From: Pilaira anomala
Taxonomy: Eukaryota > Mucoromycota > Mucoromycetes > Mucorales > Mucoraceae
DNA: 64,000 bases
Assembly (NCBI GenBank): GCA_025716855.1
Contig: JAIXMQ010000074.1
Span: forward strand, 1-64,000
Reading direction: 5' to 3'
Positions 1 through 64,000 of the stretch are shown in pieces (the first letter of the stretch is position 1; every line of letters starts with the position of its first letter). Position numbers and translations under genes: made by a program. The notes beneath the pieces are model-generated. The model searched no databases. It was not told the DNA's origin and saw nothing but the letters and a program-made list of their open reading frames with translations.

Positions 1-836
1 ATAGCTTACAACAAAAGGATAATATATCACAGTACTTAATTTAAAAAAAAATTACGGCAAAATACATACAAATCTCCAAAGTCTCAATTGAACCAAAGAG
101 CTCAGATACATATCCTTAAAATCTATCAACGTTATAGAAGTAATACTGATTTTAATGCAGTTTTTCTTTCAGCAGCACTGTGGTGATCTAGCATAGTAAA
201 TAAAGCAGTAAGGTTACATCCAGATACTGGGATTAAATATCTAATAAAATAGGAAGTTTATTATTGAATCATAAAAATATATAAAAGATAAAGATGTTGA
301 TTCACACACTAAATTAGTATGAAATATAGAAACAGATAACATACTAGTATAAACTCTATTATGATATCATATATATAACTCAGTAGTCTGTAAAATAAAG
401 AAATATAAATACCCTCTCAGATTAGAATAGATACAATCCCTCTCACACTTTGATTCTACACTTTTTACATTTAATAAACACTTGTAAACAGTCTCAAACT
501 ACTTATCTAGTTTTTTATATCTTTTATTTCTATTATCTATTCTATATCACAACAAGCACAACAAGTAAATTTTTTTTTTTAATTTTTTTTTTTTTAACAT
601 TTTTTTTTAATTGCTTATCGAGATGACTAGTCAGCTCGTAACCTAGAGTAGACCTTCAAATCGTACTGCATACTTTGTCCTACTACAATAGTCACCAAAC
701 CTATAAAAGTTTATCTGATAAATCTTTCGGACACTTGCTAAATAATGTTCTTAAAGCATTAGTTGATTCATTAGATAGCTAGATAAATATATTTGTTAGT
801 ACAATTGATTTTATTTTATTTTATTTTAATTCAACT
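1..836. other. Intergenic, no gene seen
   Basis: AT-rich sequence with poly-T runs near 570-610 and no ORF or exon chain that I could support. It lies downstream of the 3' end of the minus-strand CLASP-like gene, so it probably holds that gene's 3' UTR and terminator plus spacer. Confidence 0.5.
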
Positions 837-3687
837 TCACCTTCTTATCTTTGCAAGTTCGAAGAAAGAAGTGACGAAGGCAAAAATCGTTGCTTCGTTT
901 ACTGCGTCCAGCTTTTTCAACACTATACTTTGATTAGTTAAGAGTTCTGTTATGCATTTTAAAGAGTTCAATCGGAGGTCATATGCAGTATCTTGATTTC
1001 CAATCACTTTTGTTAAGGATTGGATTAAAGATAGTAACATGAATAACTCTCCTTTCTTTTGTGTCCAAAGTTCAGTATTTGGACAAGTTATCCCACAAAT
1101 TTCAGGAGTTGTACGAGTTTCTTTTGTGACTTTTAATATGCTCTGTAACAAATCATTATCAACAATTTTTGGGTCTTCCAAAAATCTGTCCAAAAACAAT
1201 AATGGTGGAACAGTCTTGACTTCAGTGCAATCCAACGATTTCTTTTCAGGTAAAACTGTGGAGGAATCCATACTGGTACTTTTTCTTCTCTTGTTATCTT
1301 GTACCCCTACAAAGGATGAGTCCATCTTTCTTTTTGTCCCCATTCTAGGTCCGGTTGATTCGTTTTCAACAGGCTTTTCTTCAACAGGCTTTTCTTCAAC
1401 AACCTTGACTTTAGTCACTTCATCTTCTATTGTGTTGTCTTTAAACTTGCCTACTTTCATATACTTTCGAATGCGTCCTTCTTCTTCGTCACTATCAGTG
1501 GCTTTTATAGAGAAATCCAAGGAGATAGAATCACGTTTTCTCTTTTGTACTGGAGTCTGTTCCGAAAGATTTGAATCGTCATCCAATGCTAAGTAGTTAC
1601 TATTTGATGATACGGCGTTTTTGATTATTTTTGCCTGGGTATGATGAAGCGTTTCCAATTGTTCATCGAAAACCTTCTCATTTCCAATTTTTAAATATCT
1701 TAACATATTGTAAAGCATTTTAGATTTATCTCCCTTTTCTTGTTGAACCTCTAAAAATTCTTTGATTGTGAATTCGATATAGGTTCTAATGTTGGCATCT
1801 AACTCAAACCATTGTTCTGCTGGGGTAATAACACCCGATTCAATCAACCATTGAGAGCCTTCTTTTAACATTTCTTCATCTTCGTCTTGCTTTATTCCTA
1901 TATAATCTAGCATTATCTCGCTCATCCACTTTAATAGTCCTAATTCTAAGCTTGACTGATACGAAGCATTTGATTGCAAGTAAAGCTTGATGCTAGCATC
2001 TAATTCTTCATGTTCTGGAGACATCATCACAGATTTTAAGATGCTTAATAAATGATGAGCAAGTGATGGTTCGTTTCTTTTCAAAAACATCTTGGCTCGC
2101 TTTAATCCTTGACTGTATATAGTAAAAATCTTCGTTTGCATATCATCCAAAGTTCGGCACCTGCTTTGTTCATTTGCAATAATAAGTGGAGGACAGTATT
2201 TATGCATACAGAGAGTACTTATGAATATGCCTACAATACTATCCCAGCTCATTAACTTTTCAGCAACTTTGATATTCGGATTTTTGCGGCATAAAAAGTC
2301 CATCAGGACAGGAAAAAGATCGACCATTTTAGGTATATTTGTGGGATATGCTGATTCTCTAATAGAGGTATAAGATGTATCTTTTAACCGTTCGATTAAA
2401 ATTTGAATGCCCAAGCATTTTGTGTTGGTATCTGTACTTTTTAACATTTTTAATAAGTTGTTTGCTTCAATAGATGCTTATAATTTCATTTGTTGAGCAG
2501 ACATATCAGATGAAGCCGAGGATTGTTTTAATGCATTTGACTTTGAAATTGGCTCAGCGATAGTTGGTATTGGTGTGTTTGTTATCTTTTTTGATGTAGC
2601 TGCTACTTGTTTTGGTAAACTTGTTACTGGTTCTGGTGTACTTACAATCTGTTTTAATTTAGGAGTTGTTGTTTTCCATGGCATTATAAGAAACTCGTTG
2701 CTTTGGCGAAGGTGCTATCTTTTTCGATACACCGAAAGTTGTTTGTTTTGTTGTAGATTTTTCAGATGTTGAAGTATTTAGTAACCACTTCGGAATTTCT
2801 GGACTTAATTTTTTTCTAAGCCTACATAAAGAAAAGTTAGATCATTACACTTTTTGTTTTGAAATAAAGATGCTTACAATTCTGCTTTATCCCGCCAATT
2901 TTTGTTATAGATGGAATATATTTCCTTGGAAACAGCTTTTGTTCCTGGGTTGCCTTTTTCTAACCCCTTTTCCAACACAAATTCTAAAGCAGAAGATACG
3001 GTTGGATTGCCTTCAATAGCTATTTGTAAATATTCTTTTGTTCCATGTGTTAATAAGATAATCTTGATAGCAATACAGCATAATTCAAGTTGTTTACTGT
3101 TTCCTTCAATAGTTTTTTTCTTTAGCAAATCAAATATGCTTGGGTAAAAGTTTGTATGCGATAAGAATTTGATAGTGGTTTCATTTAATTTAGGGAACCA
3201 TGATGGTACTTTGCTACTACGATCAATCAAATTATTGAGAATAATTTCAACAGTAGAACAAGCAAGTAATCCACCAATAGTAGCACTGACAGTGGAGATA
3301 AGTGAAAATCCTAAGAGTACCAAGGTTGATCGCATACTGAGTATCTATTTTAAAATGGTTATTTTTTTTTTCTTTTTTTTTTCACTTGTAATGCCCTTAC
3401 CGATTGCATGATACCAGCTATGTTCTCGTTAATTTTCTCTGCAATAGTTTCTTTAAAATTACTAATGTTATCCGCGTTTAACATTTCTTCAACCCATGTT
3501 AAAGAATTTACGCGTTCTGTCCAATTATCTTCTGTTTCATTTCCAGAAAATAATGTTTTAACTAATTTAAAATCTTTGTCAAGGCCTTTATTCGTGATCT
3601 ATTATATATTTGGTTAGTAGGTTCTATTGAGTGGTGGCAAAAGTGTTTAATTACCTCAGTAACAGGCTCTCTCTTGGGACCGTTCAT
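837..3687 (-). CDS. CLASP-like TOG/HEAT microtubule-associated protein, interrupted by an in-frame stop
   Basis: Reconstructed exons (minus): 3655-3687, 3401-3598, 2878-3344, 2695-2821 and 837-2648. All phases agree and give 879 codons. The first 240 residues look like a CLASP/Stu1 TOG domain: a DNWTERVNSL helix opening, an MRSTLVLLGFSLIS helix pair and further HEAT-like helices. A Ser/Thr/Pro/Lys-rich linker, more helical repeats and an acidic/basic low-complexity stretch follow. Family members bind microtubule plus ends and kinetochore or spindle microtubules. The intron at 2649-2694 is only 46 nt, with a weak GTTTCT donor. In the last exon a TAA at 2478-2480 interrupts an otherwise open frame, which continues ASIEANNLLKMLKST. 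As written the product would stop at 331 residues. This could be a real nonsense mutation, a sequence error or readthrough. It could also be two genes, but the unbroken frame argues against that. Confidence 0.68.
2478..2480 (-). other. In-frame TAA inside the CLASP-like gene
   Basis: The codon sits between MKL and ASIEANN in the same frame as both flanks: ten sense codons separate it from the next methionine. No GT-AG pair that removes it keeps the frame. The only nearby candidate, a 26-nt stretch, shifts the frame into another stop. Confidence 0.8.
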
Positions 3688-3996
3688 ATTGTGCTGTATG
3701 TAAAGTGATAGGAAGAAAAAAAAACCCGCAACAAAATAAAAATTGGCTGGGGTTGAAACTCTGGCTCTGACGTCGAAATTAATTCATGCTAATAATGCAA
3801 TGATTTTGATTGTGTAACTGCTATGTAAGAGAGTTGTACTCGGCATTCTGTATTTATATTATATCAATTATTTATCTAGTACCTTTACTTCCGCTAACTA
3901 TTACATGCTAGTTACTGGATAGTAGTGGTTATGTGGTTTTTTTCTTGTAAGTGGAAAAGCCTACTATAATACTAATTATAAGGATAGACATCCAGT

Positions 3997-4028
<32 letters not shown>

Positions 4029-5947
4029 CAGGTGTAAATCTTCTTTTAAAGTGTCATATGTCATCAAGTGCATCAAGGGTGCTGCTAGCTCTTTCAATAG
4101 AAAGGTACGCTAATAGCATTTAATTAAATTCACTCATCTAATTTCATTACTGCATTAGTATTTGTGATTCTAACTGGATTTATATTTTACTTTGTCCAAG
4201 TAATTGGACTCACAGAACATAGACCTGATTTCATTGGGGGTGAACTTGAAGACGGGCTTTTGTTTTGAGCTCGAATGTAGCCCGATTAGTGTCATTGTAG
4301 TACTCATTTTAACTGTGTCATTCTTTATTAATTGGATACTTTCTGTCTATTAAGATATTATATATATATGTAGCTAGTAGGTTTGCTTACATGAAATTCA
4401 TTGTTGTGCGAGTTAAACAAACTGAAATGTTTTTTTGACTGCTTGTAGTCAACATGTATGCACACAGCAAAAAAAAAAAAAAAAAAATGTATCCCTCTTT
4501 TTTTTAATAAAGCGTTTATATTAAAGCTAGATCCATATTGATCTAGAACATAGATCTATTTGTTATCTACTATATAAACTCGTTTGATACTCACCCGCTC
4601 TCATAATTTTTTTTTCTTTCTCTCTCCCTTGATTTTACCGTGATTTAACTTATATTCAAAAACATTGATAAGGGAGCTGTGTGTGTGTGTGTGTGTGTGT
4701 GTTTTTTCAAAAATGATCAAAAGAAAGTTTTTAACTCTACATAATAATACATATGCAAAAAAAAAAAACAGTTTTATATACTGGAAAAGTCAGGCAAAGT
4801 CAAAAATAAAATATTGTAAAATGCAAGTTCGTTTTTCATGTAAAGTAAGTTGCAGTGTATTGTTCCTCGTGATTTCCTGTATTTTATCTCGATATCAGAA
4901 ATACAACTGTTATTAAAGCATAAGCATTTGATTTGGAGATTTTAAATTAGTAGCAAAACTTTTATTCCTTTATATTTTGATGGGTTGATTTTAGTAATTT
5001 ATCAACATAATGATAGATTATATGTTAAAAGAATCTATTCAACTGATCGGTATTATTGTACAAAAATTTGATAAAAAGTCATGTTAATACATACAAAGAT
5101 ATATGACAGGATATGAATATATACAAATAATAATAAGGAGGTATTGAAGGGCAGACTACTGGTTGGCACCACCGGAGGTAGTTTTTACAAACATCCGGAA
5201 GGATTAAGAAGGATATAATATGAAGAAGATTACTACGAAAACAAAAAATGCCAAATTAGGTTCTGCTGAAGTAAAAAAAAAAAAAAATGTTATGTACAAC
5301 AATTTAAGAGTGTAATACATTTATAGAAAGGTGTTTATATACCTCTCAATCTTATGCACGAAACTTGTTTCGAGATGGAAAAAAAAAGATCTGCCCCTGT
5401 AGAATATAACAATTCCATTGTTAAACAATATGTATTTAAGAAAAATAAACATTACTTTTTGATGTCTCCTGCATGAAAACTCATTCAAATAGAAATGCAG
5501 ATACTCTAATGCTTGTCATGTTTGTTGTACACACAGAAAAAAAAAAGAGGTGATCTCCTTTATGTACATACAAAAGGGGCGAATAAAAAAGAACCAGTAT
5601 ATATGTATATACAAGAATTCTAGTAATAATAATGGTCCAGATGTTGGATAAAAAAAAATACAGGTTTTTCATATTTAAAATGATAAATTATTAAAAAAAA
5701 AGAGCGGGTTTTCATCTCTTTACTGATGTATTAAACTCACAAAAAAAAAAAAAAAAGGCTAGATTAATACATGCTTTTTATAATTTATTGGCGTGTGAGT
5801 CGTATTAAAACTGAATATTATTAGTTGTAGTGTGTGTGTGTATGATGTATAAATGATGAGTGTAGAAATAAATAAACAAAAGGAAGAAGAAGGGGAAACA
5901 AGTACATGGTAAAGAGAAAAAAAAAAAAAAGAATAGAAAACAACGAA
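3688..5947. other. Long intergenic region, no supported gene
   Basis: This is the upstream side of the CLASP-like gene and the downstream side of the GT62 gene. It contains poly-T at about 4000-4029, a (GT)12 microsatellite and several A-runs. Two protein-like scraps were seen but not called. Near 4150-4260 (+) a frame ends GGELEDGLLF-stop. Near 5200-5270 (-) a possible terminal exon encodes a hydrophobic LAFFVFVVIFFIL segment. Neither joins to a convincing upstream exon. Confidence 0.4.
4679..4702. repeat. (GT)12 microsatellite
   Basis: Perfect dinucleotide repeat in an intergenic region. Confidence 0.95.
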
Positions 5948-6250
5948 TCAAGAGTTTTTGATATGATGAATGATATAACCTGGTAAACCATAAACACCAA
6001 ATCCCATGGCTTTTGCCATTTTTGCAAAGCCTTCTGTTTCTACTTGATGTTGAAATACATAGGGAGGAAAATTTGCACCTTCTCGATGAACTTGAGCTTT
6101 TACAAGTGTAAATGTAGCCCCCACACCATCTAAATGTACCTTTTCTAACTTTCCATGATGAGTTGGCATATCGACCATAAGATAACGATTTGTTAAAAAT
6201 TCATAATATCCTTCTAATAAAACATAATCCTATATAGATGTATAAGTATA

Positions 6251-6290
<40 letters not shown>

Positions 6291-7150
6291 GCAGCAATAA
6301 ATATTTCTAGTCAACTTACAGGGTCGAGGTGCTTTTGCATTTCAATAGATCTATCGGTTTCTTGCCAGTTATTCTTATCATAACCCCAAAATGAACCATC
6401 TTCAGTTTGTAATAAACAGTTGGGTACAACTACATCTACATTCACACTTTGGAGGTCTTCTAGAATTGAATCAGGATAATTTACAACATCAACATCTAAC
6501 CAAAGTACCCAAGCATGATATTCACGAAGAGCCGCAGTTAATAAATAATTACGAGAACGAGCCATAAAAGATCTTCTGAGTGGTTGAAGTTCAAAGGTAT
6601 GTCTTTTATCTTCAGGTAATTGAAAATTAAAATCTTTTTCATAAATAGCGATTTCATGATATCTATCTTCTGGATTTTGACGATTTAAGAATTCATCAGC
6701 TTTTTGTTTTAATAAAAGAATAGTATCATCTGTTGTATCTGATACAAGAAAGGCAATTGTGATTAAATGCTTTGGATAAGATAAACGATCGATTAATTCA
6801 AAGTAACGAGGTAAATAAACTTGAGCATTTTTAAGGGGAGTCAAGATTAATACATGTTCTTGTTCCTCTTTAGCATTGGCTGTTGCTTCTAAATGATTTA
6901 AATTTATAAACTTTGCTTGACCTCCATTCGCTTGATGAAGACTACTTGAACTTGAAAGTGCAACTGCTTCTGATAGTGTTCGAATCGTTGCTCTTCCACA
7001 ACTTGTTCTTTTTAATCCAAGTGTTGACTTTGAAAATGTAAAGAATGAAAGTAAAATAAATGAAAGAATGGCTAATACCATCATCACTAGTCTTTTATTC
7101 CCTCTTAAAGGTGATGTATAAATATTGCCTGGCTTTTCTGTAATCATCAT
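5948..7150 (-). CDS. GT62 alpha-mannosyltransferase (Mnn9/Van1/Anp1 family)
   Basis: Two exons, 6320-7150 and 5948-6229, join in phase 0 to give 370 residues, a typical length for the family. Residues 20-40 form a single N-terminal membrane anchor (type II, Golgi). The lumenal domain carries HVLILTPLKNA near residue 100, the SFMARSRNYLL helix and the metal-binding DxD at D219-V-D221 within VLWLDVDVV. Exon 2 supplies the conserved C-terminal part with VDMPTHHGK and PPYVFQHQVETEGFAKMAKAMG. Family members build the alpha-1,6 backbone of N-linked mannan in the M-Pol complexes. The intron ends after a poly-T tract of about 30 nt. The gene is divergent from the oxidoreductase at 8296. I cannot decide between the Mnn9, Van1 and Anp1 paralogues. 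Confidence 0.92.
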
Positions 7151-7413
7151 TATTAAAATGTAAATAAAAGAATAATAATAATAAAGAAGAAGAAGAAGAA
7201 GAAGAAAAAGAATTTTTTTTAAGGAGGATTTAAATAGTTTTTATATGTGTGGTCAATGTCGATCTCTTTTTTGTCATTCTATTTTTAACATAAACATGAC
7301 ATTGATTGGTTGTAAACAAACCAAAAAAGCTTCCCACTCTATCATTCGATTATACTTTCCTTTACAAGATAATATTACTTTAATTTAGGGATTAAATATA
7401 AAGTCAAGGGACG

Positions 7414-7451
<38 letters not shown>

Positions 7452-8130
7452 GAAGGTCTTTTTTTCTCTTATATATATTTACACATGACGAGATACGCTC
7501 CTACTTGACAATTATCAAAATAAAAAAGCAAGGGAGAACTCTTTCTCTCTAATATGAGTATTTTGTTGTAAGATGTGTCAGCCACAAAAAAAAAAATGCT
7601 TACGAGCGTAGTAGGATGAGTGAGGGCTGCAGCTGCTCTGTGTATGAGTAAGATGATTGGCATATATAGTGAATACTAGAATTTCCCATTAAAATATAAA
7701 ATCAAGTATTAAAGATACTGGTCAATACCATATAAAAGAATAATAAAAAAAAAAAGGGGGAGAACGACTTTACAGTCTCCTTCATATTCTTCCAATTCTT
7801 TCTCACTATATTTTGCATGCATATTTTTTTTTTTTTTTTTTTTTTTGTACAAAGCCACAAGTGACAAAGAAATAGTTAAAATAGGATTTTGTATCTTTTT
7901 GTCACTTAAAAAAGAACATGAAACGTATAAATATCTATTAATAATAAATGAACTTTGTTAATCATCCAAACAAAAACAAAACCTGATATTTTTAACTTCT
8001 TGCCAAGAACAAACAACAAAAAGCCACTACTTACATTTAGTAGTGCACTTGATACACTACAATTTTTTTAAGCTATCTCGGTCGCTCATCTTTAAAAAAC
8101 TTATGTAATCAGAAATACTAAAAGAATGTG

Positions 8131-8171
<41 letters not shown>

Positions 8172-8295
8172 TGTGAATACAGCTTATCTCATCTTAAACG
8201 GGGTTGAAATAAAGCAGCCATTTTAATAAAAATTTCCCAGCAGGTTATTTAAAATAGTTTCTCTTTTTTTAAACGCACACACATATATATTAAAT
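7151..8295. promoter_or_regulatory. Divergent intergenic region (GT62 / oxidoreductase)
   Basis: 1.1 kb between two divergently transcribed genes, so it should hold both promoters. It contains a GAA-rich run near 7186-7205, an AAT microsatellite, poly-T at about 7826-7847 and poly-A at about 8137-8168. I saw no gene. Small frames here, such as 7469-7663 (-), look non-coding. Confidence 0.5.
7414..7450. repeat. (AAT)n microsatellite
   Basis: About 12 trinucleotide units in the divergent promoter region. Confidence 0.9.
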
Positions 8296-9473
8296 ATGAA
8301 GGCTATTGTAGTAGAAAAATGGTTAAAAGGACCTGAAGAACTTACAGTTTCAAATGTTGAACTTCCTGCTGAACCTAAAAAGGGAGAATTACAAATTCAA
8401 GTGAAAGCAGCAGGTTTAAACTTTTTTGATACCTTGATGGTAAAAATAGTTATAATGTAACAACCTTTTTTTTCAAATGAGTAACAACTTATTTAAATAG
8501 ATTCAAGGTAAATACCAAATTAAACCACCATTTCCTTTTGTACCTGGAGGTGAATTCAGTGGTATCGTTCTCAAGTCTACCGTTCCCAACTTTAAAGCAG
8601 GCGACAAAGTTTTTGGTTCAGGTAGTTCATTTGCAGAAGTTGTGAATGTAAACGCATTCAATGTACTTCCTATGCCTCGTAATTTCAGTTTTGAACAAGC
8701 TGCAGGATTATTCATTACTTATCCTACAAGTTATGCTGCACTCGTTTTACGTGCTCAGTTAAAAGCAGGTGAATATTGTCTTGTTCATGCAGCTGCTGGT
8801 GGTGTCGGTATTGCTGCTGTTCAAATCGCAAAAGCTTTAGGCGCTATCGTGATCGCTACTGCTGGATCTAAAGAAAAGCTTGAAATCGCAAAGAAATTTG
8901 GTGCTGATCATGCAGTCAATTACCGTGATAAAGATTGGACTGAACAAGTTAAAAAATTAACTAACGGTCACGGTGCTGATGTAGTTTATGACCCTGTTGG
9001 TCTTGTTGAACAAAGGTACACATATTACAAATGATATATACATACATATAAAAATTAACTCAAGTTTTATAATATCTTAGTACTAAATGTACAGCTTGGA
9101 ATGGTCGTATTCTTATTATTGGATTTGCTCAAGGTACAATTGAAAAGATTCCAGCCAACCGTTTATTATTAAAGAATATTTCTGCAGTGTAAGTATAAAT
9201 GTAATGAATGAATCTATATGTATAAATGTTTATTAATATTATATTATATTTAGTGGTTTACATTGGGGAGCTTACACAAAGAATGAACCTGAACGTATTC
9301 CAGAAGTATGGAAAGCATTATTCGAGTTGTTTGAAAGTGGAAAATTAAAGCCAGCATTATATGAAAAGATTTATACACTTGAAAGCATTCCTGAAGGCAT
9401 GAAAGCAATTAATGATCGAGCATCTTATGCCAAAGTAGTTGCTAAAGTAGGAAATCAAGATAGTAAACTTTAA
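8296..9473 (+). CDS. Zinc-independent quinone oxidoreductase (MDR family)
   Basis: Exons 8296-8439, 8501-9015, 9081-9188 and 9254-9473 give 328 residues, the usual size for the quinone reductase branch of medium-chain dehydrogenases. The N-terminal GroES-like fold begins MKAIVVEKW and includes PFVPGGEFSG. The NADPH-binding Rossmann turn is HAAAGGVGIAAVQIAK at residues 144-159. No catalytic or structural zinc cysteines are seen, as expected for the qor group. Such enzymes reduce quinones or enals with NADPH in the cytosol. The start ATG opens the conserved N-terminus and all exon phases agree. The exact substrate cannot be read from sequence. Confidence 0.93.
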
Positions 9474-9817
9474 TAAATAATAATAATCAAGTGACCCCTC
9501 TTTTTATTACCAAATGTGTATATCATATGAGAGTAGAAAACCCGGAGTTCCCTCAATATTGTTTTGAACATTATAATAATCTACTCAGTTTAAAAGACCA
9601 TGGTTCTCAATCTTCCATTGTGACGCGACTTTTAATTGAGTAAACTGCCGACTCTTCTTTGCCCTGTTAACCTGCATTTCTTTAATAGAAGCCTCTCTCT
9701 CTTTTTTTTTTTTTTTTCTGTATTAGCCTATTTTTTTTTTTTTTTTACAAGTTATTAAACTAAGCGAACATTTGTTATCCTAATTCACAGACAGAAGAAG
9801 AAAAATTATTATTAAAG

Positions 9818-9849
<32 letters not shown>

Positions 9850-9867
9850 TCTATTTGCATACATATT
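9474..9867. other. Intergenic spacer
   Basis: 394 bp between two tandem plus-strand genes, with poly-T at about 9702-9746 and a poly-A run at about 9819-9846 just before the HSF-type start codon. No gene seen. Confidence 0.6.
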
Positions 9868-11231
9868 ATGGAACAATCTTTTTCATCAAATGATTCTATA
9901 CGATCTTATAACATGCTTCCTACTCAAGCTTTACATCAGACTTACCCCGCACATCAACAATCACCGACTCAGAGTCAGCGGCAACATCATCAATATCATC
10001 AACAAGTTACTGTTCAACCTGTCCCGATACCTCAAAAATCAGCACATGCAAATACATTTGTTCATAAATTATACAAGTAAAAAAAAATTATATATATATA
10101 TATACATGTATACACATAAAAAAGTAACCAAATTATATTATACAAACAGTATGGTTGTTGATAACCAATTTCAACATCTCATTGCATGGAATTATACTGG
10201 AGCGTCATTCATAGTTTGTAATATTATGGAATTCGCAAGAGATGTCTTACCAAAACATTTTAAGCATAATAATTTTTCAAGTTTTGTCAGACAATTAAAC
10301 ATGTAAGAAATAAAAATAAAAATTAACATAAATTTAATAACTTTTTTTTTTTTACTAGGTACGGATTCCATAAAGTGAACAAGTCACCACGTGGTCATCG
10401 AACTCTAGCAGAAAATCAAATCTGGGAATTCTCTCATTCAAAATTTCTTCGAGATCGACCTGATTTACTGGACGATATAAAACGTAAAACGATGGAATCT
10501 GATACTGTACGACGCGAAACCGGAGACTTGCACGCACATATGGCAATGATGCAGGTGTCCCAATCAGACATGTTGCAACAAATAAATCATTTATATGATA
10601 ACTTTAGTCAAATCGTAAAAGAATTACATGAAACTAGACAAAAACAAGAATCTCATCGTAAGCTTGTTAAAACTGTAATGCAATATATTACTCAACAAAA
10701 TGGTGGCAAGTTTATTATTATTTTAAATGTTAAAAAAAAAAAAATATGCTAACATATATATATATATATATATATATAGGTCAATTACCTCATGAGCTTG
10801 ATTTAGAATACAAAAAACTAGGCTTGGAAAATAGTGATGATTTAGATAATGCTCCTCCTTCCATCTTTGTTACTACTCATGATCAACCTACTCAACAACA
10901 AGGTAATACCAATACGACAACTACCAACATACTACAAAGCTTTTATGATAATAATAATAATAATAATAACACACAACAACCTCTAGTTCCTTCTCAAAGT
11001 CAACAAAGAAATACCTTAATTCCTTCATCTACCTCTTTTAGAAGTAATTTACCTACTAGTCCTACCATGTTACTAACATCTACAGACGATAATACAAATT
11101 CATTTTATAACAATAATAATCGTACACAAGCACTTTCAACAGAATCCATCTTAAATTCTCCTACAACTTCACGTCAACCGATTAATAATCCTTTTTCTTT
11201 TGTCAATAACAATTCTACCATGAATGGTTGA
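9868..11231 (+). CDS. HSF-type transcription factor
   Basis: Exons 9868-10076, 10150-10302, 10359-10702 and 10780-11231 give 385 residues. After a Gln/His/Pro-rich leader, residues 63-165 form the winged-helix HSF DNA-binding domain: FVHKLYNMV, IAWNYTGASF, the recognition helix NNFSSFVRQLN (about 110-120) and YGFHKVNK. Residues about 180-230 are predicted coiled coil (DMLQQINHLYDNF...VKELHETRQ), matching the HR-A/B trimerisation region. The tail is rich in Asn, Gln and Ser. It may be a classical heat-shock factor or an Sfl1/Skn7-like relative; no response-regulator domain is present, so not Skn7. The third intron needs the unusual donor GTGGCA to keep the frame. Introns 1 and 3 are AT-repeat rich. 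Confidence 0.93.
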
Positions 11232-11449
11232 TACTATTTATTTATTATGCATATCTCTCTTTTTTTTTTACCCTACACACACTCTTTTAACTATAAATAC
11301 ATATTAAAAATTGGACTCTCATTTGTAATTTGTTAATGTGTCACACACACTACTAAATAATACAAACTCCACCTTTTTAATACTTAAACTCTTTTTCCTT
11401 CTCCTTCTTTTTTTTTCCCTCTTTTCTTTTTTAACAGGAAAAAAAAAGA
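11232..11449. other. Intergenic spacer
   Basis: Short gap between two tandem plus-strand genes, pyrimidine-rich (about 11390-11437) just before the protease start. No gene seen. Confidence 0.5.
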
Positions 11450-12760
11450 ATGAAAAGTGCCGCTTATCTTTTATTTGCATTTTTTTTATGTTCAGATACA
11501 TTGGCAGATACATTTCATCATGCGAAATACAAGTCGGCAAAACAACATCAACATATTATACCAGGTCGATATATGATTGAATACCAATCGAATAATTATG
11601 AACAACATCAAAATACCTTATTGAATACAGTAGCAGAATCACATCAACTTGAATTTGGTGAACCATTATATCAATCCAATAGAGAAACCAATGTTCGAAC
11701 TGTCAAAATAAATAAATCAAACAATCAACATGACAACAGTCTTTTACAAACACTGGTTGACGATCAAAATATCTTGGCAGTCTATCCAGTCACTTACATG
11801 AGTAGACCTAACGCTTTATCGAATGGATATTATAGTCACATTGATTCAAATGTTACTTCCATCATTCAGGCACATCATTTAACTCAAGTTGATCGTCTTC
11901 ATAAAGAACTTGGTTTAACTGGAAAAGGTGTGAAAATTTGTGTGATTGATACTGGTGTCGATTATAATCATCCTGCATTAGGTGGTGGGTTTGGTCCTGG
12001 TTACAAAATTCAGTTTGGTCAAGATTTAGTAGGCAATACTTTTGATCCTTTAGCAACAAATAATACTTTACCACCTGATGGAACTCCACCTTTAGATAAT
12101 TGTGGTGGTTTGACTGAAAAATCAGGTAAAGATATATATTTATATGCATTTTGATTATAGTATTAAACACTATTTTTTTTTTAAGGGGGTCATGGTACGC
12201 ATGTTACTGGTATTATTACTGGTATAGATAAAGACAAGGTAAAAAAAAAAACACACCATCTATTTATATACCTCTAAATTAATATTATTTTAGGGATTTA
12301 CTGGTGTTGCACCAAATGCAACGATTGGCTTTTGGAGAGTATTTGGATGTGAAGGAGGTTCAAGTTCAGATATCATTTTAAAAGCAATGATAGAAGCTCA
12401 AAAAGCTAAATGTGATGTGATTAATATGAGTATAGGAAGTAGTGCTCCTTGGGCTGAGCAACCTCATGCAGCTTTTGCTCAAGAATTAGCTGATCAAGGC
12501 ATCTCCGGTAACTTAAAAAGTGCAATTACAAACTTTCATTTAAATTAATTAAAGCGTTCTATAATTAGTTATTGTATCTAATGGTAACGATGGTGAAGCC
12601 GGTGCTTATACTGTTACCGATCCTGCAGGTGCAAATGATGTCTTATCGGTTGCTTCTGTTAATAATCCTCATTTCTTGGGAAGTTTATTCTCTGTAAAAA
12701 CATCGAACGGCAAATCATTAGGTCCATATTGTAAGAATTCATCTTGTCTTTATTTACCGC

Positions 12761-12797
<37 letters not shown>

Positions 12798-14448
12798 ATA
12801 ATTCTGTATATTTATCGTAGCTTATCAAATTGCACCAGAAGCAAAATCAAATATACCAGATGGACAGATTGTTTTAGGTGGAGATCCAAACACATTTTCT
12901 GCTTGTGAATCAGATACTTTACACGGTCAAGGAGAATACTTGAAAGGCAAATTAGCTCTAGTTCATCAAGGTCCTTGTACAATTGTCGAACAAGCAAATA
13001 AGTTGGCAACAGCAGGTGCAGCAGGTCTTGTTTACTTTAACACCAAAGCAAACGATCCTGCCCGCGTTCCTTATTTGAATGCTTCTATTCCAATTGCCAC
13101 CATTTCCTCAGTCAGTGGTCATCACATGGTTTCCATCTTGAAGAATATTGATAACTCAAAAGATAAAGTAGAGATTCATTTCGAACAGAATGCGTTTGTA
13201 TTTCAGTCGGCTTTAGCTGATTCCATTTCTGATTTTTCAAGTATGGGACCTACTAATGAATTGGATATGAAACCTTCTGTTGCTGCTGTTGGTGGTAATG
13301 TTTATTCTACTTTACCTCAGTATATGGGTGGTTGGGGTACACGGTCTGGTACTTCTATGGCTTCACCTTATGTGGCTGGTACAATTGCTTTATTAAGAGA
13401 GGCCTTTTCAGATCAAAATATATTACCTTCTGTCTTGCATGAAAAACTTCAAAATTATGGTAAACATCTAAATACTTTTCATCAAAAGGATTTACTTGAA
13501 TCTCCTTTACGTCAAGGCTCTGGACTTTTACAAGGTAATATAAATAAATATCTATAGAATGTATGATGGATGTAAACTAACTTACTTAAAAAAGCTTATG
13601 ATGCTATTAAACAACCTTTACATGTATCGCCTGCAAAGATTAGTTTCAATGACACAAAACCATTTGAAGATATTTACAAGACACATTCACTTAAAGTATT
13701 TAATACAGGTACAGAATCTGTTGAATACACAATCGATACAATTTCATCCAGCTCAATTACGCCTTACGGTCGAAACAATACTGATTATTCATTGATCTCA
13801 CCTGAAAGTAGCCAATTTTATGCTAGTGATACAGTTGAGGTGACAGTTGAACCCAACACAGTCAAGTTACAACCAGGTGAATCTGTCCAAGTCGTTGTCT
13901 CTGTTCATTTACCTTCTGAATACAATGAAAAGGAACAATTATTATATGGCGGTTACGTTCAATTCAATAGTGAAAGCAATACAAAGGTACATGTACCTTA
14001 CTTTGGTGTACTTGGTAGTCTTTATGATTTACCTACGATGGATCCCAAGAAATTGAATATCAAGAACCATGAAGGTCGTGCCTATGGTGAAGATGAAACA
14101 TTTGAATTTAGTTTATCAGATAAGGCATCGGCACCTACCATTGGGTTCCGTTTAGCTACTCCTTCACGTCGATTCATTATTGATTTGGTTGATACGGATG
14201 GGAATCATGTAGGTTATATTGTACCTACTTATAATTACGCTGAACGTGATTTAGACGGTACTTCACTGGATGCATTAAACCCTTGGACAGGTAGTTTAGT
14301 TGTTGACGAGCAAGTCAACGCAAAGCCATTCACTGTAAATCCAGGTACATATAAAATACGTTGGTCTGCTTTACGTATGTTTGGTGATATAGATAAATCT
14401 GAAGATTGGGTAGTTAAAACATCGGGTCTGATTGTGATTACACCTTAA
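11450..14448 (+). CDS. Secreted subtilisin-like serine protease (S8A) with PA domain
   Basis: Exons 11450-12125, 12186-12238, 12294-12507, 12569-12730, 12821-13534 and 13595-14448 give 890 residues with consistent phases. A signal peptide (MKSAAYLLFAFFLCSDTLA) is followed by an I9-type propeptide. The catalytic triad is D167 (VIDTGVDYNHP), H228 (HGTHVTG) and S547 (GTSMASP); the oxyanion segment VSNGNDG lies between. A PA insert (about 375-490: LALVHQGPC...GAAGLVYFN) splits the catalytic domain, as in cucumisin- and Vpr-type subtilases. A C-terminal Fn3-like region follows (KVFNTGTESVEYTID). No GPI or membrane anchor is seen, so the enzyme is probably an extracellular endopeptidase for nutrition or tissue degradation. 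All six exons are intact. The intron at 12731-12820 contains a long poly-T run. Confidence 0.95.
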
Positions 14449-14548
14449 ATTATATATATATATATATTCAAGAAATATATTTTTTTTATTTTGTTTTTTT
14501 TTATTATTATTTATTTTTTTAGAAATAAACACGCTAAAAGATAAAAAT

Positions 14549-15354
14549 TTAACGAGAAGTGGCAGCAGCCTTGGGAGCGAAACCCTTAGCACCTTGCTTG
14601 CTAACCTTGGCTTGAGAACCCTATATGTATATAAAAAAAATTAATTGAGTTCATCTATACATATTTTTTTTAAAAAAAAAAGAAAGACTTACGGCAGGGT
14701 TGGCAGCCTTTTTGGCAGCAGCAGCAGCCTTCTTAGCATCCTTGGACTTAGAGATAGCAGCTTGACGAGCGGCAGCACGGGCATCGGGCTTTTGGTTACG
14801 CTTGGCACGAATAGCATCCCAAGAGGCACCAACAACAGCACGCTCGTGCTTGACGGTACGGCGAGAACGCTTCTTTTGGAACTCTTCTTGCATACCCTTC
14901 TTATTCAAACGACGATAGATAACGGTCCACTTGATCTTACGGGGGTTCAAACGTTGAATGAAGTAAGAACAGGCCTTACCGCTGATGAAACGGAAATGCT
15001 ATCAAAGGGTATTAGTTATCCATCATTCTAATCTACATCTATTTCCCCCCTTTTTTTTCGACACTATTTTTTTTTTAAATATATATATATTCTTCAATTC
15101 TCTCTCGCTCTCTATTTCTCGCTCTATCTATATCTCTCTCTAATACATACTCTATAAAAGTAATAATGTAAGTTTTAACAATGTCCATTACACTCGAAAA
15201 TAAAAATTTACCTGCTATCAATACGGACGTAGGTCTTACCCTTGGAAGGGTAAATCTTGTGACCAGAGAAGGAACAAATCTCGAGCCTATTTTAATATGA
15301 TGCATTGAGTTATTGGATGGATTGATGGATATGTTTAGTTTCGCCATACTTCAT
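14549..15354 (-). CDS. RPL24: 60S ribosomal protein eL24
   Basis: Exons (minus): 15350-15354 (five coding bases, ATGAA), 15212-15286, a proposed 1-nt microexon at 15151, 14693-14998 and 14549-14620. Together they give 152 residues beginning MKLEICSFSGHKIYP, the invariant eL24 N-terminus, then VRIDSRHFRF, NPRKIKWTVIYRRLNKKG and a Lys/Ala-rich tail ending AAATSR. Without the microexon the frame breaks at the second intron: AG at the exon end plus CATTTC is off by one base. Inserting the single A, which is flanked by TTTTATAG and GTATGT, makes AGA (Arg) exactly where yeast and human proteins have Lys. A missing base in the sequence is the alternative. The protein is part of the large subunit near the inter-subunit bridge. 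GC-rich third codon positions fit high expression. Confidence 0.93.
15151..15151 (-). other. Candidate 1-nt microexon of eL24
   Basis: On the minus strand the context is TTTTATAG-A-GTATGT. The upstream intron would be 60 nt (15152-15211, donor GTAAAT) and the downstream intron 152 nt (14999-15150, with ACTAAT near its 3' end). The single A completes an Arg codon and restores the family frame. Confidence 0.65.
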
Positions 15355-15823
15355 TCTTGCTGTACCAAATTCGTAAAAGGGACGATTACAGATTACGCTC
15401 TCAGCCTATCTATATCTTTTACCTCTCTCTCTTTCCTTCCAAGCTTCCTTTATATCTTGTCCGGTCCGGACATAATAAGAAGTTCCCTTGTTTTCTTTAT
15501 TATACACATTTGATCCAAAACCAAAGGATAACCATTTGCTTCCTTTATAATAAGTAACATTCTGTAGTGTTGTTTATAGTCTTCATGAAAGTATATTTTG
15601 CCAGTTTCTAAATACCACGTTCTTTTCATTATCAATTGAGTATGAATATTTAATATTAACATTTCACTGATAGGTAAATGAGATTATATGTAACTTTAAA
15701 TATTAAATCTTCTTTTAAAAGCAGCTATCTTTTTTCTTTTGGAAAAACCGACAGTTTAATGAAATGTGGCATGGCCTGTAAAAACCAAAGATTGGGTCTA
15801 ACAACAAAGGTCATTCTTTTGAG
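15355..15823. other. Upstream region of eL24, no supported gene
   Basis: Should contain the eL24 promoter. A 50-codon minus frame from about 15632 to 15483 (starting MKRTWYLETG) is open but matches nothing I recognise and would lie inside the promoter, so it is not called. Confidence 0.4.
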
Positions 15824-15825
15824 TA

Positions 15826-15949
15826 CAGTTAGCGCAGTACTAAAGGGCGGTTTTTTCAAACCAAAGGGCGGTGCAATTTATACGTATTTGTATTATAAAA
15901 TGACCGCCCTTTGGTTTGAAAAAACCGCCCTTTAGTAATGCGCTAACTG
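15826..15949. mobile_element. MITE copy 1 (TA target site, CAGTTAGCGC ends)
   Basis: A 124-bp near-palindrome. Its arms of about 49 bp start CAGTTAGCGCAGTACTAAAG and pair with the complementary end CGCTAACTG, leaving a short AT-rich loop. It is flanked by TA at 15824-15825 and 15950-15951, as expected for Tc1/mariner-type insertions. It has no coding capacity. A related copy lies 350 bp away. Confidence 0.85.
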
Positions 15950-16302
15950 TATAGATCTTTCTTCTAGATTTAGAGCTTTGTTGGATTCATGTGTGTTACA
16001 TGAGATTCAAAATCACACAGAAATATCTTTTTGTCTGTGAGTAATATGTTTACATCATATTAATATTTAGGTTAATATAATCCTAATGGTAATATTTTAC
16101 ATGGTTTCTATTGTTACAAAGCAATGATGATGAGCATTTAAATCAAAGCTCTTTTTCAAATAAAATAAAATAATAAAATGAATAGTTATGGGATCAAATA
16201 CCACACTTTAGACAGAAAGATTGTTCAATTAATAAAAATAGTTAAGTTTAAGATCGAATATTAAAAAAGCCAAATAGTGAATACATATTTATGCAATTGT
16301 TA

Positions 16303-16428
16303 CAGTCGACGCAACGCCAAAGGGCGGTTTTTTTAAAACAAAAGAGCGGGTCATTTTTACGTATATTTGTATTATAAAATAGCCGCACTTTAGTTTCAAA
16401 AAACCGCCCTTTAGCACTGCGTTGACTG
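16303..16428. mobile_element. MITE copy 2, diverged
   Basis: A 126-bp imperfect inverted repeat with ends CAGTCGACGCA and TGCGTTGACTG, internal GGGCGG/CCGCCC blocks and the same ACGTAT-TTGTATTATAAAAT loop as copy 1. It is flanked by TA at 16301-16302 and 16429-16430. The arms are more diverged than in copy 1, so it is probably the older insertion. Confidence 0.82.
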
Positions 16429-16590
16429 TACTTCACATGCAAACTAAAAAGATTGATTTTCCTTATTTATTAGTAACACGTAAATAAAAGAAGAAAAAAG
16501 AGCTTGATAATCAAGTGAATGTATAAGTTATAAATATTGGAATGATTTTTATTAGCTTTTTACATAATAAAATAAGAGAGAAAAAATATC

Positions 16591-17140
16591 ATGCCGGCCC
16601 ATCACCGAGTCCCACGTAATATATATATATATATATATATATGTATTTTACTTTCTGAATGTTACGTTAAACAATCGAGTACATTGTTCCCTCAAGATGA
16701 AGATTTTTTGGATATACCACTCAAACCTGAACATGTATTGCAAGCGATTGACTTTTATCGTACATTTTAGAAGAAAATGCACCACTACAGGTAAATGTAT
16801 CGTATAAAACGAAGAAAGAGATTGAGAAAATCATGAAGCCAATTTCTAGAAGCCCAAATAGTAGTAGTAAACCTACCACACCCGTTATACCCGACTTTTA
16901 ACAATCACCTGTCACTTCTCCTAGGTCGGAAGCACCGATTACTGCGACAACGTACATGACTTATTCCACTTTCTCCCAAGCTTCTACTATTGTGAGCCGA
17001 ACAGAAGCCGCTTGTGAATTACAAGGTCATCATCTTACGCTACGAGTGTTTGAACAAGCTAGAAAGGAAGTGTTTAGAATATATTTTCTGGGTTATTTCC
17101 TAAAGTAGCCGAAGCTTCTAACACACATATATGTGATTAA
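16591..17140 (+). pseudogene. RGS-domain protein remnant
   Basis: A 59-codon frame from 16591 reads CYVKQSSTLFPQDEDFLDI then PEHVLQAIDFYRTF and stops at TAG (16768-16770). The reading continues in another frame as EENAPLQVNVSYKTKKEIEK, has a further in-frame TAA in a Ser/Pro-rich linker, then TTYMTYSTFSQ and FEQARKEVFR, with a last frameshift before a PKVAEAS segment. The helices match the regulator-of-G-protein-signalling fold: an acidic start, an ENAP..VN loop and the F..A...V final helix. At least two frameshifts and one internal stop make it a pseudogene. It lies just downstream of the two MITEs. An AT microsatellite at 16619-16642 interrupts its N-terminal part. Confidence 0.72.
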
Positions 17141-17402
17141 AGTTGTAAATATATAAAAGCTTTATATATTGAATAAATAAAACGTTCCAACCATTTGTAT
17201 CGCTAAATAAATTCATGTAAATAACTTATTAAGGCAACTCAGCACTTTTTAACTCAGTCCAGGCCAGGGCAAAATTCCTACTTGAGAATATGTAGCCTAA
17301 CAATGCAGATCATTTTGAAGACATCTAAGCCTCCAAACTGGGGCGATTATAATCTGCATTAAAAAAAAACCCCCCTACTACTTGTCGTATCTTTTTTCGC
17401 CT

Positions 17403-17911
17403 ATGTTACGTTTATTGAGACCAAGAACACGAAGAAGTTCAGTTCAATTTATTCGATTCTATAGTAGTGATATTATCAATCATGCCGCACCTAGTATTAA
17501 AAAGGAACCCTTGTTACCTTCCGGAAAACATTTACGGGACACTAATGCTTTTGAAAAAGTGAACATATAACTTTCGGATCGTCAAATCACCTATTCCAAC
17601 TGCCATGACAAAAAAAGTTCTTGAGCGATAAGAAATTTGCAACTGAGTTCAAGGAAGGAGACTTTATAGATAGTTGTGGAGTCATGGATAAAATGGCTAA
17701 ATATTTAGATCGTAATGGTGGTACTGGTTTAGCTATTGATTATGGACAGGATTATATTCAAGAAGGAGTATGTACTTTGTATCACAGAGAAAAAAAAATT
17801 ATACTGATAGGTTGGAATTTAGGCCATAAAATCATTCATCCTATGTGTGACCCAAGTACTGCAGAGGTTGATTTTACCTTTTTAAAAGATGCGATTTTAA
17901 AAGAATCAGGT

Positions 17912-17950
<39 letters not shown>

Positions 17951-18228
17951 ATGAGCATATTATTTAAATCATGTTTTTATAAAAAATAGGTGTATCTGCT
18001 TATGGTCTTATCACACAAAAAGATTTCTTACAATCTTTAGGAATTCAAGCTAGAATCGAACAATTATTTAGAAGTGCAAAATCATCTGAACAAAGAAAGA
18101 CTTTGTTAGACGGTGCAGAGAGATTAATGGACCCTGAAATGATGGGTAGAATTTATAAGATTTTGGGTTTTACTAAAGAGTCAGGTAATGTGAAAGGAGA
18201 GCCTGTCGGTTTTGAATACAAAAAATGA
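17403..18228 (+). pseudogene. Decayed NDUFAF7-like (complex I assembly methyltransferase) gene
   Basis: The N-terminus (MLRLLRPRTRRSSVQFIRFY) is a good mitochondrial presequence followed by PLLPSGKHLRD. The frame then stops at 17568, and a short piece with SPIPTAMTKKVL appears in another frame. The C-terminal part is strong: MAKYLDRNGGTGLAIDYGQD, HKIIHPMCDPSTAEVDFTFL, then after an intron (17910-17989) GLITQKDFLQSLGIQARIEQL and a RLMDPEMMGRIYKILG end. The SAM-binding core with the GPGRGT-type motif is absent, and an extra segment sits before HKIIHPM. NDUFAF7 proteins are about 400 residues and dimethylate an arginine of a complex I subunit. This copy lacks its catalytic centre, so I call it a pseudogene; an intact copy may exist elsewhere. 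Confidence 0.75.
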
Positions 18229-18900
18229 ATAATAATAGATCCTACTCTCAGCAGTCCTTTTAAATTATAGGAAATAACGAATACCTGTGCTCATTTATCT
18301 TTCAGAAAATATAGTTATTCACGTCTTAAAATTTTTTTTTTTTTTTATTCATATCATGTTTCCTCCTCCTCCTCATTCCTAGTTTAAAACCTTTCTTTAG
18401 AATTAGAGCACTTCATTTTTTTTTAAAGATATATATATATATATATATATAGTTACATAGTCGAAGTGATGATTTAATTACTTTTTTTTATGTATGTACC
18501 CGATAATCAGTTACCATAACTCCATAAATATGATAGGATTAAAAATCACTTTGAAAACAATAAAAAAAAATTGTTGATTCAATTAATAAAGATAAATTTA
18601 AAAAAGTGTTTCTCATAGTTCTCGATTTTGTAAAACTCATTAGCACTAATGTACATTGAGCTTCTGAATGGATCTTGTAAAAAAAAAAAAAAAAAAACGC
18701 TGTATAAGATCCTTCATTTGTTTTGTTATCAGGTCTATGACAAAAGTGAGTCATGCATATAGGCGGTGTTGATGATGTCTTATTTTTTTTAAGAGAAACA
18801 TATGAAGGTATCTCACTGATATTCCAAGTATAAAGTATTAATAATAGGAAAAATTTCAAACATATATTTATTAAGTCAAAGAGATTTAAAATAATGGTTT
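18229..18900. other. Intergenic, low complexity
   Basis: AT repeats (about 18430-18450), poly-A and poly-T runs. No supported gene. Confidence 0.5.
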
Positions 18901-18904
18901 TATT

Positions 18905-19405
18905 AAGCTATAATAGAGCAAGAGATCCAAAGAATTTTTGTATACAACAGAGAGAGAGAGAATAACCAAAGTTTTGTAACAAAATAGAGCAAGAGGCCCA
19001 CCCAAAACCTCAAAGGATTTTTGCATACAGCAGGAGTCAGAGAGAGAGAGAAACCAAAGCTTGTTACAAAATAGAGCAAGAGGCCCACCCAAAACCTCAA
19101 AGGATTTTTGCATAAAGCAGGAGTCCAAGGCCCACCCAAAACCTCAAAGAATTTTTGCATACAGCAGGAGTCAGAGAGAGAGAAAAACCAAAGCTTGTTA
19201 CAAAATAGAGCCAGAGGCCCACCCAAAACCTCAAAGGATTTTTTGCATAGAGCAGGAGTAAAAGAATTTTGCACAGAGAGAGCGAGAATAACCAAAAGTT
19301 TTGTGAGAAAGTAGAACAAGAGACCCACCCAAAACCTCAAAGATTTTTTTTTTTTTTTTTTTTTTTGCAACCAGCAGGATTTAGCAGAGTGAGAGAGCAA
19401 ACGGG
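18905..19405. repeat. Degenerate minisatellite, about six units of about 85-90 bp
   Basis: Each unit contains the block AGAGCAAGAGGCCCACCCAA, then AACCTCAAAGGATTTTTGCA, AGCAGGAGTCAGAGAGAG and ACCAAAGCTTGTTACAAAAT. Units 2-5 are close to each other; the first and last are diverged or interrupted (the last by a poly-T run at about 19345-19366). Open frames across it on both strands are by-products of the repeat. Confidence 0.88.
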
Positions 19406-20280
19406 TTTGAAAGTTTTAAAAATGTTTTGACGGCAGCATTTCTAGAGAGTTTCGACATCATTTAGAGTGGAATCTTGAGAAAAACTTTATAGTTATTACT
19501 TACTTTTGAAAAAGGATATAAAGAAAAGGAAAAAAAAAGGAGAGGAAATTTTTTTTTTTTCACATACTATATATAAGAAAGAATACCATAGTGCTTACGT
19601 CATGTTTACAGTTATAAAATAAATGGTTGCTATCTATCTACTGGAGTGGGCGTTTTGTTTAGTTTCCAAAGGAGATTTATAATGTAGCACATGTTTCAGA
19701 TTCCATGATATATCTTATAACGTATGTATATCTTTCTTTTTTATATTATATTACTTTAGCCAAGGTTGATACCCGTGACTTTGATACAGTATGACTTTCT
19801 GGTGTTTATTTTTTTGTACTCATGGAAAAAAAAATAGTTTATTCACTTTTACAAAAAAAAAAAAGAAAAAAATGTTAATTTGTTGAGATATATAATAATA
19901 GTAATTGATCGACATAACAGTGGATTTTATGAAAAATTATTTAAAACAAAAAAACTGGTTTCTCAGTTTACTAAAATCACATTTCTGATTTCTTATTACT
20001 TTTCTCTAATATTATTTATAACTTTTTCTCTAATCATTTATTCAATAATTAGAAGCATATACTACCTTATTATATTTGTATACCTTGTCCGAAAGATACA
20101 AGTACATTATTATATTGAGTTTTTTGTCAAAAAACAAATAAATAATTTTCGATGTTACAGCATAAAAAAATTAACTTTTTTTTTTAGTAAAACAAAAACT
20201 GTAAAACAAGCAATCTTGTTCCTTAGGTTGCGCTGATATATGGTAAGTAATATTGTTTTATTTTTAGAATAAATTTAATA
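19406..20280. other. AT-rich intergenic sequence left of the TIR element
   Basis: No gene supported. The frame at 19880-20236 (+) is dominated by Ile/Phe/Tyr/Lys codons typical of random AT-rich sequence. Confidence 0.5.
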
Positions 20281-20282
20281 TA

Positions 20283-20722
20283 CTGTGCTTCCACTCTCAA
20301 TTTACCGAATGTTTGAAAACTCTGCCCACTTTTGTGAAAATTTTTGCACACTTTTAAGAAGCTAAAGTAAATTACCCACTTGAAAGAAAAATAATTTGAT
20401 CAGACAAACCGATCATAAAGGATCTAATAACTTTCTTATTTTTTATATATTTGTGTAGATTCGTCAGATTGGATAATTGAAAGGACGGATCTACAACAAA
20501 AGCAGGTATAAATAGGGAGAAGTAAGAGGATTATCTTTTATTGTATGGTATAGGGGTGCCTTAAGGTTGACGTTTCTGTCTTTTGTAGCTCATACTAATA
20601 GAGGGTGATGAGGGTGATAGTGATGAGGATGAGGATGATGAGGTTGGTGTGCTAGGTAGCGGTGGTCTTTCCAAACAAGCTGTTGACCCAGGAAGTGTCA
20701 TTCTGATTTTGTGTTTTGTTGG
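20283..20722. repeat. Left terminal inverted repeat
   Basis: Reverse complement of 24866-25364. It lacks about 65 bp that the right copy has between GAAGCTAAA and AGTAAATTACCC. It carries the antisense copy of the resident gene's last codons (a frame ending SYKRQKRQP on the minus strand, 20561-20710) and an inward TATAAATA at 20507-20514. Confidence 0.92.
20507..20514 (+). promoter_or_regulatory. TATA-box-like TATAAATA in left TIR, facing inward
   Basis: Context GCAGGTATAAATAGGGAG. Placed to drive transcription rightward into the 304-bp array and towards the resident gene. The mirror copy at 25068-25075 in the right TIR faces leftward, antisense to that gene. Activity is inferred only. Confidence 0.4.
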
Positions 20723-20726
20723 ATAT

Positions 20727-23075
20727 GCAGCAGCAAAATAATAATGAAACAACCTGCCTCATACATAAAGTTGTATCGGAGAAGCGTAACAAACTTCTTT
20801 ACCCTATGCAGAAGGCTCTGTCAAAATGAAGTGGTCAGTTAATGGATTCACCCAAAATAGACCGTTTCAAGCCTGCATTTAATACATCTCAAAAGAGATT
20901 GTATCCAGGACGCCATGCACTGGAACAGCTGGTTGTTCATTTCGTCACCTAAATTTACATGTCACTAAGGCAAAAAGATAAGTTTAATTATTTTTTATAA
21001 CTTTATAGCCAACTACCTACGAGCAACTATGCAGCAGCAAAAGAGTAATGAAACAACCTGCCTCATACATAAAGTTGTATCGGAGAAGCGTAACAAACTT
21101 CTTTACCCTATGCAGAAGGCTCTGTCAAAATGAAGTGGTCAGTTAATGGATTCACCCAAAATAGACCGTTTCAAGCCTGCATTTAATACATCTCAAAAGA
21201 GATTGTATCCAGGACGCCATGCACTGGAACAGCTGGTTGTTCATTTCGTCACCTAAATTTACATGTCACTAAGGCAAAAAGATAAGTTTAATTATTTTTT
21301 ATAACTTTATAGCCAACTACCTACGAGCAACTATGCAGCAGCAAAAGAGTAATGAAACAACCTGCCTCATACATAAAGTTGTATCGGAGAAGCGTAACAA
21401 ACTTCTTTACCCTATGCAGAAGGCTCTGTCAAAATGAAGTGGTCAGTTAATGGATTCACCCAAAATAGACCGTTTCAAGCCTGCATTTAATACATCTCAA
21501 AAGAGATTGTATCCAGGACGCCATGCACTGGAACAGCTGGTTGTTCATTTCGTCACCTAAATTTACATGTCACTAAGGCAAAAAGATAAGTTTAATTATT
21601 TTTTATAACTTTATAGCCAACTACCTACGAGCAACTATGCAGCAGCAAAAGAGTAATGAAACAACCTGCCTCATACATAAAGTTGTATCGGAGAAGCGTA
21701 ACAAACTTCTTTACCCTATGCAGAAGGCTCTGTCAAAATGAAGTGGTCAGTTAATGGATTCACCCAAAATAGACCGTTTCAAGCCTGCATTTAATACATC
21801 TCAAAAGAGATTGTATCCAGGACGCCATGCACTGGAACAGCTGGTTGTTCATTTCGTCACCTAAATTTACATGTCACTAAGGCAAAAAGATAAGTTTAAT
21901 TATTTTTTATAACTTTATAGCCAACTACCTACGAGCAACTATGCAGCAGCAAAAGAGTAATGAAACAACCTGCCTCATACATAAAGTTGTATCGGAGAAG
22001 CGTAACAAACTTCTTTACCCTATGCAGAAGGCTCTGTCAAAATGAAGTGGTCAGTTAATGGATTCACCCAAAATAGACCGTTTCAAGCCTGCATTTAATA
22101 CATCTCAAAAGAGATTGTATCCAGGACGCCATGCACTGGAACAGCTGGTTGTTCATTTCGTCACCTAAATTTACATGTCACTAAGGCAAAAAGATAAGTT
22201 TAATTATTTTTTATAACTTTATAGCCAACTACCTACGAGCAACTATGCAGCAGCAAAAGAGTAATGAAACAACCTGCCTCATACATAAAGTTGTATCGGA
22301 GAAGCGTAACAAACTTCTTTACCCTATGCAGAAGGCTCTGTCAAAATGAAGTGGTCAGTTAATGGATTCACCCAAAATAGACCGTTTCAAGCCTGCATTT
22401 AATACATCTCAAAAGAGATTGTATCCAGGACGCCATGCACTGGAACAGCTGGTTGTTCATTTCGTCACCTAAATTTACATGTCACTAAGGCAAAAAGATA
22501 AGTTTAATTATTTTTTATAACTTTATAGCCAACTACCTACGAGCAACTATGCAGCAGCAAAAGAGTAATGAAACAACCTGCCTCATACATAAAGTTGTAT
22601 CGGAGAAGCGTAACAAACTTCTTTACCCTATGCAGAAGGCTCTGTCAAAATGAAGTGGTCAGTTAATGGATTCACCCAAAATAGACCGTTTCAAGCCTGC
22701 ATTTAATACATCTCAAAAGAGATTGTATCCAGGACGCCATGCACTGGAACAGCTGGTTGTTCATTTCGTCACCTAAATTTACATGTCACTAAGGCAAAAA
22801 GATAAGTTTAATTATTTTTTATAACTTTATAGCCAACTATCTACGAGCAACTATGCAGCAGCAAAAGAGTAATGAAACAACCTGCCTCATACATAAAGTT
22901 GTATCGGAGAAGCGTAACAAACTTCTTTACCCTATGCAGAAGGCTCTGTCAAAATGAAGTGGTCAGTTAATGGATTCACCCAAAATAGACCGTTTCAAGC
23001 CTGCATTTAATACATCTCGAAAGAGATTGTATCCAGGACGCCATGCACTGGAACAGCTGGTTGTTCATTTCGTCA
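20727..23075 (+). repeat. Tandem array, eight copies of a 304-bp unit
   Basis: The landmark ATACATAAAGTTGTATCGG recurs at 20761, 21065, 21369, 21673, 21977, 22281, 22585 and 22889, exactly 304 bp apart. Copies are almost identical: the first differs at AAATAATAA versus AAAGAGTAA and the last shows single changes near 22839 and 23020. The last copy breaks off at TTCGTCA. Each unit looks like an exon of 239 bp (for example 21009-21247) followed by an intron-like 65 bp ending CTTTATAG. The exon frame reads MQQQKSNETTCLIHKVV, then a TGA after KALSK, then MDSPKIDRFKPAFNTSQK and EQLVVHF. The unit is therefore a duplicated, nonsense-mutated coding piece, perhaps the gene's former 5' exon. Confidence 0.95.
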
Positions 23076-23181
23076 TTTTAGTTGAGAAAAAATAAATTAG
23101 ATGAGGTGTGAATTATTTATATAGTCCTTAGAAACTATTGTCATCATACTTACCCTTGTATTGAGAACAAGAGACAACAAA

Positions 23182-25021
23182 ATGTTTTTTTTTACTAATA
23201 AACACCCTGTCGGCCTATTAAAAATGTCTACGTCATCATTTTTTTTTAAAATAGTGGTCTTTGTAGCACTTGGAGGAAAATTCCTTTTAGTCTTGAACGC
23301 CTTAACAATGCAAACATCAAATGTTGACTGGATTATATCTACTTGGAAGAAAGACACGACATTCCCAGCTTTGTTATTTGCTAAGCACACTGAACTAGAA
23401 AACTGGCCATCCTGTTTATCAGCATTCCGTTCCGCCATAACATCAATTGCTCATTTGGATCTAAGGAAAAGTAAAGTGGATAAAGCTTGTATCATGTGGG
23501 CGCGAAAACACAAAAAAAATGTGCAAGAGGTAAGCTAGCCTATTTTTATGTTTATGACATATTAACTAAATACTGCTTTAGTTACTTGATACCGTAGCAA
23601 TCCGGCAGTATTTCTATCTTAAAACGCGCGAACGTCTCTTGGCAACTGAAATGTATTTGAAAGAAGCAGCTAATCTTGAATCAATAAATCAAGAGGTAGA
23701 ACTGATTGAGCCTGAACGTACTATAAATGAAGATAAGCTCGATGAAGAAAACATACTCAGCGATAACGATACAGAAAATATACTCAGCAAAAACAAAGAA
23801 GGACCCGGCTCAACTGATGAAGGTAATAAGGCAGAAGACGAAGAAAAAAATGCCGCTATGAAAAGTATGTTTACGGGACTTGATGCTCAAAAGAAATGGT
23901 ATCTTTCAACTGGAAAATGTGTCGATAATGAACTGTATATATTTGGACTTCAATGCCAAAGCGACCATCCTAGCCGAAATCTTATACTTGATCCGTACGA
24001 TAAAAATTACATTCTGTACAACGTGTTTACAAGAGATGAACTAAAAGAAATTATTGATTATAAGAAGAAGACAACACCTTTACCCTCTGATGAATTAATA
24101 ACGTTTTTGAATCGGTTTAATTTAGATTCAACGGAAAAAATACGAGCTGCACTTGGCAAAAACAATCAGTTTAAGGTCAATTTTGACTCCCAAAAGGATG
24201 CAGACGAAGATTGGATAGTACATACTATATATTCTCTTTTGAGAGAATTTGAATATGGTAATATGGAAAGATCTCATCGTGAAGCTTGGTATCAGTCGCA
24301 TATTTGGTCTATGATTGAGTCATGTTTTGACAAGTTGAAGGGAGTTGAAGCAGCCATTGGTGAATCAGCTAGTTTAGGTAGTAAACGTCGAATGAATGAA
24401 AACCGCCATATCTCTGCCATTACTTCCTCACCTCGTTTGAAATGCGGTTATAAATGCGATCTTGTTTTCCGACAATACGACAATGGACATAGTATGCCGT
24501 TGGAATTTGGAGGAAGCGAAGCCAAGCCAACAATTGAAGAAGATTTCGGATCCAAGTTCTTGCAAGAAGGCTTTTTAAAACTACCGTATATACTAAAAGA
24601 CATGCTAGACGTCCTGCTTGAAAAGGTTGGGTATGATGGTCGCTCTTCTCTTCTTCGTACTGTTGGGTTTATTCACTCAGGGCTCTCCTGCACTATGGTT
24701 GAATTGGACAGACCTACAACTTATATCTCTCGTGTTTCTAGGGGTAATACAATTGAAATAAGCAATTCAGTTTCGAACTTCGGCTCTACCGTGTTACCTG
24801 CTATGCTCTCCTCTTGGATATGCTGTCAAATTGTCAAGGACGTATTGGACACTGTTTTATCTAATAAAAAACAAAATCAGAATGACACTTCCTGGGTCAA
24901 CAGCTGTTTGGGAAGACCACCGCTACCTAGCATACCAACCTCATCATCCTCATCCTCATCACTATCACCCTCATCACCCTCTATTAGTATGAGCTACAAA
25001 AGACAGAAACGTCAACCTTAA
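23182..25021 (+). CDS. Element-encoded protein, unrecognised; possible PD-(D/E)XK nuclease core
   Basis: Exons 23182-23529 and 23582-25021 join in phase 0 to give 595 residues. The intron has GTAAGC, an ACTAA motif and TTTAG. The N-terminus is hydrophobic (VVFVALGGKFLLVLNAL); residues about 150-205 are acidic. The most conserved-looking part runs from KKWYLSTGKC (about 220) to YILKDMLDVLLEKVG (about 460). There, CDLVFR (D409) followed by EFGGSEAK (E424, E429, K431) fits the D...ExK spacing of restriction-like nucleases. The tail is Ser/Pro-rich and ends MSYKRQKRQP. The C-terminal codons lie within the right TIR, and AATAAA follows at 25040. The start was chosen as the first ATG in the frame; an upstream exon may have been lost in the array. 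The nuclease idea is tentative. It could be a lineage-specific family of other function. Confidence 0.6.
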
Positions 25022-25364
25022 GGCACCCCTATACCATACAATAAAAGATAATCCTCTTACTTCTCCCTATTTATACCTGCTTTTGTTGTAGATCCGTCCT
25101 TTCAATTATCCAATCCGACGAATCTACACAGATATATAAAAAATAAGAAAGTTATTAGATCCTTTGTGATCGGTTTGTCTGGTCAAATTATTTTTCTTTC
25201 AAGTGGGTAATTTACTTTAAAAAAATCTGGGCAAATTAAATTCAAATACTTGACCAAATTAGTTTCATTTTTTTGGGAAATTTAGCTTCTTAAAAGTGTG
25301 CAAAAATTTTCACAAGAGTGGGCAGAGTTTTCAAACATTCGGTAAATTGAGAGTGGAAGCACAG
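24866..25364. repeat. Right terminal inverted repeat
   Basis: Inverted copy of 20283-20722 with a few point differences and one extra block of about 65 bp. It contains the end of the resident CDS, its stop (25019-25021) and AATAAA, so both TIRs carry the gene's 3' end. Confidence 0.92.
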
Positions 25365-25366
25365 TA

Positions 25367-27438
25367 TTTGAATAGAATAAACTTCATCTATTCTATTGGA
25401 CATGACGGCATGGGTTACACCGAAACTAAATGTTTATTGATGAAAGTGTATTCAGATGGATATATTTATGAGTAATGTTGAGCGAAGTCTTAAAAAAATT
25501 GAGTCAAAGCAGGTGCGAAAGAAACTACTGGATTTTTAACTAAGATATCACTAAACTAATTATGTCTGAAACCGACTGAATGAAATGGAAAAAGGTCTTG
25601 CTTTCATCCAGTAGAGATATTCGTAAATTGTTTATTTGCGTTCACATAGCTTTGAAAGGAGAAGAGATTGCTGTTTTCAGAAAAATCTGATGGGGGAATA
25701 TATTATCTACATCTTTTGAAGTTTATTGTATAAGTTACATATAATTTCTGATATAGAAAAGCCTCTTGCTTTTGATATAGTAATAGTGATGTGTCGGTTT
25801 GGTCAAGTTAAAAGATAATATCAGGAAATAAAGTCCTCTAGTTAATCGATAAATAAACTTCAGTAACAACTACGGCTCGTTCTTTTGTTGTTGGACATTG
25901 TCAGTTTATGCTAATAATAATGTTGACTCACATAAACGAATTTTTTTTTCTATATCAATCATTTTGTTTAAATTAGTTGGCAGCTCAAAAAAAAAAGCTG
26001 AATCCGTGGTTGATACTGAGTCCTTTTTAGTTATTTTCATTTCCTTTGAGCCGAATAGAAAGAGAAATCCTGATCTAGTTATAAAATGTTTGCCATGTGT
26101 TTCTTGTTGTCAATATGAATTATAAGTAAACACTTCGAATGAAAAGTCCAGTACATTGAAAAAGAGTAAGAAAAAAGATATTTAGTTATTGCAGTTTTAC
26201 TGAAGGTTGACATTTATGTTGGTTTCATAAAAAAAAAAAGTAAAATTCACTTAATGAGGCTATTGAGAGACCTTTCAATAAGTATCCTTCTCAGTTTTGC
26301 TTCTACAATTTCACCGCACGGCATACTGAAGGTAATTGAACTATATGGTGGACTCAATTATCAAGCAAAATTCTTTTCAAATATACTATACCTCACCAAA
26401 GTTTCATTATGGACAAATGGTGGTTTTCGATCTAATAGTTATAAAATTATATTGATCGAATATGATTATGACTGTTTTTAACAATGTCTTTTTCAAAATC
26501 ATGAGTTTCATGTAAACATGATATAAAATCAGGTATCAACAAAAAGAAGTAATTCTTTACTAGTGTAACGGAGCCAGATCAGGGATTTTTTTATCTTGCG
26601 TATATGCGTAACAGGCAAACTTTAGAACCTTAAAACAAAAGAGCTATAGAGATGCCCAGTAAATCTTGATGATATCCTGTCATACATTAATCAAGTGTCT
26701 TAAAAAATATTTATATGGTAAATACAACAAGAAAAAAATAATGTACTTATTGTAATCCCTTTTTATTTAAATGTTGTGGCAAGTAATATTAACTCGTTCT
26801 TTAAGAGTGCATGAATCATTCATCAAATGTTAAATCCATCATGAGAAAATTAGTCATATGACAAAACATAGTGAGAATCAGCAATTTTTTACGAGAATGA
26901 AGTATTGTCAAGTATTTTTTTAGATCCAGTGAGAACCAAGTTTTTTTTTTTTTTATATATACATTTTGCATTCAAAAAAAATCAGCTTGGTTATCATTTT
27001 CGCTGCAGAAGAGGACCTAATAAACGGGAACTGTTAGAGATTTCTCTCAAATCAGATTCTCGAGTAAATGGAAATAAAGGTGACTATAAACAAGCATTTG
27101 TTCTTTCTATTATACACTAATAAATAATCCGGATTTATTGCTGTTACTACAGCATTTTATATTATGAGAAAATAGTTTAAAAAAGATTGGAAAATGCAGT
27201 TTTACTGTATGTGATTAAAAATGTATGGAGTTTTTTTTGAAGTTGGTAAGACACGAGGATGTATTTGCAACAGGAAGAAAAAACAGTTCAAATAAAGTAG
27301 TATGCACAGTAAAAGATAAAGCGACTGTTTTCCTTTTCTGGTTTGCAGCGATCAGAAAAGCCCAAAAGTTAAATAAATAAATAAATAAATAAGAGTATTT
27401 AATTTTTCTTTATTTACGCCCCTTTTTTTTTCCATACA
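25367..27438. other. ORF debris, no intact gene
   Basis: Protein-like scraps occur in shifting plus-strand frames: near 25480-25700 (KWKKVLLSSSRDIRKLFICV), 25898-26122 (FEPNRKRNPDLVIKCLPCVS), 26254-26478 and 26990-27117 (CRRGPNKRELLEISLKSDSR). They may be remains of one or more accessory genes; I do not recognise the family. The last 300 bp should include the promoter of the transporter at 27439. Confidence 0.4.
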
Positions 27439-28821
27439 ATGTTACAAGAAAAATACATTGGACTCATCTTGGCCATGAGTTCCAGTGTATTTATTGGTCT
27501 TTCTTTTGTTATCACAAAGAAGGGACTTGTGAGTTCAAGAAGAAGACATGGTAAAGACAATATATATATATCTTATTTTTAAAAGTAAAAATAAAGTAGT
27601 AATTGCTTTAAAAATAATAATAATAGGTGTATCAGCAGTAGAAGGAAAACATCATTATCTAAAGAATTGGACCTGGTGGGCTGGAATGGGGACAAGTAAA
27701 ACATTCTTTTTGTATCAAGCAAAAACCCAAAAATATAACACATACTCTTTTTTTTTTATAGTGGCAATAGGTGAAATACTGAATTTTTCGGCATATTCGT
27801 TTGCACCACCTATTTTAGTAACTCCGTTGGGAGCATTAAGCGTGATCCTCGGGTAATTATGAAGTATTGAAAAGATCGAACGAGAGTAAAAAATAATTTT
27901 ACGTACATAGTGCTATATTTGCATCTCTATTCTTAAAAGAAAAGTTGGGATCGATTGGTAAAATTGGTTGCTTATTATCTGTCGTGGGTGCATTTATAAT
28001 TGTTTTACATGCCCCAGAAGATAAAGACGTAACATCTATCGAAGAATTATTGTATTATGCTTTACAACCAGGTAAGTTACATAAAATTGAACATTTTGTT
28101 TTTTAAATAAAGCATTCACAGCCAAAAAAAAAAAGGTTTCATTCTATATTGTATCTTCGTTTTAAGTGTTAGTTTCTTCATGATTTTCAAAGTGGTACCT
28201 TTATATGGTGCAAAGAATCCATTTGTTTACATATCCATTTGCTCATTGGTGGGATCTGTCTCTGTCATGGCGATTAAAGCTTTTGGAATTGCTTTAAAAT
28301 TGACTTTTGCTGGCAATAATCAATTAACACACCCTTCTACGTATGCATTTGGTCTTATAGTTATTATATGTATTGTTGTCCAAATGAATTATTTCAACAA
28401 GGCCTTGGAACAATTTTCTACCAACGTGTAAGTATTTGTATTCAAAAAATACATACTTGTCTTACTCATAAATACTTTTAGAGTAAATCCGATATATTTT
28501 GTTTGTTTTACCACAGCGACGATCATCGCTTCCGCAATTTTATTTCATGGATTCAATACAGATAACCCAATCAACGTCGCTTCATTAATATGTGGATTTA
28601 TCATTATTTTTGCAGGCGTGTATTTATTGGATTCAATTGCAAGAAGTACATTACATCAAGCAGTGCCTTTAGAAGATGAAGATGAGGAGGAAGAGACATT
28701 ATTAGAGCAACAAGAAGTAGGTTCTTCTTTTAACTTGTCAGGTTTAAATCAAGATGATGATGATGATGATGATGATGATGATATTGAATTGATATCAAGA
28801 CCAAGAAGTCGACAATTATAA
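27439..28821 (+). CDS. NIPA-type magnesium transporter (DUF803)
   Basis: Exons 27439-27550, 27627-27695, 27762-27852, 27911-28071, 28136-28427 and 28482-28821 give 354 residues, all phases consistent. It has the family signature [20 protein letters not shown] followed by [15 protein letters not shown], and about nine membrane helices ([70 protein letters not shown]). The cytosolic C-terminal tail is acidic and holds a run of ten Asp before [14 protein letters not shown] proteins belong to the drug/metabolite transporter superfamily and move Mg2+ across plasma or endosomal membranes. The Asp tract comes from a GAT repeat (28753-28781) and could vary in length. Confidence 0.95.
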
Positions 28822-29175
28822 AGGATTATTCTCCTCTTCATATACACATATATCATTTTATTACTGTCATTCCCTCTCTGTCTCTCGTTTCTCATTTCCC
28901 TAAATTCATATCTAGATATTTTTTCTCTTTCTTCAAAATATATACACAATTTTATTTTTTGTTACCCACTTCTTTTAGATACACTAAAAGATTCTATAAA
29001 GATACTTTGTTATATAACCAGTTACAGCATTGAAGACAACACTCTTTCAAAAAGTAAAAGTTTCAACCGTCACAAAATATAAAAAAAGCGCGTATTTTTA
29101 TGAGTATTCAACGCGAATTGTAAAAAAAAAAATACCCTTTTTTTTTTATACAGGAACAAAACTTTATTTTCAACC
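28822..29175. other. Intergenic spacer
   Basis: 354 bp between tandem plus-strand genes; pyrimidine-rich first half, A/T runs before the next ATG. No gene seen. Confidence 0.55.
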
Positions 29176-31602
29176 ATGGACATATTCGATAATTCACAAC
29201 CTTTTGGGGGTTTAGCACCTTTAGAAAAAATTTCGAGTGATCAAGAGCAATCGGATTCAGAAGATGAGCAAGGACTTAGTTCCTTGGCCGATTACGATAC
29301 GTATGAGAACATGAATATTCCAGAGAATTTAAAAAACATGTTGCGCCTGGATTCATACGATAATGCTGGAGGTCAAAGTGATACTGAATCCGATACAGAT
29401 TCAATATATAAAGCACCTAGAGTCAATATAGAAGAACTCAATGCTGAATTAGCTAGCAAGAATAAATTTACAAATTTCCCACTTATGCCTCCTTCTGCCG
29501 ACGAACCAACACAATCTAAAAAGAAATTAACGAAACCTCGAGAAAAGAAGAAGAAAAGAGATAAAGGAAAAAAGGTTGATATTCTAGATCAGGCACAAAA
29601 AGCGAAAACAAGAGATATAAACGATTTATTCAAGAGTTTCAATCAAGATCAATCAGAAGAGGAGGAAGGCGAAGACCGAGAACAAGTCAAGAGTCGAAAG
29701 AAGGGAGGAAGAAAGACAAGAAAACAAAAGGAAAATAATGAAATAAAAGTAGATGAAAATGGTGAACGATTAATTCGAACAACAGAGTTTTTGGATGATG
29801 ATTCAGATAGTGATTCAAATGATAATCATCGTGCTCTTTCAAAGAAACAATTATTAGAAATGCAACGTGATGCTGATCGTAATAGAAGAGCTACAGAAGT
29901 TAAATTAACTCCTGTTTATAACGTAAAATCATTTGAGGACTTTGTAAAGAAAAGAGATGAACGTGAATCCATCTTATTAAGTCAGCATGAAGTTTCTTCT
30001 AAGCCTAAACGACAACAACTACCACCACCTCCTACTACTACTGAAAACGATTCTAGTGATGATGATTTAATCATTGTAAATGATCCAACTAAATTACTTT
30101 CACCTGTACGTCCTATGTCTCATTTATCTCCCTCTAGACCAACTGTTGCATTTCGTAACCATAACAAATCGTTACTAAGCCGTATCACAAATGAAGGTTA
30201 TGCTTATCGTTTGAAAATGGAACAGGCTGCAAAAGAGCGTGGTCAATACACATCCGCAACTGAAAGAGCTAAAAAATTGTTGGAGAAAGAAAAGAATGCT
30301 TTATTAATTGATGCTCAAATCAAAATGCATTTTGAAAGAAATAAGTCTACTCTTAACGATGAAGAAGATGATGAGGATTATAAGGAGGAAGAAGAGGAAG
30401 AGGAAGAGGATTATTTAAATCAATTATCTGGTCAAGAAGAAGAAGAAGAAGGCATAAATAAGAGAAAAATCGATTTAGAAGAGCAAGAGGATGAGGAAGA
30501 GGAAGAGGAAGGAGATATGGGAGTTATGGCAATGAGACGATGGAAAAACAAAAAAATCAGAAAATCCATCTTTGAAGACAGTGATGATGAGGATGAAAAA
30601 GTAATTCCAAAAAATAAACCCGCTCCCGTTCCTGCTCATTCTATATCCAATTTCTTCAAAGCAAAAGAAACCAAAGTTGAAGAGGAGCCTATTGAAGATA
30701 AACCACTTGGTAGACTTAAAAGACGTATTATTCAACCGGATAATGAGGAAGAAGAGGAAGAAGAGGAAGAGGGTGCATCTGATGCAATGGATATAGATGA
30801 ACCTGATATGACACCAAAGAGATACACACCTACACGTATACCCGGTCCCAAAGAAAAGAATGAATATTTCGAAGAGGAAGCTGAGGAAGAAGATGATGAG
30901 TTCTTTGGTGCAGGTGGTGAAGATATTGATAATGGAGAAGATTTAGATGAATATGAAGAAGATGATTTATTAGTGCATGAGAATAACGAACATATCGATG
31001 AAGCTGCTTTAAGAGAGGCATTCAAGTAAGAAAAATACATTATTTTTTTAATAACCTATTTATCATTACTCTCTATATTAGTAAACAGGATGCTGAAAGT
31101 GATCATAATATGATTCAGAGATTACTCAAAGATGTGACAGGTGGTGGATTACGTAAGCAAAAGGCGGCTCTAGAAGAAGGTCTCATAATGGATGATATTG
31201 ATCTTTATGATGAAGAAGATGATGATCTTGTCGCTGCTCGTAGAATTGCTGAAGCTCGAAGACGCAAATTATTAAAAAAGAGAGGTGGTGATCCATTAGA
31301 AAACCTTAGTAAGTTCACTCTTTTTTTTTTTTTTTTTTTTTTTTTGGAAGTGAAATAATTTATACTAAATATTATGATAGTGAAAGACCCTAAAACTTCA
31401 GCATTTGCAAAGGCAGCTCAAACAGCACAAGAAGTGAATGTGTTCTTGAGCGATAGTGAAGCTGAAGCTGAAGAAGAAGAAAATACAGAAACGATTCATA
31501 CCAAATTAGTTATTCAAGAGGATGATGATGACGAAGAAGAATCGGAGAAACTAGACGAGTTTATGGATATGTCTTCTGATGATGATTTAGTTGTGGCAAG
31601 TA

Positions 31603-31640
<38 letters not shown>

Positions 31641-32067
31641 CATACATGTATACCAACCTATTATTTAATAATAGGACGAATTTAATCCTATGTCTTCACC
31701 ATTAAGAGGAGGTCTTGTAAATACGATAATCACTAGTGCAGATGATGAAAATGAAGAATTCCAAGTAGAAGCAATGCAAACAGCTTTCTCACCTCTTAAT
31801 AACCGTAGAACAAAATCCATATTTAGCTCACCAGTGAATCCAAACAGATTTAAGCGACTTATATCAGAGACAAATGGTCATTCATCATCGGAATCATCTC
31901 GTGCAGCATTCAGTATGAATGTACCTAAGCCAAATAATAACAATAATAACATTGGAAAGGAATCAACATTAGGTAGTATTGGTGGTTTTGTAAAGAATGA
32001 AAATAAGCCCAAACCATCAAAATTGAGTGCGTTAACAAAAAAACAAAATGTATTTAAATATGCATAA
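29176..32067 (+). CDS. Mrc1/claspin-like replication checkpoint mediator
   Basis: Exons 29176-31025, 31082-31308, 31381-31592 and 31675-32067 give 893 residues. The protein is highly charged, with many SD/SE acidic patches and Lys-rich blocks. The region about 575-700 matches the MRC1-like domain: an acidic DDEFFGAGGEDIDNGEDLDE stretch, then DDLLVHENNEHIDEAALREA, IQRLLKDVTGGGLRKQ and ARRIAEARRRKLLKKRGG. SQ/TQ sites expected for Mec1/Tel1 kinases are few. The family travels with the replisome and relays fork stalling to Rad53/Chk1. The third intron needs the uncommon donor GTGGCA (31593) to keep the frame. It ends 46 bp from the stop of the convergent RasGEF gene. Confidence 0.85.
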
Positions 32068-32113
32068 GAAAATTATTTATTACAATAAATATGTATATGA
32101 TAATAGTATTACA

Positions 32114-35100
32114 TTATTCTTCGATCTCACGACTCTTTTTATAAATTGTATCAGAATCTAATGAAGTCACTTGAAGACAAGTAGAGTATAATAATGGATC
32201 ACTAGATGCTTCAAATGAGTATCGTTTCGCCAGATTTTGAAATACTAATACACGCTTAATAACAGTAGCAGTAATACGATGTTTTCTAAAATGCACCAAA
32301 GGTTGTGATAATACTTGATCCGTTGCATTACGATGTCTCTTTATACTGCTACTATTCGGCGAAGGTAAATACGAAGGAAGTTCTGCATTGAACACAAGAT
32401 CGGATAAGTAAATACCCAAAAACGGGATACAACCACCAAACGGTAACTTGATAGTAACGGAAGACTTGCTCTGTTTCTTTTTACCATTTTGAGGTATTTC
32501 AACTTGAATCTCTGTAGGTGATTCACCGTACTCTTCTGCTACTTGAGTCATACAGTCTCGAATATTTTTCCAGTTCTTTGTGGGTGAGGTAAAAGTAGAG
32601 AGTTCTTGTAAAATCTTGAGTTCTTTTCTTTTAACTAGTGGCCATGTCTTTTCTAACCGAGAAACAGAAGAAGATTGTAGGCCCAACAAGATTTGAATTA
32701 AAGAAGTAAAATTACAATACATTTTACATTTCTATTAAACTTTATACTTAGTTTTTTTTTTTTTTTTCTAAAATATGAATTAATATAAATATACAATTTA
32801 CCTTGGCCAAGCGTATAAATTTTTCAATCAATCTAGCACGGTCTTCTAAATCCCTTGTTTGAACAATTTCACTTGAGACCCATTGACAGACTGCATTAAA
32901 TCGATTAATGACCTTTTCGATACCTCTTTCAGAAGTATCATTATTTCTTTGTTGTTGCTGCTTCAACCGTTTCTGCCTTGAGTACATACCCTGTTGACTA
33001 AGAAACAAATGATTTAGATCACCAGTCAAGGTCATTACGTCAGGTTGATATAAGGGTGAATTTGTTGACATCTTTGTCCATCTACAATCAACCAATTCTT
33101 CCCAATTAACATCAAGTAGGATAGCCTTTTCAATTAGACAAAATTGTTGGGCCATTAAAGAAGTAGAATAACGTAATACAATCGATTTGTCCTCTTGTGG
33201 TTTGATATAAGATGGTACAGGAGGAATTTGATAATGCTGGTTATCAATATCAATTTCTACAATTCGAGATCTTGGTGTATGACTTGTCTAATACGCATAA
33301 AAAAGAGATTGGCATGATATCATTTTAAAATATATAAAATATATTATTACCTCGGTTAAGCTAGAATCACCATGTCTTGATTCCGGTAAAGACTGTTTGC
33401 CATGACTTGAGATTTTCCAAACTTCGGGGTCATCTACAGGACCTTTTGGTAACTTTTTTGATCTTACATAGGAACCAATGGAAGAAGAAGAAGAAGCTAC
33501 AGTAGGATCGAGTGAAGGTAAAGGCTTGTTTTTCGGGTCGTAAAGTACTTTACTGTTACGAGAATCATGTATATTATAGTTCATTCTTGTAGAATAATCA
33601 CCCGCAGGGGTCACAATTTCAGAATCAGTTACCGAAGGATATGCCATTGAATTAAAAGAGGTAGAAAGAATTAAATTGTTTTCGTTGGTATCGAAATAGT
33701 TGGAGGCGGCTGGAGGATAATAGATATCGGGAGTGGTTGGGTTAGATGGAATAGCTAATAATGGATTATAAAATTTTAAGCGCATATCCTGATTATGAAT
33801 AGGATGAGAAAGAGTAAGCTCGGTTGTATGAGTTGGATTTTGATTATAAGATGATAAAAAGAATTCTGCTCGATTTCGTTCATCTTCTTCCTCTTGTTGT
33901 TGACGAAGTTGCTCTAATTTTCTAGACAAGTCTTCACTTCTTATATGATTTGTGTGAATATAGCTTCCTGTAGTATCTCCAAATCCAGATAAATCGTCAT
34001 CATCATCATCATCTTCTTCTTCTTCTTCTTCATCTTCAATATCAGAAGTACCTGGAGAAATAGCGCTTTCGAGTGAATTATCAGAAACATTACGAGCTTG
34101 ATATTCCAACTGATTTAACTTTGCCCATTCTGAGGCACCATCTTGTGATTTTAAAGTAATAGGGGCAGAAGAGACAGAGGAAGGTCTTTTTCTAGAAGGA
34201 TAATTACCAATGACAACAACAGGAGCGGCACTTGTATTTTTTATGGCTGTATTACTACTATGCCGAGCATCTACATGAATTCCATCTACAATATTCAAGG
34301 TCTTTTGTTTAATGGTACTCTGTGATAATTTATCTTTTACCATGGCAACCACTTTAGCTTGTTCTGAAGTTAGAGGAGGAGGACCAATCACTTGTACTTT
34401 AGTTGCAGAAGAAGATGAAGCATAGTAAATCTTTTTTAATCTTCTTACAACACGTTTTAGCCCCTTGATAATACGTTGATCTCTCGGTGATTGTTTAATC
34501 AATGGATGGAATGGCATAGCATTCAAAAAACTAGTCAATTCAATACGTAATTCACGACTTGGTATAAAATCATGTAAAAAGTAATTCAATAACCAATGTC
34601 TCATGACAACAAAAGTTCTAATATAAATATATTTATCGCTTAATCAATAAAACAAACATGATATGCATTGTATCGTATTTTTTCTTACCTTATTCTAACG
34701 ATACATCTTTCTTCTTGATTATTTTCAATACTCCATCTAAATCTCGTAATCAAAAATTTACATAATTGAAGAGGTGTCATAAATACTCGAAATATTAAAA
34801 AGAAATCAGTCATAAAAGTGTAATCTAAATAATAATAAATAAGTGTAGTATTATTAACAATTATGTAAACAATGTTTGTTAAAAAAAAAGATAGTGTACC
34901 TAGTGAAATGGTTAATTTTTCAACCAGTTTTTCAATTGTTGCAGCTTCGATAACACGAGTTTCTCCAGTGATAGAAGTTTGATTAGCGGTGTTATTATTA
35001 TTTAAGGTTGATTTTTTCCTTAAACTATCAGGTAAAAACTGGTGTGCAGACCATCTTGATTTTTTCTTTTTTAAGACATCATCTTCATGTGTATTAGGAG

Positions 35101-35647
35101 CAGTTGGCGGTACAGTGTTATTTACATTTTGATTTATCCCCCATAAGATTAAGTTTGGATTATCATCTGAATTTATAAGATCAAATAGACTGAGAGGATA
35201 ATCTGATAAATCTGCTGGCGGAGAAATAGTGAATGGATTTACGTTATTACTGTTTACACTTTCTGGCGTGGTTGGACTTAGTTGAGACCATATATCACCA
35301 AATTCGCTTACAACAGGTATGTTGGGTAATATTTTATTGCTACTACTACTACTATTATTACTATTATTATTATTTTGATGATGGTTCGAGGTATGTTGTA
35401 CATGACGACTGTTAGTACTACGTTTGCTTGTACTCCTTTGTACTGGCTTAAAACTAGTTTCGTCTTCTTCTTCTTCCGAATTCCAAAATATCTTTGACTC
35501 TGTATACTCTTTCACTCCAAATACTGTAGCCAAAGCTGCTCTCTCCATTCCACCATTCGTGTCGTTACGAAACTCCATGGGTATTATTGAATTATTTCTT
35601 TTTCTAGTGTTTATAGTTGAAGAGGTGTTCATAGTGGACGTAGACAT
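32114..35647 (-). CDS. RasGEF-domain guanine nucleotide exchange factor
   Basis: Exons (minus): 34900-35647, 34689-34824, 33351-34617, 32802-33287 and 32114-32731; 1084 residues in frame. The N-terminal 250 residues are low complexity. Residues about 235-330 form the RasGEF N-terminal (REM) module: KLVEKLTISLG, FMTDFFLIFRVFMTPLQLC, then MRHWLLNYFLHDF. A long Ser/Asp-rich linker follows. The catalytic RasGEF domain spans about 735-1065: LMAQQFCLIEKAILLDVNWE, WVSSEIVQTRDLEDRARLIE, FTSLIQILLGLQSSSVSRLE, then GGCIPFLGIYLSDLVF. It should activate a Ras/Rsr-type small GTPase at the plasma membrane; it resembles Cdc25/Bud5/Lte1 relatives, and no SH3 domain is seen. The start follows a long T-rich leader; earlier in-frame codons are poly-Phe and unlikely to be coding. 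Confidence 0.93.
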
Positions 35648-35811
35648 TTTTGTATTTTTTTTTACCAGAAAAAAAAAAAAAAAAAAAAAGAAAAGGGAAA
35701 AGATAAAAAAAAAAAAAAAAAAAAAAGGCTGATAATATATGCAAATTAAGGGGAAGCGCAAAAAAGCATTTTATTCTATAAATCACGTGAATCATTTGAC
35801 AACATGTAACA

Positions 35812-38120
35812 TTAACTTGAATATTTCCAGTTGTTTGCCAACTTTGATAATACATTTGAGAATGATGGCCATCTATCAACTGCATTTGATAAATTCAATG
35901 TTTCAGGATCAACCGAGTGAACCTAAAATATAAATTAATATCTATTTTTAAGGGCCATATATATTTTTTTACTTACGATTAATTGACTTCTACTTGCTTG
36001 TTTATCTTGTTGTTCAATGCGGTTTACTCCTACAAGGTTATTATCGGTCATATATAACCTTTTATTTACAAATGTAATATCGGAAAGTATCATCTTTTCA
36101 TTATTAATTGAATAATCTCTAGGTGCTTTTAATTCGTTATAGCTAAAATATGGTACATAAGTATCATTTGCCATTATTTATCATCACTATATCAAAACGT
36201 ACCTTAGCATTTTACACTGTTCAGTTAATTCTTGCTGATCTAAATAGTTTGTGTATTGATTTGCTAATAAACGAATATCAACGTTACTATTATAAATAGA
36301 TATTAATACCTAACTAAATTTTAATATACATTTAACTAAATTACCCGTAGACACCCAAGACATCAATGATGGATTGTTTCTTTATACCAATTGTATGTTT
36401 CAATACTATTCTACCATCTTCACTTATATCAAATTCAACATGAAGTTTCTTTAAATCCATGTCTTTATCATTTGCATTCAATAAAGCTTCTTGATTGATA
36501 TAACTTATTTGAACTGATCTTTGATGAAGTTTATCACCAAATGTTATAGGTGTAAAAGGTAAAGTCAATTGACGAGGAGGCATACTATTTTAATCCATTT
36601 TTCAATTAGTTTCAATTTTTTTTTTTTTTATATATATATAATATAATATAATTCCTACTTACGCATTAAAGAATAGTGTTCTATTTTTATAAAGATCCGA
36701 GATTTGTGTCGTACTGCTTGTATTATTCACATTATTAAATAAAAGATGACCGAATCTGGCTTCCATTGATATATCATCCAATCCTTTTTCAAAGGGTTCT
36801 AATAATAAATCCTTTACATCTTGTATACTCTCAATTCTGTCGTTTTTTTTTTTTTTATTATTATTATTTAGTATATACTAAATTATACATATAAATATTA
36901 CTTACACTTGTTCATTATCCATCAACTTGAATTTATCATCATGTTTATTGGTTTCTAATCTATTCCAATTTAACTTTCTATCATAAAATGTCATTGAAGT
37001 TTGGTCGTGAAATGGTAATGCTGTATATTCTGCGTTTGTATGTGTAATTATGTGATCGCTTTCGTTCTTTGTATTCACCTAAATAATAATAAAACTTGTT
37101 AGTACGAAACATGTTTATAACTTGAATTTATTACCTCATTTAATATGATGTTCAATAAACGCTTTGCATTCTCCATTGCAACATCAGATACACTTGCGAA
37201 ACAAAACTAAAAATGAATTGTTGGTTTGAGTTTCGTTTTACATGTATATATATATATATATATATATCCTTCACACACACACACACACACTCTCTCTCTC
37301 TCTCTCTCACCTTATCATTATCTAATGTAATAAAAGTTCCTACAGCTTTCGAAATATCAATTAAGTTATTCTCAATTTGTGCTTTTAAATCTGGATTCTC
37401 TTTCATGCTAGGAGGAATATCTACGGTATCTTCTTTAATATCCAAATGTGTCAAAATTTCTTTTTTTGCTTTTACAACTGAAGCAGAAGGTCCCTCAACA
37501 ATATATTCGTTTGAATTAACATCAATTGTTACTTTAACTTGATTCTTTTGTTCGATATGTCGAATGGTACTACCATTATCTCCAATAATGAAGAACAATT
37601 GTTGACGGGAAGCAGGAAAACTCTGTTTTACAATATCCAATAATCTCATTCTTTCCGCTTCCTTGATTTGTTCACGAGTCTTGATACCCCAATGCTTTTC
37701 AATAATAGAACTGACTAATTGAGCCTTCTTAAGGCCTTTTCTAACTAAGTTGTGAGCGAGTACGATCGTACTTAACTGATCGACTGTATATGCATTGGTT
37801 AATTGGGTATGTAACTTCTCCATACTCTTTTTGGAAATAATGTCTCTTCTAGGCTTAAATTTTTCAACTGATTCAAGCAAGATCGTACGGGGATCAATCT
37901 GATCAGGTTCGGAATCGATCAAAGGCTTTTCGAATTCGGCAAGAATATCTTCAACTCGTTGCTTAGAGAAAAGAGGTTTTTCTTCTTCTTCTTCTTCTTC
38001 TTCTCCTTCCTTTTTTTCGTTTAAAATGAGTTTAGAAACTGAAAAGCATCGTCGAGAGCTGACCAAAACAGTGGGTTTAATACAAATCTTGAACAAGTTT
38101 CTTTTTAATATATTTGACAT
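35812..38120 (-). CDS. Sls1-like mitochondrial expression factor (KH-like domain)
   Basis: Exons (minus): 37311-38120, 37135-37206, 36906-37078, 36663-36836, 36345-36584, 36203-36286, 35977-36142 and 35812-35922; 609 residues, all phases agree. The N-terminus (MSNILKRNLFKICIKPTVLV) is a mitochondrial presequence. After a Glu tract, residues about 100-170 are helical and contain a SAP-like repeat (LVRKGLKKAQLVSSIIEKHW). Residues about 180-235 form a KH fold (LFFIIGDNGSTIRHIEQKNQ). This order matches the Sls1 family, an inner-membrane protein linking mitochondrial transcription and translation for respiratory-chain subunits. The C-terminal half is conserved-looking but without motifs I know. 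Its first intron holds a compound AT/CA/CT microsatellite. It is divergent from the proteasome gene. Confidence 0.7.
37244..37309. repeat. Compound (AT)/(CA)/(CT) microsatellite in an Sls1-like intron
   Basis: AT repeats, then about ten CA and ten CT units, running into the GTGAGA splice donor of the intron on the minus strand. Length changes could touch the donor site. Confidence 0.9.
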
Positions 38121-39575
38121 GTTGGACAATAAGTAAGTGTAAAAAAAAGAAAAAAAAAAAAAAAGAAAAGAAAAAAAAAAGCCAGGGTATACTGATTTTA
38201 AAAAATTGGGGGGAGGAGACCCAATGTTTGACGTTTTTTCTTGTGAATGCTCTCATTACCAAACTTTGTCGTTATCAGTAATAAAGCGTAAAGAAATATC
38301 AAGCATAAAAATGTCATCAGGTGTCATTAAATTTGTAAAAGTATCATGTGAGAGCGTTATGTCCAAGTAACTTGTAGTAAATAAGTGGGAACAATAACTA
38401 AAAACATTTGTGCATAATAAAAATTGAGTGTATAGTTATCTAAGCATAGCTTTCTCTCATAAGTCTAAAAAATCATTGCTTTTCAGAGCTAGGAAGCAAT
38501 AAAGTTGATGGTAAGGGAGGAGATACAAGCACCATAAAAATTAATACACACGCCGCCTCACACTATTTAATTAAGCAACAGATTAAGAAGACATAGTCAA
38601 GGAGAGTTCATTCTTTTTTTTTTTGGGGAGGGAGGGGGGAGGGATATAATAACATACAAACGTAAACGTATAACAAAAGACTAGGAAGAAAAGAGCATCA
38701 TTAATCTACTAGGTTCTTTTAGTACATCACCTACTTATCCAGCGAGTGTCTCGAAGTATGTTTGAGATTATTAAAAATTCTCCTGTCTTTGAAATTCGAA
38801 GGTAATTTACCACTATCGTTGCCTAGAGCAACAAATCATTGCTGTCGATGCTGTTGCTGTTGCTGTGGATATACCACGCCGGCTGCATCTCTACCGTCAC
38901 CATCAGTGTATAGATACAGTATATACCAAACTAAGAATATGTAGAAGCAGAGTATAAGAAAGCCAACCATTAAAAAAAAGGGCTCCAACCCATTTTTTTT
39001 TTTTTTGTTTAAATGTCACTGGTTCATGTATTTGGAAAATCAAAATATAGTTACTTTTCTCTGTTTACCTGTAGCTATACATTACACCTGATTAAATTCA
39101 ATAAAATGTTAAAAAGCATATCAAAGGAATGAAGAAGCAGATTATCTAAACATAAAGCAAGGAGCTAATTATTAATTCATTCTTTTGTATAGCAATTATC
39201 TTTGTATACAATTGTTTTCAAATTGATATCTTAGATCATGTGCCTAGTGATAAGTATACTGTCTTTTATATCAAAGTTACAATCTGGAAATTAAAGCCTC
39301 AAGTTAAAAAATAACTACGGAAATCATTAATAATCGTAGAACAATTTTAAAATGATAAGTCAAGTGGAATAATACGTATACGTTTTTACATAAAACGTTT
39401 TACCAGCAGACTCCGATGATTCACTCTGTGCGGACTTGTGATGACGTTGAGCTTGGATGGACGCGTATTTGTCTTAATCCCATAATTTTAAATACTTTGT
39501 CCTTTTTTTTTTTCTCTCTCTCTCTCTTTTTTTTTTTTAAAGAACAAAAAACCCCCCCCCCCAAACTAATACAAC
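38121..39575. promoter_or_regulatory. Divergent intergenic region (Sls1-like / proteasome alpha4)
   Basis: 1.45 kb with no supported gene. It contains purine runs near 38150-38180, a guanine-rich block at 38625-38643, AT-rich spacer and, close to the proteasome start, CT repeats and an 11-C run (39552-39562). The frame at 38762-38941 (+) is Cys-rich by chance of a CTG-rich stretch. Confidence 0.45.
38625..38643 (+). other. G-quadruplex-like motif
   Basis: Four guanine runs separated by single A bases (GGGGAGGGAGGGGGGAGGG). It lies in a divergent promoter region. Structure formation is inferred. Confidence 0.5.
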
Positions 39576-39863
39576 ATGTCTGGATACGATCGTGCTTTAA
39601 CTGTCTTTTCACCCGATGGTCATTTATTTCAAGTAGAGTATGCTTCTGAAGCTGTCAGAAAGGGTACATGTGCTGTATGTATAACAATAGAGAGAGAGAG
39701 AGAGAGAAAAGTTTAATATTAATCTTATTTTATAAAGGTTGGTGTCCGTGGACAAAACGTTGTTGTTCTCGGTGTTGAAAAGAAGTCTGTATTAAAATTA
39801 CAAGATGCTAGAACTGTTCGTAAGATTTGTATGCTTGACGATCATATTTGCATGGCCTTTGCT

Positions 39864-39905
<42 letters not shown>

Positions 39906-40692
39906 TTTATTATCAAAATATTAAAATTGATTTTTTATAGGTTTAACTGCTGATGCTCGTGTTTTAATCAATAAGGCTAGAACTGAATGTCAAAGTCATC
40001 GTTTGACTGTAGAGGATCCTGCATCCGTTGAATATATTACGCGCCATATTGCTCAAGTACAACAAGTAAGAAGAAGTTTCTATTTACAAAGGAGAGAGAG
40101 AGGATGGGTTTATTGACATGGTTTTTTTTATAAAAAATAGAAATATACCCAAAGTGGTGGTGTACGTCCTTTTGGTATTTCTACTTTAATTGTTGGTTTT
40201 GATAACAAGCAACCCAAGTTATATACAACTGAACCTTCTGGTATTTATACTGCTTGGAAGGTAAAAAAAAAAAAAAGGAGAGAGAAGAGGAATAATTAAT
40301 GCAATAAAAGAGAAACTTACTGATTCTATTTTAGGCCAATGCTATTGGTAGAAGTTCCAAGACTGTTCGTGAATTTTTAGAAAAGAATTACAATGATGAA
40401 ATGAATGAGAATGAAACTATCAAGTTAGCCATCAAGTCTTTATTGGAAGTTGTTCAAACTGGTGCTAAAAATATTGAAATTGCTGTCATGACTTCTGATA
40501 GTACTGTCAAGGTAAAAGCTTAAAATATAGAATTTATAATCAAAAAGGACATTACATTGATTTGTATATATATATATATAATAGCGCTTAGAACAAGAAG
40601 AAGTTGAAAGTGTTGTTGCTGAGATTGAGAAGGAAAAGGAGGAAGAAGCTGAAAAGAAGAAGAAGCCTTCTGTTGCATCAGGAAGCAGTTAA
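39576..40692 (+). CDS. PRE6: 20S proteasome subunit alpha4 (PSMA7/Pre6)
   Basis: Exons 39576-39674, 39738-39864, 39941-40065, 40141-40260, 40335-40511 and 40585-40692; 251 residues. It begins [20 protein letters not shown] with the alpha-subunit N-terminal gate helix and follows the alpha4 type closely: [99 protein letters not shown]. The C-terminus is a Glu/Lys-rich helix with [10 protein letters not shown], typical of this subunit. Structural, non-catalytic ring subunit of the core particle. One intron carries a poly-A of about 37 nt. Confidence 0.97.
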
Positions 40693-41007
40693 ATCATTAG
40701 TTGTAAAAGAAAGGGTTATTCCTGCAAAATAATAATAATAAAAATTAAAAAAAAAACGATAAAAATCACATTTATCTTTATGTGTGTGCCTGTGTACCTG
40801 TTTGTAATGCACGCGTCTGTGTGTGTGTGTGTCTCGCGCGTAAAAAAAAAAAAAAAAAAAAAAAAAGGTCAAAACTCAGCACTATTTTTTTTTTTTTTTT
40901 TTTTTTTTTCAACAGTCCAGGAATATTTTATTGCCACATAACATTTTTATTTACTCTTTTGTGTTCTTTTTTTTTTTTTTTTTATTTGTTGCATTAAGAA
41001 AATCATA
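40693..41007. other. Intergenic spacer
   Basis: 315 bp with TG repeats near 40780-40830, then poly-A (about 40843-40866) and poly-T runs up to the Dbf4 start. No gene seen. Confidence 0.55.
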
Positions 41008-42982
41008 ATGTCTTTTGGAAAGAACCAACTCTCTAATATAACGAACAACAATTTGATCAGTAATGCTAATAAAATCTTTAGAAAGAACGATGGACAACAT
41101 GCACGTTCAGCTGCACGTGAGTTAGAGCTTCAGCAAAAGTTAAAACTTCAAACTGGTTTAAAAGAAAAAGAAAATAACAATAATACTACAGAAGATACTC
41201 AAAAACATCTAACACAAGTTCATTTAACGGATGCTGAACTTAGTGCAAAAAAGAAAGAATTTACCCAATGTGTATTTTATTTGGATAACTTGGAAGCAAC
41301 TACAAAAGCTAGTATTGAAAGAGCCATTGTATTATTAGGCGCTGTAAGTTTTTTTTTTTCTTTTTTTCTTCTTCCTTTGTCTTTTTATATATGTATATTA
41401 AATATACTTTTCACATTCTAGTCTCAAGAACAATTCTTTTCAAGGAAATGCACTCATCTTATTACAACTAAAATTATACCTCCTCAAGAAAATATGTTAC
41501 GAACTTATAGTGATACAAGGTAAAGCTTTAATTAATTTCCTTGAATACATGTATATATATTAACGAAACTATTTTCATAGTAAACAAAAATATAAAAAGG
41601 TACTTTGACAACAAAACAACTCAAAAAAAAAAAAAAAAAAAAAAATTGTATTAAAAAATTAAATCATTTGATTTATATATAGGCATTAACAGAGTTTAAG
41701 CCAAGAGATTCAATTGTTGAAAATGCATTATCTTGGGGAATTGTTTTATGGAGTGCAGATGGTAAGACAGAAACAAGAATATATATATATATATATACAT
41801 ATATTTAATTCACTCTATCTCTAGTCATGTTAAAAACTGTAAGCTACTTTCTCAAAGCAACAAGTTATGGCAAGAATAAACAGTCAGGCAAGAAGGGATT
41901 AGGCAAAGTATTACAAGAAGAAAAACTCTTTGGACCCTCAACAGGAGTAAATAATGAAACACATTCAAAGCGACCACATTATGTACCTTTTACGGGATAT
42001 TTTCTTTCAGTTGAAGATGCTACCCAAATCCATCGACCTATCGTTTCTAAACAATACACTGAACATTTATTTACAAAGAAGCCAAGTGATTATCCTTGGC
42101 CATTTCTTAAACCAACACCGAATAGTAGATCACCATTTGGTAAAAGAGCTCCACCTGCTAAAAAAGATCTACCTCCACCTCCACCTCCATCACCTAATAT
42201 TACAAATGCTTCTATTCAAATCACAACTCCTCCTGCTACACCAACGAAAAGCACAACTCTTTCTACACAGACACCAAAGCCAACACAGCCATCAGCAACA
42301 GCAGCAACAGCAACAGCAGCAGCAGCACAGCCGCCCAATCATATAGATTCTCAGCTTAGTTTACGTGCATCTGGATATCAACAATCTTGTATCAATACCA
42401 CACGATCTGTATCTGTATTACCAAATGAAAAAAGATTACCACCAGGTGAAAGTGTAAATAGATTAGATAAACGTATGGTTGAAAATATTACTCAAAATGA
42501 ACATCAAAAATTATGTAAACAAGTTGTGAAAGAACAAGAAAATCGTGCACGTAAAGAAAAAGAAAAGAAGAAAGAGTTACGTTATTGTGAGAACTGTAAT
42601 CGTCAATTCGAAAAGCTAGAAGAGGTAAATATATAAATATATATCTATTGTAATTTTATTCTAACCATAATACGTACAGCATATGAAAGATAAAACACAT
42701 CAAACATTTATTCGAGATCAAAATAACTTTAAAGTGCTCGATGCTTTATTAGAAAAGATACATCGACCTTATAAAGAACCATTACCCGATAATTGGAAGA
42801 ATCTAATTGATCCAAAAATAGATGGAAAGAATGTGAAATTTGTATCTGATGTCAAAAGACCTCGTATTGATGATTTAGTAGAAACACCAAACAAACTTGA
42901 TTCACTAAATATGTTGAAAAAACAGGCTACTCATCCAGTACAAGAATTAGGCTGGGATCAATATAGTCACGTATTCCATTAA
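41008..42982 (+). CDS. DBF4: Dbf4/Dfp1-type regulatory subunit of Cdc7 kinase
   Basis: Exons 41008-41343, 41422-41519, 41581-41599 (19 nt), 41683-41761, 41825-42624 and 42680-42982; 544 residues in frame. Residues about 83-180 form the N-motif/BRCT-like region (FTQCVFYLDNLEATTKASIE, FFSRKCTHLITTK, NALSWGIVLWSADVML). The middle has the M-motif-like RPHYVPFTGYFLSVEDATQ followed by a Pro-rich and Thr/Ala-rich linker. The C-motif is a DBF-type zinc finger: C432-x2-C435-x9-H445-x5-H451 in YCENCNRQFEKLEEHMKDKT. Dbf4 activates Cdc7 to phosphorylate Mcm2-7 at replication origins. Tandem with the roadblock gene 143 bp downstream. Confidence 0.95.
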
Positions 42983-43004
42983 AGGCATATAAAAAAAAAG
43001 AAAG

Positions 43005-43038
<34 letters not shown>

Positions 43039-43125
43039 AAAAAAAATATATAAGAAAAAAAAAAAAAAAAAAAAAAAGAAAAAATATCTTTTTTTGTTTT
43101 AAATAATATAATATAATAAAACAAT
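42983..43125. repeat. Purine (A/G) tract between Dbf4 and roadblock genes
   Basis: Almost pure A with scattered G from 42990 to about 43085; contains the Dbf4 3' end and the roadblock leader. No gene. Confidence 0.6.
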
Positions 43126-43608
43126 ATGGTAATATTGGATTTTCAATATACATTTCTCTGTTCTCATTTCAACCTTTAGACTATTGATGTAGATGAAACC
43201 TTGAAACGTATTTCAGCTAGAAAAGGTGTAAAAGCTGTAGTTATCTTAAACAATGAAGGACAAGCTATTCGGTCTACTTTAGATCAAGACATGACTAAAA
43301 AATATGGTCAATTGATTTCTTCTCTTGTAGAACAAACGCGTACTACAGTTGCAACTTTAGATGATCAAGTAAAGAACTTGTTTAAAGCAATGTTTTTCTA
43401 AAAAAAAAAAAAAAAAACTAAACTTTTTTATAATAGAATGAATTAACTTTCTTAAGAGTAAGAACCAAGAAACATGAAATCATGATTGCACCAGGTAAAA
43501 AAAAAAAAAGAATTCATTATTATTATTACTAACATTAACCTTAAAACTTTAGATCACGAGTATTTATTAATTGTAGTTCAAAACCCTACCGAAGTTATGC
43601 AGCAATAA
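43126..43608 (+). CDS. Dynein light chain roadblock/LC7
   Basis: Exons 43126-43128 (the start codon alone), 43180-43368, 43437-43494 and 43553-43608; 101 residues, the normal size. The sequence MTIDVDETLKRISARKGVKA, VVILNNEGQAIRSTLDQDM, NELTFLRVRTKKHEIMIAP and HEYLLIVVQNPTEVMQQ follows DYNLRB closely, including the DPQNDLTFLR-like turn and NPTE end. It dimerises and binds the dynein intermediate chain for cargo attachment. The first exon must be only ATG: upstream of exon 2 the frame is closed, and ATG-GTAAT provides the donor. Its last 14 bases overlap the 3' end of the TFIIIA gene on the other strand. Confidence 0.95.
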
Positions 43609-44025
43609 ATTTTTGACTTTCTTCAAACGACTTTACATCCTCTTTATGATTTTTTCCTTGTAAATGACGACGTAATAAATGAGAATTTGTAAACTTGAAT
43701 TGACAAGTAGGGAAAGGACATTCCAATTTTTCCTTTTCTGTATAATGATTAAATCCGGTCAATTGTTCCATGATTGATTTTTTAGGTTTAGGCGAAGCTG
43801 GTTTAGATTTCTTATATGTCTCAAAAGTTAGAAGGAAGGATTAAAATAATAATAAAAAACTTACTGGTGTGTGGGATCCTCGATGTCTTTCAAGCATTGA
43901 TTTATAAGGAAATCCTTTACTACATATTTCACACTTGAATCGGGTATCTTGTTCATGTACTAATGCTACATGCATTTCCAAGCTTCGTTTCTAATCAATA
44001 AATATTAATTACCCTGAAACATCCC

Positions 44026-44061
<36 letters not shown>

Positions 44062-44940
44062 GTTTGAAGCACGGATTTACATCCAGGCCAATTGCAGGGT
44101 ATATCTTCTTGTTTCATATGTTTCTCTTTAATATGTTGCTTTAAATTAAAAGCTTTACTATATACTTTCTCACATAAAGTACATTGAATGGGATGATCTG
44201 TCTGTACATGTTTTCTCAACTCTGTCCATTTACTAAATGCCTTTTGACATGAAGTACAACTATAGGTAACAGGATCTAATAACAAGAATTAATTTTAATA
44301 TCCGACTTTTTTTTTTTTTTTTTTTTTAAACTTACTCTCATGCACTCGATCTTGATGTTTTTCTAAAGCAGGTAAAGAATCAAATTTACTTTGACATGCT
44401 TCACATGTATGTGTTCTTTTTTCATGAGAAGCTCTATGCCAACGTAATTGAAACCTTTTCGAGAATTCTGCATTACATCCGGGAAAGTCACACTTTTTTT
44501 TTTTTTTTTTTTTATGTAAGCAAAAACTGGGTCCATGATAATGATGTGTTATTTACCTTAATTGGTGAAGTATGGTTCTTTTCGTGACGAAGTAAATGTT
44601 GTTTAGTATTGAAAGAAGCAGAACAATCTTTTACAGAACAATGAAAGTCTTTTATATTCGAATGAGTTCGTTCATGAACTGCCAAGTGACTCGATCGAAA
44701 GTACGCTTTGTCACAACCCTCATGTTTACAATGAAAAGGTCGCTACAGTTATATATATAAAAAAAAAAGTAAGGAATCAATCGATCTCGAACAATTTTTT
44801 TTTTGTTTTGTTTTTTTTTCTTTATCTACCTCGCCTGTGTGTGTTCTTTCGTGTTCAGATAATTTGCTGATTTTTTTATATGTTTTCTCACAATATTGAC
44901 AACTATATTCGACTTTTCGACGTTTACTTGTTTCTGACAT
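43595..44940 (-). CDS. Transcription factor IIIA (C2H2 zinc fingers)
   Basis: Exons (minus): 44830-44940, 44557-44742, 44336-44492, 44061-44275, 43865-43990 and 43595-43819; 339 residues. There are at least nine C2H2 fingers in a row: YSCQYCEKTYKKISKLSEHE, FHCKHEGCDKAYFRSSHLAV, FHCSVKDCSASFNTKQHL, CDFPGCNAEFSKRFQLRWH, HTCEACQSKFDSLPALEKH, YSCTSCQKAFSKWTELRKH, IQCTLCEKVYSKAFNLKQH, IPCNWPGCKSVLQTKRSLEM, FKCEICSKGFPYKSMLERH. A further finger lies near the C-terminus (LECPFPTCQFKFTNSHLL). The finger types and CxxxxC spacings in fingers 2-4 fit TFIIIA, which binds the internal control region of 5S rRNA genes and 5S RNA. A long poly-T lies in one intron. Confidence 0.88.
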
Positions 44941-45099
44941 TGGGCTTTCAAACTGGGGAAAAAGAAAAAGAAAGACAACAAAAAAAAAAAAAAAAAAAAA
45001 AAGAAAGAAGGGATACGGTGTTTCAATTCATTATGGTTTTTTTTTTTTTTTTTTTTGTGTGAGATTTGATTAAATAAATAAATGTATATATAAAGAGGT

Positions 45100-46785
<1,686 letters not shown>

Positions 46786-47257
46786 TTAAAAAAAGATGTA
46801 CTGTTTTAGAAGGGTTTTAAAAAAAAAAAAAAGAAAGGAGGAGAGACAAAAAAAAAAAATTTTTTTTTTTTTTTTGCTGTGTATTAGTGTTTTTGTGCTG
46901 ATAGAACTACTATACATAAAGTGCCACGTCCATATTAGACAAAATGTTATAAATTAGATACCTAGCTGGTGTATTGTGTAATTTATAATTGATTGGTGGG
47001 ATAGACAGATAAAAAAAAAAAAAACCGCTTTTTTGCACTTAATTCTACACGTGCAAACATCTCAAATTGGTTGAAACCCACAGATACAAAAACGTCATTT
47101 TACTGTGTATGTTTATATACAACAAGGTTTTATTTATCTCTTTCTTTTTCTTCTTTCTTGTTTTTTTTTCCTTTTTTCTTTTTTTTTTTTCTTTTACTTT
47201 TTAAAAAAAAAATAGCAACAATACACTCATTTAACCAATAACAAAAAAAAAAAAAAA
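46786..47257. promoter_or_regulatory. Divergent promoter region (S6K-like / MyTH4-RhoGAP)
   Basis: 472 bp between two divergent start codons with poly-A and poly-T tracts at both ends. No coding frame. Confidence 0.6.
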
Positions 47258-48493
47258 ATGGCTATGGTAATAAAGGAAACTACAGTGATTACAACAGAGT
47301 CAATACCAATCTATCCAATATCGAAGCGAAACAGTAAGTCTCTTGATTTATCAATCAACACAGATAATAATTCGATACGTCATCATACAAGATCTACATC
47401 AGATGGAGGCAGTATTCATACAATGAATACAGTAACAGAAGGAACATCATTATCATCCGTATTACCAATTTCACAAAGTAACGAAACAAGTCCAACCAAT
47501 GCAAGCAGTATTTTATTTAATTTCGGACTTGGAGTTAAAAAAACAGTACCTTCAAGAAAACAAAGCTATTGTTCTTCTATAAATCAAAAGGTATAAAAAT
47601 TTATATATAGATACTAGATAAACTCCTTGAAAAAAATTAAAATATCTATATATTACTGTATAGGAGCAACCCACGCTTACAATCGCTACTACAGATATTC
47701 AAGCAAGTAATAGGTCCAGAAGAGGATCTCATTTTTCAGCATTTTCTAGTTTTACTAGAACCAGTAAATCTTCTACTAGTGGTAGTACAAATCCATTCAA
47801 AAATTTGGTTTCACGATCATCAGGTGCTTCCCCTGCAGCAAGTAGATACTCTATATCTGTCAGCGCTCCAACGAACAATCCAGGTGAGTGTTTTATTTAT
47901 TTTATTTAAAAAAAAAATATATATATATTTAAAAATATATATGTTATCTATAATAGAGGCTGCTGTTGCAATGCATCCATCAAATCAAATCGACTGTGAA
48001 CAATCCAACATTTCTCCTAATACAACTATTCGCAAGTAAGTTAATTATGTGTGTGTGTGTGTGTGTAAAAAAAAAAAAACAAAAACAAACAATTAACCAT
48101 TTTTGTTATTATTTTTTTTAGACCTGTACTACCAGTTGGTTTACAACAAGAAATTAATCGATTTGCAATTGACGGATTTGCCCATAAATACTTTTCGACT
48201 CATAAAAGAGGATTATTTCGAAGAAGAGTACCAATGAATGAAATGTTAAAATGGACAAAAGATTCTATCAAACAACCACTCATCATGTTAAATAAGGATT
48301 TATATAAAGATGCTTTAAAATGCTTTAAAATGATTCAAATGATTATGGGCGATAGAACAAGGCCTCGTCATTGGAATGAAATTGATGATTTACAAACTAT
48401 CTTGACTTGTGGTATAACAAAAGGTCAAATGCGTGATGAAATCTATGTTCAAATATGTAAACAACTTCATGATAACCCCAGCGGGTAAGTAAA

Positions 48494-48531
<38 letters not shown>

Positions 48532-49674
48532 TATTCTAATTGTCTTTTTTTTTAGGGAGAGTATTCGAAAAGGATGGGAAATATTATGCATTATCAGTGT
48601 CACTTTTCCTCCATCAAAAAATTTAGAAGATTATTTAACTCATTTTGTAATACAAAATCATCATGTTGCTGAAAATCAAGTGGATATCATGAGTCAACAC
48701 GTTTCTACTAAACTAAAGCGTGTCTGCATTCGTGGTTCAAAGGGAAAAGTATTGACTAGTGCCGAAATCTATCGTGCCAAAGTAAGTTTTTATTATTTAT
48801 ATATATATATATATATATATAGGTGATAATAATACTGTATATTTATCTTTTTTTTTTTTTTTTTTTTAGGAAGCACCATTTAAACCATCTGTCTTTGGTG
48901 AACCATTACCGTTTATTATGCAATTACAAAATCAAACAGATACAGATTTGCAAATTCCAAAAATTGTTCCATTCTTGGCTGAAACTGTAAGAGAAACAAA
49001 GGGTCAATTATCAGAAGGTATATTTCGTGTACCTGGTGATGCAGACGCTGTCACTGATTTGGTAAATTACTCTTCTAACTGCACTTTAATTATGTAACTA
49101 TTAAAATACTAAAAAACTATTTTTTCATTAGCGTGTACGAATAGAAAATGGGAATTATGATGCTACAGGTATCACAGATCCAAATGTGCCAGCATCTTTA
49201 TTAAAGTACTGGTTAAGAGATTTGGCTGACCCGATCATTACTTGTGAAAATTACGATGATTGTATTCAGTATGCTGAAGACCCAGAAAAAGCCATTGCCA
49301 TTATTAATGGTTTACCAGATACCAATAGGCGTATTGCCTTATTTACTATTAGTTTCTTACAGGTAAATATATATATATATAACTGTGTGTGCATTTCTAT
49401 GGTTTTAATTCTCCCTTTTTATATATATAAATAGGAATTCACTGATCCTGCTATTATCAAACATACCCTAATGAACGTCAATAACTTGGCTATGGTCTTT
49501 GCACCTAACTTTTTAAGGTGTCCATCTGAAAGTTTAACTACTGTATTTGAAAATTCAAAATACGAACAAGCGTTCCTGAGGACTTTAATCAATGAAATGA
49601 GTGTTAACCCTGAACAATGTTTACACAATCCCGATAGTTCTACAGTCTTTGGTATAGCGCGTTCATCCTATTGA
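47258..49674 (+). CDS. MyTH4-RhoGAP protein
   Basis: Exons 47258-47590, 47664-47883, 47957-48035, 48122-48484, 48556-48781, 48870-49061, 49132-49362 and 49435-49674; 627 residues. The first 200 residues are Ser/Thr-rich and likely disordered. Residues about 215-400 form a MyTH4 domain (FSTHKRGLFRRRVPMNEMLK, KMIQMIMGDR, LTCGITKGQMRDEIYVQICK, GWEILCIISVTFPPS). Residues about 420-610 form the RhoGAP domain: IPKIVPFLAETV, the arginine finger in EGIFRVPGDAD, LLKYWLRDLADPII, and MNVNNLAMVFAPNFLRCPSE. The combination matches the ARHGAP39/Vilse-type family, which turns off Rac/Cdc42-type GTPases. All phases agree. Confidence 0.95.
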
Positions 49675-51442
49675 AAAACCAATTGCATTAATTTTTTATG
49701 AACTCTCTTGGTTCTAAAAATTTGAAGACTAATTTAATCAAACTTCGTTTGGAAAAAAAAAACCCCCCCTTCCCCCCCCCCTTTTCCGCTTTATTTAAAT
49801 AAAAACTAATTCAACATAATAATGACACTGTTGATGTCAAGAAGCTTGAATTTCGCCCAATCGTGTAATCTATTTGGATTATATAAGACAAACATGATTC
49901 GTTTATTTTTTCTTGGCACACTGCTATAAAAAACAGGATAACATATATAATCTATCTAGAGATTGTATCAAGAAATGAACTACTTTGAAAAATACATGTG
50001 TTGTTGTTAGTGGTATCACAAAAAAAGTGATTCATTGTTGTCTAATATACTTTTTATAAACAGATTCCATATCTCCAAGATTGGGAGAGAAAAAGTTCGC
50101 GTCCAAGCGCGTTAGGGTGAGATCATTGTTAGTGAGTCAAGCAAAAATGTAATAATTTCTTCTTTTTCGACTATTTGAACAGAAGAGAAACTATCACATT
50201 TCATAAAATCCCAGAGCATCATAACCTTGTGACAAACAAAATGTCAAAGGATATACTGAAAGATGACAGATATAATTATGAAAAAGGCGGCAGGTAAGTT
50301 GGCATTCCTATTGATATATAAAGTAAAATACAATTATAGTCGCTTTACTATAATATATTATACTATATACATATAAGTAACCATGCGGAAAGCATGTACA
50401 CAACAAGAGTGTCCGAATGGATCGATAGTAAACCCCCCCCCCCGACGTTGTATATACGCCCGTTGTAAAGGCTACAAATTTATTACCACCTGTCCTGGTG
50501 GAGCCCTTTATGCGAAGGATTATCAAGTGTTCCAATCATCTAATCGATAAATACAATGTTGAGCCTGTTGTTTTTATCCTTTGCATCCACTTCACTCCTT
50601 CCCTCCCTTTCATCTGCCAATATCCTTACATGCCCTCCTTTTCCTCTCTTCTCTTCTTTCTTTTCTTCTTCTTTCCATCTAGCCTAGCGCTTCCTCTCCT
50701 TTACGCCCATTTCATTCTTTTGTAAATAGTCAATACACTCGAAGATAATGATCCTATAGACTCCAAGCTCTGAAGAATGGGCGCAGTCAGTCCATTTTGT
50801 GGATCCAACAATAATTCATCAACCACTATCAGCAACACCTTTACCACCTCTTGTTGCTTTGAAATATGTCTTCCAGCAGTCAAGGACGATCTTTGTTTGG
50901 ATTAACTAAAGATGAGAGGAGGCGACCCAACAGTCAAACTGGTATATGCAATTGCCAAGAAGGCTCTGGACTACCAGATTTGGGAGGATGAAAAGAAAGA
51001 AGATGTATTGATTGACGTTTGCGACAACACAAACAATCAATTCAAAAGGATCATGGAAGCAATGTAGTCTAGGTCTGAAGAGAATCAAAGAATTATGCTT
51101 TGGATGGTGCTCTTTTACACCGAAGCACATACATACATACAACATCTTCGTCAACGCAGCTTTTAAGGAAGATTCCCACAATTGTGAGCTCTAAAGATAT
51201 GAAGTGGGCTGCAGAGTTCGTCAAGCTGCAAGATGAAGAAAACAAAAACAAAAAATGTGCTAGTTATCAAGATGGTCTAGATGCAGGATACTTCAAGAAG
51301 TACTGGCAAGGATTCGACTCGCGTTTATGGGCTACGACTGAACTTGTTATTTATTTCTCATCTATTAAATAATAATAATAATAAAAAAAAAAGGGTGCGT
51401 TTGAATTATTTATTATGTATATGCTCTTTTGTTATAAAATAT
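49675..51442. other. Gene debris between RhoGAP and the membrane-protein gene
   Basis: C-rich runs at about 49763-49791 and an 11-C run at 50432-50442. At 50239-50292 (+) a short exon-like piece MSKDILKDDRYNYEKGG has a GTAAGT donor. A possible continuation (NHAESMYTTRVSEWIDSKPP, then CIYARCKGYKFITTCPGG) is broken by the C-run, which is one base too long for the frame. Further scraps lie at 50900-51060 (KKALDYQIWEDEKKEDVLID) and 51195-51370 (KKCASYQDGLDAGYFKKYWQ). No family recognised; probably decayed accessory genes. Confidence 0.4.
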
Positions 51443-51876
51443 TTAAATGTCATTCATCTTGACAAAAGTACCCTCTGTTGGTACACGTTTTTGCTTATAC
51501 TTGAATACAGCAAAACCAGCTATAGCTGCAACACCCACAATGACACCTACTGCAACACCCGCTTTGCCACCTGCTGATAAACCCGGACTATCAGCTGCAG
51601 TATGAGGTGTATTGACAACCGTGCTATTAGGTGTAAATGATCCCATAGCACATAAATTCGTATTGATTCTAGGTACAGGATCTGTACAGCTTGGATAAGT
51701 TAAATTAGATACAAAACTAGGTCGGCGCATTTGTGCGAATGTTCGAAGCCAATTCATGTTATAAGTAGGCTCATAAGTATTATAAACCATATGAATTACA
51801 TCTGCAATCACAAGATCTGCTCTAGCAGTATGACGAAAATCCCAATCTAAAAGCAAATATGTTTTAGAATTCCTCG

Positions 51877-51911
<35 letters not shown>

Positions 51912-52999
51912 CTTTCTTTCTTTATATAATTTAGTTACCAGAATGACCAGCAGCATTAATCAATAAATCAGTTCGAAATACGTTTTTTAAACTAATAAAA
52001 GCAACCTTAGCATTAGGCTTATATCCAGCAGCAGAAAGCCAATCTGTATAAGCTAAATCCTTTTTAAAGTTTGCAGGAGGTGTATCATCAATAACAAAAT
52101 CAACTTTAGAGAGAGCAGAATGAAATTCAGTAATGTTTTGAAAAGTAGTAGATTGATTGTTGGGAGCGATCAATTTCATGCCTAATTCATTACCACTAGT
52201 TTTTTAATGTATATAATTAAAATATATATATATATATATATATATTTACATACCTGCATCATGTACCAATGTTTGAAGATAAATATCAGAACGAACTGTC
52301 CAGGCATTATTCACAGTATCAAATGTTGTCCATGCGATGTTCTTACTGCCAGATTTTGCCAAGTTCTTTTTATGACAGTCATACATTTGCTTCACGAGAT
52401 CATAAATTTCTTTACCATAAGCTTCTTTTTCAAAAAAATGGGCAATAAAAATAATCCATGATGATTGCTGATATGTATAGTTTTCAATCAGAATCTAATT
52501 TAAATATATTTTTTTATAAATATAACTTACCTGGAGAGGAGTTAAATCATTATTACTGGCAGAAACACTAATATATTGTGGATTAGTGCCTACTACATTA
52601 TTCATTGGTTTTCCAGTAAAGACAGTATCAATGATTATACTGGTATTGGTGGGACCATCTTGAATATCGGGAAAACAGGGAGAGGTCACATTGGCACTTG
52701 GTTTTGCTGATTTTATAACATCTTTTAAGCCTAATAACTATATATAAGCAGAATCAGTATAACCAACAAAAAAGAAAAGGCAAGGGGTTAGAAACTTACT
52801 TCAAAAAATGGAAGAGAATCTAACTGGCTATCAACACCAACATTGGTTAAAGGTGTGTTCACAACAGCATGATACCCAGTCTTGTAATCATCTAAAGTAC
52901 TATTACAACATACAAGAGCGTATTTTTGATTGGTGATTAAATTTGTTAATACTTTATAAGTGTCAAAGTATTCTACTGTGAACCCATTTTTTGGATCTA

Positions 53000-53045
<46 letters not shown>

Positions 53046-53184
53046 TAATAATTGTTATTTAGACAACAAGTTCTTAAAACTCACCAGATTCTACTATTTT
53101 ATTTGTGTAATGGTTTTGGGCAAAGATACCATATATTAAACCAGTTAATATAATGAATAATGTTGATTTTTGAAATTGTCTCAT
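51443..53184 (-). CDS. Secretory type I membrane protein, possible periplasmic-binding-protein fold
   Basis: Exons (minus): 53085-53184, 52800-52996, 52531-52737, 52254-52494, 51939-52181 and 51443-51846; 463 residues. A signal peptide (MRQFQKSTLFIILTGLIYGI...FAQ) is followed by a lumenal or extracellular domain of about 390 residues with several N-glycosylation sequons. One membrane helix near the C-terminus (AGVAVGVIVGVAAIAGFAVF) precedes a short basic tail KYKQKRVPTEG. The order YALVCCNSTLDDY, PLTNVGVDSQLDSLPFFELL, a long helix WIIFIAHFFEKEAYGKEIYD and later DIYLQTLVHDAG resembles TroA/BtuF-type solute-binding folds, in which a backbone helix joins two lobes. That fold call is inference from pattern, not from a motif. 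The acceptor of exon 5 was set at ATTAG/GCATGAAA because the nearer AG leads to a stop. Confidence 0.6.
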
Positions 53185-53358
53185 TTCATTAATATTATGT
53201 AAATATAAAAAAAAAAGGGGGGGGGGTGGAGGGGGAAAGGGGAGAGGGAAGAAGAAAGTTTTTTTTTTTTTCCTTAAAAAAAAAAAGATAAAGGTCGGAG
53301 TGGTATGAGTATTTTAAAAGCTGTTGTACAAGAATTATAGTTATTTTTTTTTTTTTTT
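53185..53358. promoter_or_regulatory. Short G-rich spacer
   Basis: 174 bp between two minus-strand genes, containing a guanine-rich block (53217-53249, five or more G-runs) immediately upstream of the membrane-protein start. Promoter and possibly 5' UTR of that gene. Confidence 0.5.
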
Positions 53359-53602
53359 CTATTGTAAAATATTAACTAATCCGTCAATACGATAATATTT
53401 TGCCTAAGAAATAAAAAAATGAATTTAGTAAAGGTTCAATGATAAAATGAAATCGCATTACTTCTTGTAATAATTCTTGTCGACTAATAAAAAGAAAAAT
53501 AGCATTAGTTATAAATTTCACAAGAAAATAGGAATTGTCTTTACATTTTGACATCTTGAAGAATAGTAGGTGGAATCTATATATCAGAAATATTAGTTTT
53601 CT

Positions 53603-53635
<33 letters not shown>

Positions 53636-55097
53636 AAAAACTATTACCCTCAAATCTCTGAGATAATTCAAGACAAGCCGAAAATGAGATGGGTCACGAT
53701 CTATAAAGTACGATCCATCTGGTTCAGCTAAAATGGGGTGTCTTCCAGAGAACATGGTAGCCAATAAACTATTTGTGTCACGTCCAAGTGTACTTAAAGA
53801 CGTCTAAATTATTATACAGTGAGTAAAACCTTTTTGACCTTGTCAATCAACTTATTATCTTACTTCAAACATATTTCCTCCAACATTTAATCGAACTTTT
53901 TCATTAACAAACTTTTGTTCTGATAAAAAGAAAAAAGGTTAGAAATGAATTCTGTATACAAAACAAAAACTCTTTCTTACTTTGCTCAGTCTTTAATAAA
54001 GTCTTGTTGACATGTTCTTTTTCTTTTGAAAGCAATTTACATTTTGACATTAATTCCTTTGTCATTTTTATATAATCTTTTTCCATTTCTGACTGATGTT
54101 CTAATTTGGATTGAATAAATTTGTTATCCAACTCTTGTATTTTCTCCATAGTGGCATAGATTTCCTTGTAAATTTCTATAAATGAGAAAAAAGTGAAAGT
54201 TATTAAAAATTTTCATGTAAATAATACATGTTATGTACTTGCCTTTTTTTACATTGTCATAGGATTCATTTAATGCTCGATATTGTGGCCTATAATCTTT
54301 TTTTTTTTTTAAAAGAAAAAAAGTTGGTGATTTTCTTGGGCTAAAATATATATATATATATATATCATACGAGCATTTTACCTTCCCAAATAACTGATGT
54401 TTTTACATCTAATTTCATTATGATTGTATCAATGGATTCATGATCTTCGTACTGTGGTAAAGGCAAGTATCCAGATCGTGTATTTTTCTCAGTTGTACTC
54501 ACTTCTTCTTCTTCCTCTTGATCACTTACTTCTAAATGATCAATTGCTGTAAATAAAGAATTCGAAATACTGACACTATCCGCTTGCCTTCGAAAAGCTT
54601 TTTTATCAATACTCTCATTATCTTCTACATCATCATAATCGTCATATCCACTTCGTTCTTCATACTCGTTTCTATCTTCATTTTGATCGCTTGTGGAAAT
54701 AGTATGTAATGATAGTGAACTGTTTTCAAATCCGTGTAATCGTGAATCGCTACCACTTCCGGAAGAATCGATAAACGAATGTCGCTGATGAAGTTGGCGT
54801 CGGTCTTGATAAATCGGATAAACTATATTTGTACAAATGTTAAAACTTTTATAACAAAAACTCTTTATTTTTTTTTTCTACTAGGTTACCATCTTGAATC
54901 TCGGTAGTATTACTGTAATCTTGGTATACAATCTCTGAAAGAGAAGGGTGGTGATGGATAGGTGATCGATGAGCATTACCATGGTAACTTAAGTTGTTAC
55001 CACTATTGTTACTATGTGCCACAGTTGTTGGCCAAGGTGGAGGAGGTTCAAATATATCTGTGAAAAAGTATTGTGGGGGTTGATCTCTCTTTCTCAT
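53359..55097 (-). CDS. KCTD-like BTB/POZ (K+ channel tetramerisation) domain protein
   Basis: Exons (minus): 54890-55097, 54382-54822, 54243-54296, 53981-54175, 53864-53919, 53648-53803, 53545-53576, 53462-53483 and 53359-53403; 402 residues. The N-terminal half is disordered, with Pro/His-rich and acidic stretches. Residues about 235-300 are coiled coil (MEKIQELDNKFIQSKLEHQS). The C-terminal BTB of the T1 type is complete: VRLNVGGNMFETSLSTLGRD, SLLATMFSGRH, DGSYFIDRDPSHFRLVLNYL, RDLR and the final QELLQEAKYYRIDGLV. Such proteins often act as cullin-3 adaptors or scaffold oligomers. Intron 3 requires a GC donor (AAAAAAG/GCAAGT at 54242) to keep the frame. Confidence 0.92.
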
Positions 55098-55865
55098 TTT
55101 TTTTTTTTTTTAAGTTCTAACAAAGAAAGGAAAAGAATTAAAAAATACTCTGTTGTTATTGTTGTTGTTGTTATATTGGCTTTTATACTTTCTTGTACCA
55201 TGTACAGTCGCGTGATAAGTAACAACAGAGTCACAGATGTGTGTGTTAGTAATATTGCTGTGTGTGTATAGGATTATCATATGCCAAAACAGAAAAAAAA
55301 GTTTAACCTGTCATGAAAGAACTCCTTCAGTCACAAGTAAACATATGAAATGAAATGATGAAAGAGAGAAAAAAAAAAAAAAAAAAGGAATACATATAGA
55401 AGCTTTAAATAGTCTTTTTTTTTTAAAAAAAAAAAAACAGAGAAAAACTTGAATTATTATCTACAAATACAAAAGTCAAAGGCCTTAACACCGTATGAGC
55501 ACTGCTGCAGCATAAACATTCATGTGTGTTCAAAGAAGCTGATTCAGGTCCCTTTCTTTTTCGCTGGATGAGTTTACCACACTTTGTCCCATGTGGACAA
55601 TTAAACCGGAATCTCGGAACAAAATTACGTCTTCACGTAGTAAGATCCTTTTTAAATAGGTACAAATGTATCCTGACCAATAATTAGCCTATGTAAACTG
55701 AAATATATTTGGAAATTTGTGTTAATGCAAATAATTATGTATATTGTTTAAATGTGATTTTTATTTTATTTTATTGATATGTAGCTAATATAATATAGAA
55801 GAATGAAGAAATGATTTTTTATTGTTGCTTATATGTATTTATAATGAATGTATTAACTGGTTATT
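55098..55865. other. Intergenic region, no supported gene
   Basis: 768 bp: poly-T at the KCTD start, (TTG)n-like run near 55150-55175, poly-A near 55370-55386, then AT-rich sequence before the XPB stop. Holds the KCTD-like promoter and XPB 3' UTR. Confidence 0.5.
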
Positions 55866-58589
55866 TTACTTTCTTCCCAAAAACTTCTTGAACAGGTTAT
55901 GATGTTCTTTGGGAGGAGCACCACCATTACCACGACCACGACCAGCGAACTGACCACCTGAATTACGATTATATTCAAGATAAGCCATATTATCACCACC
56001 AGCTAATGTCTTTGTCGTTGTCACTTGTCTCTTTACCAGACCTGAAGTACGATTCTTGGCAGCCACTTTACGATCCGTGATCTTACCCACATCGTCCACA
56101 TTAATCAACTCTTCGTCTCTTAAATCCGTATCATTTGTTAACAAGACAGCTTTCAAGAGATCCATTTGTTCTTGATGTGTTCTAAACACAATATTTGGAT
56201 CACTATCCATACCTTCCAAGTTTGTAATCACTTTAAATGCATAACCTTGATCGATCAAGAACTGTTGACGTTTAGTGGAATAATACATTTCTTGTGTATC
56301 TCTTGAAACAAGTGAATAAAAGAAAGCATTGAAACCTTCATCATTACGTCTCTTGGCTCTCAAGATACGACCTAAACGTTGTGCTTCTTGACGTCTAGAA
56401 CCATAATGAGATGAAATTTGAATTAAACAAGTAGCTTCAGGCAAATCAATACTGGTATCACCCACTTTAGATAAAAAGATGGTACTGACAGCTGGATTAT
56501 ATTGGAAGTTTTGTAAAATACGCATACGTTCTTGCTGACCTGTACCACCATAAATATAAGGTTTTCCTAATTTCTTTGCGTACTCAATCAATGCATATAC
56601 ATTATCAGAAAACACAATGATTTTATCACCACGTCTTTCATGATATCCAATAAGGTATTGGCATGCTTGGAATTTCTTTGGGTTCATTACATAAAGTAAA
56701 GTACGTTTACGTGAGTTTTCATATAAGTATTCTTTATAGAATTCAGGTGTCATTGGGCACCATACTTCTGCACATTGAACATTTGCAATATGGCCACGAC
56801 TCGCCAAATCCATCCAATTTGCCTCATACAACTTGGGTCCAATCAAGAAATTCAAATCATCAATCTTTTCATCTTCACGTACTAATGTAGCTGTTAATCC
56901 TAATTTAGCATGTGCAGCAATTGTAGTGACCACTGTACGAAACATGTTTGCAGGTACAACATGGACTTCATCTAGTAATAAGAAACCCCACTCTCTTGAC
57001 TCTAAAAACTCCATCATCTTTTGTGCATCATATGAACGTTTACGTTTATTAGCGACCATTGAATAGGTGGAGATAACAATACCTGATGCACCCGAGAATT
57101 TCTCTTTACAGTCGGATGTAAATACAGCCACTTGATTTTCTTTAATACTACTCCATTGTAAAAATTGCTGTTTCCATTGCATAACGGAGACAGATGATGT
57201 ACATAAGACAAGACAACTCTTTTTAATTGTACAGGCTGCTGTAATACCAACTAAGGTTTTACCTGCACCACAAGGCAACACAATAATACCGGATCTGGCA
57301 CGACCGTTACCAAACATTTTAGAAAGACTCTTTTCTTGGTAAGGACGAATAGTTGTAGTAGGCTTAAGATCGATTTCAAGGTTAGCATTAAGTGTATCAT
57401 TACGAAAATCGTACTCTTCCAACATGGGATAATCAATATCATTACATCTCTTTTTAATGTTCTATGTATAAAGCATTCAATATTTTCATCCTGTAAACAT
57501 ATACAAATATATAGCTTACCTCCACATGTTCAGCAGCAATTTCAAATGAATGCACTTGTTCACCACCAAAATCATCTTCTTCATCTTCTTTATCAATCCC
57601 TACAACCGCACCAAAATATTTAGCTTCATCCTTTTTACGTTCCTCTTCTTCAGCCGTCAACTCTTTAATCTTTTCAATACTTCCATCATCTGTTTCCTTT
57701 AACTTTGAAACACCTGGAATAGTTAAATCCTTTCCAGTAGGTTTTGAAGTAGTTAAAAGAGCCGAGGCACCAGGAGGAGCACTGATGATTGCATCATTTT
57801 CATCACGTACAATACGTCCAGAGCTAATAATCGGATCTTTCAATAACATTTGTAATGTCTCTGGATGAGAAGATTCGACAAAATAACGATTGTGTTTCAG
57901 TACAAGTTTAACTTTTCCGTAAGATAATGTACATTGTCGAATGAATTGAGTGATTGAATCTGGAACAGGTACTTTACAAAGACGATTCAAGACTTCAATA
58001 ATATCTTCTGTTTCTAATCCAACAGAAACTGCGGCATAAAGTGAATAAGGGGTTAATTTATATTCATGAATATGCGCAGGACTATTTTACAGATAAGTTT
58101 TCAGTTTTTTAATATTAAAATCAATAATATCTTTACTTACCGACTAACAGGTTCACTAATAGCAACCAAGAAATCTTGTGCTTGTTCTGCAATAGGTGAA
58201 AATCCTTCTAAAATAATATGACCATCCTCTGGACTGATCCATAAAGGTCTTGAAGCATGATCTTTCTTTAAAGGAAGGTTGGTATAATCTTCACGACCAA
58301 AGATATGTGAAATGAAGTCGGATTTATTCGTTTCCTGTAAGTCGTGGCTTTTTAAAGACCCAATCTCTAAATTAGCATTCTTGGGAACTGGATAAACAAA
58401 AGTAAATACTTTACTCCCTTTATACAACTCATTTCTTTTTTACCATAAAGTTTAGATTGTAAAGTATCGTCTAATTGAATATCATCGTCTTCTTCGTCAC
58501 TGTTAACCTCTATTTATTTACATGTTATCAAAAAGAGTTTTATTTATTTATTAACAGAAAGGGCTACCATCGATTCTTCTTTTGCTCAT
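55866..58589 (-). CDS. SSL2: TFIIH helicase subunit XPB/Ssl2
   Basis: Exons (minus): 58568-58589, 58141-58509, 57520-58081 and 55866-57461; about 849 residues once the frame is closed. The N-terminal XPB domain has [40 protein letters not shown] and [20 protein letters not shown]. Helicase motifs: Walker A LPCGAGKT (residues about 381-388), DEVH box (482-485), [10 protein letters not shown], the arginine-rich motif VI ([15 protein letters not shown]). The C-terminus ends [12 protein letters not shown] is the DNA translocase of TFIIH for promoter opening and nucleotide excision repair. In exon 2 the acidic N-terminus ([18 protein letters not shown]) and [13 protein letters not shown] are in different frames: one base is missing at 58434-58435 as written, or a 26-nt intron is removed. 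The gene is essential and otherwise intact, so I do not call it a pseudogene. Confidence 0.95.
58410..58445 (-). other. Frame break in XPB exon 2
   Basis: After GGT AAA AAA GA the frame needs one more base before AAT GAG TTG. Losing one A from GAAAATGAG would explain it. Alternatively GTAAAAAAGA...ATAAAG (26 nt) could be spliced, which restores phase exactly (LYG then SKVFTF) but is far shorter than other introns here. Confidence 0.7.
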
Positions 58590-59550
58590 TCCTTATTCTT
58601 AGTAATACAAAGTAAGAAAAGAAGAAAAAAAAAAGAATCAAAGAAAAACCGCAGTTTATAACTAGTGGGTTTTGTTGTTTTTGCTTTAAAAGCTGTCACG
58701 GTGTTTTTTTTTTGTTAAAAAAAAAAAAAGCAGAAATGAGAACGAATGAACTCTTTCTCTGTAAGCAAAGTTTTACTGCTGGATTTTTATCTCGCTCTAT
58801 TATATTTATAAGCACCATTGTAATTGAGAACAAAAGAGTGACATAGTAGAGATCTCTTGAGTTGAATTAAATAAAAATGAAGGCGTGACAAAGATCACAT
58901 TCAATTTAATCCACTCCTTTTCGTGCCTAGTAGAATATTTTTCAGACTTGATTATCGTTTTTAAAAAAAGAGTAACGTTTACGAAAAGTATCTGTAAAAA
59001 GAATACAAAAAAAAAAGAAGCAGAACTGTCAGAAAATTAAAATAATTACAATTGGTGAAAACCACGCCTATTCAGTAGTTACAGTTTCATTTGAATAAAA
59101 ACTTCTTTTCCATGCATTGAAATCGAATGCCAAAATTTGCCTCATTATATATGATTTGCATACCACAACATAACGTACATAATGGAGACTGGAACATAAA
59201 TTCTTAGTATATATTTTGACTAATTTATAATGAAGCGCAGTAACTTGCGCTTTTCCTCCTAACATTTTATTGGTCACACTGTTACATAAGCAAAGAGTGC
59301 GTTGGATTTTTTTTTCCCAGTCGTACCCTGAAGAATTAATTGAATTAAAAAAAAAAAAGGTCTTTTTCATGTAGTACCAAGATTTTTTTTTTTTAAAAAA
59401 AAACCATTGAATTTACTGGCGTTCCCGAATTATAAATGAATGCATTAATGAGTAAATAGATATGCACGCGTTGTAAAAACAAATGTTTTCAACAAAAAAA
59501 AAAAGAACAATTGAAAAGTGACGGTAAGATAAAAACGCACCCTGTCTTTA

Positions 59551-59582
<32 letters not shown>

Positions 59583-60038
59583 GTAAATCATTTAAGAAAC
59601 CTTAAAAGTAACTTGAAATAAGAAACCTATCAAGTTTTTCCCGAGAAAGTTCGTGTGTTACAGTCAATTTGGCTTATAAAAATAAAAAACTGGGCTTTAA
59701 ATATGAAAGAAGAATAATTTCGTTGCTAAGTGATACTTATTAGCCAAGATTTACGTTATTCATTCATAGCAGATCTTATTCTGTATTCTGCAAGAGGAAT
59801 ACAATGTACCCATTGTGTAAAGAAAAAGAAACGGAAGATCTCTAAATATTTCACATGATCTTTTTATATAAATTTAAAGTGAAACGATGATCACAAACGA
59901 TTGGTTACTGATTTTAAATACCTTTCGAAAAAAAAAAAAAAAGTTTTAATGGCTATACATTTTTGGTATTTTTCTTTTTTCTTTTTTTTTTCTCTTTATA
60001 AATAAATAAATAATAATAATAAAGACAACAAGTATATA
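58590..60038. promoter_or_regulatory. Divergent intergenic region (XPB / nucleotide-sugar transporter)
   Basis: 1.45 kb with poly-A/T runs (58697-58727, 59347-59402, 59558-59582). A 100-codon minus frame at 59068-59370 is open, but its composition and lack of any recognisable motif do not support a gene. Confidence 0.45.
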
Positions 60039-61245
60039 ATGTCAGTGTATCAACAATCACGGCGGACGTTTGGTAACAAGAGTGTTTTACCTACTTCAAA
60101 TGACATGGACTCTAAAAACCAAAGTAAGTAACAAAAAAAAAGGAGGAGAGGGAGAAGAGGGATCATCTCATCATCTAGTTACTTATTACTTTTTTTGATT
60201 AGGTCAAGCAGTACTTTTCGGTTTAAGTCGAAAGCAACTTTCACTGATTGTGTTGGTAGTTCAGAATAGTACACTTGTATTGATGATGAGGTATTCGCGC
60301 ATTGTACAAAAACCGGGACAAACAATGTATATTGCTTCTACAGCAGTATTTTTAGCAGAGGTATTAAAGATTATTGCATGTTTAATGGTGATGCGACATC
60401 AACAAGGAACTTGGGATAGGTTTAGTACGATGGTCAAAAGAGAGATATTAGGGAAACCGAGCGAGACATTAAAAATGCTTATTCCATCTGGTCTTTACGC
60501 ACTTCAAAACAATTTATTATATGTCGCATTAAGTAATTTAGAAGCGGCAACATTTCAAGTAACCTACCAAATGAAAATTATGTCAACTGCTATATTCAGT
60601 GTGGCTTTATTAGGAAGAAGTTTAACTCGAGATAAATGGTTGGCACTTTTACTATTAATGATTGGTGTCACTCTTGTTCAATCTCAAAGTATGTCTTCTT
60701 CTTCTGCTTCTACTTCTTCTTCAAGTACTACTTCAACTACTACAACCAAAGTAGATGAAATCTTATTGGCACCTCAAAATCCTTTTATTGGTTTAATGGC
60801 AGTAATCACAAGTTGTATTTCTTCAGGTTTTGCTGGTTGTTATTTTGAAAAGATTTTAAAGACATCGGATACTTCAATGTGGGTACGTAATATTCAATTG
60901 GGAATATCAGGAGCTTTATTTTCGCTGGTCGGGATGCTAGCTTATGATATACAACCTATCATGGATGGTGGATTATTACAAGGTTATAATTGGCTTACTT
61001 GGGTTGTTGTAGCAAATCAAGCATTAGGTGGTTTATTAGTTGCTATCGTTGTAAAATATGCTGATAATATTTTAAAAGGCTTTGCTACCAGTTTGTCGAT
61101 CATTGTTTCTGGTGTAATCAGTATTTACTTATTTGGTTTTCAGCCTTCTGGTGTCTTCATCGTTGGTGCATTTATTGTCATGTCTTCGTCTTACCTTTAT
61201 GGAATAGATTTCTCAAAGCGATTCTCTCGTGTAAAACCACTCTAA
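60039..61245 (+). CDS. Golgi nucleotide-sugar transporter (SLC35A type)
   Basis: Exons 60039-60123 and 60203-61245; 375 residues. About ten membrane helices of the SLC35A family: LVVQNSTLVLMMRYSRI, TAVFLAEVLKIIACLMVM, LIPSGLYALQNNLLYVALSN, LEAATFQVTYQMKIMSTAIF, RDKWLALLLLMIGVTLVQ, VITSCISSGFAGCYFEKILK, SMWVRNIQLGISGALFSLVG, ADNILKGFATSLSIIVSGV and FIVGAFIVMSSSYLYG. The motif set matches UDP-GlcNAc, UDP-galactose and CMP-sialic acid carriers; UDP-GlcNAc or UDP-Gal is the likely substrate in a fungus. An unusual Ser/Thr run (SSSSASTSSSS) lies in the loop between helices 5 and 6. Confidence 0.93.
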
Positions 61246-61645
61246 AAAAGATTATTTATATACATCTCTTCTTACTTAATAATAACACTAAATAATAATG
61301 ATATATCAAACCCCCCTTTTTTTTTTCTTTATTTCTTTCTTTCTTTCTATCTATCTGTATATATATACACTCACACACTCACTCACACTCACTCACACTC
61401 ACTCACACTTCACAAAAGATATAATAAAACCTCTATTTCATATACATAAATCTTATTTTTAGCATCAATCTGCGTTACATGGGACAATTGTCATCCTTTT
61501 ACTATTTTTCACGTTTTCTTTGATCCATTTACCAATTGTGCAACAATCTTTTTTTATGTATACCTTTCACAACAGCATCACAAACCACAAAATATATATA
61601 TATATACATAATCATGTTTTTATTATGTAACTATCTTTTGTAAAT

Positions 61646-61679
<34 letters not shown>

Positions 61680-62581
61680 AAAAGACTCGTTCATTTGTTA
61701 TTTATAGTTTAGAAATTACAAATATGGTGAAATACATCTATAAAAATGAACTCACAACACACTTCATCACATATACCTAGAATAATATTATATGTGCACC
61801 TATGTAAATACATCTGTTATAATATACTAAGAACAAAGTATACTGATATACCCTGTTATACTCTGTATCTATTCACTGTCAATACATATAAAGCTATAAA
61901 AAAAAAAAATAGACAATGTATCATAAAACAAGCTCTCTTTATACACGCAACTAACCTTTTATAAAGATTATTCACTAAACTATGTAGTGACCCCATTTTA
62001 TATATTTAACGTTCATATTTTCTTTGATTGCTTTTCTTATAATCAATAGTTAAGTATCACATGCTTACATGGAAATAACTATCAAGCACACGTATAATAT
62101 GTAAATACTTTTTATAAAAAGAATGTGTTTCTCTTAGTTCTGAGAGTAATAATTAAACTACAATGATACTAACAGGGCAACAGCCACGAGAAGGCAGAAA
62201 CACGTCTGGTCCCAAAAAGTATAAGAAGACAATTAGCAAAGCAACACTAAAACGCATGTACACCTGCCACTAGTACACACTATAATTAACCAAATAAGAA
62301 TCATCATCAATTCTTATCCACCACCATATTTTATATCTAACATAGAGGTGTCATCTAACATCACAAATGCTTCATGCCTTTGGAGGATAAGAAGAAGAAA
62401 AAAAAAAGCATGAAAAAAGAGGGTTTGATTTATAGGTACTTTTTTTCTGCAGTCAGTTCTTTCTAGTTAAAAAAAAACAGAATTAAAGCCGAGGAATATT
62501 TCATAAGAACGATAACCACTGGTTCCATATCAGGTTTAGTTTATAGCAAAAAGGAAACTATTACTTTTTCATGCAATGAAG

Positions 62582-62615
<34 letters not shown>

Positions 62616-62751
62616 TTTCAGAGCGCCGGGTTTGTGCGGGACTAAAAAAAAAAAAAAAAAAAAAAAAAAATTAGGGATGGGGGTATTAGTTCAGCGTAAA
62701 AATATGTAAAAGAGAAAATCTCTTTGTTCATTCCACTTTTTAAAAAACAAA
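61246..62751. other. Intergenic region, repeats only
   Basis: Contains an ACTCACTCAC-type repeat (about 61370-61408), an (AAC)n microsatellite (61646-61679) and poly-A tracts of about 30 nt (62581-62611 and 62645-62670) upstream of the EF2 gene. No coding frame of note. The right end is the EF2 promoter and leader. Confidence 0.5.
61646..61679. repeat. (AAC)n microsatellite
   Basis: About 11 trinucleotide units. Confidence 0.9.
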
Positions 62752-64000
62752 ATGGGTATGTTGATTTAGACTATATCCATCCATCAAAGTAAAGAGCATT
62801 TTTTATCTTTAATGGATGGATTATTATTATTTTTTTTGAAAAAAAAAGCTAGAAACTAACAATATTTTATAATTTTTATTCAACTTCATGACAATTTAGT
62901 TGTAAGTATTATTTTGAATTCAAAATGTTAAAAAAAAAAAAAAATACTCTGTAGAATAAATCAGAAAAACTAATAAACCCAAATTATAGAATTTCACTAT
63001 TGAAGAAATCCGTACCTTAATGGACAAAGTTACCAATGTCCGTAACATGTCCGTTATTGCTCACGTCGATCACGGTAAATCCACCTTAACTGATTCCCTT
63101 GTCTCCAAGGCCGGTATTATTTCTTCCGGTCGTGCTGGTGAGGCCCGTTTCATGGATACTCGTAAGGATGAACAAGAACGTGGTATTACTATCAAGTCCA
63201 CTGCCATTTCTCTTTATTTCCAAATGGCCGATCCTACTGATATTGAGGAAATTAAGGGTCAAAAGACCAACGGTTCTGCTTTCTTGATTAACTTGATCGA
63301 TTCTCCTGGTCACGTTGATTTCTCTTCTGAAGTTACTGCTGCCCTTCGTGTTACCGATGGTGCCCTTGTTGTTGTTGATTGTATTGATGGTGTCTGTGTC
63401 CAAACCGAGACTGTCTTGCGTCAAGCTTTGAACGAACGTATTAAGCCCGTTATCTGTCTTAACAAGATGGATCGTGCTCTTCTCGAACTTCAATTAGATA
63501 AGGAAGAACTTTACAACTCTTTCTCTCGTACTATTGAATCCGTTAACGTTATCATCTCCACCTATGTTGATGAAGCTCTCGGTGATGTTCAAGTTTACCC
63601 CGAAAAGGGTACCGTTGCTTTCGCTTCCGGTCTTCACGGTTGGGGTTTCACTCTTCGTCAATTCGCTATCCGTTATGCCAAGAAGTTCGGTGTTGATAAG
63701 CAAAAGATGATGGGTAAGCTTTGGGGTGAAAACTACTTCAACCCTAAGACCAAGAAGTGGACCACCAAGTCTACTGATGCTGAGGGTAAGCAACTCGAAC
63801 GTGCTTTCAACATGTTCATTTTGGATCCTATCTACCGTGTCTTTGATTCTGTCATGAACTTCAAGAAGGATCAAACCAAGGTTCTTTTGGAAAAGTTAGA
63901 GGTTAACCTCGCTGCTGATGAAAAGGATTTGGAAGGTAAGGCTCTTCTTAAGGTCGTTATGCGTAAGTTCTTGCCTGCTGGTGATGCTCTTTTGGAGATG
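62752..64000 (+). CDS. EF2: Translation elongation factor 2 (5' part)
   Basis: Exons 62752-62755 (ATGG), a proposed 2-nt microexon 62900-62901 (TT), and 62990 to the window edge; the first 339 residues are seen, the gene continues beyond 64000. The spliced start reads [10 protein letters not shown], the classical EF2 N-terminus. GTPase motifs: [15 protein letters not shown] (G1), the switch region [18 protein letters not shown] (G2), [12 protein letters not shown] (G3), [11 protein letters not shown] (G4), and domain G' segments follow. EF2 drives GTP-dependent ribosome translocation; the diphthamide histidine lies outside this window. Strong codon bias towards C-ending codons fits very high expression. 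The codon before AATTTC is an in-frame TAG, so the main exon must begin there. Confidence 0.97.
62900..62901 (+). other. Candidate 2-nt microexon of EF2
   Basis: Context ACAATTTAG-TT-GTAAGTATT. The first intron (62756-62899, donor GTATGT, AAACTAAC upstream of the acceptor) and the second (62902-62989, donor GTAAGT, ACTAAT near the acceptor) both have complete splice signals. TT turns ATGG plus AATTTC into ATG GTT AAT TTC, Met-Val-Asn-Phe. Confidence 0.7.

Follow-up and report, generated by a model that had tools for sequence, protein, structure and literature searches.

The EF2 gene that runs past the end of the window (the whole 64,000-nt stretch analysed here, C198:1-64000) very probably contains an internal exon, TT, that is only two nucleotides long and in all likelihood constitutive, and our confidence in this explanation of the EF2 5' end, taken as a whole, is high. 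The coding part of the start exon, ATGG (62752..62755, forward strand, as are all EF2 features), supplies Met and the first base of Val2 and is the same in the second gene copy described below (L009 2129-2132). Intron 1 (144 nt, 62756..62899) runs from a GTATGT donor starting at 62756 to a TTTAG acceptor ending at 62899, with a branch-point-like CTAAC at 62856..62860. The TT at 62900..62901 provides the second and third bases of the Val2 codon GTT. Intron 2 (88 nt, 62902..62989) has a GTAAGT donor (62902-62907), a CTAAT at 62970-62974, and an ATAG acceptor that ends at 62989 and carries an in-frame TAG; the main exon (62990..64000) begins at Asn3 and continues beyond the window, the open frame in the genome being 842 aa.

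The ATGG, TT and AATTTC segments, their splice sites and the CTAAC and CTAAT motifs all lie at the positions claimed in the first-pass annotation, and its proposal that TT restores an invariant Met-Val-Asn-Phe start was borne out by splicing in silico. With TT spliced in, the product begins Met-Val-Asn-Phe; with ATGG joined directly to AATTTC it reads MEFHY-stop, the stop being codon 6, and retention of intron 2 or of both introns likewise leads to stops. The predicted start of the EF2 mRNA is ATGGTTAATTTC, rather than ATGGGGAATTTC or a start from another upstream exon. The nearest of the listed matches to the EF2 protein come from Mucorales, with Benjaminiella poitrasii at 93%.

A second EF2 copy and the weight of the microexon model

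The same 34.25 Mb genome has a second EF2 gene (copy B; contig C68, locus L009), with the layout ATGG/GTAAAG, a 167-nt intron, GATTAG/TT/GTAAGT, a 127-nt intron and TATAG/AATTTC, the TT lying at L009 2300-2301. From the main-exon acceptor onward, identity between the copies is 98.5% across 2192 nt, and in 729 codons compared there are 33 nucleotide differences, affecting 31 codons synonymously and 2 non-synonymously. Upstream of that acceptor the 5' non-coding DNA gives no long alignment, and intron 1 is alignable in short blocks only. Six stretches of at least 9 nt are shared between the 5' intervals. The two longest, of 15 nt each, are TTAGTTGTAAGTATT, at the microexon and its splice sites, and TATAGAATTTCACTA, at the main-exon acceptor; two more are the arms of the motif considered below, ATGGATGGAT and ATCCATCCA, which are collinear with both 15-mers, and the remaining two, both 9-mers, are not collinear. 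The microexon 15-mer (TTAG/TT/GTAAGTATT) is identical and collinear in the two copies. In a BLASTN comparison with low-complexity filtering upstream of the acceptor, the best E value, A/T runs aside, was 0.004, which was reached by the microexon 15-mer and, in a tie, by one antisense 28-nt match. The 2-nt exon, which our aligner picks in both copies, is conserved amid non-coding DNA that has for the most part diverged.

A nucleotide-sugar transporter gene (Pfam PF04142 in the window copy) adjoins both EF2 copies, so that the segment of transporter plus EF2 is present on C198 (window 60250-64000) and on C68 (L009). The two transporter proteins are 64% identical over 323 residues, and the duplicated segment is therefore old rather than recent. 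Near-identical EF2 coding DNA beside a 64% transporter suggests gene conversion of the EF2 coding sequence, and the coding part has probably been homogenised between the copies.

Chance is a poor source for such an element. The pattern YAG-TT-GTRWGY appeared in 0.005% of 20,000 dinucleotide shuffles of the window-copy interval and in 0.015% of 20,000 shuffles of the copy B interval. Gene models were scored with a custom-written spliced protein aligner whose splice-site scores were set by hand and untrained; 0 of 400 shuffles of the window-copy interval reached the real spliced-alignment score. Some MVNF model was nevertheless possible in 16 of those 400 shuffled intervals, so frame restoration alone is weak evidence, and the weight of the case rests on the quality of the sites and on the second copy. 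An Rfam scan of the whole window gave nothing at the gathering threshold.

An alternative dispenses with the microexon: a single intron would join a start exon further upstream to the main exon (ATGGGG/GTATTA...ATAG/AATTTC), the protein would start MGNFT, and the TT element would be a chance relic. This is indeed the best model for the window copy once the microexon donor is masked (upstream ATGGGG, 307-nt intron), and MGNFT is the annotated start in one public record (P0016, Halteromyces). The model scores lower, however (160 vs 171), and has a weaker donor; masking copy B in the same way yields a different best model, MGKNFT (148 vs 162), so that the copies have no masked-donor model in common. 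It also breaks the MVN start found in 66 of 83 non-Mucorales rows (best 120 of 7994 matches) and leaves the conserved 15-mer TTAGTTGTAAGTATT unexplained. We consider it very improbable and retain the 2-nt exon, which has several of the features looked for in an ultra-short exon: direct GT-AG flanks with branch-like sites (TTTAG/TT/GTAAGT, CTAAC, CTAAT), necessity for the conserved frame (a stop when TT is skipped, and loss of Val2 in both copies when its donor is masked), and conservation beyond chance, as seen in the collinear 15-mer of a diverged duplicate and in the shuffles.

The single-nucleotide exon of eL24 and public protein records

The first-pass annotation had cited eL24 as a parallel case of an ultra-short exon, and the parallel holds, a 1-nt exon A being found in 3 of 3 eL24 copies. 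The window copy (14882-15354, reverse strand, as are its exons) has a start exon ATGAA (15350..15354), a 75-nt exon 2 ending ...GATAGCAG (15212..15286), and the 1-nt microexon A (15151..15151; TATAG/A/GTATGT), third base of the Arg codon AGA, which it completes within ...DSRHFRF; L014 and L015 have the same architecture. A search of the genome for the L24e family returned five gene loci. Three are eL24 (C198, C112, C219), for which the aligner gave coding exons of 5, 75 and 1 nt and then one long exon, with TATAG or TTTAG before the A and GTATGT, GTAAGT or GTAAGC after it. The other two, L012 (C143) and L013 (C26), match a human RLP24 probe and are without the 1-nt exon, having exons of 81, 114 and 33 nt. 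The RLP24-like genes share a phase 0 intron after codon 27, at the position where eL24 has the intron that immediately follows its 1-nt exon. The matching positions hint at an origin of the 1-nt exon by gain of a second, neighbouring intron a single nucleotide upstream of the older one. The window eL24 protein is closest, among the matches listed, to that of Thamnidium elegans (97%), which together with the EF2 matches marks the organism as a Mucorales-type fungus.

Public protein records were then compared across taxa, with taxon classes assigned by hand from names and with unnamed rows and Bifiguratus placed among the others. For eL24 (best 120 of 210 matches; 118 classed, two short fragments excluded), the junction was intact in 19 of 68 Mucorales/Umbelopsidales records, 16 of 16 from Mortierellomycotina and 32 of 34 others (p 8e-15); put the other way, it was not intact in 49/68 Mucorales/Umbelopsidales vs 2/50 others (best 120 of 210). 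The 49 comprise 13 records that retain the end of exon 2 and continue with wrong residues, 12 that are cut within exon 2, 15 with a different left side and 9 that differ on the right side. Exon 2 is in a shifted frame in 8 of the 49, and 40 are correct again from FRF. Gene predictors unable to connect the real exon ends in frame would be expected to leave such a pattern, which, from the protein records alone, suggests a spread of the 1-nt exon across the Mucorales/Umbelopsidales clade.

The EF2 records (best 120 of 7994 matches; 118 classed, two over-long plant and insect records excluded) point the same way. Those starting MVN made up 12/35 in Mucorales/Umbelopsidales vs 66/83 in the others (Fisher p 4e-6), leaving 23/35 vs 17/83 with another start. 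The error falls exactly before Asn3 in seven of the 35 rows (P0005, P0007, P0014, P0016, P0019, P0020, P0023; best 120 of 7994). A tiny start exon, with no microexon needed, could produce part of these N-terminal errors. The ultra-short exons are a possible explanation for many faulty public gene models of eL24 and EF2, a matter of consequence for phylogenies and proteomics.

Splicing order and known ultra-short exons

Since splicing factors cannot flank a 2-nt exon simultaneously, the spliceosome would remove the EF2 introns in two successive steps, by intron definition. Were intron 2 removed first, intron 1 would then face an ordinary acceptor (TTTAG/TTAATTTC); were intron 1 removed first, ATGGTT/GTAAGT would serve as the 5' splice site, with the last exon bases, GTT, unchanged. 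Exon 1 and the intron 1 acceptor both end in G, so that the TT donor is preceded by GTT with intron 1 present or gone, and either splicing order could therefore work. The donor context of the 1-nt eL24 exon is equally independent of order (AGA).

The almost back-to-back acceptor and donor also invite another reading, in which TTAG/TT/GTAAGT acts mainly as a regulated switch or as a site of recursive splicing: EF2 would be made when TT is included, whereas skipping would lead to a 5-codon peptide and nonsense-mediated decay, so as to tune the EF2 supply. In zero-nucleotide recursive splice sites the acceptor and donor are almost adjacent, removal is likely stepwise and no exon is left; the EF2 element resembles these in its near-adjacent sites but not in its outcome, as the two coding bases must stay for MVNF to be made. 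Sites of the zero-nucleotide kind are cited in PMC4674806. Skipping of TT does yield MEFHY-stop, and skipping of the 1-nt eL24 exon would also shift the frame. A frame shift, however, follows from skipping any exon whose length is not a multiple of three, and the EF2 interval is short enough that recursion is unnecessary on grounds of length. We find a switch rather doubtful and continue to favor a constitutive exon.

Ultra-short exons are already known. In Arabidopsis and other land plants, APC11 contains a constitutive 1-nt exon that is essential to the frame and missed by annotation (PMC4674806, PMC8831610); it was demonstrated with cDNA and reporter constructs (PMC4674806, PMC8831610), and the authors propose that intron definition and recursive splicing act together there (PMC4674806). 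The EF2 TT is likewise an ultra-short internal exon between GT-AG introns that is needed for the frame, but whereas APC11 is a plant cell-cycle gene with a 1-nt exon, the present exon is of 2 nt, belongs to a fungal translation factor, occurs in two gene copies and is known here from sequence alone. Exon lengths of 2-5 bp have been noted for Arabidopsis, Drosophila and humans, and the 1-nt exon of the Fusarium P450 gene CYP621A has been called the first for a fungal gene (PMC12940212). Like that exon, those described here are fungal and deduced from frame and conservation; unlike it, they lie in EF2 and eL24 of a Mucorales-type fungus and were read from genomic DNA only, CYP621A being a rarely expressed P450 gene for which there were RNA reads (PMC12940212). 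The 1-nt exon of plant VPS55 is conserved over a clade, has a GTRAGT donor and causes annotation to lose N-terminal residues (PMC8831610), three features that recur, or probably recur, in the present exons. One flowering-plant duplicate clade of VPS55 is without the exon (PMC8831610), whereas both EF2 and all three eL24 copies retain theirs.

A literature search, covering few subscription papers, turned up among the papers listed no account of either ultra-short exon, in EF2 or eL24, or of the ATCCATCC motif taken up below; 'microexon' is merely a read-mapper option in the excerpts of PMC4462047, and the word is absent from those of PMC8476143. What sets the present case apart is the genes concerned, the retention of the exon in every duplicate identified, and its likely occurrence across a clade. 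EF2 and eL24 are core translation genes and among the most highly expressed. Splicing around a near-zero exon would have to be reliable for such essential, high-volume transcripts, and the two exons would make a natural substrate for studying the spliceosome on exons too short for exon definition.

The intron 1 motif and the reach of ultra-short exons

EF2 intron 1 contains an inverted pair of motif arms. The left arm, ATCCATCCA (62775..62783, forward strand), is a copy of an 8-mer enriched at translation genes; the right arm, ATGGATGGAT (62812..62821, forward strand), could form a 10-bp RNA stem with it, and the pair recurs in copy B (L009 2176-2211). Genome-wide, the 8-mer ATCCATCC is found 1153 times vs 225 for the reversed string. 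It is present in 18/28 ribosomal protein loci vs 4/30 background loci (Fisher p 1e-4), the background loci coming from the strict genome scan described below and including one, L030, that is itself eL24. When all 8-mers were ranked by excess over background, TCCATCCA, ATCCATCC, ATGGATGG and CATCCATC took ranks 1-4; counted in that ranking were six additional gene starts, retrieved once the motif had been noticed. These later starts (uL2, eL15 twice, eL37, eL43 and eS27; six of 18 wanted) all hold ATCCATCC, for which the chance per 701-nt stretch at genome density is 0.023. The ribosomal protein loci listed for ATCCATCC are L014, L050, L052-L057, L060-L062, L072, L075, L076, L079-L081, L084 and L088-L093.

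The position of the motif varies. Of the 13 gene models with an intron next to the start codon, 10 carry it within that interval, 23-120 nt downstream from the A of the ATG and in either orientation, and three are without it; it lies 59-366 nt upstream in uS8 (2/2), uS7 (3/3) and uL16 (1/3). In the six later gene starts it is 20-76 nt after the presumed start codon in three and 184-249 nt before it in three. Intron 1 of eL24 has a single motif in two of the three copies and none in the third. A motif enriched at translation genes is, in short, present in EF2 intron 1, and its occurrence in either orientation and position is as expected for a double-stranded binding site. We infer that ATCCATCC is a candidate double-stranded regulatory element of translation genes, and this putative element offers a reason for an intron hugging the EF2 start codon.

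The pair could instead act not as a DNA motif but as an RNA hairpin that draws the two ends of intron 1 close to each other and renders TT recognisable. It is present in both EF2 copies, the pattern ATCCATCCAN{8,36}TGGATGGAT occurs at two places in 34.25 Mb, both of them EF2 first introns, and the predicted fold of intron 1 has a stem of 10 bp in the window copy and 9 bp in copy B. Set against a hairpin formed by the inverted ATCCATCCA/TGGATGGAT pair are the frequency of the 8-mer at ribosomal protein genes, in either orientation and either upstream of ATG or in intron 1, and the fact that the eL24 copies, with their 1-nt exon, contain one motif or none. Because the 8-mer is enriched at other translation genes, a DNA motif is likelier than a hairpin serving the microexon, and we judge the hairpin quite unlikely.

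Intron 1 of EF2 appears to belong to a class of start-codon-hugging introns of translation genes, often with ATCCATCC, that may enhance or regulate expression. The TT would be the remnant between two introns, each of which has been retained; loss of either would erase the microexon. A broader proposal, which we put forward tentatively as possible but not probable, is that core translation genes of Mucorales-type fungi share a start-hugging ATCCATCC intron that drives or tunes expression and cannot be lost, so that the coding bases up to the following old intron are left over as ultra-short exons (of 2 nt in EF2), clade-wide and systematically mis-annotated, with skipping as a ready off-switch.

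The suggestion in the first-pass annotation that this organism tolerates ultra-short exons broadly in highly expressed genes was supported only in part, for two families, EF2 and eL24. A strict genome scan (CTAACN{6,36}YAGN{1,6}GTAAGT), which finds 2/5 known cases (1/2 EF2, 1/3 eL24), gave no genome-wide excess of microexon-like elements, with 45 matches vs 148 in the reversed control, and among gene models for 26 loci from 11 further ribosomal protein families no internal exon of at most 5 nt was credible. The scan for exons of 1-5 nt in other genes that had been put forward as a check thus speaks against generality: with no motif excess and no credible case in the 26 loci, ultra-short exons are not apparently a genome-wide habit. 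Some start models (uS12 L050 and L051, uL5 L077, uS9, uS10 and uL14) are unreliable because of weak sites or of human queries with a different N-terminus, and a microexon there could be missed.

Two candidates were rejected. Two scan matches sharing a 5-nt 'exon' AACTC turned out to be unrelated. A GG internal exon in uL14 (L057) has a poor donor, GTTATT, and there is an alternative reading for both uL14 copies: L057 and L062 can each be read, by eye, as a 10-nt start exon ATGCCTAARG followed by TTAGCGTTTCC, the aligner having chosen otherwise. That reading gives an N-terminus MPKVSVSGTKF, unlike the human one.

The 8-nt exons of uS7 are terminal, none being internal. In 13 of 14 loci of uS11, uS12, uS13, uL5 and eL24, a few of whose models are weak, 3-5 coding nt precede intron 1. 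Introns placed 0-2 nt past the start codon are seen in L053, L058, L051, L052, L054-L056, L076-L078, L014, L015 and the window eL24.
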